NCBI RefSeq assembly: GCF_018736085.1
Contig: NZ_CP076134.1
Coordinates: 558,001-622,000 of the forward strand
From: Bradyrhizobium sediminis
Lineage (GTDB): Bacteria > Pseudomonadota > Alphaproteobacteria > Rhizobiales > Xanthobacteraceae
Length of the DNA stretch: 64,000 nt
Reading direction: 5' to 3'
Every line of letters starts with the position of its first letter. Within the stretch, counting starts at the first letter, position 1. Shown one piece after another: positions 1-64,000 of the stretch. Under the pieces are notes generated by a model. That model saw nothing but the letters and a program-made list of their open reading frames with translations, had not been told where the DNA came from and searched no databases. The translations under genes were made by a program, and so were the position numbers.

Positions 1-227
1 AGGCCGTCCTGCAGTCGTTGCACGAAGTCGGTGTCGTACAGTTTATCCCCGAAGGTGCGGAACGGCGGCGCCTCGGCGAGGGGGCTTTGGCCAGTTGAGC
101 CGACAGCGTGACAGCGGGCGCACATGGATTCGAGTAGAGCCTTGCCGTGTCGCTGCTCGCGGTCGAGGGCGTGGCCGGCCTGGCTCCAGGCCACCGTCAG
201 CAACAGCGCGAGACAAATTTTGTTCAT
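1..227 (-). CDS. c-type cytochrome, N-terminal part (cut by window edge)
   Basis: The minus strand from the ATG at 225-227 stays open to the window edge (75 codons). The product begins with a cleavable signal peptide (MNKICLALLLTVAWSQAGHA) and then carries one haem c attachment motif, CARCH, about residues 37-41. It is therefore an exported, periplasmic or membrane-attached c-type cytochrome. The C-terminal part with the distal Met ligand lies outside the window, so the subclass and redox partner cannot be given. It is divergent from mtnP, with 168 bp between the two start codons. Confidence 0.75.
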   Translation of the reverse strand, partial: MNKICLALLLTVAWSQAGHALDREQRHGKALLESMCARCHAVGSTGQSPLAEAPPFRTFGDKLYDTDFVQRLQDG

Positions 228-395
228 GGCCAGTCCCTATGTTGGCGGCAATCTAGCACCGGGATTCGCCATCGGGGCGACTGATTTGCCCTTGTCGACA
301 AGCCTCCGAAAATACTCGATATTGCAGAGACATGGATACAGTTGTGAGCGCTTCGCCGGCATGCTGAATCGCCACCAACGAGGCGGAAGAGAGTC

Positions 396-1271
396 ATGAC
401 CAAGGCGGTGCTCGGTATCATCGGCGGCTCCGGCATTTATGACCTGCCGGGGCTGGAAAATGCGCACGAGGAGGCGATTTCGAGCCCTTGGGGCGTGCCG
501 TCGGCGCCGGTCCGCCGCGGCTCTATCGCCGGCCTTCCGGTCGTGTTTCTGCCGCGCCATGACAAGGGCCATCGGCTGTCGCCCTCCGACATCAACTACC
601 GCGCCAATATCGATGTGCTGAAGCGCGCCGGGGTCACCGACCTGGTCTCGTTGTCGGCGTGCGGTTCGTTCAGGGAGGACTTGCCGCCCGGCACCTTCGT
701 GCTGGTCGATCAGTTCGTCGACCGCACCCACAAGCGCGAGAGTTCGTTCTTCGGCAAGGGCTGCGTCGCGCATGTCTCGATGGCGCACCCGGTGTCGCCG
801 CGGCTGCGCATCCATCTGGCCGCCGCCGCCGAGGCCGAGGGCATCGCGATCGCGCGCGGCGGCACCTATGTCTGCATGGAGGGACCGCAATTCTCCAGCT
901 ATGCCGAGAGCATGACCTACAAGAACCTGGGCTATTCCGTGATCGGCATGACCAACATGCCGGAGGCCAAGCTCGCCCGCGAGGCGGAGATCTGCTACGC
1001 CACCGTTGCCATGGTGACCGATTTCGATTGCTGGCATCCCGACCATGATGCGGTGTCGGTGCAGGATATCATCCGCGTGCTGTCCACCAACGCCGAGAAG
1101 GCGAAGAGCCTAGTGGCGCGGCTTGCCCGGGAATTCCCCCAGGCGCACGAGCCGTGCCCGATCGGTTCGGACCGCGCGCTCGATACCGCCTTGATCACCG
1201 CTCCGGAAGCGCGCGATCCGGAGCTTCTGAGCAAGCTCGATGCGGTGGCGGGACGGATTTTGCACGCGTGA
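396..1271 (+). CDS. mtnP: S-methyl-5'-thioadenosine phosphorylase
   Basis: This 291-residue protein is a normal-length member of the MTAP/PNP family. It phosphorolyses 5'-methylthioadenosine to adenine and 5-methylthioribose-1-phosphate in the cytoplasm. Visible signatures are the N-terminal GGSGIYDLPGL phosphate loop, FLPRHDKGHRLSPSDINYRA, the DRTHKRESSFF segment, MEGPQFSSYAES and GMTNMPEAKLARE, all typical of MTAP. The ATG at 396 follows a GGAAGAGAG ribosome-binding site. It is the first gene of an operon with mtnA (25-bp gap) and an aldolase/dehydrogenase fusion (17-bp gap), so MTA is processed further by the neighbours. Confidence 0.95.
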   Translation: MTKAVLGIIGGSGIYDLPGLENAHEEAISSPWGVPSAPVRRGSIAGLPVVFLPRHDKGHRLSPSDINYRANIDVLKRAGVTDLVSLSACGSFREDLPPGTFVLVDQFVDRTHKRESSFFGKGCVAHVSMAHPVSPRLRIHLAAAAEAEGIAIARGGTYVCMEGPQFSSYAESMTYKNLGYSVIGMTNMPEAKLAREAEICYATVAMVTDFDCWHPDHDAVSVQDIIRVLSTNAEKAKSLVARLAREFPQAHEPCPIGSDRALDTALITAPEARDPELLSKLDAVAGRILHA

Positions 1272-1296
1272 GACTTGAACCGTCGATGAGTGCGTC

Positions 1297-2406
1297 ATGA
1301 AGGTCGGGGACAGGCACTTCCGAAGCATCTGGCTCGAGCAGGACGGCTGGTCGGTCGGCGCGATCGACCAGCGCCGGCTGCCGCACGATTTTGTCACGGT
1401 CCGGCTGGCAACCTCCGACGCCGCGGCGGATGCGATCCGGTCAATGCTGGTGCGCGGTGCGCCATTGATCGGCGCGACCGCGGCCTACGGGATGGCGCTG
1501 GCGATGCGGGCCGACTCGTCGGATGCCGCGCTCGATCAGGTCTATCAGACGCTAATTGGCACGCGGCCGACGGCGATCAACCTGCGATGGGCGCTCGACG
1601 AGATGCGGCGCCTGTTGCGGCCGTTGCCGCCGCAGCAGCGGACCGAGGCCGCCTACGCGCGCGCGACCGCGATTGCCGAAGAAGACATCGCCATCAACCA
1701 GGGTATCGGCCGGAACGGCCTCGAGCTGATCGAAAAGATCGTCGCCACGAAGCAACAGGGCGAGCGCATCAACGTGCTGACCCATTGCAACGCCGGCTGG
1801 CTGGCGACGGTCGACTGGGGCACCGCGACCGCGCCGATCTATCTGGCGCACGACCGCGGCCACCCCATCCATGTCTGGGTCGACGAGACCCGCCCGCGCA
1901 ATCAGGGCGCCTCGCTGACCGCCTGGGAGCTCGGCCATCACGGCGTGCCGCATACCGTCATCCCCGACAACACCGGCGGGCATCTGATGCAGCATGGCAT
2001 GGTCGATCTCGTGATCGTCGGCACCGACCGCGTCACCGCCGACGGCGACGTCTGCAACAAGATCGGCACCTATCTGAAAGCACTTGCCGCGCATGACAAC
2101 GGCGTGCCGTTCTATGTGGCGCTGCCATCGCCGACCATCGATTTCAGCGTCGCTGACGGGGTCAGGGAGATTCCGATCGAGCAACGCGGCGCCGAGGAAG
2201 TCACGCACATGACGGGGCGGACCGCCGATGGCAGGACCGAGACGGTGCGGATTGTGCCTGACGGTTCGCCGGTTGCGAATTATGGTTTCGATGTCACGCC
2301 GGCGCGGCTGGTGACGGGGCTGATCACCGAGCGCGCGGTGCTGAAGCCCGATCGCGCCGCGCTGGCAGCCGCGTTCCCCGAGCGGACAGCGGCAGCGGCC
2401 GAATAG
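1297..2406 (+). CDS. mtnA: S-methyl-5-thioribose-1-phosphate isomerase
   Basis: The 369-residue product belongs to the eIF2B-like MtnA family and isomerises 5-methylthioribose-1-phosphate to 5-methylthioribulose-1-phosphate. Diagnostic segments are RGAPLIGATAAYGMALA, the catalytic-cysteine region LTHCNAGWLATVDWGTA, VDETRPRNQGASLTAWEL, and the catalytic-aspartate region GTDRVTADGDVCNKIGTY. It lies between mtnP and the aldolase/SDR fusion. No mtnB, mtnC or mtnD genes of the classical methionine salvage route are adjacent, which suggests that its product goes to the fused aldolase downstream. Confidence 0.95.
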   Translation: MKVGDRHFRSIWLEQDGWSVGAIDQRRLPHDFVTVRLATSDAAADAIRSMLVRGAPLIGATAAYGMALAMRADSSDAALDQVYQTLIGTRPTAINLRWALDEMRRLLRPLPPQQRTEAAYARATAIAEEDIAINQGIGRNGLELIEKIVATKQQGERINVLTHCNAGWLATVDWGTATAPIYLAHDRGHPIHVWVDETRPRNQGASLTAWELGHHGVPHTVIPDNTGGHLMQHGMVDLVIVGTDRVTADGDVCNKIGTYLKALAAHDNGVPFYVALPSPTIDFSVADGVREIPIEQRGAEEVTHMTGRTADGRTETVRIVPDGSPVANYGFDVTPARLVTGLITERAVLKPDRAALAAAFPERTAAAAE

Positions 2407-2423
2407 GAGAGGAAAGAAAACGC

Positions 2424-4478
2424 ATGCAGAGCGCCTGGAACGATCGCGACGCCGAAGCGGCGGTGGCCCGCTACGAAAACCTCGGCCGCGACGTGGCGCT
2501 GCGGGTCTATACCACGCGGCTATTGGGCCAGGATCCGCGGCTGGTGCTGCATGGCGGCGGCAATACCTCGGTGAAGACGGAAGTCGCCGATCTCAATGGC
2601 GATGCGGTGGACGTGCTCTGCGTCAAGGGCTCCGGCTGGGACATGGGCTCGATCGAGCCGGCCGGCCTGCCGGCGGTGCGGCTGGCGCCGCTGATCAAGC
2701 TCCGTGCCCGCGAGAAACTTTCCGACGAGGAAATGGTGCGGCTGCAGCGCGCCAATCTGATCGACCCGATGGCGCCGAATCCTTCCGTCGAGGCGCTGCT
2801 GCATGCCTTCATCCCGCACAAATTCGTCGATCATACTCATTCGACCGCGGTGCTGGCGCTCACCGACCAGCCGGACGGTGAGGCGCTGTGCCGTGAAGTC
2901 TACGGCAAGCGCGTCGGCTATGTGCCCTACATCATGCCGGGCTTCGGTCTGGCAAAGGCCGCGGCGGATGTGTTCGCCGCGGACCCTTCGGTCGAGGGCC
3001 TGGTCCTGGTCAAGCACGGCATCTTCAGTTTCGGCGCCGATGCGCGGGAGGCCTATGAGCGCATGATCGCGCTGGTAAGCCTGGCCGAAGCGCGGCTGGC
3101 GAAAAATCGCAAGCCTGCCTTCGTCAGCGCGAAGCTGCCGGCCCGCCCGGCGCCGGTCGCCGCGGTCGCGCCGATCATCCGCGGCGCCTGCAGCCTGCCG
3201 GACGGCAAGGTCGACGGCGCCTGGAAACGCTTCGTGCTCGATTTCCGTGGCGATGCTGCGGTGATGAATTTCGTCAACGGCGCCGACGTGGCGCGCTACG
3301 GCCAGGCCGGCGTGGTGACGCCGGACCACAATATCCGCATCAAGAACAAGCCGCTGGTGGTCGCCGCGCCCGAGGATGGCGATCTAACCGGTTTCAGCAA
3401 CGCGGTCCGCGACGCGGTCGCAGTCTATGGCGAAACCTACAAGGATTATTTTGCCCGCAACAACGCCCGTGTCGGCGGCATCAAGACCATGCTCGATCCC
3501 TCGCCGCGCGTGGTGCTGGTGCCCGGCGTCGGCCTGTTCGGGCTCGGTCGCAGCAAGAAGGACGCGAAGGTCGCCGCCGACCTCGCCGAGGCCGCGATTG
3601 CCACCATCACGGACGCGGAAGCGGTCGGTCGTTTCGAGCCGCTGCCGGAATCTGATCTGTTCGACGTCGAGTACTGGTCGCTGGAGCAGGCCAAACTCGG
3701 CAGCGCCAAGGAGCCGCCGCTCGCCGGGCAGGTCGCCATCATCACCGGCGCGGCCGGCGCGATCGGATTCGCAACCGCCAAGGCGTTTGCGGCGGCCGGC
3801 GCCGAAGTGGCGCTGCTCGATGTCGACGAGGCCGCAGCAAAGGCCAAAGCCAAGGCGATCGGCGGCGCGGCGCTTGGGCTGAAATGCGACGTCACCGATG
3901 CCGCATCGGTGCGCGATGCGTTCGCGCAGGTCGCCGCTGCCTTCGGCGGGGTCGATATCGCCATATCGAATGCCGGCGCCGCCTGGCAGGGCCGGATCGG
4001 CGAGGTCGACGAGGCGGTGCTGCGAAAAAGTTTCGAGCTGAATTTCTACGGCCACCAGCGCGTGGCGCAGGCCGCGGTCAAGATCATGCGGACGCAGGGC
4101 ACCGGCGGCTGCCTGCTGTTCAATGTCTCCAAACAGGCGGTCAATCCCGGCCCCGACTTCGGTCCCTACGGCCTGCCCAAGGCGGCGACGCTCTTTCTGG
4201 TGCGGCAATACGCGGTCGATTACGGCAACGAAGGCATCCGCGCCAACGCCGTCAATGCCGACCGGATCCGTTCCGGGTTGTTGACCGAGGAGATGATCGC
4301 GTCGCGCTCGAAGGTTCGCGGGCTGAGCGAGCAGGCCTATATGCGCGGCAACCTGCTCGGCCGCGAAGTGGAGGCCGAGGATGTCGCGCAGGCGTTCCTG
4401 GCGCAGGCGCTGGCGCTCAAGACCACCGCCGACGTCACCACCGTCGACGGCGGCAACATCGCCGCCGCGCTGCGGTGA
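2424..4478 (+). CDS. fused class II aldolase / short-chain dehydrogenase, probably 5-methylthioribulose-1-P aldolase
   Basis: This 684-residue protein joins two enzymes. Residues about 1-430 are a class II (zinc) aldolase/adducin-type domain with HGGGN (43-47), the zinc ligands H137 and H139 in DHTHS, and H198 in KHGIF. Residues about 435-684 are an SDR domain with the TGAAGAIG Rossmann motif (441-448) and the catalytic pair Y582/K586 in YGLPK. The family is usually named bifunctional rhamnulose-1-P aldolase/lactaldehyde dehydrogenase. Here it is third in an operon with mtnP and mtnA. By inference it cleaves 5-methylthioribulose-1-P to DHAP and methylthioacetaldehyde, and its SDR half then reduces or oxidises the aldehyde. 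The start follows a GGAGAGGAAAG site. Domain calls are firm; the substrate is inferred from context. Confidence 0.85.
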   Translation: MQSAWNDRDAEAAVARYENLGRDVALRVYTTRLLGQDPRLVLHGGGNTSVKTEVADLNGDAVDVLCVKGSGWDMGSIEPAGLPAVRLAPLIKLRAREKLSDEEMVRLQRANLIDPMAPNPSVEALLHAFIPHKFVDHTHSTAVLALTDQPDGEALCREVYGKRVGYVPYIMPGFGLAKAAADVFAADPSVEGLVLVKHGIFSFGADAREAYERMIALVSLAEARLAKNRKPAFVSAKLPARPAPVAAVAPIIRGACSLPDGKVDGAWKRFVLDFRGDAAVMNFVNGADVARYGQAGVVTPDHNIRIKNKPLVVAAPEDGDLTGFSNAVRDAVAVYGETYKDYFARNNARVGGIKTMLDPSPRVVLVPGVGLFGLGRSKKDAKVAADLAEAAIATITDAEAVGRFEPLPESDLFDVEYWSLEQAKLGSAKEPPLAGQVAIITGAAGAIGFATAKAFAAAGAEVALLDVDEAAAKAKAKAIGGAALGLKCDVTDAASVRDAFAQVAAAFGGVDIAISNAGAAWQGRIGEVDEAVLRKSFELNFYGHQRVAQAAVKIMRTQGTGGCLLFNVSKQAVNPGPDFGPYGLPKAATLFLVRQYAVDYGNEGIRANAVNADRIRSGLLTEEMIASRSKVRGLSEQAYMRGNLLGREVEAEDVAQAFLAQALALKTTADVTTVDGGNIAAALR

Positions 4479-4527
4479 ATGGCGCCGACGCCAAACGCCT
4501 CAAACGTCGGGAAGAGGCGCAGCAGCG

Positions 4528-5160
4528 CTAGCGCAGTGCCAGTCCCGTCGCCGCCTCGAGTTCGGCGATGGCCTGCGGCGCATTGGCGACCTTGATCGTG
4601 GTCATGCCCATGTCGCGCGCCGGCTTCAGGTTGACGCCGAGATCGTCGAGATAGACGCAACGTTTGGGATCGACGCCGAGCGTTTCCACCATCATTTGAT
4701 AGATTCGCGGATCGGGCTTGCGCAGGCCGATCTTGGCGGACTCGATGATGTGATCGAACAGCGCCATCACCTCCGCGACATAAAGCGAGCGGCCGCTGTG
4801 GCTGCCGATCGCGTTGGCGGGAAGGTTGTTGGTGATGCAGCCGGTCTTGAAGCTGGACTTCACCCGCGTCAGCGCCTCGACCATTTCTGGCCGCAGATCG
4901 CCCGACAGCAGCGGCAACACCTCCTTGCCGCGCACCTCCGCGCCGAGCGCCCGCGATTCCGCGGCGAATAGCTGGTCGAAGGTTTCGAGGTCCACCTCGG
5001 CGCGCTCGAACTTCGCCCAGGCATTCTCCCAGTGATTATGGGCGTTGGTGCGCCGGATGATGTCGGCGGGCAGCCCGCGTTCGGTCTCGAACCGCGCGAA
5101 AGCCTCGAACGGCGAAGTGGTGAGCACCCCGCCAAAATCCCAGATTATTGCCTCGATCAT
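4528..5160 (-). CDS. HAD superfamily hydrolase (class IA)
   Basis: The 210-residue product starts at the ATG 5158-5160, preceded by GCGGGAAAAG. The four HAD motifs can be read: motif I WDFGGVL (the nucleophile Asp is present, but the usual second Asp is Gly), motif II ITNN, the motif III lysine in RKPDPRIYQ, and motif IV YLDDLGVNLKPA. A cap region lies between motifs I and II. The DFGG form occurs in epoxide-hydrolase N-domain and haloacid-dehalogenase-like members, so substrate and even phosphatase activity are uncertain. It is convergent with the mtn operon, with 49 bp between the stops. Confidence 0.8.
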   Translation of the reverse strand: MIEAIIWDFGGVLTTSPFEAFARFETERGLPADIIRRTNAHNHWENAWAKFERAEVDLETFDQLFAAESRALGAEVRGKEVLPLLSGDLRPEMVEALTRVKSSFKTGCITNNLPANAIGSHSGRSLYVAEVMALFDHIIESAKIGLRKPDPRIYQMMVETLGVDPKRCVYLDDLGVNLKPARDMGMTTIKVANAPQAIAELEAATGLALR

Positions 5161-5313
5161 CTTTTCCCGCCAATGCGAACGCCGATTTTGCAAGACGGCT
5201 AACACGGCCTCCGGGCAAGGACCAGCCCGCCGGCCTTTTGCCGCTCTGCAGAATTTGGAGTGGCTAGCGCCTTCCTGTAAGTTGCTGCCGCCGTCCCGCC
5301 GCGAGGAAACGCC

Positions 5314-6252
5314 ATGAAAGCCTTTGACACCATCATTACTGAGTCTGCGGGTTTTATCGCCGGGCCGTGGCGGCGGCCGCGCCAGATGCTGCATGCGCAG
5401 GTCTACGATTCCCATGCCTCGATCCACGACGATGCGACCGCGCAGAAACTCGGATTCCAGGGCGGCACCATCGAGGGGCCGACGCATTTCAGCCAGTTTG
5501 CGCCGCTCTGCGTGAGCGTGTGGGGCAATGCCTGGTTCGAGACCGGATGCATCTCCGCGCATTATCGCAATCCCTCCTTCGAGGGCGAGGAGGTGCAGGC
5601 CGTCATGGCAAAGCCGGCCTCGGGTGAGACGCAATGCGCGATCCAGATGGTGAAGCGCGACGGCACCGAAGTGCTGCGCGGCACGGCCTCGGTCGGCGAC
5701 GCCAGGCTGCCCACCGCGCTGGATCAGCGGTTGACCGAGCTGAAGCCGCTCGCCGATCCCGTGATCCTGCGCGACGTCAAGGTCGGCATGAAGACCAAAC
5801 GTCAGACCGTGCGGATGGATGTCGACCAGAACATGGGCGACCTCTATCCATTCTCGCTGGCGGAAAAGCTCAAGCTGATCACCGAGCCGAGCCCGTTTTA
5901 CGCCGGCGCCGGCAATCCCTGGGGCCATCAGATTATTCCGATCGAGATGCTCAGCGTGCTCTTTCAATATAGAGCGAGGGAGGATCGCCTGCCGGTCAGG
6001 GGCCCGGCCGTGGGCCTGTTTGCCGACCAGGAAATCCGGCTGCTGCGGGGCCCGCTGTTCGCCGGCGAGGACTACCAGACCGAGCGGGAAGTCGTCGCCT
6101 TGAGCGGCAGCCGCCGGACCGAGAGTCTCTGGGTGCGGACCACGGTGTTTGCGTCTGGTAATTTGCCGGTCGCCACCATGTTGCTGAACCTCGCCAGCAT
6201 CAAGGATTCCTATTCGCCGTATCAGAAGGAACATAGCGAGCTCTACGCGTGA
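5314..6252 (+). CDS. hotdog-fold (MaoC-like) hypothetical protein
   Basis: This 312-residue cytoplasmic protein has no signal peptide. The segment GGTIEGPTHFSQFAPL (about residues 49-64) and the following HYRNPSFEGEEV resemble the substrate helix and strand of MaoC-type acyl-CoA hydratases. The second half, with FADQEIRLLRGPLFAGEDY, could be a second hotdog repeat. A double-hotdog thioesterase or dehydratase is the best guess, but catalytic residues were not identified with confidence. The ATG at 5314 follows GAGGAAACGCC. The stop lies 11 bp before the likely start of the protease gene, so the two may be co-transcribed. Confidence 0.55.
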   Translation: MKAFDTIITESAGFIAGPWRRPRQMLHAQVYDSHASIHDDATAQKLGFQGGTIEGPTHFSQFAPLCVSVWGNAWFETGCISAHYRNPSFEGEEVQAVMAKPASGETQCAIQMVKRDGTEVLRGTASVGDARLPTALDQRLTELKPLADPVILRDVKVGMKTKRQTVRMDVDQNMGDLYPFSLAEKLKLITEPSPFYAGAGNPWGHQIIPIEMLSVLFQYRAREDRLPVRGPAVGLFADQEIRLLRGPLFAGEDYQTEREVVALSGSRRTESLWVRTTVFASGNLPVATMLLNLASIKDSYSPYQKEHSELYA

Positions 6253-6263
6253 CGCCTGCTGCG

Positions 6264-7025
6264 ATGAAAATCCCGGCCGCGATGATCACAGGCCTGGCGC
6301 TGCTGCTCACCGCGCCGGCTCACGCCATCGTCGGCGGCGGCGCGCCGTCGGCCGAGAGCGTCGGCCGCGCTGTTGTCACCATTGTCGGCTCGCGCGGCAA
6401 TTTTTGTACGGGCACGTTGATTGCACCGAAACTGGTATTGACCGCGGCGCATTGCGTGCAGCCGGGGGCGACCTACAAGATCGTCGACTATGGCGCGGAC
6501 CGGCAGCCGCAACTGCAGGACGTGAAGAATGTCGCCATCCATCCGGCCTTCAGTATGAAGGCGATGAATTCGCATCGCGCTACTGCCGACGTAGCGTTGC
6601 TGCAGCTCGATGCCGCTGCGAAGGGGAAGAGCCCGGCGCTGCTCGGCATCCCGGCTATTCCCATTGTCGTCGGCAGCCGCTTCACCATCGCCGGCATCGG
6701 TGTCGCCGTTCGCGGCGATGGCAAGAGCGGCGGGACCATTCGTGCCGCCGGCCTGGTCGCGACCGGCAAGCCGGGGACGCTGCAAATTCGCCTGGTCGAT
6801 CCAGTCGGGCAGGGCACGCGCGACGGACTTGGCGCCTGCACCGGGGATTCCGGCGGACCGGTGTTCGAGGACAAGCAGGGCGGCCCCGCCATCGTCGGCG
6901 TTGTCAGCTGGTCGACCGGGCCGAACGGCGCCGCGGGCTGCGGCGGCCTCACCGGCGTCACGCCGCTGACGCTCTACCGGGACTGGATTCTGCAGACCGC
7001 GCGCCAATGGGGCTCTGTGCTGTGA
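6264..7025 (+). CDS. secreted trypsin-like serine protease (S1 family)
   Basis: The product is about 253 residues. A signal peptide (MKIPAAMITGLALLLTAPAHA) is followed at once by IVGG, the classical mature N-terminus of trypsin-fold proteases. The catalytic triad is visible as LTAAHC (His), ADVALLQL (Asp) and TGDSGGPVF (Ser). The protein should be exported to the periplasm or outside the cell. A GTG at 6249 would add five residues and overlap the upstream gene; the ATG at 6264 is preferred because it gives a clean signal peptide. The physiological substrate is unknown. Confidence 0.85.
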   Translation: MKIPAAMITGLALLLTAPAHAIVGGGAPSAESVGRAVVTIVGSRGNFCTGTLIAPKLVLTAAHCVQPGATYKIVDYGADRQPQLQDVKNVAIHPAFSMKAMNSHRATADVALLQLDAAAKGKSPALLGIPAIPIVVGSRFTIAGIGVAVRGDGKSGGTIRAAGLVATGKPGTLQIRLVDPVGQGTRDGLGACTGDSGGPVFEDKQGGPAIVGVVSWSTGPNGAAGCGGLTGVTPLTLYRDWILQTARQWGSVL

Positions 7026-7073
7026 ATTCGCCGATTGATCTGGCGCATTGTGCGGCCGATCATTGGTCATTAG

Positions 7074-7202
7074 AGCGTTTTCAAGCGAAGCATGTCCTCG
7101 GACTTGATCCGGGGGTGGATACCGGTTCGTGTGAAGAAAACGCGTCAAAACAAAAAGATGGAGCCCCGTTCCGATTCAATCGGAACGGAAAAGGCTCCAG
7201 AG
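7074..7202. repeat. dispersed repeat, family D (long form)
   Basis: An intergenic repeat upstream of the monooxygenase gene. Its first part (GATACCGGTTCGTGTGAAGA then AACGCGTCAAAACAA) recurs in inverted orientation at 33678-33734. Its second part is a hairpin with arms CCGTTCCGATT/AATCGGAACGG. The arrangement resembles the hairpin at 31503-31531. No coding potential is seen. Confidence 0.6.
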
Positions 7203-7245
7203 GCAAGCTGCTAACGAGTTGCAAATCGGGAGAAGAACGAAAACC

Positions 7246-8757
7246 ATGAATGTAACCGCGCCCCTCCGCACCATGTCCGCCGCGCAGGCGGTCGAGCATT
7301 TCGATGTCCTGATCGTCGGCGCCGGCATTTCCGGCGTCGGCAGCGCCTATCACCTCACCAAGCAGCTTCCGGGCACCAGCTTCGTCGTGCTGGAAGAGCA
7401 GGAAAGTTTTGGCGGCACCTGGCTGACCCACAAATACCCGGGCATCCGCTCCGACAGCGACCTGCACACCTTCGGCTATCGCTTCAAGCCCTGGGTCGGC
7501 CCGCCGATCGCGACCGCCGACGAAATCCGCGCCTATATGAGCGAGGTGATCGACGAGAACGATCTCGCAAGGCACATCCGCTACCGCCATCGCATCAATT
7601 CGGCGAAGTGGTCGAGCGAAACCAATCGGTGGACCGTCGAAGCGGTCGACCAGGCCAGCGGCGAGGCCCGCGCCTTCACCGCGAACTTCCTCTGGATGTG
7701 CCAGGGCTATTACCGTCATTCGGAAGGCTACACTCCGGAATGGCAGGGGATGGCGGACTACAAGGGCCGCATCATCCATCCGCAGCGCTGGCCCGAGGAT
7801 CTGGACCTGTCGGGCAAGAAGGTCGTCGTGATCGGCTCCGGCGCGACCGCGGCGACGCTGATCCCGGCGATTGCGGACAAGTGCGAGCATGTCACCATGC
7901 TGCAGCGTTCGCCGACCTATTTCAGGACCGGCCGCAACGCCATCGAACTGGCCGAACAGCTCCGGCAGTTGCAGGTCAAGGAAGAATGGATCCACGAGAT
8001 CGTGCGCCGCAAGATCCTGTTCGATCAGGATCTGTTTACCCGCCTCTCCTTTACCGAGCCGGAGAAGATCAAGCAGGAACTGCTCAACGGCATTCGCGCC
8101 GCGCTCGGGCCCGGTTCGGACGACATCGTCGAGAAGCATTTCACCCCGAAATACCGGCCGTGGCGGCAACGCATCGCCTTCGTGCCCGACGCCGACCTGT
8201 TCGAGGCGGTCAAGAGCGGCAAGGCTTCGGTGGTGACCGACGAGATCGACCGCTTCACCAAAGACGGCATTCTGCTGAAATCCGGCGAGACGCTGGTCGC
8301 CGACATCATCGTCACCGCGACCGGGTTCAACCTCAATGTGCTCGGCGACATCGCTTTCGAGATCGACGGCAAGCCGCTCGATTTCTCCGACACCGTCACC
8401 TATCGCGGCATGATGTTCACCGGCATCCCGAACATGGCCTGGGTGTTCGGCTATTTCCGCGCCAGCTGGACGCTGCGCACCGATCTGGTGGCGGACTTCG
8501 TCTGCCGGCTGCTGGCGCACATGAAGGAGAAGGGCGCGAAGAAGGTGGTGCCGGCGCTGCGGCCGCAGGAAGGCAACATGCCCTTGCATTCCTGGATCGA
8601 CCCGGAGAATTTCAATCCCGGCTATATGATGCGCAATATGCATCTGTTGCCCAAGCGCGGCGACAAGCCGGAATGGCAGCACAGCCAGGATTACTGGGCC
8701 GAGAAGGATGAAATCCCGGCGATCGATCTCGACGATGCGGCGTTCGTGTACGATTAG
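7246..8757 (+). CDS. flavin-containing monooxygenase (Baeyer-Villiger type)
   Basis: The 503-residue protein is a class B flavoprotein monooxygenase. It shows the FAD-binding GAGISGVGSAYHL, then GGTWLTHKYPGIRSDSD, then YKGRIIHPQRWPED, which fits the F/Y-x-G-x3-H-x3-W-P/D fingerprint of Baeyer-Villiger and N-hydroxylating monooxygenases, and directly after it the NADPH-binding GSGATAATL. It is expected to insert oxygen into ketones or other soft nucleophiles in the cytoplasm using NADPH. The ATG at 7246 follows GGGAGAAG. An acyl-CoA ligase converges on it and two acyl-CoA dehydrogenases follow, which fits catabolism of a ketone or terpenoid, but the substrate is unknown. Confidence 0.85.
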   Translation: MNVTAPLRTMSAAQAVEHFDVLIVGAGISGVGSAYHLTKQLPGTSFVVLEEQESFGGTWLTHKYPGIRSDSDLHTFGYRFKPWVGPPIATADEIRAYMSEVIDENDLARHIRYRHRINSAKWSSETNRWTVEAVDQASGEARAFTANFLWMCQGYYRHSEGYTPEWQGMADYKGRIIHPQRWPEDLDLSGKKVVVIGSGATAATLIPAIADKCEHVTMLQRSPTYFRTGRNAIELAEQLRQLQVKEEWIHEIVRRKILFDQDLFTRLSFTEPEKIKQELLNGIRAALGPGSDDIVEKHFTPKYRPWRQRIAFVPDADLFEAVKSGKASVVTDEIDRFTKDGILLKSGETLVADIIVTATGFNLNVLGDIAFEIDGKPLDFSDTVTYRGMMFTGIPNMAWVFGYFRASWTLRTDLVADFVCRLLAHMKEKGAKKVVPALRPQEGNMPLHSWIDPENFNPGYMMRNMHLLPKRGDKPEWQHSQDYWAEKDEIPAIDLDDAAFVYD

Positions 8758-8773
8758 GAACAGCATCGACCAT

Positions 8774-8921
8774 CGTCGTCCCGGCCTTGAGCCGGGACCC
8801 AACCCCGGTTGTCTGTTGTGGGATGAAGGTCTCTACTCCGGAGCTCGAACGATAAGTCGCGGCGCCGCGATGAGCGCTTGCGCTCACGCTGGGGTCCCGG
8901 CTTGAGGCCGGGACGACGGAG
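8774..8921. repeat. REP-like composite palindrome, family A
   Basis: Two outward arms (CGTCGTCCCGGCCTTGAGCC near 8776 and GGCTTGAGGCCGGGACGACG near 8901) surround a spacer rich in short inverted repeats. It fills the 183-bp gap between the convergent monooxygenase and ligase genes, a typical site for REP/BIME-like elements. Related copies occur at 10615, 27282, 43707 and on both sides of the IS110 element near 53.4-54.9 kb. Confidence 0.75.
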
Positions 8922-8940
8922 AGGGTATTTCGCGAGTTCC

Positions 8941-10500
8941 TTACGAGGCTGTGGCCTGATCGGTGACTTTCGCCGCGCCGAAATTCGCGCGCAGGGTCGG
9001 CTTGTGGATCTTGCCGGTGGCGTTGCGCGGCAGCGCGTCGATGAATTTTATCAGGCGCGGGCGCTTGAAGCGCGCCAGGTTGTTCTCGCAATGCGCGTGA
9101 ATTTCCGCTTCGGTGATGCTGTGGCCGGGCTTGACCGCGATGATGGCCATTCCGGTTTCGCCCCATTGCTCGCTCGGGATGCCGATCACGGCGGCTTCGG
9201 CGATCGCGGTGAGCTGATGCAGCACGTTCTCGACCTCGGCCGGATAGACGTTCTCGCCGCCGGAGATGTACATGTCCTTCCAGCGGTCGACGATGTAGTA
9301 GAACCCTTCGTCGTCGATGCGCGCGGCGTCGCCGGTATGCAGCCAGCCGTCGGTGAATGACGAGGCGTTGGCGTCCGGCCGGTTCCAGTAGCCGGGCGTG
9401 ATGTTCGGCCCCTTCACCCATAATTCGCCGAGTTCGCCGACCCCGGCATCCGACCCGTCGGGGCGGACGATCCGCACTTCAGTATGCAGCACCGGCTTGC
9501 CGGAGGAGCCGGCCTTGCGCGCGGCGTCCTCCTTGTCGAGCGTCAATACCGCCGGCGACGTCTCGGTCATGCCGTAGCCCTGCTGCAGCGCGACGCCGCG
9601 CTGTTCCCACACTTTCAACAGCGGCACCGGCATCGGCGCGCCGCCGACGCCGCCGATGATGAGGCGGCTGAAGTCGGACGTCGCGAACGAAGGATGCTGC
9701 GCCATGAACTGGTAGATCGAGGGCACGCCGAAGAACTGGTTGATGCCGCGTGCGGGATCGCTGATCAGCTGCAGCGCTGCGCCGGGATCGAAGGCGCGCA
9801 TGATCAGCACGGTGCCGCCGGCATGCAGCACCGGGTTGGTGTAGCAATTGAGCCCGCCGGTATGGAACAGCGGCAGCACCGTGAGCAGCACCGTCGACGG
9901 CGAGACATAGGCCGGGCCGCCGAGATTGACGCAGTTCCAGAACGTCATGCCGTGGGTGATGATGGCACCCTTGGGCTGGCCGGTGGTGCCCGAGGTGTAC
10001 ATGATGGTCGAGATGTCATCGAGCGTGACGATTTCGCACTGGTCGAGCGGCTCTGCGGCGGCGATCGCCGCCTCGTAGGACCCGTCGGGTCCGAGCAGCA
10101 GTGCGGAGGCCACGTTGCACTTTTTCGCCACCGTCAGCGCGACTTCGGCCAGCTCCGCATCGTGGATCATCAGCACAGGCGCGGCGTCACCGACGATGTA
10201 TTGCAGCTCGGGCACGGTGAGGCGGGTATTCAGCGGCAGGAACACCGCGCCGATCCGCCCACAGGCGAACTGCACCTCCAGCGTATCGGTCGTGTTCAGC
10301 GCCAGCACGGCGACGCGGTCGCCGCGCTTGACCTTCAACCGGTCGCGCAGATGCGCGGCGAGGCGTGAAATCCGGGAATCGAATTGCGCGTAGGTGAAAC
10401 TGCGTCCGCTGCCGAGGTCGACCACCGCCGGCTTGTCCGGCGTGCGGCGGCCGTAATGCGCGATCCAGTCGTAATGGCGAACCGGCAAAGCTTCCTCCAT
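8941..10500 (-). CDS. acyl-CoA synthetase (AMP-dependent ligase)
   Basis: The 519-residue protein belongs to the ANL superfamily. It activates a carboxylic acid to its acyl-CoA through an acyl-adenylate. Visible motifs are the P-loop-like MYTSGTTGQPKGAIITH, the A5 segment GYGMTETSPAV, the A7 segment ELWVKGPNITPGYW with WLHTGDAARIDDEGF, and the C-terminal catalytic lysine region PRNATGKIHK. It is soluble, with no signal peptide. The length matches medium/long-chain or aromatic acyl-CoA ligases; chain specificity cannot be read. It is divergent from the acyl-CoA dehydrogenase gene at 10959, with repeats between them. Confidence 0.9.
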   Translation of the reverse strand: MEEALPVRHYDWIAHYGRRTPDKPAVVDLGSGRSFTYAQFDSRISRLAAHLRDRLKVKRGDRVAVLALNTTDTLEVQFACGRIGAVFLPLNTRLTVPELQYIVGDAAPVLMIHDAELAEVALTVAKKCNVASALLLGPDGSYEAAIAAAEPLDQCEIVTLDDISTIMYTSGTTGQPKGAIITHGMTFWNCVNLGGPAYVSPSTVLLTVLPLFHTGGLNCYTNPVLHAGGTVLIMRAFDPGAALQLISDPARGINQFFGVPSIYQFMAQHPSFATSDFSRLIIGGVGGAPMPVPLLKVWEQRGVALQQGYGMTETSPAVLTLDKEDAARKAGSSGKPVLHTEVRIVRPDGSDAGVGELGELWVKGPNITPGYWNRPDANASSFTDGWLHTGDAARIDDEGFYYIVDRWKDMYISGGENVYPAEVENVLHQLTAIAEAAVIGIPSEQWGETGMAIIAVKPGHSITEAEIHAHCENNLARFKRPRLIKFIDALPRNATGKIHKPTLRANFGAAKVTDQATAS

Positions 10501-10614
10501 GTCCAGCGGTCTGGCGCCGCCTGACCGCTTCGATGATACTCTAGCAGATCAAGGGGATATGGGGATTCTGTCTTGCGCGGAGTAGCTGCGGTAGGGTGCG
10601 ATCATTCATCTCTC

Positions 10615-10735
10615 AGCGTCGTCCCCGCGAACGCGGGGACCCATAATCCCGGTCGTCTGTTGTTGCAGAAGGTATCTCACACCGGGGTCTCACCGATAGG
10701 CCGCGGCGTATGGGTCCCTGCGTTCGCAGGGACGA
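10615..10735. repeat. REP-like composite palindrome, family A
   Basis: Arms CGTCGTCCCCGCGAACGCGG (near 10618) and CCCTGCGTTCGCAGGGACGA (near 10714) flank a spacer that is nearly shared with the copy at 43707. It sits in the 458-bp divergent interval 10501-10958. The rest of that interval holds no gene that I can support. Short open frames through the element translate to VPANAGTH/WVPAFAGTT-like peptides, a common artefact of this repeat type. Confidence 0.75.
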
Positions 10736-10958
10736 CGGAAGAGGACTTTCCAACAAACTACAAACACGGTTTCGCGATCTCGCGGCTCTTGCCGCCCAAA
10801 AACTTCGCCCTCCCCTTGATCCCGGCCACCTGATGCTGCGACGGTTGGCGGCCCGGCAGAAGCGGATGGCGGACTCCGCGGCTCCAGCCACTCGACGCAA
10901 GTTAGAGCAGCCGTTTCCGGACATCGTGCACCGCAACAGAATCAACGGAGGCAAGCGA

Positions 10959-12095
10959 ATGGCCAGTCCATTCTACACCGCCGAACACGAAGCCTATCGC
11001 GACGTGGTGCGCCGCTTTGTCGAGAAGGAAATCGAGCCCTACGCCCATGAATGGGACGAGGCCGGCGAGTTTCCCCGCGAGCTCTATGCGAAGGCCTCGG
11101 CGATCGGCCTCTTGGGTCTTGGATTCCCGGAAGAATATGGCGGTGTCGACGCCGACCAGTTCATGAAGATCGTGGCCTCGCAGGAGCTGGCCCGGGCTGG
11201 CGCCGGCGGGGTCAATGCGAGCTTGATGAGCCACACCATCGGCTCGCCGCCGATCGCGCGCGCCGCCCGTCCCGAAATCAAGGCGCGGGTGCTGCCGCAG
11301 GTGCTGTCGGGCCAGAAAATCTCCGCGCTCGCGATCACCGAACCGAGCGGCGGATCCGACGTCGCCAATCTCAGGACCAAGGCGCGCCGCGACGGTGACC
11401 ATTACGTCGTCAGCGGCGAAAAGACCTTCATTACCTCCGGCATGCGCGCCGACTATCTGACGGTAGCGGTGCGCACCGGCGGCGAGGGCCCGGGCGGCGT
11501 CAGCCTGCTCTTGATCGAGGGCGATACGCCGGGCCTGTCGCGCACCAGGCTGAAGAAGATGGGCTGGTGGGCGTCGGACACCGCGACGCTACATTTCGAC
11601 GATTGCCGCGTGCCGGCCGAGAACCTGATCGGCGAGGAAGGCCAGGGCTTCAAGCTCATCATGCAGAATTTCAACAGCGAGCGCATGGGCATGGCGGCGA
11701 GCTGCACGGCCTATGCCCGCGTCTGCGTCGAGGAGGCGATTGCCTATGCCAAGGAGCGCCAGACGTTCGGCAAGCCGATCGCCCAGCACCAGGTGATCCG
11801 CCACAAGCTGGTGGACATGGCGCAGAAGGTCGCGGCGTCGCAAGCGATGCTGGAAATGCTGGCGTGGCGTCTCGGGCAGGGCGAAAGCCCGGTTGCCGAG
11901 ATCTGCATGATGAAGAACCAGGCGACCCAGACCATGGCGTTCTGCGCTTCCGAAGCGGTGCAGATTTTCGGCGGCGCCGGCTTCATGCGCGGCATCAAGG
12001 TCGAGCGCATCTACCGCGAGGTCAAGGTCAACGCCATCGGCGGCGGCACCGAGGAGATCATGAAGGATCTGGCCTCAAGGCAGATGGGATTGTGA
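10959..12095 (+). CDS. acyl-CoA dehydrogenase
   Basis: The 378-residue flavoenzyme oxidises an acyl-CoA to a trans-2-enoyl-CoA and passes electrons to ETF. Hallmarks are the FAD-site segments ALAITEPSGGSDVANLRT and SGEKTFITSG, the QTFGKPIAQHQVIRHKLVDM helix, and the C-terminal IYREVKVNAIGGGTEEIMKD loop. The ATG at 10959 is set by a GGAGG site (10947-10951); upstream in-frame codons lack one. A second acyl-CoA dehydrogenase gene follows after a strong hairpin and a repeat, so the pair may act on successive or branched substrates. Confidence 0.9.
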   Translation: MASPFYTAEHEAYRDVVRRFVEKEIEPYAHEWDEAGEFPRELYAKASAIGLLGLGFPEEYGGVDADQFMKIVASQELARAGAGGVNASLMSHTIGSPPIARAARPEIKARVLPQVLSGQKISALAITEPSGGSDVANLRTKARRDGDHYVVSGEKTFITSGMRADYLTVAVRTGGEGPGGVSLLLIEGDTPGLSRTRLKKMGWWASDTATLHFDDCRVPAENLIGEEGQGFKLIMQNFNSERMGMAASCTAYARVCVEEAIAYAKERQTFGKPIAQHQVIRHKLVDMAQKVAASQAMLEMLAWRLGQGESPVAEICMMKNQATQTMAFCASEAVQIFGGAGFMRGIKVERIYREVKVNAIGGGTEEIMKDLASRQMGL

Positions 12096-12103
12096 GCGAT
12101 TAG

Positions 12104-12144
12104 CTCCCCTCCCTCCACGCGCGTTGCGCGTGGAGGGAGGGGAG
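12104..12144 (+). terminator. perfect 19-bp hairpin after acyl-CoA dehydrogenase stop
   Basis: Eight bases after the stop codon lies a perfect inverted repeat, arm CTCCCCTCCCTCCACGCGC, three-base loop GTT, and the exact complement. It could act as a transcription terminator or as an mRNA-stabilising structure. No T-tract follows the right arm, so it is not a canonical intrinsic terminator. Confidence 0.55.
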
Positions 12145-12188
12145 CAGAACGAAGCGGGCGAGCCCGGAATGACGCGCAACAAGAGTGC

Positions 12189-12288
12189 CGTCATTCCGGG
12201 GCGCGCGTCAGCGCGAACCCGGAATCTGGAGATAAGTAAAGCAACATCGAGATTCCAGGTTCGACGCTCCGCGTCGCCCCGGAATGAC
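12189..12288. repeat. palindromic repeat, family C
   Basis: An inverted repeat bounded by CGTCATTCCGGGGCGCGCG and its counterpart CGCCCCGGAATGAC. Inner arms carry GAACCCGGAATCT and AGATTCCAGGTTCG. Related copies are at 21382-21464 and 49648-49741. The right end contains an ATG (12284) that is in frame with the next gene but belongs to the repeat. Confidence 0.75.
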
Positions 12289-12298
12289 AGGAGAAAAA

Positions 12299-13456
12299 AT
12301 GCTCTTCACCGCAGACCACGAAGAACCCCGCCGCATCCTGCAAAAATTCATCGCGGCCGAGATCAATCCCTACGTCGACGAATGGGAGAAGGCGGAACAG
12401 TTCCCCTCGCATGAGCTGTTCAAGAAGCTCGGCAATCTCGGCTTTCTCGGCCTCAACAAGCCCACCGAATTCGGCGGCCAGGGGCTCGATTACAGCTATG
12501 CGCTGATGATGGCGGAAGAGCTCGGCGCGATCCATTGCGGCGGCGTGCCGATGGCGATCGGGGTGCAGACCGACATGGCCACCCCGGCGCTGGCGCGGTT
12601 CGGCTCGGACGAAGTACGGCGCGAATTCCTGGCGCCGGCGATTTCAGGTGACGCGGTCGCCTGTATCGGCGTGTCGGAGCCGGGCGCCGGCTCGGACGTG
12701 GCGTCGATCAAGACCAGCGCGCGTTCCGACGGCGACGATTACGTCATCAATGGCGGCAAGATGTGGATCACCAACGGCGTCAAGGCCGACTGGATCTGCC
12801 TGCTCGCCAATACCGGCGACGGGCCGGTCCATCGCAACAAGTCGCTGATCTGCGTGCCGATGAAGAGCAAGGGCGTCGAGGTCGCGCGCAAGCTCGACAA
12901 GATGGGCATGCGCTCGTCCGACACCGCGCAGATCTTCTTCGACAATGTGCGGGTGCCGAAGCGCAACCGCATCGGCGAGGAAGGCAAGGGCTTCACCTAC
13001 CAGATGATCCAGTTCCAGGAGGAGCGGCTGTGGGGCGCCGCCGCCTGTCTCAAGGCGCATGAAACCATTATCAACGAGACCATCGAATACACCCGCAACC
13101 GCAAGGCGTTCGGCCAGAGCATCCTCGATAACCAGACCGTCCACTTCAAGCTGGCGGAAATGCAGACCGAGATCGAGCTGTTGCGCGCGCTGATCTACCG
13201 CGCCGGCGAAGCGCTGGTCGCGGGCGAGGACGTGACGCGGCTCGCGACCATGGCGAAACTGAAGGCCGGCCGGCTCGGGCGCGAACTCACCGACGCCTGC
13301 CTGCAGTTCTGGGGCGGCATGGGCTTCATGAACGAGACGCCGGTCAGCCGCGCCTATCGCGACAGCCGCCTGACCTCGATCGGCGGCGGCGCCGACGAGG
13401 TGATGCTGTCGGTGCTGTGCAAGATGATGGGCACGCTGCCGGGAATGAAGCCGTAA
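12299..13456 (+). CDS. acyl-CoA dehydrogenase, second copy
   Basis: The 385-residue protein is an FAD-dependent acyl-CoA dehydrogenase distinct in sequence from its upstream neighbour. Motifs are CIGVSEPGAGSDVASIKT, NGGKMWITNG, KAFGQSILDNQTVHFKLAEM and the C-terminal YRDSRLTSIGGGADEVM. The GGGADEVM ending also occurs in citronellyl-CoA dehydrogenase-like (AtuD) enzymes, so a branched or terpenoid acyl-CoA is possible, but this is only a suggestion. The start at 12299 has AGGAGA nine bases upstream; the ATG at 12284 lies inside a repeat and is rejected. Confidence 0.9.
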   Translation: MLFTADHEEPRRILQKFIAAEINPYVDEWEKAEQFPSHELFKKLGNLGFLGLNKPTEFGGQGLDYSYALMMAEELGAIHCGGVPMAIGVQTDMATPALARFGSDEVRREFLAPAISGDAVACIGVSEPGAGSDVASIKTSARSDGDDYVINGGKMWITNGVKADWICLLANTGDGPVHRNKSLICVPMKSKGVEVARKLDKMGMRSSDTAQIFFDNVRVPKRNRIGEEGKGFTYQMIQFQEERLWGAAACLKAHETIINETIEYTRNRKAFGQSILDNQTVHFKLAEMQTEIELLRALIYRAGEALVAGEDVTRLATMAKLKAGRLGRELTDACLQFWGGMGFMNETPVSRAYRDSRLTSIGGGADEVMLSVLCKMMGTLPGMKP

Positions 13457-13479
13457 GGCGGAGGGATTGATGCCCCAAC

Positions 13480-13512
13480 GTCATTGCGAGGAGCGATAGC
13501 GACGAAGCAATT
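13480..13512. repeat. half copy of palindromic repeat, family B
   Basis: The sequence CGTCATTGCGAGGAGCGATA followed by GCGACGAAGCAATTC matches one arm of the family B palindrome that is complete at 39117, 43537 and 47934. The opposite arm is missing here. It lies between the dehydrogenase stop and the esterase pseudogene. Confidence 0.6.
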
Positions 13513-13566
13513 CGACTTTCCTGTTTGCCCGCAAGCTGATAGCATGCCGTTCAACGGGAGCGTCCC

Positions 13567-14990
13567 ATGGTCGTTGCAGCGTTGCGCCGGACTTCCGTCG
13601 CGATTGGCTGCGCGGCGTTTATCGCCGGACCGGCGCTGGCCCAAGCGCCCGCGGCGCTCCCCGGCTACAATGCCGCCATCGGTGAAAGCTCGATATCCGG
13701 CATTTCCTCCGGCGCGTTCATGGCTGTCCAGTTCGCCACCGCCTGGTCTTCGGTGATCAAGGGCGTCGGCGTGGTCGCCGGCGGGCCGTATTGGTGCGCG
13801 AAAGCCGGCGGGTTCTTCAGCTACTGGTCTTCCATTACCAACGCGACAGGCCCATGCCTGTCCGGGCCGCCTCCCGGAATGAGCAGCTTCTTCGCCAAGG
13901 CCGACGCCAAGTCGGCTTCCGGCGCGATCGACTCGCTGCAGTTCGTGCGGCGCAGAAAATTTATCTGTTCCATGGCTATAACGACAAAGTGGTGGCACGA
14001 TCGGTCGCCGATGCGGCTGCGGATTTCTATCGCCACTCTCGGCGAGGCCAATCGCGGCAACCTCTACTACCAGACCACGATCGGAGCCGGGCATTCGCTG
14101 GTGGTTGCGCAGGATCCGCCCCGCGCCGACCTCAATGAATGCAAGGCGAGTATCAGTCCGTTCATCGATCAATGCGGCTATGACCAGGCCGGAATCATTC
14201 TCCAGCACATTTACGGCGCGTTGAGTAGCCGAATGCCGGTCCGTTGAGCGGGACGATCAGGCCGTTCGATCAGTCGCTTTACACCAAACCCGGCAGCGCG
14301 GGTTCGTTGAGCCTGGGCAAGACCGGCTACGTGTTCGTGCCCAGGGAATGCGAGAATGGCGAGGCGTGCCGCGTCCATATCGCCTTGCACGGTTGCAACC
14401 AGCAAGAAGGCCCCGAAATCGGACGCGTTTCGTCGAGCGCACCGGATACAATGCCTGGGCAGATACCAATCGTCTGATCGTGCTCTATCCGCAAACCACT
14501 GCGAAATGGTACCCTACAATCCCCACGCTTGCTGGGACTGGTGGGTTACGTCAATTACGACGACAGTTATGTCACCAAGTCCGGGGCGCAGGTCAGGACG
14601 ATCAAGGCGATGCTCGACGCGTTGACCGCGCGCGCCGCGCCGGCGGCCGTTTCCTCGCCGGCGCCCCGCCGCGACATCGATCATGCTCAGGGTCATCGAC
14701 CGGTCGGACACCGGCGCCGATCTGGCATGGGCTCCGCAGGCTGGCGCGACAGCCTACCGCGTGTTCCGTGCCGGCGCCGACGGCCCGTTTGCAGCGGTGG
14801 CGGAGGTGGCCGGGCCGAGTTTCGCCGATTCCGGCCTGACGCCAAAAACCGCCTATCGATGGCGCGTCGCGGCGATCGTGAACGGGGTTGAAGGCCCGGC
14901 TTCGGGTGAAGCCGCGGCTACGACGCGACCGGTTCCCGCCACCCTGCGCCATACCCGGCGCTTGCCCGATTGGCGAATGATGAATGGGCG
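13567..14990 (+). pseudogene. PHB depolymerase-like secreted esterase, frameshifted
   Basis: The reading starts with a signal peptide (MVVAALRRTSVAIGCAAFIA...ALAQA). The nucleophile-elbow region SISGISSGAFMAVQF follows, as in the PHB-depolymerase esterase family, then KIYLFHGYNDKVV, VHIALHGCNQQ, RTGYNAWADTNRLIVLYPQT and NPHACWDWW, and near the end a fibronectin type III-like segment (AYRVFRAGADGPF...TAYRWRVAAI). These pieces lie in at least three frames. Switches fall near 13950, 14035, 14215, 14430 and 14500-14650. All conserved blocks are present and in order, so the gene is probably intact in the organism and damaged by indel errors here. The 3' end is approximate. Confidence 0.65.
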
Positions 14991-15077
14991 CAGACTGCTA
15001 ATTCTGCATGCTGCCGGGTTTTTGATGGCAGCATGCATCAGCTCATAAGAGTGCTATATTTATTTATCAGGAGTTCC

Positions 15078-16157
15078 ATGTCGAGGTCTGGCCAACAGGT
15101 AAGATTCTGCAAGTCTCGTGACGGCGCCCAGATCGCGATGGCTTCGATCGGCCGCGGACCGCCATTGCTGCGAACCGCCCACTGGCTCAGCCACGTCGAG
15201 CACGACGCGCGAAGCCCGGTCTGGACGCACTGGCTTGAGGAGCTGTCGCGCGACCACACCTATATTCGATATGACCAGCGCGGCTGCGGATTGTCCGACC
15301 GCTCGCCGCCGTCCACCTCTTTCGAGGCATGGATCGAGGACCTGGAGGCCGTCGTCGAGGCGCAAGGCTTGAAAAAATTTCCGCTGTTTGGGATGTCCCA
15401 GGGTGGCGCAATCGCAATTGCATACGGCCGCTCGGCATCCGGAGAGGGTGTCACATCTTGATCCTGTTCGGCGCCTATGCCAGGGGCATGCTGCGCCGGA
15501 ATGTAACGGAGCAAGAGCGCGAGGAGGCCGAGACCCTCATCAAGCTCATCCGGCTTGGTTGGGGACGCGACAAACCGGCGTTTCGGCAAGTTTTCACATC
15601 GCAGTTTATTCCGGACGGGACCCGCGAGCAGCACCAGTGGTTCAACGATCTGGAGAGCATCTCGGCATCGCCGGAGAACGCGGTAGCAATTGTCGAGCAG
15701 TTGTATCAGGTCGACGTCAGTGCGGAAGCGGCAAGCCTGCGTGTCCCGACATTGGTGATGCATTCGCGAAAATGACGCGCGGGTTCCCTTCGAACAGGGG
15801 CGGCAACTGGCGGCGCTCATCCCGTCGGCCCGTTTCGTTCCGCTGGAAGGGCGCAACCATGTCTTGCTCCCCAGTGAACCTGCATGGGAACAGTTTCTCG
15901 ATGAGTTCCGCTCGTTCCTGGGCGGCGCCGGCGGCACTTCGCCGGCCTTGCGCCAGGCCGGCCTGACGGCGAGTGAGCACGCCGTTCTGACGTTGATGGC
16001 GCGAGGCCTCGACAATACGGCGATTGCCACAGCGCTGACCAAGAGCGAGAAGACCGTCCGCAATCAGGTTTCGAGCATTTTTGCCAAGCTGGGAGTCCGC
16101 ACACGGTCCCAGGCCATCGTGCTTGCCAGAGATGCAGGCATTGGCGAGGCGTCATAG
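15078..16157 (+). pseudogene. alpha/beta hydrolase fused to LuxR-type HTH, frameshifted
   Basis: About 360 codons. The N-terminal two thirds is an alpha/beta hydrolase: DGAQIAMASIGRGPPLL, the oxyanion region, IRYDQRGCGLSDRS, and the nucleophile elbow GMSQGGAIAIAY. The C-terminus is a LuxR/GerE helix-turn-helix: LTASEHAVLTLMARGLDNTAIATAL with KTVRNQVSSIFAKLG. Such fusions are regulators in which a hydrolase-like domain may sense a ligand. The frame changes twice near 15430-15470 and again near 15768; GRHPERVSHLILFGAYARG is recovered only if extra bases are removed. The ATG at 15078 follows CAGGAG. Confidence 0.7.
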
Positions 16158-16320
16158 GACAACCGGCTCAGGCCCTCTCGTAATTTCGAGCGGTTTACCG
16201 CCGCCACGTGGGACGCCGGCCTCATGACCGCCGGCCGTTAGCGGGCACACTTCCCAACGCTCAAAAAGCGGTGTGAAGCATGACCGGCGACGGCGGCGGT
16301 TCCCTCTGACATTATCTGAG

Positions 16321-17245
16321 ATGAAGGCAGCCAGGGTCGGCGCGGTGCTTCGATCTCCAGCCTTGGCCCTCGCCTTGGCGGCTCTATTCTGGTCGGGAAA
16401 TTTCGTGGCCGGCCGGGCGCTTAGCGGCGCCGTCGATCCGGTGACGCTCAACTTCCTGCGCTGGCTGATCGCGCTCGCCATCATCGCGCCTTTCGTCTGG
16501 AGAAGCGCATTCGCCGCTCTGCCGGCGCTGCGCCGGGAATGGCGGCTCATCCTCGCGCTTGGCGCTACCGGGATCGCGGCGTTCCACACCCTGATTTATG
16601 TTGCGCTGCAAAGCACGACCGTAACCAGCGCCCTCCTGATTCTGTCGCTTGCCCCGATCGCGACGCTTCTCGGGTCCGCATTGCTGGGATTGGAGCGGCC
16701 GTCCGGCAGGCAAATCGGCGGCGCGCTGATCTCGATTGCCGGCGCCTGTGTCCTGATCACGCGCGGAGAGCTTGCCGGTATCCTTTCCCAAGGCTTCAGT
16801 GCCGGAGATTTGTGGATGCTGGCGGCGGTCGTGATCTGGGCGGCCTATTCGCTGATCTTGCGCCGTCGTCCCTCGGATCTGCCGCCATCGGTCGCGCTGG
16901 CCGCAAGCGTGGCTGCCGGCATTGCTCATGATGCTGCCGCTGCTGTTGCTTGCCGCGACGAACCCGCTTGCGGCCCTCGGCTCCGTCAGCGTGCTGCTGA
17001 GCATCGGATACATCGCGGTATTCGCTTCGGCGATCGCATTCCTGCTGTGGTTCCGGGGGTGTCGGAGCTGGGACCGGTCCGGGCCGGACAGTTTGTCAAT
17101 TTGATGCCCGTCTTCGGTGCAGGCCTGGCGTTCCTGGTGCTGGCCGAAGCGCCGACTTGGGCACAGGCGGCGGGCGCCGCGCTGGTGCTGTCCGGTATCG
17201 CCTTTGTCGAGCGCCGTCCCCGCAATGAGAGCCCTATCCACGACG
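16321..17245 (+). pseudogene. EamA/DMT-family exporter, frameshifted
   Basis: The N-terminal 200 residues are a run of hydrophobic helices typical of the drug/metabolite transporter (EamA) family: ALFWSGNFVAGRALSG, NFLRWLIALAIIAPF, AFHTLIYVALQSTTVTSALL and SLAPIATLLGSALLGLERPS. The frame is lost near 16915, continues in another frame (LLLAATNPLAALGSVSVLLS, then IAVFASAIAFLLWFRG) and returns near 17060 with QFVNLMPVFGAGLAFLVLAE. Ten transmembrane helices in two EamA repeats would be expected. The substrate is unknown and the true stop is uncertain. Confidence 0.65.
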
Positions 17246-17286
17246 ACGCGCGGTTTGCGCGTCACGTTTACAGCCAGGAGGAGCAC

Positions 17287-18066
17287 ATGAGGCCGACTAA
17301 TCATATTTCTCTACGGTCTCGCATCCTACGTCGTATTCTTCGTCACGTTTCTCTACGCCATTGGTTTCGTCTCGGGCTTGATGGTGCCGAAGACCATCGA
17401 TACCGAACGGTCGGTGCCGGTGACGGAGGCGCTGATCGTGAACATCCTGCTGATGTCGCTGTTTGCCATCCAGCACAGCGTCATGGCGCGCAAGCAATTC
17501 AAGCAATGGTGGACGCAGTTCGTGCCGAAGTCGGTCGAGCGCAGCACCTATGTGCTGTTCGCCAGCCTCGCGCTTGTCCTGCTGTTTTGGCAGTGGCGAC
17601 CGATCCGGCGGTGGCGTGGCAGATCGCCGATCCGCAGATCGCCATGGCGATCACCGGCCTGTCATTCGTTGGCTGGCTGATCGTGCTGACCAGTACCTTC
17701 CTGATCAATCACTTCGAGCTGTTCGGACTGCATCAGGTCGCGAACAATCTCGCCGGCCGCGCGATGCCCGCGCCGCGCTTCCGTACGCCGCTTTACTATA
17801 AGTTCGTGCGGCACCCGATCTATCTCGGCTTCATCATTGCGTTCTGGTCGGCGCCGACGATGACGGTCGGACACCTTCTGTTCGCGGCGGTCACCACCGC
17901 TTACATATTCGTCGGAATTTGGCTGGAAGAACGCGATCTGGTCGATCTGTTCGGCGACGACTATCTTCGGTACAGGAACCGCGTGTCGATGCTGCTGCCT
18001 TGGCGCAAATCCGCACCAAGCGACGCAGCGGATGGACGCATCGTTGGTGTGGGGCGCGGGCCTTAG
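17287..18066 (+). pseudogene. MddA/NnrU-like membrane S-methyltransferase, frameshifted
   Basis: The readable protein is a small polytopic membrane enzyme. LIIFLYGLASYVVFFVTFLY, NILLMSLFAIQHSVMARKQF and WWTQFVPKSVERSTYVLFAS lead to LTSTFLINHFELFGLHQV, then YKFVRHPIYLGFIIAFWSAP, TMTVGHLLFAAVTTAYIFVG and WLEERDLVDLFGDDYLRY. The RHPIYLGF and LEERDL motifs are those of the isoprenylcysteine methyltransferase/NnrU superfamily. By recall, the overall pattern matches methanethiol S-methyltransferase MddA, which makes dimethyl sulfide from methanethiol and SAM. Frame breaks occur just after the ATG (near 17295) and near 17600. The start is set by CAGGAGGA. Assignment to MddA rather than another NnrU relative is moderate. 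Confidence 0.6.
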
Positions 18067-18082
18067 CGCGCTCCCGGCGCCG

Positions 18083-19632
18083 TCACACGATGCGCGTCGT
18101 CTTGTCGCCCCAATAGCGATCGCGCAGCAGCCGCTTGTAGAGCTTGCCGGTCGGCAGCCGCGGCAGTTCCGCTTCGAAGTCGATCGAGCGCGGCACCTTC
18201 TGGCGCGACAGCGACTGGCTGCAGAACTGGATCAGTTCCTCGGCAAGCTCGGGGCCCGGCTGAATGCCCGGCATCGGCTGCACCACCGCCTTCACCTCCT
18301 CGCCGAGATCGGCATTGGGGACGCCGAACACCGCGGCGTCCGCGATCTTGGGATGGGTGATCAGGAGGTTCTCGCATTCCTGCGGGTAGATGTTGACGCC
18401 GCCGGAGATGATCATGAAGGTCGAGCGGTCGGTCAGATAGAGGAAGCCGTCGCTGTCGACATAGCCGACGTCGCCGACCGTGCTCATGGTGCCATCAGGC
18501 GAGCGGGCTTCCTGGTCTTGTTCGGATCGTTGAAATATTCGAACGGGGTGGCGGTCTTGAACCAGACCGTGCCCGGCGTGCCCATCGGGCACGGCTTCAT
18601 GTCTTCGTCGAGAATGTGCAGGTCGCCAAGCAGCACCTTGCCGACGCTGCCGCGGTGGGCGAGCCATTCCGCGCTGTTGCAGGCGGTAAAGCCGAGCCCT
18701 TCGGTGGCGCCGTAATATTCGTGGATGATCGGGCCCCACCACTTGATCATGTCTTCCTTCACCGCCGCGGGGCACGGCGCCGCCGCATGGATCGCGATCT
18801 CGAGCGACGACAAATCGTGGCGCTTGCGCGCGGCCTCCGGCAGCTTCAGCATCCGCGAGAACATCGTCGGCACCAGCTGGGTATGGGTGACGCCCCATTT
18901 CTCGACCAGCTCGAGGTAACGCTCGGGATCGAAGTGCTCCATGATGATGGCGGTGCCGCCGCTGCGGATCGTGAGATTGACCGCGGCCTGCGGCGCCGAG
19001 TGATAGAGCGGCGCCGGCGACAGGTAGATCATGCCTTCGCGGTAGTGCCAGAGCTTTTGCAGAAAATCGAAGATCGGCAGTTGCTGGGTCGCCGGTTGCT
19101 CCGGCAGCGGGCGCAGAATGCCCTTCGGCCGGCCGGTGGTGCCCGACGAATAGAGCATCGCGGGTGCCGATGCATTCATCCGCGATCGGCGTCTTCGGCA
19201 GCCCGCGGGTTGCTTCCTGCAGGCCGACGATGCGCTCGCTCTCGCCCGGACCATCGGCGACGATGCAGAGTTCGACCTTGGGGCATTCCTTCAGCGCTTC
19301 GCGGGCCACGTCGAGCTTGGCAACCGAGGTGATGAGGATGCGGGATTCGCTGTTGTTGACGATGTAGGCGAGTTCGCCGGGCGTCAGATACGAATTGACG
19401 CAAGTGTAATACAGCCCGGACCGTTCGCCGGCGCCGCAGGCTTCCAGGTAGCGGCCGTTGTTCTCCATGAATACGGCATAATGGTCGAGCCGCTTCAGGC
19501 CGCGTTGACGCAACAGGTGCGCCAGGCGATTGCAGCGCGCCTCGAGCTCCCGATAGGTCACGGCCTCGCCGGTACTCGCCATGATGAGGCGGGCTGCAGC
19601 GGACGAAGATGAGCATGCTTGCCGGTGTACAT
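18083..19632 (-). pseudogene. acyl-CoA synthetase (AMP-dependent ligase), frameshifted
   Basis: Reading from the ATG at 19630-19632 (upstream GGAGA) gives MYTGKHAHLRPLQPA, then after a break EAVTYRELEARCNRLAHLLR and the N-domain. The P-loop MLYSSGTTGRPKGI and the segments YLSPAPLYHSAPQAA and YYGATEGLGFTACNS lie in a second frame. The C-terminal domain (GDVGYVDSDGFLYLTDRSTF, RLPTGKLYKRLLRDRYWG) is back in the first frame. Breaks are near 19590, 19180 and 18510. All core motifs of the family survive, so the intact gene would encode a normal acyl-CoA ligase of about 515 residues. Confidence 0.7.
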
Positions 19633-19648
19633 CGTGTCTCCAATTTTC

Positions 19649-20802
19649 TTATGCGGCCAGAAGAAGAATTTCGCGCACCTGCGCCGGTGAATCGATCTTG
19701 CGCGGGTTGCGCGGATCCACGGCGTGCCCATCGCCTGTTCCGCGATGCGGTCGAAATGCTCGGGACCGATCCGGACGTCCTGCAGGCTGCAGGGCATGCC
19801 GAGGGCCGCGGATGAAGGACTCCAGCACGTCGCCGGCGTCCTTGCGGGTTGACCCATCGCCGCGGCGACCAGCGCCTGCCGCCCGGCATTGGCGGATTTG
19901 TTCCAGCGCAGCACCGACGGCAGCATCACGCAGGAAGTATATCCGTGCGGCACGTCGTAGACGGCGCGAGCACATAGCCGATGCCGTGGCTCGCCCCCAT
20001 CGGCACCCCCGACGACAGCGGGCCCATCGAGAGGCCAGGTGCCGAGCTGGCAGTCCATCCGCGCGTCGAGATCGCGCGCGTCGGCCTTCACGCGCGGCAG
20101 GCCCTCGGCCAGCATCGACAATCCCTTGATCGCCTGGGCGTCGGCGTAGGGATGCGCCTCGCGCGAACACAGGCCTTCGACGCAATGGTCGACGGCGCGG
20201 ATGCCGGTCGAAAGAAACAGCCATTCCGGCGTGTGTACGGTCAGCGCGGGGATCGAGGATCGCCGCGCGCGGCATCACCAGGTCGTGGCGTAGCATTTCC
20301 TTGACCTTGGTGCGCCCGTTGGTGACGCCGGCAATTGCGCTGAACTCGCCGCCGCAATCGTGGTCGGCACGCTGACCTGGCGCACGACAGGCGGGTTGAT
20401 CGGCGGCGCGACGCCCTTGTGGGCCCGGACCCTGTCGATATCCTCGACGCTGCGAACATCGTTGGCGAGGCAGATCTGCACCGCCTTGGCGCCGTCGGTG
20501 ATCGAGCCGCCGCCCACCGTGACGATGAGATCGGCATTGGCGGCGCGGGCCTGTTCGGAAGCCGCGATCACCCCCTCCCGCGGCGTATGCGGCCGCATCG
20601 CATCGAAGGTGCCCACGCAACGCGGGCCGAGCGCCGTTCGGATTTTCTCGATCTCGTCGGTCTCGCGGTTGAGCGTGCCGCTGACCATCAGGAAGGCGCG
20701 GGTCGTGCCCAGGCGGTTTCATCTGCGCGACCACAGCCTCGGCGGCGGCAGTCCCGAAAACCACCTCGTCCATGGCGCCGAAACGACGCGGCCCTTGTAC
20801 AC
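19649..20802 (-). pseudogene. iron-containing alcohol dehydrogenase / maleylacetate reductase-like, frameshifted
   Basis: From a GTG start at 20800-20802 (upstream GGGAGG) the pieces read, in changing frames: DEVVFGTAAAEAVVAQM, SEQARAANADLIVTVGGGSI with TDGAKAVQICLANDV, SVPTTIAAA, EFSAIAGVTNGRTKVKE, an alpha-helical metal-binding domain, and YDVPHGYTSCVMLPSVLRWN. The GGGSITDGAK loop and the VPHG histidine are typical of group III iron-type alcohol dehydrogenases, including maleylacetate reductases. At least five frame changes occur in about 1.15 kb. It lies 16 bp upstream of the acyl-CoA ligase on the same strand, suggesting one operon. Confidence 0.6.
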
Positions 20803-20970
20803 GCTTGTCCTCCCGGACGTTTGGCCTTGTTACGGCCCTTGGAGAACAATCTAGCGGAGTCCGCGCGGAGGGAAACCACAAAATGACGACGGTCCTCCGC
20901 GGCCGTTCTTTGGCGAACGCCCCTCCGAGACCATTGCCCGGACCCGCCGCTGATCGGGCGGCGTCCACGG

Positions 20971-21361
20971 TCACGTATGAATGAGGCGCCAGACGATGGC
21001 GCCGAGCGCGCCAGCCAGAGGACGCCGGCCGCGAGCCCCTGCACCGCAAAGCCCGGCCCGCGCTTCGCCGCGGCCCGCGAATAGCCGGCTAGGTAGAGAA
21101 TGCGGCCGGCGATCCACACTAGGCCCAATACGGCTGCGGCGGCATCGCTGATGTAGACCGCAAACAGCCAGAGCGAGGGCAGGAAGACCGGCATCCATTC
21201 CAGCGTGTTCATCTGCACCCGGAACACCCGATCGAAATCGGGATGGCCCGACGTGGCCGGCGCCTTCACGCCCAATGCAACGCGCGCCTTCGATACCTGA
21301 ATGCCGGTGACAAGTAGAACAGGATGGCGAAGCAGGTGACGAGCGCGGTGAAATGGTACAT
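20971..21361 (-). pseudogene. MAPEG-family membrane protein, frameshifted
   Basis: The start MYHFTALVTCFAILFYL (ATG 21359-21361) is followed in another frame by IQVSKARVALGVKAPATSGH with PDFDRVFRVQMNTLEW and VFLPSLWLFAVYI, and finally GALGAIVWRLIHT at the stop (20971-20973). The RVQMNTLE motif and four-helix length are characteristic of the MAPEG family (microsomal GST-like membrane proteins). The total of 391 bases is not a multiple of three, showing a net indel. Breaks are near 21300 and 21020. Function is probably glutathione-linked detoxification, by family only. Confidence 0.65.
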
Positions 21362-21381
21362 CGCATATTCCCCATTTTCGA

Positions 21382-21464
21382 GTCATTCCGGAGGCGCGAA
21401 CGGAGTGAGCGAACCGGAATCTCGAGATTCCGGGTTCGCATCTTCGATGCGTCCCGGAATGACG
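21382..21464. repeat. palindromic repeat, family C
   Basis: An inverted repeat with outer arms AGTCATTCCGGAGGCGCGAA and GTCCCGGAATGAC and inner arms CCGGAATCTCGAGATTCCGG. It lies between the MAPEG and AttH-like genes and matches the copies at 12189 and 49648. Confidence 0.7.
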
Positions 21465-21472
21465 GATTCAAC

Positions 21473-22558
21473 TCAATAGCCGGTCAGCTCCAGATATCCT
21501 AATCCGGTGTGGCTGCCGGCGAAGCTGATCGGTCCCTCCCAGTAAGGAAGCTCGTACCCATCCAGCTCCTCGCGTTCAGAGGCGTGGTCTCGATGCGCAG
21601 GCCGCGCGCGGGATGACGATGCTCCATCCGGTCGGGATCTTGCGGCCTTCGATCTCGGTCGAGGCCCGTCGGCGTCATCGTGTTTTCGCTGGATGCGATT
21701 TCGCTGGAGCGGCCGTCGGGCTCGATCCAGTTGCCGAACAGATCGGCGCGGCCGTCCTTCTGACGCAGCCGGTACAGCATGAGCTTTTCGCCGGAGTCGA
21801 GATGCAGCGAGAACCAGTCCCAGCCGGTCTGATCCGGGCGAGCGGCTGGCTGCTCCATTCGCGGTCCATCCAGGCTTGCCCAGCGACCTCCCGCGGGTTT
21901 GTCGCCGATGCTGATGCGGCCGGTCGCCTTGAAGAAGGGCTGGCTGTAATAATACGAGGCCTGCCCGCGCTCCGATTTGCGGCTGTAGCCGGCGTTGCCC
22001 TGCAGCACCAGCGGCCGGTCGGCATCGAGCCGCAGCGTGTAGCTGAAAATCGGCGCCCGATGCGGTGAGTTCGAGCGGCGCGAGCATGGCGTCGCGCATC
22101 GCTTCACCCCGCGCATTGCCCAGGAATCGATCCAGGCTTGAAACGGCTTTGGTTCGACGCCGGCCTGACCGACGCCGCCGCGGGCGAAGGCTTCGCTATA
22201 GCGGTGAATGTCGGCGCGGGTGACGCGGCGTGGCCCATCCAGATCTGCTGGTTGGCCCAGCCCTCTTGTTGCGCACCCGGCCGCGAGGCTTGGCGAAACA
22301 AGGTCCACTGCGCGCCATAGGCCGCGCCGGTCGAGTCCTTGAGATTAGCCGTCACGTACCACCACTCGATGCGAAACTCCGGATGCGGACCGTGATCGGC
22401 GGAAACGCGAAGGTCTTGCCGGGCACCACGGGCGCGAACCCTTCCGCGTTTTCGCCGAGACCGGCAAAGCCCTGTGCCAGCGCCGGAACTCGGCCGAACC
22501 CGATCAGGGCAAGGCCGCCCGCGAAGGCGCGGCGGGATATTCTGACACTATCGTTCAT
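21473..22558 (-). pseudogene. AttH/carotenoid 1,2-hydratase-like lipocalin protein, frameshifted
   Basis: The start MNDSVRISRRAFAGGLALIG (ATG 22556-22558) has a twin-arginine export signal. Later frames give EFRIEWWYVTANLKDS, AQWTLFRQASRPGAQQEGWA, SYTLRLDADRPLVLQGNAGY, YYYSQPFFKATGRISIGDKP and TGWDWFSLHLDSGEKLMLYR. This is the AttH/hydroxyneurosporene-synthase (CrtC-like) lipocalin fold. Such genes often follow an FtsX-type ABC permease and its ATPase, exactly as here: the gene starts inside the end of the permease gene. It is probably a periplasmic lipid-handling partner of that ABC complex, not a carotenoid enzyme. Several frame breaks are present. Confidence 0.65.
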
Positions 22559-25018
22559 CGGCGAAGATCTTGATCAGGCTGGTCGGCTGCATCCGCGCCA
22601 GCTTGAGAACCGGCAGCAGCGCGGCCAACAGCGAAGCCGCCATCGCCACGCCAAGTAGTTGGCAGCAATTGCAGCGGGAACACGTGAAACGGCAGCCGCC
22701 AGCCGAAGGCCTTCACGTTCACCACCGCGATCAGGCACCACGCCACCAGCAGGCCAGCGGCAGCGCCAGCAGGGCGGTGATCAGCGCCACCGACAGGGTT
22801 TTGACAAGCTCGATCGACGCCAGCTCCCGCCGCGTGATTCCGATCGCCCATAATGGCGCCAGCTGCGGCAGCCGCGAATTGCTCAGCGTCAAGAGGCTGG
22901 TGAGGCAGCGCGATGCCGGCGACGCCGAGGGTGAAAGTATTGAGCGCTGCCGTCACCGCGAAGGTGCGGTTGAAGATCCGCTTCGACTCCGCCTTCATCG
23001 TGGCCTGATCGGCGAGGTTGCGATCGTCGAGGCCAAATCGTTGGCGCAGGCCGGAGATCAGCGCCGGAATTTCCGCAGGCGGGACCCGCAAGCCAAATCG
23101 GGTAGTGGGGATGGCGGGGAAGCGCCGTGTCAGCGCCGCGTAATTGACGGCGATCTGACCCTTCGGGTTGCCATAGTCGGCGTAGATGCCGATCACCTCG
23201 AGCGGCCAGTTGCCTCCGGGGGCGGGCACTTCGATGCGGTCGCCGATTCCAAGTTTCAGGCGCCGCGCCAGTTGCTCGCTGACGAGGCCGGCATCGCCTG
23301 CGCGGAGGCGAACCCAGGCGTTCGCAGTTGATTCCAGCAACGGCCAGTGCTCGCTATAGGTGGGATGATCGGGCAAGCCCAATATCTCGATCGGCGCGCC
23401 GGCCATTTGCGATTCGGCCCGGCCGCCGGGCAGGATCGCCTGCACTTCCGGCCGGTTTCGCAGCCATGTCTTGATCTCGGTGGCCTGGGCATCGCTGGCC
23501 GCGTTGACATAGACATCCGCCGCCAGCCGTCCGTCGAGCCAGCCGACAAAGGTCCGGCTGAAACTTCGACCATGGTGCCGACCACCGACATTGACCGCAA
23601 GCGCGAGCAACAGCGCCATCAGCGCCAGCGGACAATCCGGAAAGCTGCTGGCGGCTGTCGGCCCAGAACCAGACCGCGAGCGGGCGACGCGCGTTGCGCT
23701 GGTCGAGCGCGAGCAGGCGCTCCAGGATCGCCGGCAGCAGGAAGCGCGGCCGCCAGCATCAGCGTCGCCAGCACGGCAAATCCCGATACCAGGGAATCGC
23801 CGAACCATAGAAAGCCTCCGGCGGCGGCGAACACGGCGAGCGCGACCGCGCTCTGCACGATCAGCCAGCGCTGCTGCGCCTGTTGCCACGCCTGGGGTTG
23901 GGCGGCCACCAGCACCGGAAGGCGGATCGCTTTGGTGAGGACTGGCGGCTGCCGCCGCCAGCGCGCCGATCACGCTGATGGCGAGGCCGGCAACCACCAT
24001 TCGCTCTCAGCGTCAATTGGCCGGGGATCTGCGCGCCATAGAGTCCGCGCAACGATGCTGCGACATCGGGCAGCAGCGACGCCGCAATTCCGTAGCCGCA
24101 GACCAGGCCGCTGGCGCCGGCCACCAGCGCCAGCGATACCAGTTCGATCACCAGCACCGCGTTCAGCATGCGGGCGGACACGCCGCAGGCGCGCAGGGTT
24201 CGCAGCATCGGCCGCCGCTGTTCGAAGGCAAGGCCCACAGCCGAATTGACGATGAACAGTCCGACCACAAAGGACAAGAGGCCGAACGCCGCCAGGTTGA
24301 GGTGAAAACTGTCCGGTGAGGCGTTTCGAGGGTCGCTTTCCCGCATCCGCCTTGATCAAGTGAAGCCTGTCCGCCGACGACGTTCTCCAGCGGCGCCCGG
24401 TTTGCCCTTGATCTTGCCGACCACGAGGCGGGAGAGCTGGTCCGGCATGTCGAGGAGCCGCTGGGCGATGCCGATATCGACCACCAGCACGCCGGGCGCG
24501 AGCTGCGCCTGCACGCGCAGCGGCGGCAGCTCGGTGCCGCCGCTCGCCAAAGGCCGCGCGCCTTCCGGCAGATGGAGATCGGAGAGCACTTCCGGCGCCA
24601 CCAGCATTTCTCCCGGCGGCGTGACAAAGGACTGCAGGCCGGCGCGTCCGATCGTCGGCGCATTGCCGACCTCGGCGGGCAGCGTGACCGGCTCGATGCC
24701 CAACAGGCGGAACGAGCGGCCGCCGATCTGGATACGGCCTTCGAGCACCGGCGACACCGGCCAGCCGGCGCGGCGCAGGCTGACGAACAGCGCCTGCGGG
24801 AAGTTCGCGCCGTCGCGGCCGACCAGCATGGCGGTTCGGGCGCCGCCGAAGGTCGCGGCCGCACGGTCGTAACTCGAGCGCGCCTGCGCGTTCAGCGCCT
24901 GCACGCCGCTCCACAACGCGGTCGCGGAAATCAGCCCGATCAGCAAGGTCGCAAGCTGCATCGGATGCCGCCGCCAATGGCTCAGGAGAACCGCGAGAGT
25001 CCAGACTGCGCGCTTCAT
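22548..25018 (-). pseudogene. FtsX-type ABC transporter permease, frameshifted
   Basis: The reading from the ATG 25016-25018 begins MKRAVWTLAVLLSHWRRHPM, one N-terminal membrane helix, followed by a long periplasmic domain. FtsX-like helices follow: FGLLSFVVGLFIVNSAVGLA, RTLRACGVSARMLNAVLVIE, LVSLALVAGASGLVCGYGIA. A second periplasmic part (RLKLGIGDRIEVPAPGGNWP, NPKGQIAVNYAALTRRFPAI) leads to the C-terminus near MQPTSLIKIFADER, which overlaps the AttH-like start. The size of about 820 codons and double FtsX organisation fit MacB/AttF-type permeases of about 800 residues. Many indels occur. Its start overlaps the ATPase stop (ATGA), showing an operon. Confidence 0.65.
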
Positions 25019-25691
25019 GCGACCAGTCCGGCATGGAGATGGATGCGGCGGTCGAGCGTGGCGGCGAGACGCTCGCTGTGCGTCACCATCAGAAAGCCGC
25101 AGCCGGTTCGCGTCACCAGGTCGCGCGTCAGCGCCAGCACATCATCCGCCGTCGCCTCGTCGAGATTGCCGGTGGGCTCGTCGGCGAGCAGCAGCAGCGG
25201 CTTTGTCCGCCAGCGCGCGGCCGATCGCGACGCGTTGCTGCTGGCCGCCCGACAATTGTTCGGGATAGCGCTTCAGCAAGGCGCCGAGCCCGAGCCGCTC
25301 CACCAGTTCGGCATGCCAGGCCGGATCATGACGGCCGGCAATGCGGGACTGAAACACGAGGTTGTCTTCGACGCTGAGACTCGGGAATCAGGTTGAAACT
25401 GCTGGAACAACCAGTCCCGCCGGTCGCGCCGCAATGCCGCCCGGCCGGCATCGCCGAGGTCGGAGACGGAAATGTCGGCGAGCGTGATCTCGCCGCCATC
25501 GGCCGCATCAGCCCGGCGATCAGGTGCAACAGCGTGCTCTTGCCGCTGCCGGATTCGCCGGTCAGGGCGACGCGCTCGCCTGCCGCAACGGTGAGATTGA
25601 CCCCGCGCAGCACCACCACCTCCTCGCCGGCAGAGCGATAGGTCTTGGTCAGATTTCTGACGCTCAGCACGATGGGGTTGCCGGTTGCCAT
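25015..25691 (-). pseudogene. ABC transporter ATP-binding protein (LolD/MacB-like), frameshifted
   Basis: The ATG at 25689-25691 gives [20 protein letters not shown] with Walker [10 protein letters not shown]. In a second frame it continues FQQF, then NLVFQ, then the signature LSGGQQQRVAIGRALADK. Walker B and the H-loop (VTHSERLAATLDRR) require further frame changes near 25200 and 25390. The length of about 225 codons and sequence match LolD/FtsE-type ATPases that pair with FtsX permeases. The gene is first in the three-gene operon with the permease and AttH-like protein, which suggests envelope lipid or lipoprotein handling. Confidence 0.7.
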
Positions 25692-25987
25692 GCCAAGACG
25701 GATGCGAAGCCTCTCGAAAGTCCATACTCACGTTCTGGTCCAGCATACCAAGCCCCTTGCGGGAGATCACGGGCTCAATCATGGCGGCGACGCGACCGTG
25801 TTCCGGTTGCAGGGCGGGCCGAAACAGCGTCAGGCGGCATCCGGCAAACCAATGCCGAGGTGCCGCGCACGGCAGGCGCCTGGGCCGCGATCCCTCAGAA
25901 AATGCCGGGTTGCATTGCCGTATGTCCCACAGGTAGCATTGCAGGCAGGCCGATCAACAGGCCAGCAAATGAAATCGGGGAGAAGGC
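25692..25987. other. intergenic region, no gene recognised
   Basis: This 296-bp interval separates the divergent ATPase and MFS genes. No conserved open frame, palindromic repeat or RNA element could be identified. A GGGGAGAAGG ribosome-binding site lies at its right end just before the MFS start. It should contain promoters for both directions. Confidence 0.5.
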
Positions 25988-27260
25988 ATGACCGCGCAAA
26001 ACGACGCCCAAGGGCGCCTGGAAAATCACGTTTCTCCTGTTTCTGTTCATGCTGGTCAATTTCGCCGACAAGATCGTGGTGGGCCTCGCCGGCGCGCCGA
26101 TCATGGACGAATTGAAGCTGCAGCCGGAGCAGTTCGGCCTGCTCGGCTCCTCGTTCTTCCTGACTGTTCTCGATTTCGGCGATCGTCGTCGGCTTCATCG
26201 TCAACCGCGTCGCCACCCGCTGGGTGCTGCTGGCGATGGCGGTGATATGGTCGCTGGCGCAGTTCCCGATGGTCGGCACCGTCAGTTTCACCACGCTGCT
26301 GATCTGCCGCGTGATCCTCGGCGCCGGCGAGGGGCCGGCGTTTTCGGTGGCGGCGCATGCGATCTACAAATGGTTTCCCGACGAGAAGCGCACCCTGCCG
26401 ACCGCCATCCTGTCGCAGGGCTCCGCGTTCGGCGTGATCCTTGCGGTGCCGGCGCTGAACTGGATCATCGTCAATCACAGCTGGCACTATGCGTTCGGGG
26501 CGCTCGGCATCGTCGGCCTGATGTGGGTGGTGGCGTGGATGGTGATGGGCAAGGAAGGCCCGCTGGTGCAGACCGTCGCGATGGCGGCGGCCGATCCCCG
26601 TGTGCCCTATTTCCAGCTCCTGACCTCGCGGACCTTCATCGGCTGCTGCGCCGCGACCTTCGGTGCTTATTGGCGCTGTCGCTCGGGCTGACCTGGTTTA
26701 CGCCCTTCATCGTCAAGGGCCTCGGCTTCTCGCAGAAGGACGCCGGGTGGATTTCGGTGCTGCCATGGGTGTTCGGCGCCGTCGTCGTGCTGCTCACGGG
26801 GTGGATTTCGCAGGTGATGCTGGCGCGCGGCTTCACCACCCGCGGCGCCCGCGGCGTGCTCGGTTCGGTGCCGTTGATTGTCGGCGGCGTGATCCTCGCG
26901 GCTCTTCCGCATGTCAACGGCGCCGGCCTGCAGATCGCCTTTCTGGTGATCGGCTCCGGGCTCTGCGGCTCGATCTATGTGGTCTGCCCGCCGATGCTCG
27001 GCGAGTTCACGCCGGTGCAGCAGCGCGGCGCCGTGATCGCGATCTACGGCGCGATCTACACGCTGGCGGGCATCCTGGCCCCTTGGGTAATGGGCAGCAT
27101 GATCCAGCACGCCGCGGTGCCGCTCGACGGCTACATGACCGGCTTCACCATCAACGCCGTCGTCCTCGTGGTATCGGGATTGCTCGGCCTGTTGCTGCTG
27201 TGGCCCAACACCGAGCGCGCTCGGCTGATGGCCCTGGCCGCGCAGCCGAAGTTCGCGTGA
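25988..27260 (+). pseudogene. MFS transporter, frameshifted
   Basis: The frames together encode a 12-helix major facilitator: TFLLFLFMLVNFADKIVVGL, GLLGSSFF, VVGFIVNRVATRWVLLAMAV, ICRVILGAGEGPAFSVAAHA, IYKWFPDEKRTLPTAILSQG, then FTPFIVKGLGFSQKDAGWIS and VVCPPMLGEFTPVQQRGAVI. The KWFP..KR pattern after helix IV is typical of the anion:cation symporter family, which takes up organic anions. Breaks are near 26020, 26170 and 26675. The start at 25988 follows GGGGAGAAGG. The substrate is unknown. Confidence 0.7.
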
Positions 27261-27281
27261 GGTCACAACTATAGCAGCGTC

Positions 27282-27402
27282 GTCCCTGCGAAAGCAGGGA
27301 CCCATAACCACCGATGTCGATTGTGCGAAAGCAACTAACCTCATCGCCCTGCGGATAAGCCGCGGCGTATGGGTCCCTGCTTTCGCAGGGACGACACCGA
27401 GT
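27282..27402. repeat. REP-like composite palindrome, family A
   Basis: Arms CGTCGTCCCTGCGAAAGCAG (near 27282) and TGGGTCCCTGCTTTCGCAGG (near 27370) surround a spacer with the AAGCCGCGGCGTATGGGTCC motif shared with other family A copies. It follows the MFS stop and precedes gene remnants. Confidence 0.75.
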
Positions 27403-27414
27403 GTGTGTTGTTAC

Positions 27415-27530
27415 CTACTGCAAACCACCCTGCGCGCCGCGTACCAGCCGGCCCGGCCGCGCGTCGGTGGCCGCGCCGTTGCGTTGCGTCACCATGCCTG
27501 AGACAATGGCGGCGACGCGGCCACGCTACC
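27415..27530 (-). pseudogene. 3' remnant of an amidohydrolase paralogue
   Basis: The minus strand reads ATIVSGMVTQRNGAATDARP then GRLVRGAQGGLQ-stop. This is close to the C-terminus of the adjacent amidohydrolase (VSGVVTQRNGTATGARPGRL). By manual comparison 76 of 87 aligned bases match 27884-27970, and most differences are transitions, many at third codon positions. Nothing upstream of it on the minus strand continues the gene. It is therefore a leftover tail of a second copy, separated from the intact copy by a truncated HAD gene. Confidence 0.6.
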
Positions 27531-27554
27531 TGAGGTCGCCGGGACGCATGCCGT

Positions 27555-27788
27555 ATGACCGAACTCGTCATTTTCGATTCCGACGGCGTTCTGGTCGACA
27601 GCGAGGGGATCGCCAATACCGTGCTGGCTCGGGCGGCGGCTTCGGAAGGTGCCGCGATCAGCGCCGAGGAATCGCTCCGTCTGTTTCGCGGCTTGAAAAT
27701 GGCGGACTGCGTCGTCGAAATCGAACGCCAGTCGGGACGGCGGGCTACGCTTGCTTCGCGGGGGGAGGGGAGAAGGAAAGCGGGATGA
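27555..27788 (+). pseudogene. truncated HAD phosphatase (N-terminal fragment)
   Basis: The first 60 or so residues match the start of phosphoglycolate-phosphatase-like HAD proteins: LVIFDSDGVLVDSEGIANTV with both motif I aspartates, then SAEESLRLFRGLKMADCVVE from the cap. After about position 27740 the sequence turns into low-complexity GRRATLASRGEGRRKAG and stops. Motifs II-IV are absent in all frames through 27852. It is a broken gene, or one whose remainder was deleted together with the body of the amidohydrolase paralogue. Confidence 0.6.
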
Positions 27789-27852
27789 GCCGGGCATTCT
27801 ACTTTGCATGGGGTTGTTTTCGCGATTTTTTTGTAAACCCCTGCGGTAGGCG

Positions 27853-29603
27853 CTAGCTCGCTGCGGCGCCGAACTTCCGCGCGTCGCCCTGCGCGCCGCG
27901 CACCAGCCGGCCCGGTCGCGCGCCGGTGGCCGTTCCATTGCGCTGCGTCACCACGCCGGAGACGATGGTGGCGTCATAGCCGTCGACCTGCTGCAGCAAA
28001 CGGCGGCCGCCTACGGGTAAGTCGTAATGTACCTTCGGCGGATGCAGATGCAGTTTGTCGTAATCGATGACGTTGAGATCGGCCTTGTAGCCTGGCGCGA
28101 TGACGCCGCGGTCGGTGAGGCCGACCGACAGCGCGGTCTTGCGCGACTGCGCGGCTACCACGAACGGGATCGACAGTCTTTCGCCTCGCGTCCGGTCTCG
28201 CGTCCAGTGCGTCAACAGATAGGTCGGGAAGCTGGCGTCGCAGATGATGCCGCAATGCGCGCCGCCGTCGGAGAGGCCCGGCACCGCATTCGGATCGGTC
28301 AGCATCTCGCGGGTGGCATCGAGATTGCCGTCGGCGTAATTCAAGAACGGCACATAGAGCATGCCGCGGCCATCGTCCGACAGCATCGCCTCATAGGCCA
28401 GTTCTTCCGGCTGCCGGCCCTCGCGGCGGGCCGTGCGCCCAGCGCGTTCTCCGGCGGCTGTTCGTAGTCCGGGGGATCGCCGAGCAGATACATCTTGTCG
28501 TAGTTCGGCCGGAAGAACAGCGGGTCGTCGGTCGAGGTCGGCGTCTCGCTCAGGATCGCGGCGCGGACGTCGGGCTGATGCAGGCGCTTCAATCGCTCCG
28601 TCAGCGGCAGGCTGGCGATCGCCTTGTAGCTCGGATGGGTCTGGAACGGATTGCGCGACAGTTCGAGGCCGAGCAGCAGCCCGACCGGGCGCGCGGCGAT
28701 CTGTGCGGTGATCGACAGCCCGCGCGCGGAAGCCTCATTGATGGCGTCGAGCGTCTGGCGCCAGCGCCGCGGCGCCCTGTCGTTCTGGGTGATCGAAAAC
28801 GACACCGGGATCCCGGTGTTCTCGGCCACCCGCAGCATCATCGGCAGGTCTTCGTGGATGGTCGACAGATCGAGCACGAACTGGAACACGCTGCGGCCGG
28901 TCTTCTGCATGGCGCCGGCGATCGCCGTCAGTTCGTCCTCGCCGGCCTTCAGCGTCGGCGTGAAGTCGCCGGTGGAGGTGCGGTGGTTGAGGGTGCGCGA
29001 GGTCGAAAATCCCAGCGCGCCGGCGCGCACGGCATCGCCGGCGAGCGCCGCCATGGCGGCGTTGTCTTCGGCGGTCGCGGGATCGCGTCGCGCGCCGCGT
29101 TCGCCCATCACGTAGACGCGCAACGCGGCGTGCGGCAGTTGCGCGCCGATATCCATGTCGAAGCGGCGCTGCGACAGCCAGTCCATGTAGTCCGGAAAAC
29201 TCTCCCAGGCCCAGGGGATGCCGGCGCTCAAGACCGGCTCGGGAATGTCCTCGACGCCCTCCATCAGCTGGATCAGCCGCTGATGATCGGACGGTCTGCA
29301 CGGCGCGAAGCCGACGCCGCAATTGCCCATGATCGCGGTCGTGACGCCGTTCTGCGACGATGGCGTGATGTCCTGGCTCCAGGTGACCTGGCCGTCATAA
29401 TGGGTGTGAACGTCGACGAAGCCGGGGGTCACCAGTTTGCCGCGGGCGTCGATCTCTTCCTTGCCCCGGCTTGCGACCTTGCCGACCTCGGTGATGCGGC
29501 CGCCGGTGACGGCGACATCTGTTTCGAACAGGTTGCCGCCGAGGCCGTCGGCAATGCTGCCGCCACGGATCACGAGGTCTGGATCGGAGGTCATGCGTTT
29601 CAT
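27853..29603 (-). pseudogene. N-acyl-D-amino-acid deacylase-type amidohydrolase, one frameshift
   Basis: The product (about 580 residues) belongs to the metal-dependent amidohydrolase family. The N-terminal part has VTPGFVDVHTHYDGQVTW (metal-binding HxH), MGNCGVGFAPCRP (the conserved Cys) and GALGFSTSRTLNHR; the C-terminal part has GLSDGGAHCGIICDASFPTY and RGVIAPGYKADLNVIDYDKL. These match N-acyl-D-amino-acid amidohydrolases and relatives. The frame changes once near 28430, in a stretch expected to read LGARAAREGRQPEELAYEAM. The start may be at 29603 or 29594; both ATGs lack a strong ribosome site. The frameshift marks the right end of the damaged block. Confidence 0.75.
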
Positions 29604-29683
29604 CCCGGATTTGAACTTTTGTTGCCGCATCATGGGTTGTCGCTCGAAGCTGTCAACCGCACGGGATGAGGTTCAGGAATGCG

Positions 29684-30895
29684 TCAGGCGGGGCGGGCCT
29701 GCGGTTTGCGGTCGGTGGCCAGCGCCAGCAGCACCGTCAGGATCATGAAGACGACGGAAGCGCCGAATACCCAGTGCGGCATGCTCTGGTCCATGATCCA
29801 GCCGAACAGCAGCGGACCGAGGATGCCGCTGAAGTTGAAACCGGTGGAGACGATGCCGAAGGCGCGGCCGGCCGCGCCCGGCGGCGCCGCGTCGCGGACC
29901 ATCATGTCGCGCGACGGCGCGATCACGCCGCCGAGGAATCCGGCGATCGCCATCATCGCCGTCAGCAGCAGCGATGGCAGCGCGACCGTCGCGATGATGA
30001 GCACGATCATCGCATTGATGGCGAAACAGCCGGCGGCGACCTGCCCGTGACGCCTTGTGCGGTCGGCGAGATGGCCGCCGGCCAGCACGCCGATGGCGCT
30101 GGCGGCGAGATAGGCGGTCAGCGCCATGTTGGCTGCCGAGAATGATGCGCCATAGCCGCTCATCAACGCGACCACGCCGAAATTGCTGATGCCGGCGTTG
30201 GACAGGCCAAGCAGCATGAAGAAGATCGTCAGCATGATGATGGTCGGCGTGATGATGTTCTGCTTCGGCGCGTGCACGCCATCGACCTTGCGGTCGGCGG
30301 CGCTGGCGTCGGGCAGGCCCATCGCGATCAGCAATAGCGCCGCCAGCGGCCCCACCGCGCCGGCCGCGATCAGCGCGCCGAGCCCGCCGACGGTCGCCAC
30401 CAGGGCCGCGATGATGGCGGGCGCCACCGCGCCGCCGAGGAAGCCGGCAAAGGTGTGGATCGAAAAGGCGCGGCCCATCCGTGCCTCGTCCATATGCGCC
30501 GACAGGATCGCGTAATCGGCCGGATGATAGACGCTGTTGGCGAGGCCGAGCAGTGCGGCGCAGGCGATCAGCCAGAAATAACTCAACTGCAGGCCGAGCA
30601 TGATCAGCGCGCAACCGCCGAGCATGAGGCCCATCAGCAGGACCTTGCGCGCACCGATATGGTCGGCGAGGTATCCGGTCGGCGCCTGCGTCAGGCCGGA
30701 GACGACGCCGAACACCGTGAGCGCGAAGCCGAGTTCGATATAGCCGACGCCGAGCTGCTCCTTCAGGAACGGGAACAGCATCGGCAACACGAACAGATGA
30801 AAATGGCTGACCCAATGCGCGATCGAGATCGCCACCAGCGTGCGCAGCGAGGTGTCCGACTTCGCTTGTTGCGGTGCGGCCAGAACGTCGGCCAT
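29684..30895 (-). CDS. MFS transporter
   Basis: The intact 403-residue membrane protein has about 12 helices. Features are the N-terminal SIAHWVSHFHLFVLPMLFPF, the loop motif GYLADHIGARKVLLMGLMLG between helices 2 and 3, YHPADYAILSAHM in helix 4/5, and GRAFGIVSTGFNFSGILGPL near helix 11. The HWVSHFH start resembles the fosmidomycin-resistance-like (Fsr) and related MFS exporters. Substrate and direction are not known. It is the first clearly undamaged gene to the right of the frameshifted block and is transcribed toward the amidohydrolase, 80 bp away, so they might share a transcript. Confidence 0.85.
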   Translation of the reverse strand: MADVLAAPQQAKSDTSLRTLVAISIAHWVSHFHLFVLPMLFPFLKEQLGVGYIELGFALTVFGVVSGLTQAPTGYLADHIGARKVLLMGLMLGGCALIMLGLQLSYFWLIACAALLGLANSVYHPADYAILSAHMDEARMGRAFSIHTFAGFLGGAVAPAIIAALVATVGGLGALIAAGAVGPLAALLLIAMGLPDASAADRKVDGVHAPKQNIITPTIIMLTIFFMLLGLSNAGISNFGVVALMSGYGASFSAANMALTAYLAASAIGVLAGGHLADRTRRHGQVAAGCFAINAMIVLIIATVALPSLLLTAMMAIAGFLGGVIAPSRDMMVRDAAPPGAAGRAFGIVSTGFNFSGILGPLLFGWIMDQSMPHWVFGASVVFMILTVLLALATDRKPQARPA

Positions 30896-31129
30896 ATTGA
30901 ACTGAAACCCCGTTGAAATGAACGGCCCGGCAAGGCAGGCGCCAAATTATCGGCTGGGCCGGTTATTTGTCCATGAATACCGCTGCATGGCAGCCCTCGC
31001 GAAGCGCGCCGGAACGGCGAAGTTCGGGAAGACAACGCCGCTTCCTTGCGCGACGGTAGTGTGCTCCCGATGGGAGAGGTGCGATCGAGATTCGCAGCGC
31101 CCTCCGATCTCAAGCTTAAGGAGGCTTCT

Positions 31130-31288
31130 CTACAACGGCTCGTCGTCCTCGCCGCTGCGATCGCGCTTCGGCGTGGCGATGTCGCCATCCTCGTAGTCGT
31201 CATCGTCGGCTGGCGCCGGCGGTGGTTCTTTCTTCGATTTGCTGTCGTCCTTGTTCGGACGTTCGGTCTTTTTCCCGATTCCACCCAT
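31130..31288 (-). CDS. small charged hypothetical protein (52 aa)
   Basis: The ATG at 31286-31288 is preceded by AAAGGGAACGAA, a good ribosome-binding site. The 52-residue product starts MGGIGKKTERPNKDDSKSKK and is highly charged, with a proline-rich middle (PPPAPADDDD) and an acidic tail. It has no membrane helix and is probably intrinsically disordered. No function is recognised. It is divergent from the 81-residue gene at 31543. Confidence 0.6.
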   Translation of the reverse strand: MGGIGKKTERPNKDDSKSKKEPPPAPADDDDYEDGDIATPKRDRSGEDDEPL

Positions 31289-31358
31289 TTCGTTCCCTTT
31301 TGATCGGGTCGGTCACATCGGCGGATCGACCTCAATGTCACCGCCTTTTGCTGGGCAT

Positions 31359-31370
31359 ATTAGGCCTAAT
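31359..31370. promoter_or_regulatory. 12-bp perfect palindrome between divergent small genes
   Basis: The sequence ATTAGGCCTAAT is a perfect palindrome located between the starts of the 52-residue (minus) and 81-residue (plus) genes. Its position suits an operator for either promoter, but no regulator is known and chance occurrence is possible. Confidence 0.3.
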
Positions 31371-31454
31371 CCGACAATATTTCCTGCCTTTTTCCGTTGT
31401 TCGGTGTAAACGGAAGCATAACCCCGAGCATGATCCAGAAAATGGAGACCCTCA

Positions 31455-31531
31455 GGACAAACGCGTAGCGTTTGTCCCGGGCATGCTCAAACAACAGATG
31501 AGATCATGATCCCGTTCAATCGGATCATGAT
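31455..31531. repeat. two hairpins upstream of the 81-aa gene
   Basis: A perfect 10-bp stem GGACAAACGC/GCGTTTGTCC with loop GTA (31455-31477) is followed by a perfect 10-bp stem ATCATGATCC/GGATCATGAT around CGTTCAATC (31503-31531). The second has the same architecture as the hairpin inside family D at 7160-7195, so this is probably a dispersed repeat. It ends directly before the TTGGAG ribosome site of the next gene. Confidence 0.55.
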
Positions 31532-31542
31532 TTGGAGCCAAG

Positions 31543-31788
31543 ATGAAAAAACCTAAGATCGAAGCCGTCGAAGAACAGCAGCCCCGCAAGATCCTGCGCG
31601 CCGATAAAGCGCCGACCACCGGGTACTCGCTGGTCGTGGACGGTCACTTCAAGTCGCACCACGACACCGTCGAGGCCGCCGAAGAGGCGGGCATGGCGCT
31701 GAAGAACAAGTTCCCGATGCTTCAGGTGCAGGTCTACGATGCCGCGACCAAGACGCGGTCGATGGTGCAATGGCCGGTGCCGGCCTAA
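31543..31788 (+). CDS. small conserved-type hypothetical protein (81 aa)
   Basis: The ATG at 31543 follows TTGGAG at a suitable distance. The soluble 81-residue protein has a basic N-terminus (MKKPKIEAVEEQQPRKILRA) and a compact region with GYSLVVDGHFKSHHDTVEAA, EEAGMALKNKFPMLQVQVYD and a tryptophan near the C-terminus. The alternation of strands and one helix suggests a small alpha/beta fold. No function is recognised. Confidence 0.7.
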   Translation: MKKPKIEAVEEQQPRKILRADKAPTTGYSLVVDGHFKSHHDTVEAAEEAGMALKNKFPMLQVQVYDAATKTRSMVQWPVPA

Positions 31789-31800
31789 GCATTCGCGCCG

Positions 31801-31917
31801 GGCGTCATCCTTCGGGACGCGCGCAGATGCGCGCTCCCCTTAGGATGAAGTCTTAGACCCTCATGGTGAAGAGCGCGGCAACGCCGCGCGTCCCGAACCA
31901 AGAGGCCGGGCAGGTGC
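31801..31917. repeat. degenerate dispersed repeat between small genes
   Basis: The 148-bp gap between convergent genes carries CATCCTTCGGGACGCG, the palindromic GCGCGCAGATGCGCGC, CTTAGGATGAAG and GCGGCAACGCCGCGCG. This looks like another intergenic repeat class with nested short palindromes. No second copy was found in the window, so the repeat status is tentative. Confidence 0.35.
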
Positions 31918-31936
31918 GACCAGGCAACATGATCGC

Positions 31937-32221
31937 TTAAGTCCGGTGTCCGCCCTTCTGCTGGCTCGCCAGCCAATCCGACAGTGCCGGGGCTTTTTCG
32001 CCCGACTTCTTCGGTGATTTGGCGCGCGTCGTTTTCGCGGCGGGAGGTCGCAGCGGCTCGGCGGCTTCGCGGGCGAGCCGCAGTGCTTTCAGCCTGGCCA
32101 TGTTGTCGAGCACGGCTTTCGTTGCGGCGTCGCGCTCGGTGCCGCCGGCCCTGGCCTGGCTTGCTGCGCGCGTAGCCTTGTTGAAACGCGCATCGGCGCG
32201 GTCGCGATCTTCTTTTGTCAT
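31937..32221 (-). CDS. hypothetical basic protein (94 aa)
   Basis: The 94-residue product has a helical N-terminus (DRDRADARFNKATRAASQAR), a central RLKALRLAREAAE helix, a basic KTTRAKSPKKSGEKAP stretch and a short C-terminus ending in SDWLASQQKGGHRT. Its ATG directly follows the stop of the upstream gene (TAGATG), so translation is probably coupled. The central helix resembles DLRALRLAKEAA in that neighbour, suggesting related sequence. The basic linker suggests nucleic-acid or protein binding. Function unknown. Confidence 0.6.
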   Translation of the reverse strand: MTKEDRDRADARFNKATRAASQARAGGTERDAATKAVLDNMARLKALRLAREAAEPLRPPAAKTTRAKSPKKSGEKAPALSDWLASQQKGGHRT

Positions 32222-32461
32222 CTAGGTCGTTTTCTTTTTCTTGGGTTTGGCCTTGGCCTTTACCTTCGGCTCCGGCGGGTTTTCTCGGTCGGCGGCTTCC
32301 TTTGCCAGTCGCAGCGCGCGCAGGTCCGCCGTCCGCTTCCGAATCGCGATGTCGGCCGCCGCGATATCGGCCATCGCCTTGATGCCTTCGGCATTCTGGG
32401 CGGCCTTTCGGCTCAGTCTGATCTCTCTCAGTTCGGCCGGCGTTTTCGGTTCGTCGTTCAT
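32222..32461 (-). CDS. hypothetical helical protein (79 aa)
   Basis: The start at 32459-32461 (MNDEPKTPAELREIRLSRKA) is preceded by GAGGCACCCG. The 79-residue product is almost wholly helical, with an ELREIRLSRKAAQ repeat-like segment, a DLRALRLAKEAADRENPP segment, and a lysine-rich tail (KVKAKAKPKKKKTT). It shares the LxALRLA[R/K]EAA motif with the next gene, to which it is joined stop-to-start. No family is recognised. Confidence 0.6.
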   Translation of the reverse strand: MNDEPKTPAELREIRLSRKAAQNAEGIKAMADIAAADIAIRKRTADLRALRLAKEAADRENPPEPKVKAKAKPKKKKTT

Positions 32462-32586
32462 CGGGTGCCTCAAATTCACGGCGCCCAGCATGGGTGCAGC
32501 AACCTGTCCAATAACACTATATATGCATCTGGACAGGGCAAGTTTAGGCCGCCTTTCGGAGCAAAAGAGCCGCTTTTCGGCCCAAA

Positions 32587-33591
32587 TCAGCGATCGTGGT
32601 GAAGGTCGGCTTCGTCCGCGTCGCTCTCGAGGCCAGCCGGATCGAAGTTCTCGATCCAGGACTGCAAGGCCGGCGAGAGGTGTCCGGCGGCCTTCATCTG
32701 CCGCAAGGCGATCCGGATCGTGGTGCGGCCATGGCGGTCCTGCGCCAGCGCCGATGGCGGCTCGTTGGCATCGATCGCTTCCATGATGCGCCGCTTGATC
32801 GCTGAGGTCTCGGGCTGTCCGAACCGCTCGATTATTTCCTGAAACGAATCATGGCGGGCCGCGTCGAACGGCCGGGGCTCGCCCAACCCATCGCGCGCCG
32901 GATGCGGCGGATAGAGATGCGCGCAGGGAACCCAGCCCTCGGGGATCGGCTCGGTCGCGGGATGGGTCCGGCCGCTCTTCAACAGCTTCGGCAGGACATG
33001 GGTGTGCGGCCCGTCGGGGCTTTTTCCCGAAGCGTGCGGGATCGGTTGATAGACCTCGATCCGGCCGAGCCGGCTGAGGAAGACGCGGTGCGGATTGGCC
33101 GCCAGAATCAGTCCCATCGCGGGATTGCCGGGCTCGAACACCGCCCGGCCGGCGTGCTGGCGCAACTGTGCCGCGGTGTCGCTATCGCCGACGCGGACGC
33201 AGAAATCCGCATGTGGCGCGCCGAGGCCAAGATCGAACAGAACCGATTCGCGATCCTCCGCGCGCAGGGCGTCTCGGTCGGCGCCGAGTTCGGTCAGCAC
33301 GGTTCGGCCGCCCATCGCGCCATCGTCGTCGGTCAGGCACAGCGCGATGCGCTGATTCCAGCCCGATTTGGTGATGCTTTCGGAGGCGAGAGGCCGGTTA
33401 CGCGGATGATGCCTGATGACGATGCCGCCGCGCGGCGTGACGGCCGACACGGCGTCGTCGGCCTGCCGCAGTGCGACCGGCTCATCGCGGTCGCGCGAGA
33501 ATTCGGCGATGGCGCCGAAGGTGCCGAGGCTCCATTGCGTGTCGGGATCGGCGATCGCCCCCTGCAGCAGATCGATCGTCGCAACACGCAT
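32587..33591 (-). CDS. conserved hypothetical protein (334 aa)
   Basis: The 334-residue soluble protein has no signal peptide or membrane helix. Visible features are SLGTFGAIAEFSRDRDEP near the N-terminus, TDDDGAMGGRTVLTELGADR, the central GNPAMGLILAANPHRVFLSR, HTHVLPKLLKSGRTHPATEP, and a C-terminal helical part (IKRRIMEAIDANEPPSALAQ). I recall similar proteins only as uncharacterised members of rhizobial genomes, so no function is offered. Its GGGAG ribosome site is inside a strong hairpin just upstream, suggesting translational control. Confidence 0.65.
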   Translation of the reverse strand: MRVATIDLLQGAIADPDTQWSLGTFGAIAEFSRDRDEPVALRQADDAVSAVTPRGGIVIRHHPRNRPLASESITKSGWNQRIALCLTDDDGAMGGRTVLTELGADRDALRAEDRESVLFDLGLGAPHADFCVRVGDSDTAAQLRQHAGRAVFEPGNPAMGLILAANPHRVFLSRLGRIEVYQPIPHASGKSPDGPHTHVLPKLLKSGRTHPATEPIPEGWVPCAHLYPPHPARDGLGEPRPFDAARHDSFQEIIERFGQPETSAIKRRIMEAIDANEPPSALAQDRHGRTTIRIALRQMKAAGHLSPALQSWIENFDPAGLESDADEADLHHDR

Positions 33592-33595
33592 CGTT

Positions 33596-33631
33596 CGCTA
33601 TTCTCCCGGCATCCGGCCGGGGAGAATAGCG
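33596..33631 (-). promoter_or_regulatory. leader hairpin covering the ribosome-binding site
   Basis: On the minus strand CGCTATTCTCCC pairs perfectly with GGGAGAATAGCG, extended past a bulged C by GGC/GCC around a five-base loop. The right arm contains the GGGAG ribosome site of the 334-residue gene, whose ATG begins five bases after the hairpin. The structure would mask the site unless melted or bound. This is inferred from the sequence only. Confidence 0.5.
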
Positions 33632-33677
33632 TCACGGGAGATCGGGGCAAGCCGGTCCGGGCAGGACCGGCTTTAGT

Positions 33678-33734
33678 TCTTGTTTTGACGCGTTTTCTTC
33701 ACGCGAACCGGTATCCACTTCGCTCGAAAACGCT
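33678..33734. repeat. dispersed repeat, family D (short form, inverted)
   Basis: The stretch TTGTTTTGACGCGTTTTCTT with CACGCGAACCGGTATCCACT and TCGCTCGAAAACGCT is the reverse complement of the first part of the 7074-7202 element, with few differences. It ends just after the TonB-receptor stop and could contribute to transcript termination there. Confidence 0.65.
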
Positions 33735-33741
33735 ATGGCCG

Positions 33742-35976
33742 TCAGAACGTTGCGCCGGCCTTCACCATGTAGGTCCGGCCCGGCAGCGGGTAGGCGCTGA
33801 AGCGGCCGGCGGTAAAGCTGCTCGCCACCGCGTAGTCGTAATACAGCGCGTCGAGGATGTTGTTCACGGAGAGCGACCAGTAGAAGTGCTCGTATTCGCC
33901 GCTCAGCTTGAAGTCGATGGTGGCGCTGGCCGGAATCCGCCGCTGGGTGTTGGCCTGGTCGTTGTCCATGAAGCGTTCGCTCCAGCCGCGCACGGTGGCA
34001 TCCGCAACCAGATATTTCTGCCAGATGTTCCAGGTCACGCCGCCGCTGGCGGTATATCGGGACACCAGCGGAACGTCGTTGCCGGCAAACTGGCCTTCGC
34101 GGAACACCGCGCGGGTATAGGCCATGCCGCCCCGCAGCATCACGCTGTCGCTGACGCGCAGCGATGCGCTGGTCTCCGAGCCGTAACGGCGGGTCGGATC
34201 GAGGTTGACGTTGTAGAACAGCGCCGGGATGAAATGGATCTCGTTCTCGAGGTCCATGCCGTAGATGCTGGATTGCATCTGGAAGCCGCCCGACCTGACG
34301 CGGAAGCCGCCTTCGATGTCGTGCGAGGTCTGGGTCTTCAGCCTGAAGTCGCCGGGGAGCGCGTTGAAGAATGGATCGAAGGCGGGTCCGGAGGACAATC
34401 TCTCATCGACATTCGGCGTGCGGAACGCACGGGCGGCGCGGCCGAATACCGAGAAGACATTGTTGAAGCGATGTTCGAGGCCGATATGCAGGGCGTATTG
34501 GCCTTCCTGACTATCCAGCGGCAGGTTTTGCGCACTGCAGGTAAAGAAAAATGCGCAATTCGGATCGTTGTTGAGAATATCCCTGGCTTTCAGCGTCGTT
34601 TGCTGCACACGGGCGCCATACGAGAAATCGGTCGTCGGCAACAGTCCGATGGTCTGCTGCCAGTAACCGGCCAGCGTCTGCTGCTGGAGATCATAGGTGT
34701 GGATCGGCGGCGTGCCCTTGTTTACCGGGCGCTCCTGGTGAAAGGTCGCGTCGTAGTAGTCGACGCCGGTCAGGATCGACGACGGCAGCCCGAAGATCAC
34801 GTTCTTGATGCTCAGGCGCGGGGTGATCGCCCAGGTCTGCAGATGGCTGTCGACGTAACTGTTACCGAAGGGATTGAAGAACCCGGCCTGCTGCTTCTTG
34901 TCGCGCACGCCGCCGTCGACGATCAGATCGACGCCGTTCATCAAGGTCTTGGTGAAGCCGGCGGTGGCGTTGGCGCCCTGCTGGTTGCCGTAGTCGAACG
35001 GCGTGTTGGTGCCGCGGCGATTGGTGACGAGCTCGTTGAGACCAATGGATGGATCGACCAGCCGGCCGCCGGGGAAGCCGAGCTTCTGGTCGTCGCCGGA
35101 CAGGGTCAGGAACGCGGTGAGATCGGACGTGGTGTAATTGAGGTTGCCGATGCCGTTGCGCTGGTCGAGGGCATTGTTGACCCGGTAGCCGTCGGACTTG
35201 ATGCCGTTGCCGTAGAACGACGCCGACCACGGGCCGTAATTGGTCGCGGCCGAGAACGAAACCATGCGGGCGTTGAAGGATCCGGCGCCGCCCTCGGCGC
35301 GGATCGCGGCCGGCGGGCCGCCGACGCCGTTTTTCAGGATGATATTGATGACGCCGCCGACCGCGTTGTCACCGTAGAGCACCGCGCCGCTGTTGCCGCG
35401 GGTGATCTCGATGCGTTCGATCGAATCGCGCGGAATGGTGGAGAAGTCGACGCCCTGCATGTCGATGTCGTTGACCCTGCGGCCGTTGATCAGGAGCAGG
35501 GTATTGGAGCTGGCGAAGGCGCCGAATCCGCGCAGGTCGACGCTGGTCTTCACGCCGTTGACGCCGCCATACAGGCTGGTCAGTTGCACGCCCGGCGTCT
35601 GCGCGATGATTTCCTGCAGCGTCGCTGCCGGCGAATGCGCGATCTCCTCCGCGGTGATCACGGTCGCGGATGTGCCGACGATGCCGTTGAATTGCCGGAC
35701 AGCCGTGGCGCCTGCGGTTCTGCCAGCGGACGGCGCGGCATTGCGCCGGCTGGTCGGCGCGGGCGCTATGCGGCGCGACCCCTGTTCCTGATCGGTCCTA
35801 GGCTTGGCCCGGGTGCGGTTCTCGTCATTGGGGGCGCTGATTTCGATCGGCGGCAGGGCGGCCGCGACCTGCTGCGCGCGTGCCGTGGAAACGCCGAAAG
35901 ACAGAACGGGCACAAGGAAAGTGGTGGCAAGCCAACAGCTGCGGCGCCGCTGTGCGGCCAGAGAGATGGAAGACAT
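33742..35976 (-). CDS. TonB-dependent outer-membrane receptor, probably for cobalamin (BtuB-like)
   Basis: The 744-residue protein begins with a signal peptide (MSSISLAAQRRRSCWLATTF...ARAQQ). A plug domain follows with ITAEEIAHSPAATLQEIIAQ, LRGFGAFASSNTLLLINGRR and YGDNAVGGVINIIL, then a beta barrel ending in the aromatic-terminated RTYMVKAGATF. It imports its ligand across the outer membrane with TonB energy. A cobalamin riboswitch lies directly upstream and the divergent operon is a B12-type importer, so vitamin B12 or a precursor is the likely ligand. The start at 35974-35976 is chosen for the signal peptide and a GAGG site; an upstream in-frame start would add ten residues. Confidence 0.85.
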   Translation of the reverse strand: MSSISLAAQRRRSCWLATTFLVPVLSFGVSTARAQQVAAALPPIEISAPNDENRTRAKPRTDQEQGSRRIAPAPTSRRNAAPSAGRTAGATAVRQFNGIVGTSATVITAEEIAHSPAATLQEIIAQTPGVQLTSLYGGVNGVKTSVDLRGFGAFASSNTLLLINGRRVNDIDMQGVDFSTIPRDSIERIEITRGNSGAVLYGDNAVGGVINIILKNGVGGPPAAIRAEGGAGSFNARMVSFSAATNYGPWSASFYGNGIKSDGYRVNNALDQRNGIGNLNYTTSDLTAFLTLSGDDQKLGFPGGRLVDPSIGLNELVTNRRGTNTPFDYGNQQGANATAGFTKTLMNGVDLIVDGGVRDKKQQAGFFNPFGNSYVDSHLQTWAITPRLSIKNVIFGLPSSILTGVDYYDATFHQERPVNKGTPPIHTYDLQQQTLAGYWQQTIGLLPTTDFSYGARVQQTTLKARDILNNDPNCAFFFTCSAQNLPLDSQEGQYALHIGLEHRFNNVFSVFGRAARAFRTPNVDERLSSGPAFDPFFNALPGDFRLKTQTSHDIEGGFRVRSGGFQMQSSIYGMDLENEIHFIPALFYNVNLDPTRRYGSETSASLRVSDSVMLRGGMAYTRAVFREGQFAGNDVPLVSRYTASGGVTWNIWQKYLVADATVRGWSERFMDNDQANTQRRIPASATIDFKLSGEYEHFYWSLSVNNILDALYYDYAVASSFTAGRFSAYPLPGRTYMVKAGATF

Positions 35977-36024
35977 GGTTAGACCTCGGTATGACGTCAG
36001 TGGCACGTCACAGCGAACGAAGTC

Positions 36025-36054
36025 TCACCTTTGTGCTTCAAGCACTTCTGGTGA
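36025..36054 (-). promoter_or_regulatory. hairpin in the riboswitch expression platform
   Basis: Between the cobalamin aptamer and the receptor start codon the minus-strand RNA can form TCACC/GGTGA around an inner GTGCTT/AAGCAC stem. No long U-tract follows, so it is more likely an antiterminator or translational switch element than an intrinsic terminator. The functional role is inferred from location. Confidence 0.4.
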
Positions 36055-36098
36055 AGCTAATGTCTGTACTCCCCGACCGACATCTTCGCGTGTGACCA

Positions 36099-36275
36099 CG
36101 ATTGACGGCAGGTCTCCTGGCTCGCGGGTCGTAACCCTTCGTCGCCTTCCCAGGACCGAGATTCCCAGTGGCATAGGACGAAAGATTCACCGCTTACAGT
36201 TGCGGGGGCAGCCGCGGCATTGGGGAAGTTTCCCCGCACCGCATTCCCTTTTGATCCCCAAACGAGGGAACCGTC
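36099..36275 (-). promoter_or_regulatory. cobalamin (AdoCbl) riboswitch
   Basis: Read on the minus strand, this leader contains GGTGCGGGGAAACTTCCCC, GGCTGCCCCCGCAACTGTAA, GAATCTTTCGTCCTATGCCA then CTGGG, and the B12 box GAGCCAGGAGACCTGCCGTC. These are the conserved elements, in order, of the cobalamin riboswitch class. The aptamer lies about 120 bases upstream of the TonB-receptor start. It should turn the receptor down when cobalamin is plentiful. It does not precede the divergent btuC gene on that gene's own strand. Confidence 0.92.
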
Positions 36276-36440
36276 GCGGACATCTAGAAGTTTGCCGGGC
36301 GAGGAGTCAATGCTCATCGTTCGGGCCACCGCCTGCGCGGGATCGGGTACGCATTTTGTTCGCGGCCCCGCTTGTGCCCGACCTCAATCGTTGTAAGAGC
36401 ATGGGAAAGCGGCACGGCTTGCCGCCCCGGGAATGAATTG

Positions 36441-37484
36441 ATGAGCATTCAGAACGTCATGGCGATGGCGGACATCGCGGCGCGGCGGCGCGCCGGCGTG
36501 ATGGCCGCGCTCGTGATGCTGGTCGTGCTGCTGGTGCTGATCTCGCTCGGGACCGGGCCGGTGTGGCTGTCGCCACCGGCCGTGGCCGAGGCGCTGTTCG
36601 GCGGCGGCAGCGACGTGGCGCAGGTGATCGTGCGCGAGATCCGGCTGCCGCGTACGATTTTGGGATTCGCGATCGGCGCGATACTCGGACTGTCCGGCGC
36701 TGCATTGCAGGGATTGCTGCGCAATCCCCTGGCCTCGCCGTCGTTGTTCGGCGGGCCGCAGTCGGCGGCCTTCGGCGCGGTGCTGGTGATCGCGCTCGGG
36801 CTTGCCGACGTGCGCTCCTACGCGCTCCCGGTCGCGGCGATTTTTGCGGCATTCGCTTCCGTTTTCGTGCTGCTCGCGATCGCCGGCCGCAACGCCGGCC
36901 TCTTGATCCTGATTCTGGCGGGCCTTGCGATCTCGAGCCTTGCGGGAGCCGCGACCGCATTGGTGATGAACCTGTCCAGCAATCCCTTCGTGGTGCTGGA
37001 AATCGCGTTCTGGCTGCTCGGCTCGCTGGAGGATCGCAGTTTTCAGCATGTTGCACTGGCGCTGCCGTTCATCGTCGCTGGCGCGATCATCCTGATGAGC
37101 CAGCGCAGCGCCTTCCGCGCGCTCAGCCTCGGCGAGGAGACCGCCCAAAGCCTCGGCGTCGATGTTGGCCGGCTGCGGCTGGTGGTCATTGCCGGCGTTG
37201 CGCTCGGCGTCGGCGGCGCGGTCGCGGTGTCAGGCACCATCGGCTTCATCGGCCTGGTCGCGCCGCATCTGATGCGGCCCCTGATCGGCCACGATCCGGC
37301 GCGGCTGCTGGTTCCAAGCGCGCTCACCGGAGCTGCGCTGCTGCTGGCCGCCGATATCGCGGTGCGCATCATTCCATCGACCAGCGACATCAAGGTCGGC
37401 GTATTGACCTCGATCATCGGCGTGCCGTTCTTCCTCTATCTGATCATGCGCGAACGCCGCGCGCTCGGCGGAGGCGTCACATGA
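36441..37484 (+). CDS. btuC: vitamin B12 ABC importer permease
   Basis: The 347-residue integral membrane protein belongs to the FecCD/BtuC permease family. It has about ten helices, including GFAIGAILGLSGAALQGLLR with NPLASPSLFG after the RLPRTI motif, LLILILAGLAISSLAGAATA, GEETAQSLGVDV (cytoplasmic coupling region), FIGLVAPHLMRPLIGHD and PFFLYLIMR at the end. Together with the following ATPase and binding protein it forms a type II importer. The ATG at 36441 is followed by MSIQNVMAMADIAARRRAG. Its stop overlaps the btuD start (ATGA). The B12 assignment rests on the neighbouring riboswitch and receptor, because FecCD permeases also carry haem and siderophores. Confidence 0.85.
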   Translation: MSIQNVMAMADIAARRRAGVMAALVMLVVLLVLISLGTGPVWLSPPAVAEALFGGGSDVAQVIVREIRLPRTILGFAIGAILGLSGAALQGLLRNPLASPSLFGGPQSAAFGAVLVIALGLADVRSYALPVAAIFAAFASVFVLLAIAGRNAGLLILILAGLAISSLAGAATALVMNLSSNPFVVLEIAFWLLGSLEDRSFQHVALALPFIVAGAIILMSQRSAFRALSLGEETAQSLGVDVGRLRLVVIAGVALGVGGAVAVSGTIGFIGLVAPHLMRPLIGHDPARLLVPSALTGAALLLAADIAVRIIPSTSDIKVGVLTSIIGVPFFLYLIMRERRALGGGVT

Positions 37485-38263
37485 CCGCTTCCGCCTTTCT
37501 CACCGCGCAGGGTGTGAACGTCCGGCTGGCCGGCCGCGCCGTGCTCAACGATATCTCGCTGTCGCTATCGCCGGGGCATCTGGTCGCGCTGGTCGGACCG
37601 AACGGCGCCGGCAAGACCACGCTGTTGCGCGCATTGGCGGGGCTGCTGCCGTCGGACGGCGCCATCCACATCGGCGGCGAGGCCTTGTCGTCGCTCTCGC
37701 TGCGCGAGCGCGCCCGGCGCTTCGGCTATCTGCCGCAGGGCCACATCGTGCACTGGCCGCTGCCGGCACGCGATATCGTGGCGCTCGGCCGCTATCCGCA
37801 TGGTGCGACCGACCCGGCGCGGCTGAGCCCCGGGGATGTCGAGGCGGTGCAGCGGGCGATGCAGGCCGCCGACGTCGTTGCCTTCAGCGATCGTCGCGTC
37901 ACCGAGCTGTCCGGCGGCGAACGCAGCCGCGTTGCGCTGGCGCGCGTGCTTGCGGTGGAAGCGCCGGTGATCCTGGCCGACGAGCCGACCGCCTCGCTCG
38001 ATCCGCGTCACCAGTTCGACGTCATGAAAGGCCTCCGCGCCGCTGCCGATCGCGGCGTGCTGGTGATCGTGGTGACGCACGATCTCGGGCTTGCCGCGCG
38101 GTTCGCCGATCATGTCCTGGTGCTGTGCGAGGGTCGCCTCGTCGCGCAAGGCGCGCCCGCCGTGGCGCTGTCGGAACAGGTGATGGCCGATGTGTTCAGG
38201 ATCAGCGCCTATCGCGCGGAATACCGGCACGAGGCCGTGATCGTGCCGTGGGCGGAAATCTGA
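37481..38263 (+). CDS. btuD: vitamin B12 ABC importer ATP-binding protein
   Basis: The 260-residue ATPase has Walker A GPNGAGKTT (39-47), the Q-loop in FGYLPQGHIVHWPLPARDIV, the signature ELSGGERSRVALARVL, Walker B VILADEPTASLDPR and the switch histidine in VVTHDLG. It energises the BtuC permease on the inner face of the membrane. The start overlaps the btuC stop by four bases and the stop shares one base with the btuF start (TGATG), so the three genes are translationally coupled. FhuC/HmuV-like ATPases look alike; the role is set by context. Confidence 0.85.
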   Translation: MTASAFLTAQGVNVRLAGRAVLNDISLSLSPGHLVALVGPNGAGKTTLLRALAGLLPSDGAIHIGGEALSSLSLRERARRFGYLPQGHIVHWPLPARDIVALGRYPHGATDPARLSPGDVEAVQRAMQAADVVAFSDRRVTELSGGERSRVALARVLAVEAPVILADEPTASLDPRHQFDVMKGLRAAADRGVLVIVVTHDLGLAARFADHVLVLCEGRLVAQGAPAVALSEQVMADVFRISAYRAEYRHEAVIVPWAEI

Positions 38264-39105
38264 TGCCGGAGCGCCCCGGATCGCTGGCTGCTGCGGTCGC
38301 CATCGCTGCGTTGGCGACGTTCGGCGCTGCGCCGCCCGCGTCCGCCGTGGGCCCACGCATCGTATCGATGAACGTCTGCACCGATCAGGCGCTGCTGACG
38401 CTCGCCGATCCCGACCAGATCCTCGGCCTTAGCCGGTTTTCCAGGGATGCCTGGGTGGCCGGCGACGTCAACCGTTATCCGACGCTGTCCGGAGGCGCCG
38501 AGGATGTGCTGGTGCTGAAGCCCGACGTGGTGGTCGCCAGCCTGTTCGACAAGCGCTCGACGCGGGAACTGTTGAAGGCGAACGGGCTGCATCTCGCCGA
38601 GCTTGCCGTGCCGCGCAATCTCGCCGAGGTGAAGGCCCAGATTCGCGAGCTCGGCGCCATTGCCGGACATCCCGATCGCGCCGCGCAACAGGTCGCCCGG
38701 CTCGATGCGGCGCTCGCGCGCGCGCGGCAGGCCGTCGCCGACAGGCATTACCGGGTGCTGCCGCTGTCGCGGCGCGGCTGGGTGGCGGGCAGCGACAGCT
38801 TTGTCGGCTCGCTCCTGGCCGAGACCGGGCTGTTCAACACCGCCCGCGAACTCGGTTTTGCATCTGGCGGATTCGCCTCGCTCGAGGAAATCGTGAAGCT
38901 GAAGCCAGATCTGCTGCTGGTGTCGCAGGCCGGCGACGTCGCGCGCGATGACGGCCAGGCCTTCCTGCTGCACCCGGCGCTCGAGCGGTTCTATCCGACC
39001 GCCAATCGCATCGTCATCCCGGAACGGCTGACCGAATGCGGCGGCGTGATGCTGGCGGAGGCACTGGACGTGCTGGTCAAGGAGTTGAGGCGGGTGGGGA
39101 AGTAA
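38263..39105 (+). CDS. btuF: periplasmic cobalamin-binding protein
   Basis: The 280-residue protein starts with a signal peptide (MPERPGSLAAAVAIAALATF...PASA) and continues RIVSMNVCTDQALLTLADPD and QILGLSRFSRD, the N-lobe of the TroA-like binding fold. LKPDVVVASLFDKRSTRELL, a connecting helix, GWVAGSDSFVGSLLAETGLF and LKPDLLLVSQAGD follow. It delivers the ligand from the TonB receptor to BtuCD. No zinc ligands or lipobox are seen. It is the last gene of the btuCDF operon; a family B palindrome follows within 15 bp and may end the transcript. Confidence 0.8.
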   Translation: MPERPGSLAAAVAIAALATFGAAPPASAVGPRIVSMNVCTDQALLTLADPDQILGLSRFSRDAWVAGDVNRYPTLSGGAEDVLVLKPDVVVASLFDKRSTRELLKANGLHLAELAVPRNLAEVKAQIRELGAIAGHPDRAAQQVARLDAALARARQAVADRHYRVLPLSRRGWVAGSDSFVGSLLAETGLFNTARELGFASGGFASLEEIVKLKPDLLLVSQAGDVARDDGQAFLLHPALERFYPTANRIVIPERLTECGGVMLAEALDVLVKELRRVGK

Positions 39106-39116
39106 GGGTTTCAAAT

Positions 39117-39198
39117 CGTCATTGCGAGCGAAGCGAAGCAATCCAGCTTCACTTGAAGAAAGCTGGATTGCTTCGTCGCTTCGCTCCTCGCAATGACG
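39117..39198. repeat. palindromic repeat, family B
   Basis: The left arm CGTCATTGCGAGCGAAGCGA with AGCAATCCAGC and the right arm GCTGGATTGCTTCGTCGCTT with CGCTCCTCGCAATGACG pair over most of their length. It fills the gap between the convergent btuF and the PDO/rhodanese gene and ends two bases before the latter's stop codon. Close copies lie at 43537 and 47934. Confidence 0.8.
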
Positions 39199-39199
39199 G

Positions 39200-40240
39200 T
39201 CACCCCGTCAGCACCGGGCCGCCGGCCTTCTTCCAGGCGTCGATGCCGCCGGCGATGTGCGCGGTGTTGGCGAGGCCCGCTTCCTTGGCCGCAGTCACAG
39301 CCATCGCGGAACGTTCGCCGAAGGCGCAGAAGAACACGATGCGGCGTCCGGTCGCCGCCGCCACCTCGCGCAGCATGCCGCCGGGCCTCAAGGCTTCGCC
39401 GATGCCGGGATAGGGCGCGTGCAGCGCGCCCGGCAGGGTGCCATGCTTGGCGCGTTCGCTGGTTTCGCGGAGATCGACCAGAAGGATGTCTGGCCGGCCG
39501 AGGCTGTCGATTCCCTCGCGCGCGGTGAGCGATTGCCCCTGTTTGGCCAGATCGTCCTGATGCAGGCCGACATGCATGTTGGCCGGCACCGCCACGTCCA
39601 TCAATTTCGGGTTGGGCAATTTCAGATTGCCCATCAGCTCGATGTATTCATCGACCGAGCGCACCTGCAGCCGCGGATTGAAGCGCTTTTCCTCGCCGAT
39701 AGTCGAGACGGTATCGCCCTTGTAGTCATGGGCGGGGAATACCATCGTCTCGTCGGGCAGCTTGAGCAGCCGGTTGAAAATGGAATCGTATTGCGCCCGC
39801 GCGCTGCCGTTCTGGAAATCGGTGCGGCCGGTGCCGCGGATCAGGAGCGTATCGCCGGTGAAGACGCGGTCGCGCATCAGGAAGCTGTAGGAATCGTCGG
39901 TATGGCCGGGCGTGTACATCACATCGAGGCCGAGGCCCTCGATCATCACCTTGTCGCCGTCACTGACCCGCATCGCCACCACGTCGGCCTTGCTCTGCTC
40001 GCCCATGATGGTGACGCAGTGGGTGCGGTCGCGCAGCTCGCCTAGCCCGGTGACGTGGTCGGCGTGCAGATGGGTATCGACCGCCTTGACCAGCCGGAGA
40101 TCGAGCTCCCTGAGCAATTGGCAATAGCGATCGACCTTCTCCAGCACGGGGTCGAGGATCAGCGCCTCGCCGCCGGCGCGGCTGGCCAGCAGGTAGCTGT
40201 AGGTGCCCGAAACGCTGTCGAACAATTGCCGAAAGATCAT
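39200..40240 (-). CDS. persulfide dioxygenase-like metallo-beta-lactamase fused to rhodanese
   Basis: The 346-residue protein has an ETHE1/Blh-type metallo-beta-lactamase domain with THLHADHVTGLGEL (56-69), YTPGHTDDS and FTGDTLLIRGTGRTDFQNG, then a C-terminal rhodanese domain with ILLVDLRETSE and the active-site loop FFCAFGERSAMAV. The first half should oxidise glutathione persulfide to sulfite; the second moves sulfane sulfur to a thiol acceptor. Fusions of this kind are known in bacteria. It is the last gene of a minus-strand operon with soxB, two DsrE-like genes and a GlcG-like gene, which supports sulfur oxidation or sulfide detoxification. Confidence 0.88.
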   Translation of the reverse strand: MIFRQLFDSVSGTYSYLLASRAGGEALILDPVLEKVDRYCQLLRELDLRLVKAVDTHLHADHVTGLGELRDRTHCVTIMGEQSKADVVAMRVSDGDKVMIEGLGLDVMYTPGHTDDSYSFLMRDRVFTGDTLLIRGTGRTDFQNGSARAQYDSIFNRLLKLPDETMVFPAHDYKGDTVSTIGEEKRFNPRLQVRSVDEYIELMGNLKLPNPKLMDVAVPANMHVGLHQDDLAKQGQSLTAREGIDSLGRPDILLVDLRETSERAKHGTLPGALHAPYPGIGEALRPGGMLREVAAATGRRIVFFCAFGERSAMAVTAAKEAGLANTAHIAGGIDAWKKAGGPVLTG

Positions 40241-40273
40241 GGTCGCCTGTTACCGTTGTGGTTCGGCATCATA

Positions 40274-40804
40274 TCAGAAATCGAGCTTGTCGCGGATAGC
40301 ATCGATCCCCGCCTTGGCGCATTCGTCGTCCTTGTCGCCGCCGGGCGCGCCGGAGACGCCGATGCCGCCGAGCAGCGTTCCGGCGGCCTCGATCATCAGC
40401 CCGCCGCCGAGCATGGCGACATTCGGCAAGCGGGCCAGGCCGGGGTCCAGCTGACCGGATTTGATCGACTTCGAAAGATCAGTGGTGGAGGCGCGGAAAC
40501 TCAGGGACGTATAGGCCTTGCGGGTGGCGGTATCGGGCGCGGGCAGCCCGGCATAGCGGTCGCGCAGCATCACTTGCGGCTGGCCGAAGCGGTCCACCAC
40601 CGCGACCGCGACCTGAAAGCCGTTGTCGCGGCACTTCCTCAGCGCCGCCTGCGCCGCTTCCAGCGCCACTTCCGGCGACAGCGATTTATAGACCACCAGC
40701 GCATCGTCGCCCGCCGCGGCCGGCGCCACGCCGAGCGCAAGCATCATCGCGCCGATCATGGCTGGATATCGCAGCTTCGGTCTTTCAGGTCTTGCGTGCT
40801 TCAT
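40274..40804 (-). CDS. GlcG/HbpS-family protein, exported
   Basis: The ATG at 40802-40804 lies two bases after the stop of the DsrE-like gene. The 176-residue product has a signal peptide (RYPAMIGAMMLALGVAPAAA) and a GlcG/HbpS (DUF336) domain with LEAAQAALRKCRDNGFQVAV, AVVDRFGQPQVMLRDRYA and a glycine-rich GGGLMIEAAGTLLGGIGVSG. The family includes haem-binding and corrinoid-linked proteins and also appears beside sox genes. A periplasmic helper in sulfur oxidation is possible. It is co-transcribed with its neighbours. Confidence 0.75.
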   Translation of the reverse strand: MKHARPERPKLRYPAMIGAMMLALGVAPAAAGDDALVVYKSLSPEVALEAAQAALRKCRDNGFQVAVAVVDRFGQPQVMLRDRYAGLPAPDTATRKAYTSLSFRASTTDLSKSIKSGQLDPGLARLPNVAMLGGGLMIEAAGTLLGGIGVSGAPGGDKDDECAKAGIDAIRDKLDF

Positions 40805-40806
40805 CG

Positions 40807-41265
40807 TCACGGCCGGATATAGCTCCAGCCCTGCTCCTGCAGCTCCATCAACTGAACCACGCCCGAAGGGACGATGGTGGCGTCGGACAGGATGGAAACC
40901 GCCTTGCCTTCGGCCTTCTCCATGCCCTGCTTGGTGTTGTTGCAGGCCGAAAACTGGATCTTGCCGGGAAAGGCCAGCTCCTTGAGGCGCTTGATGCGGT
41001 CCTGCACCGGTGAGGTGTCGGCCCGCAGCATATGGAGGCCGGGCCCATAGGTGACGATGTCGACATCGACGTCTTCGCCCTTGCCGCGATAATATTCGAT
41101 CACGTTGGTGGCGTTGTTCAGCGCGAGGTTCATGACCTGCGGATCGTTCTGGTCGACCTGGATCGCGAGGCGATGCGGTTTTTTCTCCTCGGCCGCGGAG
41201 CCGGCCGAGGCCAGCGCCAGCGACATGAAGGCCACGGTGGCCAGACGGTGAAGGAAGCCGCGCAT
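40807..41265 (-). CDS. DsrE-like sulfur-transfer protein, exported (copy 2)
   Basis: The 152-residue product carries a signal peptide (MRGFLHRLATVAFMSLALAS) and a DsrE/DsrF-type domain: HRLAIQVDQNDPQVMNLALN then NATNVIEYYRGKGEDVDVDI, and YGPGLHMLRAD. A conserved cysteine sits in FSACNNTKQGMEKAEGKAV, matching the acceptor position of DsrE-like sulfur carriers. It is probably a periplasmic sulfane-sulfur carrier or binding protein working with SoxB. The ATG at 41265 is preferred to a GTG at 41268 because of the GAGGAG spacing. Confidence 0.8.
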   Translation of the reverse strand: MRGFLHRLATVAFMSLALASAGSAAEEKKPHRLAIQVDQNDPQVMNLALNNATNVIEYYRGKGEDVDVDIVTYGPGLHMLRADTSPVQDRIKRLKELAFPGKIQFSACNNTKQGMEKAEGKAVSILSDATIVPSGVVQLMELQEQGWSYIRP

Positions 41266-41277
41266 CACAAAACTCCT

Positions 41278-41751
41278 CTAAGGCCGAACCAAGGTATAGC
41301 CGTTCTCGGTGAGCGACAGGATTTGCCCGACGCCGACCTGTACCGGCGTCGCGGCGGCGATGAATTCCGGCCGTTTGCCGGTGTCGCGCTCGACCGAATC
41401 CACGGTATTCAGGCAGACATCGAAGCGCACGCCCTGCGCGACCAGGCTCTCGACCAGTTTGCGGTTGCTGTTGCCGGGGGACAGCAATTCGATGCCGGGG
41501 CCGAACGTCACCACTTCGACCGCGACCTTGTCGGGATCGTAGAGTTTCAGAAGGTTATTGGCGACGCTGATGACGAGGCCCTGCTTCTTCGGATCATTGT
41601 CCGAAAGCTGCAGTACGATTCGATGCTCGGCGAACGGCTTGTCCGGCAGCGGCGCCTGCTCCGCGCGGGCGAGCGACGCGAACGTTGCCGCGATCACGGC
41701 AAAACCGAAGGCGCGAGCGATCGATCGTCCATGTGCCGGGATAGTTCTCAT
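41278..41751 (-). CDS. DsrE-like sulfur-transfer protein, exported (copy 1)
   Basis: The 157-residue product starts with a signal peptide (RSIARAFGFAVIAATFASLA). A DsrE-like domain follows with HRIVLQLSDNDPKKQGLVIS, VANNLLKLYDPDKVAVEVVT and FGPGIELL, and the candidate acceptor cysteine in RFDVCLNTVDS. It resembles the next gene along its whole length, so the two arose by duplication. The start overlaps the soxB stop (ATGA), showing tight coupling to the thiosulfohydrolase. Confidence 0.8.
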   Translation of the reverse strand: MRTIPAHGRSIARAFGFAVIAATFASLARAEQAPLPDKPFAEHRIVLQLSDNDPKKQGLVISVANNLLKLYDPDKVAVEVVTFGPGIELLSPGNSNRKLVESLVAQGVRFDVCLNTVDSVERDTGKRPEFIAAATPVQVGVGQILSLTENGYTLVRP

Positions 41752-43496
41752 CCCTGTTCCGTAATGCCTGGATTGCCTTCAACGCCCTTCAGGGTGACGC
41801 CGGTGCCGCGCTGGGTCGACGTTTTCCCCGAGCGCAGATGTTTTGCGAATACATCCCACACCGGCACGCCCTGCTGCTCGTTGACGGAAGCCCATCCCGC
41901 CACCTTGTAGCTCTTGCCGGCCTCGAGCGGCTTGCCGTTGCCGAGTTTCAGGTCGGAAATCCGGCGACCGACGCTCTCGGTCGGAGCGCAGGAATAGGCG
42001 AGGCCGCCGACGCGAACCATGTCGCCGCCCTGCTGATAATAGGGATCGACGTTGAAGAGATTGTCGCAGACGTCTTCGAGGATGTCCTTGATCTGGCCGC
42101 CGGTCATGCTCAGCGCGTAGGTCTCGGGGTAGGCAATGGCGGTTTCCGACAGCACGTCTTCCATGGTCACCGGCTGGCCCGGCAGCACGCTGTTGCCCCA
42201 GCGGAAGCCCGGCGACAGCGCGATCTCGGCGTCGAACTCGGCGAGCAGCGCATCGCAGATCAACTGGTCCACGGTGCCGCCAAAATTGCCGCGGCGATAG
42301 AGCAAGCGATCCGATGTCGCGACCTTCGCGGCGTAAGCGGCGGCGTGCGGCTCGCGCATCTTCGCGATCAGCGACTGCATCGCCGGATCCGGCTTCAGCA
42401 GCTCCGAAAACACCGGCAGCAGCCGGTAGCGCACGCCGGCGACTTTGCCCTTGGCGATATCGAGATCGAGCACGCCAAGGAATTTTCCGCTGGAGCCGGC
42501 ATTGGTCACGAGCGTCGTGCCGCCGGCATTGGTCACCGGGATCGGCTGCGGAACGGCGTCGTGGGTGTGGCCGCCGAGGATGACGTCGATGCCGGTGACG
42601 CGGCTCGCCAGCTTGAGATCGACATCCATGCCGTTATGCGACAACAGCACCACGGCGTCGACCTTGTCGGTGTTGCGCAAGCTATCGACCAGCTTCTGCA
42701 GTTCGGCGTCGCGGATGCCGAACTTCCAGTCCGGTGTGAACCGCTTCGGGTGCGCGATCGGCACATAGGGAAATGCCTGCCCGATCACGGCGACGCGGCT
42801 GCCGCCGATCTCCCTGATGGTGGCCGGCTTGAACACCCGCCCCGAGGCCGGATCGAACGCCTTGGCGTCGTTGAAGGCGGCTTCCTCGGTGAGGAAGACG
42901 TTCTGCGCCAGGAATTCGCCCTTGAAGCGATCGAGGTTGCTGCGCAGCGCCTTTTCGCCATAGGTGAATTCCCAGTGGCCGGTCATGGCCTCGATGCCGA
43001 GCAGATTGGCGGCCTCGACCATGTCGGCGCCCTGCATGGTGTTGGAAAGGCCCGAGCCCTGCCACAGATCGCCGCCGTCAAGCAGCAGCGAGCGGCCCGG
43101 GCCGACGTCGCTGCGCAGGCGATCGATCAGCGTCTTCAGATGTGCGAAGCCGCCGAGCTTGCCGAATCGAACGGCTGCCTTCTCGAAATCGAGAAAAGTG
43201 AAGGCGTAAGCGTCGGCGCTGTCAGGCTTGATGCCGAAGCGGTCGAGAAAGGCGCGGCCGACCAGATGCGGCGGTTTTCCGGCCATCGCGCCGATCCCGA
43301 GATTGACGCTCGGTTCGCGAAAATACAGCGGCAGCAGCTGCGCATGGGTGTCGGTCATGTGCAGGATGCGCGCATTGCCGAAGCGCTCGAGATCGTAGTT
43401 TGCGGCACCTTCGGCGCTGCGCGCCAATCGCGGCAGCCCGCCCGCAAGCGCGGCTGCGCCCGCAAGAGCAAGAAAATCCCGGCGGCGGATGGTCAT
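41748..43496 (-). CDS. soxB: thiosulfohydrolase SoxB
   Basis: The 582-residue protein has a twin-arginine signal (RRRDFLALAG at residues 4-13) and the 5'-nucleotidase-family dimetal core: MTDTHAQLLPLYFREPSVNL (D49, H51), LLLDGGDLWQGSG, TGHWEFTYG, LLSHNGMDVDL and GGHTHD. GHWEF in place of the nucleotidase NHEF and the YFREPS stretch identify SoxB. It hydrolyses sulfate from sulfur chains on SoxYZ in the periplasm. It opens a five-gene operon; soxXYZA and soxCD are not present in the window. The upstream region is filled with palindromic repeats. Confidence 0.92.
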   Translation of the reverse strand: MTIRRRDFLALAGAAALAGGLPRLARSAEGAANYDLERFGNARILHMTDTHAQLLPLYFREPSVNLGIGAMAGKPPHLVGRAFLDRFGIKPDSADAYAFTFLDFEKAAVRFGKLGGFAHLKTLIDRLRSDVGPGRSLLLDGGDLWQGSGLSNTMQGADMVEAANLLGIEAMTGHWEFTYGEKALRSNLDRFKGEFLAQNVFLTEEAAFNDAKAFDPASGRVFKPATIREIGGSRVAVIGQAFPYVPIAHPKRFTPDWKFGIRDAELQKLVDSLRNTDKVDAVVLLSHNGMDVDLKLASRVTGIDVILGGHTHDAVPQPIPVTNAGGTTLVTNAGSSGKFLGVLDLDIAKGKVAGVRYRLLPVFSELLKPDPAMQSLIAKMREPHAAAYAAKVATSDRLLYRRGNFGGTVDQLICDALLAEFDAEIALSPGFRWGNSVLPGQPVTMEDVLSETAIAYPETYALSMTGGQIKDILEDVCDNLFNVDPYYQQGGDMVRVGGLAYSCAPTESVGRRISDLKLGNGKPLEAGKSYKVAGWASVNEQQGVPVWDVFAKHLRSGKTSTQRGTGVTLKGVEGNPGITEQG

Positions 43497-43536
43497 GCGA
43501 TGTCTATTCCTGTCAACAGAACTGGAGCCCTCACCT

Positions 43537-43692
43537 CGTCATTGCGAGGAGCCAACGGGTAGCGCGAATGCGCGCCCGATGACCGGTTCCGCGACGAAGC
43601 AATCCAGTTGTTCTCCCGGTGAGACTTCTGGATTGCTTCGCGGAGCCTGTCATCGGGCGCGCGCTCGCGCGACCCGTTGGCTCGCAATGACG
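43537..43692. repeat. long palindromic repeat, family B (extended form)
   Basis: This copy pairs CGTCATTGCGAGGAGCCAAC with GTTGGCTCGCAATGACG at its ends, GCGCGCCCGATGACCGG with CCTGTCATCGGGCGCGC further in, and GAAGCAATCCAG with CTGGATTGCTTC in the centre. It gives an imperfect 156-bp inverted repeat, twice the length of other family B copies. It lies upstream of soxB. Confidence 0.8.
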
Positions 43693-43706
43693 TCATCTCT
43701 CAACGT

Positions 43707-43822
43707 CGTCCCTGCGCACGCAGGGACCCATAGCCACCGGTGCTTGTTGTTGCAGAAGCCGTCTCACACCGAGTCTCACCGCGAAGCCGCAGCGTATGGG
43801 TCCCCGCCTTCGCGGGGACGAC
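43707..43822. repeat. REP-like composite palindrome, family A
   Basis: Arms CGTCGTCCCTGCGCACGCAG (near 43707) and CCCCGCCTTCGCGGGGACGA (near 43803) flank a spacer almost shared with the copy at 10615 (TTGTTGTTGCAGAAG, TCTCACACCG). Together with the family B element it fills the 352-bp gap 43497-43848; no gene is seen there. Confidence 0.8.
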
Positions 43823-43848
43823 GATGAAGTTAGTGGCTCGGCCCGCAA

Positions 43849-45060
43849 TCACGCCGGCGCGCCGTAGCGTTTCAGCAGTCCTCGCCCGAGCTGCGCGAGA
43901 TGGACCTGATCCGGGCCGTCGCCGAGCCGCATGAAGCGCGCATAGGTATAGGCCTCGGCCAGGAAGGTGTCCTGGGAAACGCCGGCGCCGCCATGGATCT
44001 GGATGGCGCGGTCGATCACGCGGGCGGCCATGCTCGGCACCACGACTTTCGCCGCCGCGATCATGTCGCGCGCCGCCTTGTTGCCCTCGCGGTCCATCTT
44101 CTCGGCAGCCCGCAGCGTCAATAGACGCGCCTGTTCGATTTCGCACCAGGAATGGGCGATGTCCTCGCGCACCGATCCCTGCTCACCCAGCGGTTTGCCG
44201 AAGGCGATGCGCGATTGCGCGCGGGCGCACATCAGTTCCAGCGCACGCTGCGCGCAGCCGATCAGCCGCATGCAATGATGGATGCGGCCGGGGCCGAGGC
44301 GGCCCTGCGCAATTTCGAAACCGCGGCCCTCGCCGAGCAGCATGTTGCTGACGGGAACCCGGACATTGTCGTAGATGATCTCGGGATGGCCGACCGGCGC
44401 GTCGTCATAGCCGAACACCCGCATGTCGCGCACGATGCGGATCCCCGGCGTCTCCCGGGGCACCAGCACCATCGATTGCTGCAGATGCTTGTTGGGATTG
44501 TCGGGATCGGTCTTGCCCATCACGATCAGGATCCTGCAATCCTCGCTCATCGCGCCCGAGGTGAACCACTTGCGGCCGTTGATAACGTAGTCGTTGCCGT
44601 CGCGGCGGATGCTGCACTGGATATTGGTGGCGTCGCTGGAGGCCACCTCGGGCTCGGTCATCGAGAAGGCCGAACGGATTTCGCCCGACAGCAGCGGCTC
44701 GAGCCAGCGTTTCTTCTGCTCCGGGGTGCCGTACAGCGCGAGCACTTCCATGTTGCCGGTATCGGGCGCCGAACAATTGAAGATTTCGGAAGCCCAGGAA
44801 ATCCGCCCCATGATCTCGGCCAGCGGCGCATATTCGAGATTGCCGATGCCGGCGCCATGATCGCCGGGCAAGAACAGATTCCACAGCCCCTCGGCGCGGG
44901 CGAGGCGCTTCAGGTCTTCCAGGATCGGCGGGCGGTGATGGCGATGTCCGTTCTCGACCTGCTCCTGATAAAGGCCTTCCACGGGATAGACGTGCCGGAC
45001 CATGAAGGCCGACAGCTTCGCCTGCAGCTCGATCGCCCTGGGACTGTGCTCGAAATCCAT
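43849..45060 (-). CDS. acyl-CoA dehydrogenase (ACAD10/11-like)
   Basis: The 403-residue flavoprotein begins [20 protein letters not shown] at 45058-45060 with GAGAAGAAAG upstream. It has [40 protein letters not shown] (ACAD10/11-type form), [40 protein letters not shown] and the C-terminal [13 protein letters not shown]. The ASSDATNI and SGA features distinguish this branch from the two enzymes near 11-13 kb. Substrates in this branch include long-chain and hydroxylated acyl-CoAs. It is divergent from a GST gene. Confidence 0.88.
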
Positions 45061-45298
45061 CTTCGCGGTCTTTCTTCTCGGGAGTGAGCAAACGATATAC
45101 GCCGGAGTGTATCGGCGAGCAGCGGAACGAACGTGTCTCTTCGACTGGATGCGCCGCATTGGTACCCCGTCTTGCGCTGAGTAGCTGATGGGCGCGTTCG
45201 ATCGCATCGACCGCGGCCTCCCAGAGCAAAAAGATATCGTTGCGGACGGCGTGTCGGCGTTCCAAACTGGCTTGAATCAACATCAAGGGAAACGCCGG

Positions 45299-45949
45299 AT
45301 GATCACGCTTTATCACTGCCACGCCGCGCGCTCGTTCCGGCCGCTGTGGATGCTGGAAGAGATGGGGCTGCCGTACGATCTGAAGATGCTGCCGTTTCCG
45401 CCGCGGGTATTGGCCAAGGAATATCTCGCCATCAATCCGCTCGGCACCATTCCGTTCATGATCGACGGCGATACCAGGATGACGGAGTCCTCGGGCATCT
45501 GTCACTATCTCGGCACAAGGCACGGACCGACGCCGCTGATTGTCGGGGTCGACGAGCCGGCCTATGGCGCGTTCCTGAACTGGATGTATTTCAGCGACGC
45601 GACGCTGACCTTTCCGCAGACGCTTGTGCTCCGCTACAGCCAGCTGGAGCCCGAGGAAAGGCGCAATCCGCAGGTGGCGGGAGACTACGCCAAATGGTTC
45701 CTGGGGAGGCTGCGGGCGGTCGAAGCCGCCACGGCGAACGCGGAGACGCTGGTCGCCGGCCGCTTCACCGCGGCCGATATCGTCATCGGCTATGCCTTGC
45801 GGCTGGCCGAAAACATCGGGCTATCCAAGGATTTCGGGCCCAATGTCGCCGCCTATTGGCAGCGCCTGCAGGCGCGCGACGGCTACAGAAGGGCGGTCGC
45901 CGCCGAGACTCTGGCCGGCGAGCAGCAAAAGGTCGCGCGGCGCTCCTGA
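45299..45949 (+). CDS. glutathione S-transferase family protein
   Basis: The 216-residue protein has the thioredoxin-like N-domain (ITLYHCHAARSFRPLWMLEE, NPLGTIPFMIDGDTRMTESS with the cis-proline and the ES glutathione-binding pair) and an all-helical C-domain containing RFTAADIVIGYAL, the GST N-capping box. It conjugates or reduces substrates with glutathione in the cytoplasm. The ATG at 45299 follows AAGGGAAA. It is divergent from the ACAD10/11-like gene and upstream of the AraC regulator; the substrate is unknown. Confidence 0.88.
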   Translation: MITLYHCHAARSFRPLWMLEEMGLPYDLKMLPFPPRVLAKEYLAINPLGTIPFMIDGDTRMTESSGICHYLGTRHGPTPLIVGVDEPAYGAFLNWMYFSDATLTFPQTLVLRYSQLEPEERRNPQVAGDYAKWFLGRLRAVEAATANAETLVAGRFTAADIVIGYALRLAENIGLSKDFGPNVAAYWQRLQARDGYRRAVAAETLAGEQQKVARRS

Positions 45950-46111
45950 AGGGTTCCCCCCGGAGCGTCCAAATCGGCCGAATCCTGAGCATTCCCCGGT
46001 ATTTATCGCGGGTGACATCCGCCGCGATTTCTGTATTCTGCCGTTCGCTCCACCAGAGAGCTCCGCACCAACGCGGCAAGAAGTAGATCTCGCTCCCGGG
46101 AGGGAACGCTT

Positions 46112-46933
46112 ATGAACGATTACGACCGCCGCGAATCCGGGCGGCTGATGCTGATCAGCCCCGAACGGGTGTTCTATGCGGGCCTGCTCGGCAGGCCGCG
46201 AAAGCGCACCAGTGGCGGATACAACATCTACGCCGCGATGCGCGGGCAGCTCAAAATCACCGAAGGCAAGTCGGAGGTAACGGGCGAGGTGGCGGTGGTG
46301 TCGCCCTATTCGACCCACAGCGTCGAGAGCGATCACACATCGATCATCTGCCTCGTGATCGAACCGGAAACGGTCGAGCCCGCGGCGATGGCGGCCCTGA
46401 GCGCCAGGATTTCCGGGACCGATGCGCCCGACTTCGCGCGGCGGATTCGCGATGCCTACGAGGCCTTGCGCCTCGGCGAGCGCAACGGCGGCTTTACCAC
46501 CGCCGATTTCGACCAGCTCTGTTTCGGCGAGAATTTGCCGGACCGCAACATCGATTGCCGCATCCGGCGAGCGGCCGCAAGACTCAACGACTTCTCCGGC
46601 GTCAAGATGACCGCGGCCGACTGCGCCGCATCGGTCAGCCTGTCGCCGTCGCGCTTCCTGCATCTGTTCAAGGAACAGACCGGCGTATCGTTCCGCGCGT
46701 TTCGCGCCTGGAAGCGGGCGCGGCATCTCTTGCATTTCGTCAACGAGGACATCAACCTCGCGCATCTGGCGCAGGACATCGGCTATCCCGATTCGACCCA
46801 TTTCAGCCATTCGATCCGCCGGTTCTACGGCCTGCAGCCGCGCGCGATCTTTTCGGGCTCCAGGGATCTGGCGATCTATCGCAGCGACGCGGGCGTGCTC
46901 GACAGCGCCGGATTCCGTCAGGGACGGCCCTGA
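46112..46933 (+). CDS. AraC-family transcriptional regulator
   Basis: The 273-residue protein has an N-terminal cupin-like ligand domain (GGYNIYAAMRGQLKITEGKS, EVAVVSPYSTHSVESDHTSI) and a C-terminal double helix-turn-helix. The first is AADCAASVSLSPSRFLHLFK with EQTGVSFRAFRAWKR; the second is INLAHLAQDIGYPDSTHFSH with SIRRFYGLQPRAIF. It binds DNA and probably responds to a small carboxylic or aromatic compound. The start follows GGGAGGGAACGCTT. It precedes the beta-keto acid cleavage enzyme, the ligase and the carboxylase on the same strand, which are its likely targets. Confidence 0.9.
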   Translation: MNDYDRRESGRLMLISPERVFYAGLLGRPRKRTSGGYNIYAAMRGQLKITEGKSEVTGEVAVVSPYSTHSVESDHTSIICLVIEPETVEPAAMAALSARISGTDAPDFARRIRDAYEALRLGERNGGFTTADFDQLCFGENLPDRNIDCRIRRAAARLNDFSGVKMTAADCAASVSLSPSRFLHLFKEQTGVSFRAFRAWKRARHLLHFVNEDINLAHLAQDIGYPDSTHFSHSIRRFYGLQPRAIFSGSRDLAIYRSDAGVLDSAGFRQGRP

Positions 46934-47057
46934 TGCCGATCGTCACGGGGCAATAGCGGGTGGACGCAAGAAGCCGATGACGGCGCGACGCATGATCCGC
47001 CGCGAACATCATGCATGCGCGCGCCCCCCGCGACCTGAACCGATCGAAAGCTGATCC

Positions 47058-47924
47058 ATGAGCGACAAGGCTGTCATCACCTGCGCGCTGAACGGCGTGC
47101 TGACCGATCCGAAACAGCACCACGTTCCCGTTACCCCGGAGGAAATGGCGCGCGAAGCCAGGGCTGCCTTCAACGCCGGCGCCAGCGTGATGCATATCCA
47201 TCTGCGCCAGCAGGCGCCGGGCAAGGGGCATCTGCCGTCCTGGGAGGTCGGCGTGAGCAGAGAGATCCAGCAGGCGATCCGCGAGGCCTGCCCGGGGGTG
47301 ATCATCAATCACACCACCGGCACATCGGGACCCAACTACCAGGGCGCGCTCGATTGCGTGCGCGAGACCAGGCCGGAAATGGCGGCCTGCAACGCAGGCT
47401 CGCTGAATTATCTCAAGGTGAAGGCCGACAACACCTGGGCCTGGCCGCCGATGATGTTCGATAACGCGGTCGAGAAGGTGCAGGACTATCTCGACGTCAT
47501 GAAGCAGGCGAACACCATTCCGGAATTCGAATGCTTCGACGTCGGCATCGTGCGCTGTGTCGGGATGTACCGGCAGACCGGCATGTATTCCGGGCCGCTG
47601 GAATACAATTTCGTCATGGGCGTTGCCTCCGGCATGCCGGCCGATCCGGAATTGCTGCCGATCCTGTTGAAGCTGAAACTGCCGGACGCGCATTGGCAGG
47701 TTACCGCGATCGGACGCGCCGAAATCTGGCCGCTGCACCAGCGCTGCGCCGATCTCGGCGGCCATCTGCGCACCGGGCTGGAGGATACGTTCTATCTCGG
47801 CGACGGCACCAAGGTGACCTCGAACGGCCAGCTGATCGAGGGCATCGCCGCCTGTGCGCGCAAGGCCGGCCGCGAGATCGCAAGCCCGGCCGAAGCGCGG
47901 CAGATTTTCGGGATCAGGCATTAG
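47058..47924 (+). CDS. beta-keto acid cleavage enzyme (BKACE, DUF849)
   Basis: The 288-residue protein belongs to the family of 3-keto-5-aminohexanoate cleavage enzyme. It condenses a beta-keto acid with acetyl-CoA to give acetoacetate and a new acyl-CoA. The zinc-binding VMHIHLR (HxH) follows AARAAFNAGA-like helix sequence; INHTTGTSGPNYQGALDCVR, MAACNAGSLNY and ECFDVGIVRCVGMY mark the barrel strands. The substrate class varies widely in this family and cannot be fixed here. It lies between the AraC gene and an acyl-CoA ligase, which suggests one regulated catabolic pathway. Confidence 0.88.
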   Translation: MSDKAVITCALNGVLTDPKQHHVPVTPEEMAREARAAFNAGASVMHIHLRQQAPGKGHLPSWEVGVSREIQQAIREACPGVIINHTTGTSGPNYQGALDCVRETRPEMAACNAGSLNYLKVKADNTWAWPPMMFDNAVEKVQDYLDVMKQANTIPEFECFDVGIVRCVGMYRQTGMYSGPLEYNFVMGVASGMPADPELLPILLKLKLPDAHWQVTAIGRAEIWPLHQRCADLGGHLRTGLEDTFYLGDGTKVTSNGQLIEGIAACARKAGREIASPAEARQIFGIRH

Positions 47925-47933
47925 TCAGCCGAT

Positions 47934-48018
47934 CGTCATTGCGAGCGAAGCGAAGCAATCCATCTCGCCACGCAAAGAAAGAATGGATTGCTTCGTCGCT
48001 TCGCTCCTCGCAATGACG
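47934..48018. repeat. palindromic repeat, family B
   Basis: Arms CGTCATTGCGAGCGAAGCGA and TCGCTTCGCTCCTCGCAATG with inner AAGCAATCCAT/ATGGATTGCTT form a near-complete inverted repeat between the BKACE stop and the ligase ribosome site. It is the closest relative of the 39117 copy. Confidence 0.8.
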
Positions 48019-48037
48019 AAATGAGGGAGTTAACCGA

Positions 48038-49639
48038 ATGACCAATCTCGCAGCGACCGGCGGCGTGCCGGGACCGGGCCGTATCGGCCGGGTGGCGATC
48101 GGCGATCTCCTGAAACGCGCCGCGGCGCGGTTTCCAGACCGGGTCGCGCTGACCGACGGCGCGCGGCGCGTGACCTTCACCGAGCTCGAGCGCGACGCCA
48201 ATCGCTTTGCCAACTATCTGGTGGCGCGGGGCCTCAAGCCCGGCGAGAAGATCTCCACCATCAACAACAATTCGGTCGAATTCGTCAAAGCGCTGTTCGG
48301 CATCCATCGCGCCGGCCTGGTCTGGGTTCCGATCAACACCATGCTCGGCCCGGCCGACATGGATTACATCCTCGATCATGCCGGGGTGCGCTTCGCGCTG
48401 ATCGACGATAATCTGCATGCGCAAGAAGATCGCCGCGCCGCGCTGCAAAAGCGCGGCATGGACTTGATCGCGGTCGACCTCGCCGGCACCGCCGCCGCGC
48501 AGGGGCTGCAGAATTTCAACGACCTCCTGAAAGGCCAGTCCGAGATCGAGCCCGAGATCGAGATCGACGATCGCGATCTCGCCATGATCATCTACACCTC
48601 GGGCACCACCTCGCGCCCGAAAGGCGCGATGCATTGCCATCTCGCGGTGGTGATGGCGGTGATGAGCAACTGCGTCGAGATGCATCTCGACCGCACCGAC
48701 GGCATCACCGGGCAGTTCCCGCTGTTCCACTGCGCGGGCCATGTGCTGCTCCTGAGTTACCTCTCGGTCGGCGGGCGCATGGCGCTGATGCGCGGCTTCG
48801 ATCCGGTGGTCTGCATGGAAGCCATCGTGCGCGACAAGCTGACCGTCTTCGTCGGGCTGTCGCTGATGTATCAGGCGATTCTCGATCACCCTCGCCGCAG
48901 GGAATACGACCTGTCCGGCCTGCGCACCTGCATCTATACCATGGCGCCGATGGGACGCCCGCTGTTGGAGCGCGCGATGGCCGACCTCTGTCCGAACTTC
49001 GTTCTGTCGAGCGGCCAGACCGAGATGTATCCGGCCACCACGATGTCGCGGCCGGAAGTGCAGCTCAACCGCTTCGGTAATTACTGGGGCGAATCGCTGA
49101 TCGTGAACGAGACCGCGATCATGGACGACGACGGCAACCTCCTGCCGCACGGCCAGGCCGGCGAACTGGTGCATCGCGGACCCAACGTGATGATGGGCTA
49201 TTACAGGGATCCGAAGGCGACCGAAGAGGCGCGCAAGTTCGGCTGGCACCACACCGGCGATCTCGCCGTCATCGACGAGAACGGCGAGGTGCTGTTCCTC
49301 GACCGCAAGAAGGACATGATCAAGTCCGGCGGCGAGAACGTCGCTTCCGTCAAGATCGAGGAGACATTGCTGGCCCATCCCGCGGTGCAGAACGCCGCCG
49401 TGGTCGGCCTGCCGCATCCGCAATGGGGCGAGGCGGTGTCGGCCTTCGTCAAATTGAAGCCGGGCGCGGTCGCCGACGAGGCCGGGATAGCCGAGCATTG
49501 CCGCAAGCATCTCGGCGGCTTCCAGGTGCCGAAATTCATCAAGATCGTCGATGAAATGCCGATGACGGCGACCGGCAAATTGCGCAAAGTCGAACTGCGG
49601 CAGGCCTACAGCGAGCATTTTGCGAAGAAGAGCGCATGA
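48038..49639 (+). CDS. acyl-CoA synthetase (AMP-dependent ligase)
   Basis: The 533-residue ligase has the adenylation motifs IIYTSGTTSRPKGAMHCH, SSGQTEMYPATTMSRPE, ELVHRGPNVMMGYYRDP, GWHHTGDLAVIDENGEVLFL, DRKKDMIKSGGENV, and the catalytic lysine in MTATGKLRKVELRQA. It activates a free acid to acyl-CoA in the cytoplasm. The ATG follows GGGAG placed just after a family B repeat. Its position between BKACE and the two carboxylase subunits suggests that the activated acid is the substrate of a short catabolic pathway in this cluster. Confidence 0.9.
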   Translation: MTNLAATGGVPGPGRIGRVAIGDLLKRAAARFPDRVALTDGARRVTFTELERDANRFANYLVARGLKPGEKISTINNNSVEFVKALFGIHRAGLVWVPINTMLGPADMDYILDHAGVRFALIDDNLHAQEDRRAALQKRGMDLIAVDLAGTAAAQGLQNFNDLLKGQSEIEPEIEIDDRDLAMIIYTSGTTSRPKGAMHCHLAVVMAVMSNCVEMHLDRTDGITGQFPLFHCAGHVLLLSYLSVGGRMALMRGFDPVVCMEAIVRDKLTVFVGLSLMYQAILDHPRRREYDLSGLRTCIYTMAPMGRPLLERAMADLCPNFVLSSGQTEMYPATTMSRPEVQLNRFGNYWGESLIVNETAIMDDDGNLLPHGQAGELVHRGPNVMMGYYRDPKATEEARKFGWHHTGDLAVIDENGEVLFLDRKKDMIKSGGENVASVKIEETLLAHPAVQNAAVVGLPHPQWGEAVSAFVKLKPGAVADEAGIAEHCRKHLGGFQVPKFIKIVDEMPMTATGKLRKVELRQAYSEHFAKKSA

Positions 49640-49647
49640 CCAGACAC

Positions 49648-49741
49648 CGTCATTCCGGGGCGCGCGAAGCGCGAGCCCGGAATCTCGAGCTAATTATCTC
49701 TGGATTCCGGGTTCAGCCCTGCGGGCTGCCCCGGAATGACG
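49648..49741. repeat. palindromic repeat, family C
   Basis: Outer arms CGTCATTCCGGGGCGCGC and GGGCTGCCCCGGAATGACG with inner AGCCCGGAATCTCGAG and TGGATTCCGGGTTCAG form an inverted repeat between the ligase and carboxylase genes. It matches the copies at 12189 and 21382. Confidence 0.75.
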
Positions 49742-49765
49742 GGGCAACAGGAATGATCGACATTT

Positions 49766-51382
49766 ATGGCCGTCATTGAATCGACCATCGCCACGGGCAG
49801 CGCTGCCTACCAGGCCAACCGCGAAGGCATGCTGGCGCTGATCGCGCGGATGCGCAGCCTCGAAGAGCGGGCGCGCGCCGCCTCGGCCGCCGCCAAGGAC
49901 CGCTTTCACAAGCGCGGGCAGTTGCTGCCGCGCGAGCGCGTGGCGCTGGTGCTCGATCCCGGCGCGCCGTTCATCGAGCTGTCGACGCTGGCGGGTTACA
50001 TGTTCGACGTGCCCGACGCCGCCAGGAGCGTTCCCGGCGGCGGCCTGATCGCCGGCATCGGCTTCGTCGCCGGCATCCGCTGCATGGTCAGCGCCAATGA
50101 TTCCGGCATCGATGCCGGTGCGCTGCAGCCGTTCGGCCTCGACAAGACCTTGCGGGTGCAGGAACTGGCGCTGGAGAACAAGCTGCCTTTCGTGCAGCTG
50201 GTCGAAAGCGCCGGCGCCAATCTGTTGCGCTACCGGGTCGAGGATTTCGTCCGCGGCGGCAACATCTTCCGCAACCTGGCGCGGCTGTCGGCGGCAGGCC
50301 TGCCGGTGGTGACGGTGACGCACGGCTCATCGACCGCGGGCGGCGCCTACCAGACCGGCCTGTCCGATTACATCGTGATGGTGCGCGGCCGCACCCGCGC
50401 CTTCCTCGCCGGACCGCCGCTGTTGAAGGCGGCAACCGGAGAGATCGCCACCGAGGAAGAACTCGGCGGCGCCGAGATGCACACCAGCATTTCCGGCCTC
50501 GGCGACTATCTGGCCGAGGACGACCGCGATGCGCTGCGCATTGCGCGCGACATCATGGCCAATCTGCAATGGGACCGGCCGGCCCCGGACCAGACCTCGC
50601 ATCGGCCGCCGCGCCATGATCCGGAGGAATTGCTCGGCATCATGCCGATGGACCACAAGCGGCCGGTCGACATGCGCCAGGCGATTGCCCGGTTCATCGA
50701 CGACTCCGATTTCACCGAGTTCGGCACCAATTACGGACCGGCCACCGTATGCGGCCACGCCCGCATCGAAGGCCAGGCGATCGGCATCATCACCAATAAC
50801 GGCCCGCTCGATCCCGACGGCGCCAACAAGGCGACGCATTTCATCCAGGCCTGCTGCCAGTCGCGCACGCCGCTGCTCTACCTCAACAACACCACCGGCT
50901 ACATGGTCGGCAAGGCCTATGAAGAGGCCGGCATGATCAAGCACGGCTCCAAGATGATCCAGGCGGTGACCTCGGCCACCGTGCCGCAGATCACGATCTA
51001 TTGCGGCGCGTCGTTCGGCGCCGGCAATTACGGCATGTGCGGCCGCGGCTTCCATCCGCGCTTCTGCTTCTCGTGGCCCAACGCCAAGACCGCTGTGATG
51101 GGCGGCGAGCAGGCCGCCGAAACCATGGCGATCGTCACGGAAGCCGCCGCCATCAGGCGCGGCAAGCCGATCGAGAAGGAAAAGCTCGACGCCATGAAGG
51201 CGCAAATCATCGGCGTGTTCGACGGCCAGATGGACGTATTCTCCACCAGCGCGCGGGTGCTCGACGACGGCGTCATCGATCCCCGCGATACCCGCAAGAT
51301 CCTGGCCGAGGTGCTGGCGATCTGCCGCGAGGCCGAGGCGCGCAACCCCCAGCGCATGCAGTTCTCGGTCGCGCGGCCATGA
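49766..51382 (+). CDS. acyl-CoA carboxylase, carboxyltransferase (beta) subunit
   Basis: The 538-residue protein is the carboxyltransferase half of a biotin-dependent acyl-CoA carboxylase. Features are RFHKRGQLLPRERVALVLDP, the first crotonase-like domain with LVESAGANLLRY and GSSTAGGAYQTGLSDYIVMV, and the second with ITNNGPLDPDGANKATHFIQ, LLYLNNTTGYMVGKAYEEAG and GASFGAGNYGMCGRGFHPRF. The overall pattern is that of methylcrotonyl-CoA/geranyl-CoA carboxylase beta chains. Its stop overlaps the alpha subunit start by four bases (ATGA). The exact acyl-CoA (methylcrotonyl, geranyl or other) cannot be decided from sequence alone. Confidence 0.9.
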   Translation: MAVIESTIATGSAAYQANREGMLALIARMRSLEERARAASAAAKDRFHKRGQLLPRERVALVLDPGAPFIELSTLAGYMFDVPDAARSVPGGGLIAGIGFVAGIRCMVSANDSGIDAGALQPFGLDKTLRVQELALENKLPFVQLVESAGANLLRYRVEDFVRGGNIFRNLARLSAAGLPVVTVTHGSSTAGGAYQTGLSDYIVMVRGRTRAFLAGPPLLKAATGEIATEEELGGAEMHTSISGLGDYLAEDDRDALRIARDIMANLQWDRPAPDQTSHRPPRHDPEELLGIMPMDHKRPVDMRQAIARFIDDSDFTEFGTNYGPATVCGHARIEGQAIGIITNNGPLDPDGANKATHFIQACCQSRTPLLYLNNTTGYMVGKAYEEAGMIKHGSKMIQAVTSATVPQITIYCGASFGAGNYGMCGRGFHPRFCFSWPNAKTAVMGGEQAAETMAIVTEAAAIRRGKPIEKEKLDAMKAQIIGVFDGQMDVFSTSARVLDDGVIDPRDTRKILAEVLAICREAEARNPQRMQFSVARP

Positions 51383-53361
51383 AGGCTCAAATGAAGAAGA
51401 TGCCGTTCCACAAGATACTGATCGCCAATCGCGGCGAGATAAGCTTGCGGATCATGCGTACCGCGCGCCGCCTCGGCTATGGCGTGGTCGCGGTCTATTC
51501 CGACGCCGACCGCGAGGCTTTGCATGTGCGCGAGGCGGATCAGGCCATCTGCATCGGCGAGGCACTGCCGGCGCAATCCTATTTGCGGATCGAGGCGATT
51601 ATCGCGGCGGCCAAGGCCAGCGGCGCCGACGCTATTCATCCCGGCTACGGCTTTCTCGCCGAGAACGAGGAGTTCGCCCAAGCCTGCCGCGACGCGGGTC
51701 TGGTGTTCATCGGGCCGTCGCCGGAAGCCATCAAGGCGATAGGCAACAAGGCCGGCGCCAAGGACATCATGCGGGCGGCCGGCGTGCCCTGCGTGCCCGG
51801 CTATCAGGGCGTCGACCAGAGCGACGGCGCGATGTTCGCCGAAGCCGAGCGGATCGGTTTTCCCGTCATGATCAAGGCCGTCGCGGGCGGCGGCGGGCGC
51901 GGCATGCGGCTGGTCACGGATGCAGCGATGTTTCTCGACACGCTACGCAGCGCGCGGTCCGAAGCGCAAGGCGCGTTCGGCGACCCGACCGTGATCCTGG
52001 AGCGGGCGATCGCCGATCCCCGCCACATCGAAATCCAGGTGTTCGGCGATCGTCATGGTAACGCCATCCATCTCGGCGAGCGCGACTGCTCGGTGCAGCG
52101 GCGGCACCAGAAGCTGATCGAGGAGGCACCGTCGCCGGCGGTCACGCCGGATTTGCGGGCGCGGATGGGCGCCGTCGCGGTGGCCGCGATCAAGTCGATC
52201 GGCTACGAAGGCGCGGGCACGCTGGAGTTTTTGCTCGATAAGTCAGGCGAATTCTATTTCATGGAAATGAATACGCGGCTGCAGGTCGAGCATCCCGTCA
52301 CCGAGGCGATCACCGGGCTCGACCTGGTCGAACTGCAATTGCGGGTCGCCGGCGGCGAGCCGCTGGGGCTCAAGCAGGAAGACATCCGGTTTTCCGGCCA
52401 CGCCATCGAGGTGCGGCTGTGTTCGGAGGATGCCGGCCACGATTTCATGCCGCAATCCGGCCGGATGGCGCTGTGGCAGATGCCGCAAGGCATCCGCGTC
52501 GAGCACGCGCTGCAATCCGGCTCCGAGATTCCGCCGTTCTACGATTCGATGATCGCCAAGCTGATCAGCCATGGCGAAAGCCGCGACGAAGCCCGGGGCA
52601 AGCTGATTTGCGGTCTCGAGCAGGTCGCGGCCTTCGGCGTCACCACCAATCAGGGATTTCTGATCGACTGCCTGCGTCATCCCGCTTTTGCGGGGGGCGA
52701 AGCCACCACGGCGTTCATCGGAGAGCATCGCGACGAACTATTGGCGGGAACAAAGGATCCGTCGTCCGAGGCGACGCTGGCGGCGTTGCTGCTCTACGTA
52801 ACTGCTCCTGACGCGCCGCCGTGGCGCAAGGGCCGGACGCTGGCGACGGCGTTCCCGCTTCCCGTTCGCCTGGAGCTCGACCATGGCAACTATGATCTCG
52901 AAGTCGTGCGCGAGCGCGACGGCGGCTATGTCGCAAGCCTCGGCGGCAGCGCGCACCGTTTCGAGATCGACGACCTCGGCGGCGATACCATCCGCTTCCG
53001 CAGCAACGGTGTGATGGAGACCGCGAAGTTCCTGCGCAACGACGACCGGCTCTATTTCCTGCACCGGGGAACGACCATAGCGGTGCGCGATCTTACCCTG
53101 GCCGCGCCGGCAACGGCGGCGGCAACCGGCGGCGACGGCAAGGTTCGCGCGGCGATGAACGGCCGCGTCGTCGCGGTGCTGGTCAAGCCGGGCGACAAGG
53201 TCGCGGCCGGCCAGCCCGTGATGACGCTGGAAGCGATGAAGATGGAGCATGTCCACACCGCAGGGATCGCGGGCACCATCTCCGCCATCGATGTCGCTGA
53301 GGGCGAGCAGGTGACGACGGGGAAGATCGTCGTCGAGATCGAGGCGGCGGCGGCAACATAG
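51379..53361 (+). CDS. acyl-CoA carboxylase, biotin carboxylase/biotin carrier (alpha) subunit
   Basis: The 660-residue protein holds an N-terminal biotin carboxylase (KILIANRGEISLRIMRTARR, IHPGYGFLAENEEF, the ATP-grasp glycine loop KAVAGGGGRGMRLV, FYFMEMNTRLQVEHPVTE) and a C-terminal biotin carrier domain with the biotinylation motif LEAMKMEHV near residue 618. It carboxylates biotin with ATP and bicarbonate and passes CO2 to the beta subunit. A longer upstream open frame exists but overlaps the beta gene; the ATG at 51379 is right because it overlaps that gene's stop. Family A repeat sequence follows the stop. Confidence 0.92.
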   Translation: MKAQMKKMPFHKILIANRGEISLRIMRTARRLGYGVVAVYSDADREALHVREADQAICIGEALPAQSYLRIEAIIAAAKASGADAIHPGYGFLAENEEFAQACRDAGLVFIGPSPEAIKAIGNKAGAKDIMRAAGVPCVPGYQGVDQSDGAMFAEAERIGFPVMIKAVAGGGGRGMRLVTDAAMFLDTLRSARSEAQGAFGDPTVILERAIADPRHIEIQVFGDRHGNAIHLGERDCSVQRRHQKLIEEAPSPAVTPDLRARMGAVAVAAIKSIGYEGAGTLEFLLDKSGEFYFMEMNTRLQVEHPVTEAITGLDLVELQLRVAGGEPLGLKQEDIRFSGHAIEVRLCSEDAGHDFMPQSGRMALWQMPQGIRVEHALQSGSEIPPFYDSMIAKLISHGESRDEARGKLICGLEQVAAFGVTTNQGFLIDCLRHPAFAGGEATTAFIGEHRDELLAGTKDPSSEATLAALLLYVTAPDAPPWRKGRTLATAFPLPVRLELDHGNYDLEVVRERDGGYVASLGGSAHRFEIDDLGGDTIRFRSNGVMETAKFLRNDDRLYFLHRGTTIAVRDLTLAAPATAAATGGDGKVRAAMNGRVVAVLVKPGDKVAAGQPVMTLEAMKMEHVHTAGIAGTISAIDVAEGEQVTTGKIVVEIEAAAAT

Positions 53362-53366
53362 TTCTC

Positions 53367-53413
53367 CGTCGTCCCGGCCAAGCGAGCATCGCGAGCGCCG
53401 AGCCGGGATCCAT
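53367..53413. repeat. REP-like repeat, family A, left arm separated by IS110 element
   Basis: The sequence CGTCGTCCCGGCCAAGCGAG with CGAGCCGGGATCCATA is a left arm of family A. Its partner right arm (TATGGGTCCCGGCTCAAGGC) lies 1.4 kb away at 54854-54886, directly after the IS110 element's right inverted repeat. The element has therefore inserted between the arms. Confidence 0.6.
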
Positions 53414-53486
53414 ACCGCGTGATTTATCGATTTTGGAAAGCCGTTCGACGACCTGTCGTAACCACGAAGGCCGGTGGTTGATGGGG

Positions 53487-54851
53487 TGGACGGCCCCCTA
53501 CGGCATCAGTTGTGCCAGAATGAGGTTGTTGCAAATCTCAGACAAAGGAGCCGTCCGTGGAACAGATTATCCGAATTGGCATGGATACGTCGAAGCATAT
53601 TTTCCAGCTGCATGGGGTTGATGCGACCGAACGGCCGGTGTTGCGCAGGCGGCTCGGCCGGGCGCAAATGGTGGCATTTTTTACCAAGCAGCCGCCGACC
53701 GTGATCGGGATCGAGGCCTGCGGTGCGGCGCATTATTGGGCGCGCGAGCTTGGCAAGCTCGGCCACGAGGTGAAGCTGATCGCGCCGCAACACGTGAAGC
53801 CTTACGTCAGGCGGAACAAGAACGACGGGCGAGATGCCGAGGGGCTGTGTGAAGCGATGGGCCGACCGACGATGCGGTTTGTGCCAGTGAAGACGGCCGA
53901 GCAGCAGGCAGCTTTGATGCTGGCAGGTCTCCGCGAGCAGATGGTCGCCCGTCGCACCCAGCTCAGCAATATGATCCGGGGCTATGCGGCAGAGTTCGGC
54001 CTTGCGGTGGCCAAGGGCCTCGACAAGATCGAACCGCTTTTAGCTGGCATCGCGCAAGATGACAGCGTGCCGGCGCTGGCGCGCGAGTCGTTTGCGGTCC
54101 AGGGCCGCGAGTACGCGCAGTTGCAGGGAGAGTTGAAGGCAATCGAAGCCAGGCTGAGGGCCTGGCACCGCGGCAATGCCGATAGCCGGCGCTTGGCGAA
54201 GATTCCAGGAGTCGGGCCGATCGGCGCCACGGCGCTGGTGATGAAGACGCCTGATCCGCGTGCCTTCTCCTCGGGCCGGCATTTTGCGGCCTGGCTCGGA
54301 CTGACCCCGAAAGACCACTCCACTGCCGGCAAAACCCGGCTCGGCAAGATCACCCGTGCCGGCGATGAGAGGTTGCGCAGCGTGCTGGTGGCAGGAGCGA
54401 CCGCCGTGATTCAGCAGGCGAAGTACGGCCGTGGCCATCCATCGCCCTGGCTGATCGCTTTGCTCAAGCGCAAGCCGCCAAAACTCGCGGCGGTGGCGCT
54501 CGCCAACAAGATTGCCCGCATCGCCTGGAAACTGATGGTTACGGGGGATAATTACGACGGCGCGCGGATGTCTGAGGCATCGGCGTCAGCCGCCTAAGAG
54601 ATCAGCCGGTAAGTTCGTCTTATCGGCTGAGCCGGAGCTGCAAGAGGAGCAGATGGTAGGATCGATCGATCCGAGGTGCGAGACAATCCGTGGGACCCAT
54701 TGGCCCAAGACAGGTCGTGTGGTTGTTTGGAACTCGCGTCGCGGAAGCCATCTTGGCCAGCGGTCCAAGCGACCGCACCAACAGGCCGGACATATGGATG
54801 CAAGCGATCCGATCAGACCTCAAAAAACTCTTGTGGCACGGGGGCCGTCCA
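53487..54851 (+). mobile_element. IS110-family (IS1111-like) insertion sequence
   Basis: The element is delimited here by a perfect 12-bp inverted repeat, TGGACGGCCCCC at 53487-53498 and GGGGGCCGTCCA at 54840-54851, on either side of one transposase gene. Short subterminal inverted repeats with no target duplication are typical of the IS1111 branch, and the true ends may lie a few bases outside them. The right end abuts the right arm of a family A repeat, consistent with insertion into a REP-type palindrome. About 250 bp of non-coding sequence after the transposase belongs to the element, as usual for IS110 relatives. Confidence 0.75.
53557..54597 (+). CDS. IS110-family transposase
   Basis: The 346-residue protein has an N-terminal RuvC-like DEDD domain (IGMDTSKHIFQLHG with the first Asp, VIGIEACGAAHYWARELGKL with the Glu, and KNDGRDAEGLCEA with the two further Asp) and a C-terminal transposase_20 domain with IPGVGPIGATALVM, FAAWLGLTPKDHSTAGKTR and KITRAGDERLRSVLVAGATA. 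It recombines the element without flanking duplications, in a manner known to use an element-encoded bridge RNA in IS110 relatives. The start is GTG with AAAGGAG upstream; an ATG eight codons later is possible. The gene appears intact. Confidence 0.92.
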   Translation: MEQIIRIGMDTSKHIFQLHGVDATERPVLRRRLGRAQMVAFFTKQPPTVIGIEACGAAHYWARELGKLGHEVKLIAPQHVKPYVRRNKNDGRDAEGLCEAMGRPTMRFVPVKTAEQQAALMLAGLREQMVARRTQLSNMIRGYAAEFGLAVAKGLDKIEPLLAGIAQDDSVPALARESFAVQGREYAQLQGELKAIEARLRAWHRGNADSRRLAKIPGVGPIGATALVMKTPDPRAFSSGRHFAAWLGLTPKDHSTAGKTRLGKITRAGDERLRSVLVAGATAVIQQAKYGRGHPSPWLIALLKRKPPKLAAVALANKIARIAWKLMVTGDNYDGARMSEASASAA

Positions 54852-54866
54852 CATATGGGTCCCGGC

Positions 54867-55885
54867 TCAAGGCCGGGACGACGTTGATAGAACGATTTCA
54901 GCCTCTCGCCCCGTGCCCTCATTGAGGAAACACGCCACCTGGTGCTTGGTCCCGGCTTCCGCCAGTACGGGACGCTCGACCTTGCAGCGGTCCATCACGT
55001 AGCGGCAGCGGGTGTGGAAGGCGCAGCCGGAGGGCGGATTGATCGGGCTCGGCACGTCGCCGTCGATCAGCGGCTTCAGCCGCCTCGTCTTCGGATTGGC
55101 CACCGGAACCGACGACAGCAGGGCCTGGGTATAGGGATGGCGCGGGTTGGCGAACAGCTCGGCTTTTTCGGCGACTTCCACGATGCGGCCGAGATACATC
55201 ACGGCGACGCGATGGCTGATATGGGCGACCACGGCGAGGTCGTGGGCGATGAACAGATAGGAGAAGCCGTGCTTGCGCTGCAGATCGATCAAGAGATTGA
55301 TCACCTGGGCCTGGATCGAGACGTCGAGCGCCGATACCGGCTCGTCGCACACGATCAGGCTTGGTCCGAGCGACAGCGCGCGGGCGATGCAGATGCGCTG
55401 CCGCTGGCCACCGGAGAACTGGTGCGGATAGTTGTTCATCTGGTCCGGCCTTAAGCCCACCTGCTGGAACAGTTCGGCGACCCGTTCCTGCTTTTGGCGG
55501 CCCGATGCCAGCCCGTGCACGCTGAGCGGCTCGCCGACGATATCGCCCGCCGTCATGCGCGGGTTCAGCGATGCGAACGGGTCCTGGAACACGATCTGCA
55601 TCGAACGGCGGTGCGGACGCAGATCCGTCTTGCCGAGGTGGGTGACGTCGACGCCATTGAGACGGATGCTGCCGCTGGTCGGCTCGACCAGCCGCAGCAC
55701 GCTGCGCGCGACCGTCGATTTGCCGCAGCCGGATTCGCCGACCATCCCCAGTGTTTCGCCGACCCCGACCGAAAAGCTGACGCCGTCGACGGCATGCACC
55801 GTGCCGACGCGGCGGCGCAGGATGCCGCCCCGCACCGCGTAATGTTTGACGAGGTCGGTGACCTCGAGCAGGGGACGCGCGTCGG

Positions 55886-55889
<4 letters not shown>
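54867..55889 (-). CDS. peptide/nickel-type ABC transporter ATP-binding protein (DppF-like)
   Basis: The 340-residue ATPase has Walker [11 protein letters not shown]-loop [16 protein letters not shown], signature [15 protein letters not shown], Walker [13 protein letters not shown] and the OppF-type C-terminal cysteine cluster [20 protein letters not shown] with CKVERP, which binds an iron-sulfur cluster in relatives. It powers an oligopeptide or similar solute importer. The start overlaps the stop of the sister ATPase (ATGA). The last residues, STSSRP and the stop, are encoded by the family A repeat arm next to the IS110 element, so the native C-terminus may have been replaced. Confidence 0.9.
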
Positions 55890-56898
<1,009 letters not shown>

Positions 56899-56899
<1 letters not shown>

Positions 56900-57792
56900 C
56901 AGCCGCGCTGCCTCGGATCGAGAATATCGCGCAGCGCGTCGCCGAACAGATTGGTGCCGAACACCGCGAGGCTGATGGCGATGCCGGGGAAGATCACCAG
57001 CCACGGCGCGGTGCGGACATACTCCGCTGCCGATTCGGACAGCATGCGTCCCCACGACGGGTAGGGTTCGGGAATACCGAGGCCGAGAAACGACAGCGAG
57101 GCCTCGGTGAGGATGGTGGAGCCGAGCTGTGCGGTGGCCAGCACGATCAGCGGCGCCAGCGTGTTGGGCAGCACATGGCGTATCGCGATGCGCGTTTCGC
57201 TCATCCCGATCGATTTGGCGGCTTCGACGAACGGCAGCTCGCGCAGCGCCAGCGTATTGGCGCGGATCACGCGGGCGACGGTCGGGATCAGCGGGATTGC
57301 GATCGCCAGGATCACGTTGGGGAGCGACGGTCCCAGCGCCGCGGTCATGACGAGGGCGAGGACCAGGAGCGGCAGCGCCTGCAAAATGTCGGTCACCCGC
57401 TGGAACACCAGATCGACCCAGCCCGACAGATAGCCGGACACGAGCCCGACCAGCACGCCGATCGACGATCCCAGCGCCGTCGAGCCGATACCAACGGCCA
57501 GCGATATGCGCGCGCCGTGCACGATCCGGCTCCAGACGTCGCGGCCGAACGAGTCGGTTCCCAACCAATGCTGCGCACTGGGGGCCGCCAGGCGATGCGC
57601 GGAATCGACGCTGAGCGGATCGAAGCGGCAGATCAGGTCGGCCGCCGCCGCCACCCACACGAATGTCAGCATGATGAACAGGCCGATGGTGCCGAGCAGG
57701 TACCGCTGCCCGAGGAACGCCAGCCGGCGCCAGCCGTGCGTTGCATGAGCGCCGGCGCGCCTCAGTTCGCTGTCGTAGTTGATAACGGCCAA
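56899..57792 (-). CDS. ABC transporter permease (DppC-like)
   Basis: The 297-residue inner-membrane permease has the OppC-type N-terminal helix ([20 protein letters not shown]), the [20 protein letters not shown] motif, and the EAA coupling loop [20 protein letters not shown] with [10 protein letters not shown]. It ends [20 protein letters not shown] then [20 protein letters not shown]. The start is a TTG (57790-57792) with GGAGA seven bases upstream; no ATG in a suitable place was found. It pairs with the DppB-like permease. Confidence 0.88.
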
Positions 57793-57818
57793 ACGGTGTC
57801 TCCAAATCTTCCTGAAAG

Positions 57819-58766
57819 TCAGTCCGTATACCGGATACGTGGATCGATCGCTGCGTAGAGCATGTCGACGGTGAAGTTGGCGACCACGACCACGACCGCG
57901 ATCAGCATCACGAGATTTTGCACGATCGGATAGTCGCGCCAGCGCAGCGCCTCGACCAGGAAGCGGGCGACGCCGGGAATATTGAACACCGTTTCGGTGA
58001 CGATCAATCCGCCGATCAGGAACGCCGCCTCGATGCCGATCACGGTGATGACAGGAAGGATGGCATTCTTGAGCGCGTGATGATAGTTCACCGCCGTTTC
58101 GGAAGCGCCCTTGGCGCGCGCGGTGCGGATGTAATCCTGCCGCAGGATTTCGAGCATCGAGGAGCGGGTAATTCGCATGGTCAGCGCGGCGCTGCGAAAG
58201 CCGACCGCCATCGCCGGCACGCAATAGATCGCGAAGGCCTCGGTCCATGTTGCCGGGTTCGGGTTGAAGATCGGCATCGATCCGAACAGCGAGACCGACG
58301 CCATCAGGATCAGCAGGCCGAGCCAGAACGACGGCAGCGACAGGCCGCTCAGGCTGACGACGCGCAGGGCATAATCGAGCCGCGTGCCCTGATGGACCGC
58401 GCTGATGACGCCGAGGGGAATGCCGATCGAGGCGGAGAACAACAGCGCGAGGCCGGCCAGCCGCGCGGTGATCGGAATCCGCGGCAGGATCTCCTGCAGC
58501 GCGGGCTTCTCGGAAACGTAGGAATAGCCGAGGTCGCCATGCAGAAGCCCGCCGATCCACTGCATATACTGCACCGCAATCGGCTGGCTGAGGCCGAGCT
58601 CTTTTTCCAGGTTGGCCTTGTCGGCCTGGTCGACGAAACCCGCGGCGTCAAACAGGATGTCGACGATATTGCCCGGCACGACGCGCAGCAGCACGAAGAT
58701 GATGACCGAGATCCCGAACAGGGTCACGAGCATCAAGGCGAGGCGCCGCACGATATAAGCAAACAA
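57819..58766 (-). CDS. ABC transporter permease (DppB-like)
   Basis: The 315-residue permease begins FAYIVRRLALMLVTLFGISV, the typical DppB/OppB N-terminal helix. It continues with the VVPGN motif, LGLSQPIAVQYMQWIGGLLH with GDLGYSY, SLPSFWLGLLILM, and the coupling loop YIRTARAKGASETAVNYHHA with LKNAILPVITVIG. It ends with AAIDPRIRYTD. The start is TTG at 58764-58766, following GGGAGCAGCCAGG. Together with the DppC-like protein it forms the membrane channel of the importer. Confidence 0.88.
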   Translation of the reverse strand: MFAYIVRRLALMLVTLFGISVIIFVLLRVVPGNIVDILFDAAGFVDQADKANLEKELGLSQPIAVQYMQWIGGLLHGDLGYSYVSEKPALQEILPRIPITARLAGLALLFSASIGIPLGVISAVHQGTRLDYALRVVSLSGLSLPSFWLGLLILMASVSLFGSMPIFNPNPATWTEAFAIYCVPAMAVGFRSAALTMRITRSSMLEILRQDYIRTARAKGASETAVNYHHALKNAILPVITVIGIEAAFLIGGLIVTETVFNIPGVARFLVEALRWRDYPIVQNLVMLIAVVVVVANFTVDMLYAAIDPRIRYTD

Positions 58767-58826
58767 CCTGGCTGCTCCCGTTAACGCGGATGAGTGGCTG
58801 GCAGATTCTTCCGCTGACGGCGGATG

Positions 58827-60422
58827 CTACTTGTCCATCCACACATCCTCGTAGCGGTAGCCATTGTAGGAGCTGTTCACCATGATGGTGATGCCCTTGA
58901 CGTAGGGCTGCCAGCACGAACCGGCGCGGCTGTGGTAGATAATGGGACGGGCGACGTCCTCCTGAAGCTTCTTGTCGATTTCCCAGACCAGTTTCTTGCG
59001 CTTGGCGGCGTCGGCCTCCTGGGATTGCTGGTCGATCAGCTTCTCGATGTCCTTGTTGCAATAGTTGGTGTAGTTGCGCTCCGAACCGCAGGAATAGTTC
59101 TCGTAGAACGACTGGTCGGGATCGTCGACGGCATTGCCGGTCAGGTTGAGGCCGAGCGAATAATCCTTGCGCGCGACTTTCGAGAACCAGTTGGCGGTCT
59201 CGACCACGTCAAGCTCGCCATCGATATAGATGCCTTTGAGCTGATCGATCAGGATGACGGCGGGATCGCGGTAAATCGGAATGTTGCGGGTCGCGATCTT
59301 GACCGCGAGGCGCTTCTCCGGTCCATAGCCCGCTTTCTCCATCAGCTTGCGCGCCGTTTCCCGGTTGGCGTTGATATCGGGGCCGTAACCCGGAATCGAT
59401 TCCAGCATTTCCTTCGGCATGGCCCACAACCCGCCCGGCGCGGGAAGCATGGTGCCGCCGATATCGGCCTGACCCTGGAACATGATCGAAATGAACGCCT
59501 TGCGATCGAGCGCCAATGCCATCGCGCGGCGAATGTCCAGATTGTCAAAGGGCGGCGAGGACGAGTTGACGATGATATTGGTGCTGACGTTGACCGGCTC
59601 GACCACGCATACCGCGTTCGGCGCCTGCGTCTTGACGTCCTTGAGAAGCGGAATCGATACCTCGGTCGGGAACGTCATATCGAACTTCCCGGCAATGAAG
59701 GCGAGAATGGCGGTCGAACGGTTGGTGATGATGGTGTACTCGATGCCGTCGAGATGAGGCAGGCCCTTCTTCCAGTAATCCGGATTGCGGGTGATCTTGA
59801 TCGATTCGTTGGCCTTGAACTCGACGAACTTGAATGGACCGGTGCCGATCGGCTTGGTGCGCATGTCGCCGGGCGAAACATGGCAGGGATAAACCGGCGT
59901 ATAGCCCGAGGCCAGCAGCGCCAGCAGCGCCGGTTGCGGCCGCTTCAGGTTGAACGCGACCTCGAAGTCGCCGTTCGGCGTGATGTCGGCAACCTGATTA
60001 TACCAGGATTTGCGCGGGTTCTTGCGGAACTTCTGCTCGGACTTGCCCATCAGCATGTCGAATGTGCATTTGACGTCGGCGGACGTGAAAGGCTTGCCGT
60101 CGTGCCATTTGACGCCCTGCCTGAGCTTGAAATTGAGGGTCTTGCCGCCGTTGGCCCAGGCCCAGCTCTCCGCAAGATCAGGGACGATCGACTCCAGGCT
60201 GTTCTGCTTCACGTCCTGCTTGTACATGACGAGATTGTTGAAGACCGCCATGAAGGGACCGTTGACCGAGAAGGTCGCCTCCTCGTGGATCGAGGCGCTG
60301 GCCGGACTGTCGCGGTGATAGACCTTCAGGATACCGCCCTGCTTCGGCTCGCCGGCGAGCGCAAAACCAGAGACAGTCAGCAACGACGCCACGACGGCAG
60401 CAAGCGCACGGACGCTCCGCAT
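58827..60422 (-). CDS. ABC transporter substrate-binding protein (family 5, DppA/OppA-like)
   Basis: The 531-residue periplasmic protein starts with a signal peptide (MRSVRALAAVVASLLTVSGF...ALAG). It shows the family 5 pattern: KQGGILKVYHRDSPASA, VPDLAESWAWANGGKTLNFK, LRQGVKWHDGKPFTSADVKC, KPIGTGPFKFVEFKANESIK, PFDNLDIRRAMALALDRKAF and a C-terminal HSRAGSCWQPYVKGI. It captures peptides or other solutes. The start at 60420-60422 follows GGAGGGG. It is the first gene of the importer operon; an insertion sequence ends about 90 bp upstream. Confidence 0.9.
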   Translation of the reverse strand: MRSVRALAAVVASLLTVSGFALAGEPKQGGILKVYHRDSPASASIHEEATFSVNGPFMAVFNNLVMYKQDVKQNSLESIVPDLAESWAWANGGKTLNFKLRQGVKWHDGKPFTSADVKCTFDMLMGKSEQKFRKNPRKSWYNQVADITPNGDFEVAFNLKRPQPALLALLASGYTPVYPCHVSPGDMRTKPIGTGPFKFVEFKANESIKITRNPDYWKKGLPHLDGIEYTIITNRSTAILAFIAGKFDMTFPTEVSIPLLKDVKTQAPNAVCVVEPVNVSTNIIVNSSSPPFDNLDIRRAMALALDRKAFISIMFQGQADIGGTMLPAPGGLWAMPKEMLESIPGYGPDINANRETARKLMEKAGYGPEKRLAVKIATRNIPIYRDPAVILIDQLKGIYIDGELDVVETANWFSKVARKDYSLGLNLTGNAVDDPDQSFYENYSCGSERNYTNYCNKDIEKLIDQQSQEADAAKRKKLVWEIDKKLQEDVARPIIYHSRAGSCWQPYVKGITIMVNSSYNGYRYEDVWMDK

Positions 60423-60496
60423 GTTCCCCTCCCTCATATTTCAGCCTCATCGGGCCGATTGCGCAGGAGGTTACCCATGACGATGCGTCCACGCAA

Positions 60497-60513
60497 CCGG
60501 CAAGGCCGGGGTG
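60497..60513. repeat. 17-bp target-site duplication, left copy
   Basis: CCGGCAAGGCCGGGGTG directly precedes the left end of the insertion sequence and is repeated exactly at 62052-62068 after its right end. Exact flanking copies mark the insertion boundaries. Confidence 0.92.
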
Positions 60514-62051
60514 TGTCAGTAGCTCGTGATCTGTCGCCTGTTTGTAGCTCGTGAAGTGTCGTGTTTTTGGTGCCCCGGAACAAAGGGGGCACGATGGGCA
60601 CGGCATCCATTCACGAGGGTGTACGACGGATGCGGTTTTCGAGTTTGCTGGATCGGACTGAGGCGAAGGAGCTGACGCAGGAGGCGGCGTCTGAGCTTCT
60701 GGGGATCAACGTGCGGACGTTCCAACGTTGGGCGGAACGCTTTGAGGCGGAGGGCGATGACGGGCTGGTCGACCGGCGCATGGGCCGGCGATCACCGAGG
60801 CGTGCGCCGGAGGAAGAGCTGGAGCGGATGCTGGGGCTGTTCCGGGACAAGTACGCCGATTTCACGGTGAAGCACTTCCACGAGCAGCTGCAAAAGCGAC
60901 ATGGCTATGTGCTGGGCTACACGGTGACGAAGCTGGCCTTGCATGCTGCGGGCTTGGTGCAGAAGGCGCCGAAGCGTTCGGCGCACCGCAAGAAGCGTCC
61001 GCGCCGGCCGCTTCGGGGCATGCTGCTTCACCAGGACGGGTCGCGCCACGTCTGGATCGAAGGTCTGCCGGCGATGGACCTGATCGTCACGATGGACGAT
61101 GCGACGAGCGAGATCTACTCGATGCTGCTGGTCGAGGAAGAAGGGACGGCGTCGACGTTCCGGGCCTTGGGCGAGGTGATTGGCGAGCGTGGTCTGTTCT
61201 GCGCGCTCTACACCGATCGCGGCAGCCATTACTTCTACACCCCGAAGGCCGGCGCGAAGGTCTCGAAGACGCAACAAACCCAGGTGGGACGGGCTTTATC
61301 GCATCTTGGGATCGAGCATATCGCGGCCTATTCGCCGCAGGCGCGCGGGCGTTCAGAGCGGGTGTTCGGCACGCTGCAGGGCCGGCTGCCGAAGGATCTG
61401 CGGCTCGCCGGGATCAGGACGGTCGAGGCCGCCAATGCGTGGTTGAAGGCGCATTACATCGCCGAGCATAATGCGGCGTTTGCGATCGTGGCCGAACAGC
61501 AAGGCACGGCGTTCGTAGCCGACCGGCACGAGGCCTGGCGCGAAGCGCTGTGCGTGATCGAAGAGCGAACCGTCGCCAACGACAACACGATCGCATGGAG
61601 CGGCCGGCGGCTGCAGTTGCCGGAGAGCCGGCTCAGGCCCCACTTCGTCAAGGCCGTGGTGCGGGTTCACGGGTATCCCGATGGCACCGTGGGCGTGTTC
61701 CTTGGCCCGCACCGATTGGCGAGGTTTGCCGCCGATGGACAGCAGATCAGCCCCGACGCGCCTCAGCCTGGCAGCGTGCTCGGAGCCGTCAAGGACAAGC
61801 CCTTACGGGCGCGCAAGTGCGCGTCCTTGACCGCTCCTGCGCGCGCCGCCGTCGAGATAGCGCGGGTCGGGGCGGAGAAACGGGCTTCAAGTCAAACAAA
61901 GAAACCAACCCGAGGGGCTAACCTGCCACCAATATCCATGGCATGACCAAACCGGCGGAACCGTCCACGCCTTCCGGCTCCTCCGAAACTCAATAACGAA
62001 GGCGACAGATCACGAGCTACAAAAATACGACAACTTCACCCGCTACGGACA
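60514..62051 (+). mobile_element. 1,538-bp insertion sequence with long target duplication (ISNCY/IS1202-like)
   Basis: The element starts TGTCAGTAGC and ends GCTACGGACA, a terminal inverted repeat with one mismatch. Each end holds two tandem motif units: GTAGCTCGTGATCTGTCGCC (60519-60538) and GTAGCTCGTGAAGTGTCGT (60544-60562) on the left, and the exact inverse of the first at 62001-62020 plus a degenerate unit on the right. These are likely transposase binding sites. The 17-bp duplication is unusually long, as known for the IS1202-related group often filed under ISNCY. It carries one transposase gene and is probably complete. Confidence 0.88.
60594..61946 (+). CDS. DDE transposase, ISNCY/IS1202-like
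   Basis: The 450-residue protein has an N-terminal helix-turn-helix (LTQEAASELLGINVRTFQRW AERF) that binds the ends. A DDE/rve catalytic domain follows with GMLLHQDGSRHVWIEG (first Asp), LYTDRGSHYFYTPK (second Asp) and YSPQARGRSERVFGTLQGRL (Glu). The tail is basic. The start at 60594 follows AAAGGGGG. The reading frame is complete, so the element may still be active. Family naming is by recall and should be checked against an IS database. Confidence 0.88.
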   Translation: MGTASIHEGVRRMRFSSLLDRTEAKELTQEAASELLGINVRTFQRWAERFEAEGDDGLVDRRMGRRSPRRAPEEELERMLGLFRDKYADFTVKHFHEQLQKRHGYVLGYTVTKLALHAAGLVQKAPKRSAHRKKRPRRPLRGMLLHQDGSRHVWIEGLPAMDLIVTMDDATSEIYSMLLVEEEGTASTFRALGEVIGERGLFCALYTDRGSHYFYTPKAGAKVSKTQQTQVGRALSHLGIEHIAAYSPQARGRSERVFGTLQGRLPKDLRLAGIRTVEAANAWLKAHYIAEHNAAFAIVAEQQGTAFVADRHEAWREALCVIEERTVANDNTIAWSGRRLQLPESRLRPHFVKAVVRVHGYPDGTVGVFLGPHRLARFAADGQQISPDAPQPGSVLGAVKDKPLRARKCASLTAPARAAVEIARVGAEKRASSQTKKPTRGANLPPISMA

Positions 62052-62068
62052 CCGGCAAGGCCGGGGTG
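62052..62068. repeat. 17-bp target-site duplication, right copy
   Basis: Exact second copy of CCGGCAAGGCCGGGGTG immediately after the right end of the insertion sequence. The sequence GGCAAGGCC within it is itself short-palindromic, which may be part of target choice. Confidence 0.92.
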
Positions 62069-62257
62069 GGCATCGATCCTTCGGACTAAATGCAATTCCG
62101 CGTGGCGGCTAATTCGATGGCGGGGCCATTTTGGTGCAGCGCGCAAGCGGGTTTGACCTGCTGGAACCGGTCAAACCTCCAGTTTGTCGCCGCCCTTCAG
62201 GTCGAGAATTTCGTGGCCTTCGTCCGAGGTCGCCACCTGTAATCCAAGCCAATCTCT
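62069..62257. other. intergenic remnant region between IS and HD-GYP gene
   Basis: No complete gene is seen. The minus strand has a short open stretch ending LQVATSDEGHEILDLKGGDK LEV-stop (about 62175-62245), which looks like the C-terminus of a protein but has an in-frame stop a few codons upstream. It may be a gene fragment. The rest shows no repeat or RNA element. Confidence 0.35.
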
Positions 62258-63307
62258 TCAGCGGTTCAGCGCTACGTCCCTGAATGCGGCTACGAGCGGC
62301 CTCTCCAGCTTTCCTTCCATGCTGCGAAGGATTTCATAGGCCTGTTCCCGGGGCATGGTCGGCTTGTAGTTGCGGTGTTCGATCAATGCCGCAAAGATAT
62401 CGGAAATGGTCAGTATCCGAACGATGTCGGATATGCTGCCGCTACAAAGCGCGTCGGGATAACCACTTCCATCGAGATATTCGTGGTGATGCCGCACTGC
62501 ATCAAGGATCTCCGGGGAAATGCCGGCATTCCCCTTCAGCACGTCGTATCCAGCTGCGGGATGGGTTTCGATCAGCGCGCGCTCCTGGTCGTCGAGGCGC
62601 CCAGGCTTGTCCAGGACCGCGAGCGGAATTTTGGCCTTGCCAATGTCATGAAACATCGCGGCCGAATACAGCCGCTCGAGGTCCGCTTTCGGCACACCCA
62701 GGCTCAGTCCGAAATCGACAGCTATGCCCGTAACCAGAAGGCAGTGTTGATAGGTGCCCTCGTGGTGACGGCGAACCGTCTCGAGCCAGCTGGACAGCCC
62801 ATCCTCAGCGATGCTGTCGGCAATCTTGCCGGCGGCACCTTTCGCGCCCCTGATATCGATGGCCTTGCCGCTCAACACTGCCGAGAACATCGAGGACAGG
62901 GCGGTCGCACCAGCCGTCGCGGCTTCGCAGGCGCCCGGCAAAGCCTCGGTAGAGATCGTCCGGGAAGGATTGGTATCGACCAGTGCGGCCAGCAAGCTCG
63001 CCTGATTGACGGGATTGACAAGTACGCGCGTCGCCCCAAGCGCATAGGCCTGAACGGAAAACAGGCGCGCCTTCTGATCAATGACGAAAATGCGCCTGCG
63101 CACGTGACTTGATTTTCCAAACATCTCCTTAAGTGCCGCAATATTGTCAACGGCCCGCAGGTCCGCCGTGACGACGACGGCATCGGATTCGTTGCGTCGA
63201 GTGCTAGCGTCGTTCAGCAACTCGGTTGTTACGGCGTAATGCTGCTCCAGCATGGCGCGGAGGCCCGTAAGCTTGCTAACGGTATCTGCGACAACATGAA
63301 CGGGCAT
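62258..63307 (-). CDS. HD-GYP domain protein, probable c-di-GMP phosphodiesterase
   Basis: The 349-residue protein has an N-terminal receiver-like region (VHVVADTVSKLTGLRAMLEQ...RIFVIDQKARLFSVQAYALG) without a clear phospho-acceptor pattern. The C-terminal HD-GYP domain shows HHEGTYQHCLLVTGIAVDFG, the metal-binding FHDIGKAKIP, THPAAGYDVL and HHEYLDGSGYPDAL with the GYP signature. It should hydrolyse c-di-GMP. It is the third gene after a PilZ receptor gene and a 55-residue gene on the same strand, with a 53-bp gap, so the set is likely one signalling operon. Confidence 0.88.
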   Translation of the reverse strand: MPVHVVADTVSKLTGLRAMLEQHYAVTTELLNDASTRRNESDAVVVTADLRAVDNIAALKEMFGKSSHVRRRIFVIDQKARLFSVQAYALGATRVLVNPVNQASLLAALVDTNPSRTISTEALPGACEAATAGATALSSMFSAVLSGKAIDIRGAKGAAGKIADSIAEDGLSSWLETVRRHHEGTYQHCLLVTGIAVDFGLSLGVPKADLERLYSAAMFHDIGKAKIPLAVLDKPGRLDDQERALIETHPAAGYDVLKGNAGISPEILDAVRHHHEYLDGSGYPDALCSGSISDIVRILTISDIFAALIEHRNYKPTMPREQAYEILRSMEGKLERPLVAAFRDVALNR

Positions 63308-63360
63308 GGACGTCAGGTCTCACTTCTGTCTGTCGTCATCCAAAGTGATGATGATTGCAG

Positions 63361-63528
63361 TCATCGTGTAAGAAAGCGTTCGAGTTCGGTGCATATCTGG
63401 TGGGCCAGATCCTCCGTGATTTCGAATCGTATTTCTTCATCGGCGGTATTGATCTGCACGATGCCGGAAAGCGGTTCGGTCGATTTGGTCAAGACAAGGA
63501 TTTCGGTTATCTTGTGTGGGTCGCTCAT
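63361..63528 (-). CDS. small hypothetical protein (55 aa) in c-di-GMP operon
   Basis: The ATG at 63526-63528 lies one base after the PilZ gene stop (TGAGATG), so translation is coupled. The 55-residue acidic product begins MSDPHKITEILVLTKSTEPL and continues SGIVQINTADEEIRFEITED LAHQICTELERFLTR. Two to three beta strands followed by one amphipathic helix are predicted by eye. It has no membrane segment. Function is unknown; its place between PilZ and HD-GYP genes suggests a c-di-GMP-linked role. Confidence 0.65.
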   Translation of the reverse strand: MSDPHKITEILVLTKSTEPLSGIVQINTADEEIRFEITEDLAHQICTELERFLTR

Positions 63529-63529
63529 C

Positions 63530-63850
63530 TCAGGCTGGCTCGTTGGTTGTTTGGGGTTTCAGAGGTTTCTTCCGGATGAGCTTCCGCTCCAGGAATTCGA
63601 CACCGATCTGGTCGCCGGCGACCCGCACCAGTTTGCAGCGGCGGAACGCGCTGCCCGTGGACGAAAGCAGCAGGAAAAATTCCTTGAGGTCCAATCCCTC
63701 GATGGACCCATCGATGCACAGGCGCGCGCCGGTCTGTGAAACGTCGATCATCACGCAGTCTCGCCGCCAGGTGCCGTCAATTCCCATGACATAAACATGG
63801 ATGCCGCGTTCGAAATTGACGCGCTCGCTCTTTCTGTCTCCAAAAGCCAT
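63530..63850 (-). CDS. PilZ domain protein
   Basis: The 106-residue protein starts MAFGDRKSERVNFERGIHVY. It has a PilZ-like layout: an N-terminal arginine-containing RKSERVNFERG (compare the RxxxR motif), VMIDVSQTGARLCIDG (compare the D/NxSxxG motif), and a beta-barrel end with VRVAGDQIGVEFLER. Both motifs needed for c-di-GMP binding appear present in variant form. It probably senses the second messenger whose breakdown enzyme is encoded downstream. A TTG two codons earlier is an alternative start. The region 63851-64000 upstream holds no recognisable gene and should carry the promoter. Confidence 0.8.
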   Translation of the reverse strand: MAFGDRKSERVNFERGIHVYVMGIDGTWRRDCVMIDVSQTGARLCIDGSIEGLDLKEFFLLLSSTGSAFRRCKLVRVAGDQIGVEFLERKLIRKKPLKPQTTNEPA

Positions 63851-64000
63851 CTGCAAAATCCGATCGATAAAATATCCTCGTCAGGCGCTCCTCGCATTTA
63901 CTTCGCAGAGCTGCGAAAAATCGCCGCAGTCGCGGGGCGTTTGATTTCGACGGCTTCGCGAAATCAATCTTGTGCTCTTCGTATCCTGCCTTCTGGTCTC

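Follow-up and report, generated by a model that had tools for sequence, protein, structure and literature searches.

We have analysed a 64,000-nucleotide stretch of Bradyrhizobium sediminis DNA (hereafter the window), near whose start mtnP, mtnA and a gene for a class II aldolase/SDR fusion follow one another (Table 1). By the list of open reading frames, all three on the + strand, 25 bases separate mtnP from mtnA and 17 separate mtnA from the fusion gene, and coordinates and family scores alike bear out the original prediction of a tightly spaced, single-stranded set. The same prediction placed no mtnB, mtnC or mtnD nearby; a Pfam scan of seven window proteins agrees, finding none near the operon, and the HAD protein encoded directly downstream of the fusion on the opposite strand (4531-5205), which passes TIGR02247, matches 17 NCBIfam families among which the MtnC model is absent. 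An Rfam search upstream of and across the operon (locus L005, 9000-16000) gave no match.

Table 1. Features of the operon, in window coordinates
Feature	Position	Strand	Size and basis
mtnP, S-methyl-5'-thioadenosine phosphorylase	396..1271	+	291 aa; NF006492 539.6 bits (cut-off 437), TIGR01694 292.1 bits (cut-off 274.85)
mtnA, 5-methylthioribose-1-phosphate isomerase	1297..2406	+	369 aa; TIGR00512 413.5 bits (cut-off 279)
Ribosome-binding-site-like purine run, overlapping the mtnA end, 10 bases before the fusion ATG	2405..2413	+	Read from sequence
Class II aldolase/SDR fusion	2424..4478	+	684 aa; NF006192 1075.8 bits (cut-off 639)
Proposed fusion activity: 5-methylthioribulose-1-P / 5-deoxyribulose-1-P aldolase plus aldehyde dehydrogenase or reductase	2424..4478	+	Predicted
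Class II aldolase domain	2508..3095	+	Residues 29-224; PF00596
Conserved middle region	3096..3728	+	Residues 225-435; no Pfam match; conservation in alignment
SDR domain	3729..4475	+	Residues 436-684; PF00106/PF13561; N540, S569, Y582, K586 conserved

Architecture and conserved residues of the fusion

The NCBIfam model NF006192 (PRK08324.1-6), named 'bifunctional aldolase/short-chain dehydrogenase', matches residues 1-684 of 684, and the rhamnose family model TIGR02632 reaches 498 bits, below its cut-off of 567.75. In our alignments E123, H137, H139 and H198 are invariant and align with their counterparts in mtnA-linked single-domain aldolases; carrying roles over from FucA-type aldolases, we take the three histidines to be metal ligands and E123 to be the acid/base, and the same roles may also be read from DrdA. 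Position 123 is Glu in the fusion and in mtnA-linked aldolases and Asp in rhamnose-linked fusions, in a comparison of 50 rows that includes near-identical ones and excludes L053 as a long branch. Pfam and the residue comparison together place an Asn-Ser-Tyr-Lys set in the SDR domain, its members presumably playing the parts that general SDR rules assign to N540, S569, Y582 and K586, and D466, presumably at the end of beta-2, suggests a preference for NAD(H). As for the middle region, a relationship to the aldolase domain by repetition is weakly hinted at by hhalign (probability 9.8).

The top-scoring solved chain for the N-terminal domain is PDB 3m4r (161.5 bits), an uncharacterised stand-alone class II aldolase domain that has the PSVE motif too but, unlike the fusion, comprises 222 residues with no SDR in the solved chain. 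The N-terminal domain matches a FucA chain only at E 0.31, whereas for an mtnA-linked single-domain aldolase the scores are 209.5 bits against FucA and 136.6 bits against 6btd, which we take to be DrdA. Unlike Ald2 and DrdA, then, the fusion is a two-part protein rather than a single-domain member of the FucA-like branch. Our literature searches turned up no biochemical work on a member of NF006192 and no link between this fusion and MTA, the latter in searches that did not take in North et al. 2020, reportedly a broad survey of the DHAP shunt.

Genomic context and the fate of the MtnA product

Because MtnD (no match at E 1e-3), MtnB (nothing over cut-off, the best score being 55.2 bits against 137.05), a RuBisCO-like protein, an Ald2-like aldolase (nothing matching a congener's Ald2 at E 1e-20) and the rhizobial rhamnose isomerase (no TIGR02629 match) are absent from the genome, searched as one 5.55-Mb contig, the fusion is the only sink that we found for the MtnA product. 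The lack of MtnD and of MtnB over cut-off sets this genome apart from canonical methionine salvage (MtnBCD) and led us to reject that route elsewhere on the contig; the intact mtnBCD set that, by the original prediction, might alone explain growth on MTA was not found in this search for MtnB and MtnD. We likewise rejected the MTA-isoprenoid shunt, as the sole RuBisCO-type match (308 aa scanned) passes the true large-subunit model. The three other class II aldolases of the genome were rejected as sinks by family assignment: one passes the model for 3-oxo-tetronate-4-P decarboxylase, one that for a generic aldolase II subfamily and one falls below all cut-offs shown.

A survey of how often the fusion adjoins mtnA, proposed with the original prediction, covered 289 alphaproteobacterial genomes, in 50 of which NF006192 exceeds its cut-off. 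Twenty-eight of these 50 fusions have mtnA within 2.5 kb on the same strand; among the remaining 22, all examined, five adjoin mtnP and 17 adjoin neither gene. The linkage is not universal, and its recurrence in many alphaproteobacterial genomes argues that it is not due to chance. Overall, mtnA is present in 46/50 fusion genomes versus 81/239 others (n=127, comprising 126 over cut-off and a partial match in G200; 45 of the 46 in fusion genomes are over cut-off), three fusion genomes (G030, G112, G286) showing no mtnA match and a fourth (G099) only a 59-bit piece. In five of the 50, MtnB and MtnD also exceed their cut-offs. None of 11 weaker homologues of the fusion lies near mtnA. A single-domain aldolase occurs in at least 52 genomes, counted on rows chosen by eye among the matches listed, and among those rows the overlap with fusion genomes is zero.

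Within the window's own family (119 genomes, tallied by hand and re-checked by script), mtnA occurs in 36/37 fusion genomes versus 23/82 others, and 30 of the 37 fusions lie more than 2.5 kb from mtnA, counting distance to mtnA only. Ten of the 119 genomes encode an aldolase that shares 45% or more identity with a congener's Ald2; no genome with the fusion does, although two of those 37 have matches of 31-33%; furthermore, all four congeners sampled have an Ald2-like aldolase (at least 45%) and no fusion. The fusion thus apparently replaces Ald2 in this family. The mtnA region was fetched for 20 of the 23 family genomes that have mtnA and no fusion over cut-off: the fusion is in none of these regions, and mtnP lies within 0.5 kb of mtnA in 11, so the fusion is dispensable for the persistence of mtnPA.

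A second arrangement, in Mesorhizobium and relatives, combines a SorC/DeoR-type regulator, the fusion, a ribose-type ABC transporter and mtnK-mtnA. A gene for a phosphoribosyltransferase is present in some operons as well. Reyranellaceae-type loci pair the fusion with a TauD-family gene, and for a third group of fusions, the 15 loci that we fetched contained no mtnA, mtnP, mtnK or rhaI. In a quick tree, mtnA-linked and unlinked fusion copies are intermingled.

A predicted variant of the DHAP shunt

In R. rubrum, R. palustris and some E. coli, the DHAP shunt uses MtnP, or MtnN with MtnK, followed by MtnA, Ald2 and a putative alcohol dehydrogenase. The locus described here resembles it in having mtnP and mtnA beside the gene for a class II aldolase whose presumed metal-binding and acid/base residues are conserved, an enzyme expected to yield DHAP and an aldehyde ahead of a redox step; it differs in that its aldolase belongs to a different branch of the class II superfamily and forms one protein with an SDR, whereas Ald2 is a separate, single-domain protein. 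In the available part of PMC5893883, the dehydrogenase of the R. palustris shunt is only 'putative'.

We consider it probable that the fusion acts as the terminal enzyme in a variant of the DHAP shunt, disposing of the products of MTA and 5'-deoxyadenosine. In this scheme, MtnP would phosphorolyse MTA (and 5'-deoxyadenosine) to adenine and 5-methylthioribose-1-P (5-deoxyribose-1-P), which MtnA would isomerise to the corresponding ribulose-1-P. The N-terminal aldolase would then cleave this to DHAP and 2-(methylthio)acetaldehyde (or acetaldehyde), and the C-terminal, NAD(H)-type SDR would remove the aldehyde, either as the acid, by the precedent of RhaW, or as the alcohol, by that of R. palustris. 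Because the aldol equilibrium favours condensation (about 10^-4 in the portion of PMC6079011 available), aldehyde removal within the same protein would pull the cleavage forward; indeed, as far as the available text of PMC3870299 goes, RhaEW forms no DHAP without NAD+, a precedent for such a pull.

The idea that one polypeptide serves both aldol cleavage and aldehyde redox in a DHAP-shunt-like route was already part of the original prediction, and it gains support, comparative throughout, from operon linkage, co-occurrence with mtnA, linkage to mtnK-mtnA and the apparent replacement of Ald2, as well as from the metabolic hole in this genome and the separation from the rhamnose clade. We infer from such comparisons the substrate, the products, the redox direction and any pulling or channelling. 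Context supports the DHAP-shunt-like role; as substrates, MTA and 5'-deoxyadenosine/5-deoxyribose are equally likely, which corrects the original prediction with its single substrate, 5-methylthioribulose-1-P. Points that we counted against the DHAP-shunt reading are the RhaEW substrate, the dearth of published biochemistry on NF006192 members, the unlinked copies in both surveys, the fusion genomes without mtnA, the five of 50 with MtnB and MtnD, and the family genomes in which mtnPA persists with no fusion.

Alternative readings and biological significance

To our knowledge, the only characterised relatives of the fusion are the RhaEW enzymes, whose substrate is L-rhamnulose-1-P, a compound with a C4 configuration opposite to that of the MtnA product. 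That the fusion is itself a RhaEW rhamnose enzyme (L-rhamnulose-1-P aldolase/lactaldehyde dehydrogenase), beside mtnA by accident, seems to us very improbable, even though it matches RhaEW and TIGR02632 members in domain order and length and is homologous to them almost from end to end, and sources name its close relatives RhaD or rhamnulose-1-P aldolase/alcohol dehydrogenase. Unlike RhaEW, it has Asn rather than Leu at position 540 and the Glu noted above at 123, and its neighbours are mtn instead of rha genes: rhaI was found by tblastn at 0/80 named fusion loci (the best 80 of at least 591 relatives) versus 7/10 weaker homologues tested, which it flanks. In the tree, fusion and rhamnose-type homologues fall on opposite sides of a supported branch, and all eight genomes listed for one genus (g273) hold a fusion (>1,100 bits) together with a separate homologue of 421-444 bits. 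The failed TIGR02632 cut-off, with the missing TIGR02629 isomerase, led us to reject a rhamnose identity. On the suspected rhamnose misannotation, the NCBIfam name for the subfamily is already neutral; the protein scores below the rhamnose-family cut-off, and it is several other databases that apply the rhamnose label. RhaEW itself has been characterised biochemically (PMC3870299, available part).

A narrower form of the DHAP-shunt reading, with odds overlapping its own, is possible if distinctly less probable: the fusion may act mainly on 5-deoxyribulose-1-P derived from 5'-deoxyadenosine or 5-deoxyribose, of radical SAM or external origin, with MTA a minor substrate or none. The ribose-type ABC importer and sugar-type regulator that accompany mtnK-mtnA in Mesorhizobium and its relatives point to uptake of a free sugar, and these loci share the kinase-isomerase-aldolase logic of the Bacillus thuringiensis Drd pathway (DrdK, DrdI, DrdA). 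According to the available text of PMC6079011, DrdA acts on dRu1P and the kinase takes both 5-deoxyribose and 5-methylthioribose; DrdA is there a fuculose-1-P-aldolase homologue, and that text describes no fused dehydrogenase. Furthermore, in the accessible portion of PMC10986504, shunt-bearing E. coli strains grow on 5'-deoxynucleosides, but the same text has E. coli Ald2 act on both substrates, and the first gene of the operon passes models for MTA phosphorylase, not for a kinase. It is unlikely, in our view, that the fusion serves some other ketose-1-phosphate pathway, with the mtn linkage secondary and unlinked copies revealing the main role. The 17/50 copies away from mtnA and mtnP, the diverse neighbours scanned around unlinked copies and the TauD-family pairing would fit such a pathway; against it, mtnA is nearly always found in fusion genomes in both surveys, linked and unlinked copies mix in the tree, and among the neighbours clustered and scanned only the Reyranellaceae-type set recurs beside unlinked copies.

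Returning to the DHAP-shunt variant, a bolder extension, which we hold to be rather doubtful, would make it a third form of the shunt, common among Alphaproteobacteria, in which a self-pulling fusion yields DHAP and methylthioacetate (or acetate) directly from the MtnA product; in Reyranellaceae-type loci, the adjoining TauD-family dioxygenase would split methylthioacetate into glyoxylate plus methanethiol and so supply the missing sulfur-release step.

Nearly all organisms produce MTA and 5'-deoxyadenosine as wastes of their S-adenosylmethionine chemistry, and position, family and genome context predict that the fusion most likely finishes their breakdown. If true, this would name the DHAP-shunt dehydrogenase in many Alphaproteobacteria, Mesorhizobium and some Bradyrhizobium among them, would correct the rhamnose label on a large subfamily, and would provide a single protein whose own redox domain pulls an unfavourable aldol cleavage.

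The mtnP-mtnA-fusion operon

The mtnP-mtnA-fusion arrangement is a real, recurrent operon. As in the original prediction, three tightly spaced reading frames on one strand encode mtnP, mtnA and a fusion of a class II aldolase with a short-chain dehydrogenase (SDR), on which coordinates and curated models agree, with gaps of 25 bases (mtnP-mtnA) and 17 bases (mtnA-fusion). The fusion passes NF006192 and, on the rhamnose label doubted there, reaches 498 bits with the rhamnose model TIGR02632, below its cut-off of 567.75. Pfam places Aldolase_II at residues 29-224 and SDR domains from residue 436; the conserved middle region (residues 225-435) has no Pfam match, and its GVGLFGLG-type motif is similar to HGIFSFG in the aldolase domain, which hints weakly (hhalign probability 9.8) at an old duplication. 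The genes after the fusion encode a HAD hydrolase, a 312-aa protein for which Pfam has no match, a trypsin-like protein and a flavin monooxygenase; they are probably outside the operon, since the HAD, 312-aa and monooxygenase genes keep their order but lie farther from the fusion in locus L086, and were not found in locus L087.

Coordinates of the features discussed
Feature	Sequence	Coordinates	Strand	Model or remark
mtnP	window	396-1271	+	NF006492, TIGR01694 (curated models)
mtnA	window	1297-2406	+	TIGR00512 (curated model)
Aldolase/SDR fusion	window	2424-4478	+	NF006192 'bifunctional aldolase/short-chain dehydrogenase', 1075.8 bits, cut-off 639
Middle region of fusion	window	3096-3728		
Genes after fusion	window	4531-8757		
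Fusion match in pieces	G344, C1	3547418-3549341		internal stop
Region with TauD-family gene beside the fusion	L132	8085-10229		
Region with TauD-family gene beside the fusion	L042	5498-7401		
Fusion beside PRK02399 protein	L076	5177-7117		~650 aa
Fusion beside PRK02399 protein	L081	4977-6887		~650 aa

Fates of the MtnA product in the window genome and its family

In the window genome (one contig of 5,554,208 bases, on which the window spans C1:558001-622000; 99.94% complete; four sampled congeners have 6.9-8.8 Mb), the fusion is the sole encoded fate of 5-methylthioribulose-1-phosphate among the known fates searched. The search for an mtnBCD set elsewhere, which the original prediction had named as a refutation, covered MtnB and MtnD genome-wide: PF03079 (MtnD) gave no match, the positive control B. 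subtilis giving one, and no protein reaches the MtnB cut-off of 137.05 (best 55.2 bits). The sole RuBisCO match is over the cut-off of NF003252, the large-subunit model, and neither the rhizobial rhamnose isomerase TIGR02629 nor, at E 1e-20, a protein like a congener's Ald2 (the separate class II aldolase of the known DHAP shunt) was found. The genome has four Aldolase_II matches including the fusion; of the other three, one passes 3-oxo-tetronate-4-phosphate decarboxylase, another a generic aldolase II subfamily, and the third none of the cut-offs shown.

Four congeners (G312, G352, G374 and G393; loci L194-L197) are the reverse of the window genome, carrying mtnP-mtnA and an Ald2-like aldolase without the fusion; G352 also holds a 442.6-bit fusion homologue. 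In the phylum survey the fusion was not found in two more congeners. Across the window's family (119 genomes), the fusion exceeds its cut-off in 37, and mtnA is present in 36 of these versus 23 of the 82 others (p 1.05e-13); only seven of the 37 copies have mtnA no more than 2.5 kb away, so that here co-occurrence, not synteny, bears the argument. Aldolases at least 45% identical to the congener's Ald2 occur in 10 of the 119 genomes and in none of the 37, with two fusion genomes (G305, G325) having Ald2 matches at 31-33% identity. The 59 family genomes with mtnA divide into 36 with the fusion, 5 with an Ald2-like aldolase and 18 with neither, so other routes must exist. In family member G344, where mtnA is intact elsewhere, the broken fusion match is likely a decayed copy.

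Linkage to mtn genes across Alphaproteobacteria

Among 289 alphaproteobacterial genomes, NF006192 exceeds its cut-off in 50 and MtnA in 126. A survey of fusions beside mtnA, proposed originally, gives 28 of 50 within 2.5 kb: 25 lie within 1 kb on the same strand (23 with gaps of at most 155 bases), and three more fall within 2.5 kb. All 22 remaining fusions were inspected, and mtnP adjoins five of them on the same strand (G184, L041; G044, L046; G128, L050; G007, L214; G099, L217), for totals of 33 linked to mtnA or mtnP and 17 to neither. mtnA is present in 46 of the 50 fusion genomes (in 45 it passes the cut-off, in one the match is partial) versus 81 of the 239 others (Fisher p 1.2e-14, uncorrected for kinship); it has no match in G030 (99% complete), G112 or G286, and is a 59-bit piece only in G099. 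MtnB and MtnD both exceed their cut-offs in five fusion genomes (G033, G078, G099, G162, G260), MtnD also occurs in G112, and PF03079 gives short matches barely above cut-off in G122 and G184 (31.6 and 33.9 versus 27 bits). At least 52 of 127 mtnA genomes have a single-domain class II aldolase no more than 1 kb from mtnA and on its strand; among the matches listed, from which such aldolases were picked by eye, none belongs to any of the 50 fusion genomes. In the phylum survey, 12 of the 13 genomes (among 299) with a fusion above cut-off are alphaproteobacterial.

Among named genomes, the best 80 loci of at least 591 relatives were scanned. The nearest among the matches listed are Bradyrhizobium MAGs (fusions 91% and 88% identical) that keep the order mtnP-mtnA-fusion; mtnP, mtnA or mtnK lies within the fetched DNA of 38 of the best 80, and of 27 of the 48 loci fetched with complete 6-kb flanks, while tblastn found rhaI in none of the 80. 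Sixteen of the 80, among them loci from Mesorhizobium, Nitratireductor, Rhizobium setariae, Devosia, Chelativorans and Aquamicrobium, combine the fusion with mtnK, a ribose-type ABC transporter and a regulator that has a sugar-binding domain; mtnK was recognised by its profile in L142 (TIGR01767, 513.5 bits) and by tblastn in the other 15. mtnA is seen in eight of these loci, and in six others the mtnK frame reaches the end of the fetched DNA. Eight mtnA-containing loci of the best 80 hold a phosphoribosyltransferase, similar to those profile-scanned elsewhere, which could recycle adenine. A TauD-family dioxygenase gene shares the fetched DNA in 11 of the 80, which come from Reyranella, Enhydrobacter and related loci. 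It adjoins the fusion in L132 and L042, where an aldo/keto reductase is encoded nearby; a zinc alcohol dehydrogenase is also encoded immediately upstream in L132. The dioxygenase is a candidate for a sulfur-release step that would act on a methylthio acid.

Separation from rhamnose enzymes and proposed reaction

Eleven weaker homologues in the class survey (407-465 bits) include none near mtnA. One neighbour was tested for 10 of them: seven are L-rhamnose isomerases by best family (six over the TIGR02629 cut-off, one at 629.9 versus 646.75), two are PRK02399 and one has no match at E 1e-20. rhaI also adjoins two further weak homologues from outside Alphaproteobacteria (L189, L190). The genomes of the two fusions beside PRK02399 (L076 in G194, L081 in G287) also carry an mtn-linked fusion. 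The mtn-type fusion and a weaker homologue coexist, since all eight phylum-survey genomes of genus g273 have both (above 1,100 and 421-444 bits). A third group from other Pseudomonadota (15 loci, L174-L188) scores 485-590 bits with NF006192, one 450, and its fetched flanks hold no mtnA, mtnP, mtnK or rhaI; L175 has a phosphoribosyltransferase match, six loci share a large protein (many Helicase-associated domains in the two tested) and five a 334-aa-type protein (DeoC/LacD aldolase in the one tested).

In a quick tree, a branch with 99 SH-aLRT splits mtn-linked from rhamnose-linked rows, unlinked copies being scattered among the former. Residue 123 is Glu in 50/50 mtn-clade and Asp in 7/7 rhamnose-linked rows, and SDR residue 540 is Asn versus Leu in the same rows, with His137, His139, His198, Tyr582, Lys586 and Asp466 common to both. 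L-Fuculose-1-phosphate shares the configuration of dRu1P, which L-rhamnulose-1-phosphate does not, and an acceptor-site change relative to RhaEW, the rhamnose-pathway fusion, is expected for that reason. In mtnA-linked single-domain aldolases, the residue aligned with Glu123 is the Glu of a PSSEW motif; one of these aldolases scores 209.5 bits with FucA and 136.6 bits with 6btd, which we take to be DrdA. Glu123 may thus correspond to DrdA Glu76, a displaced metal ligand proposed as acid/base in a study that also inferred dRu1P to be 3R,4R (PMC6079011).

For aldol cleavage of this type the equilibrium constant is about 10^-4 (PMC6079011), and RhaEW oxidises lactaldehyde with NAD+, is inactive with NADH and gives no DHAP without NAD+ (PMC3870299). 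An SDR in the same polypeptide would, by consuming the aldehyde, draw the cleavage forward. Asp466 and the behaviour of RhaW suggest oxidation, to methylthioacetate and acetate; reduction is suggested by the full set of classical SDR residues, Asn540 included, and by the 2-(methylthio)ethanol found in R. palustris (PMC5893883). We lean slightly towards oxidation. Our literature search, mainly of open-access papers and including PMC5893883, PMC10986504, PMC12632272, PMC6079011, PMC6302742 and PMC3870299, found no assay of any NF006192 member and no aldolase/SDR fusion tied to MTA or 5-deoxyribose. The fusion is most likely the fused end of a DHAP shunt for MTA and/or 5'-deoxyadenosine.
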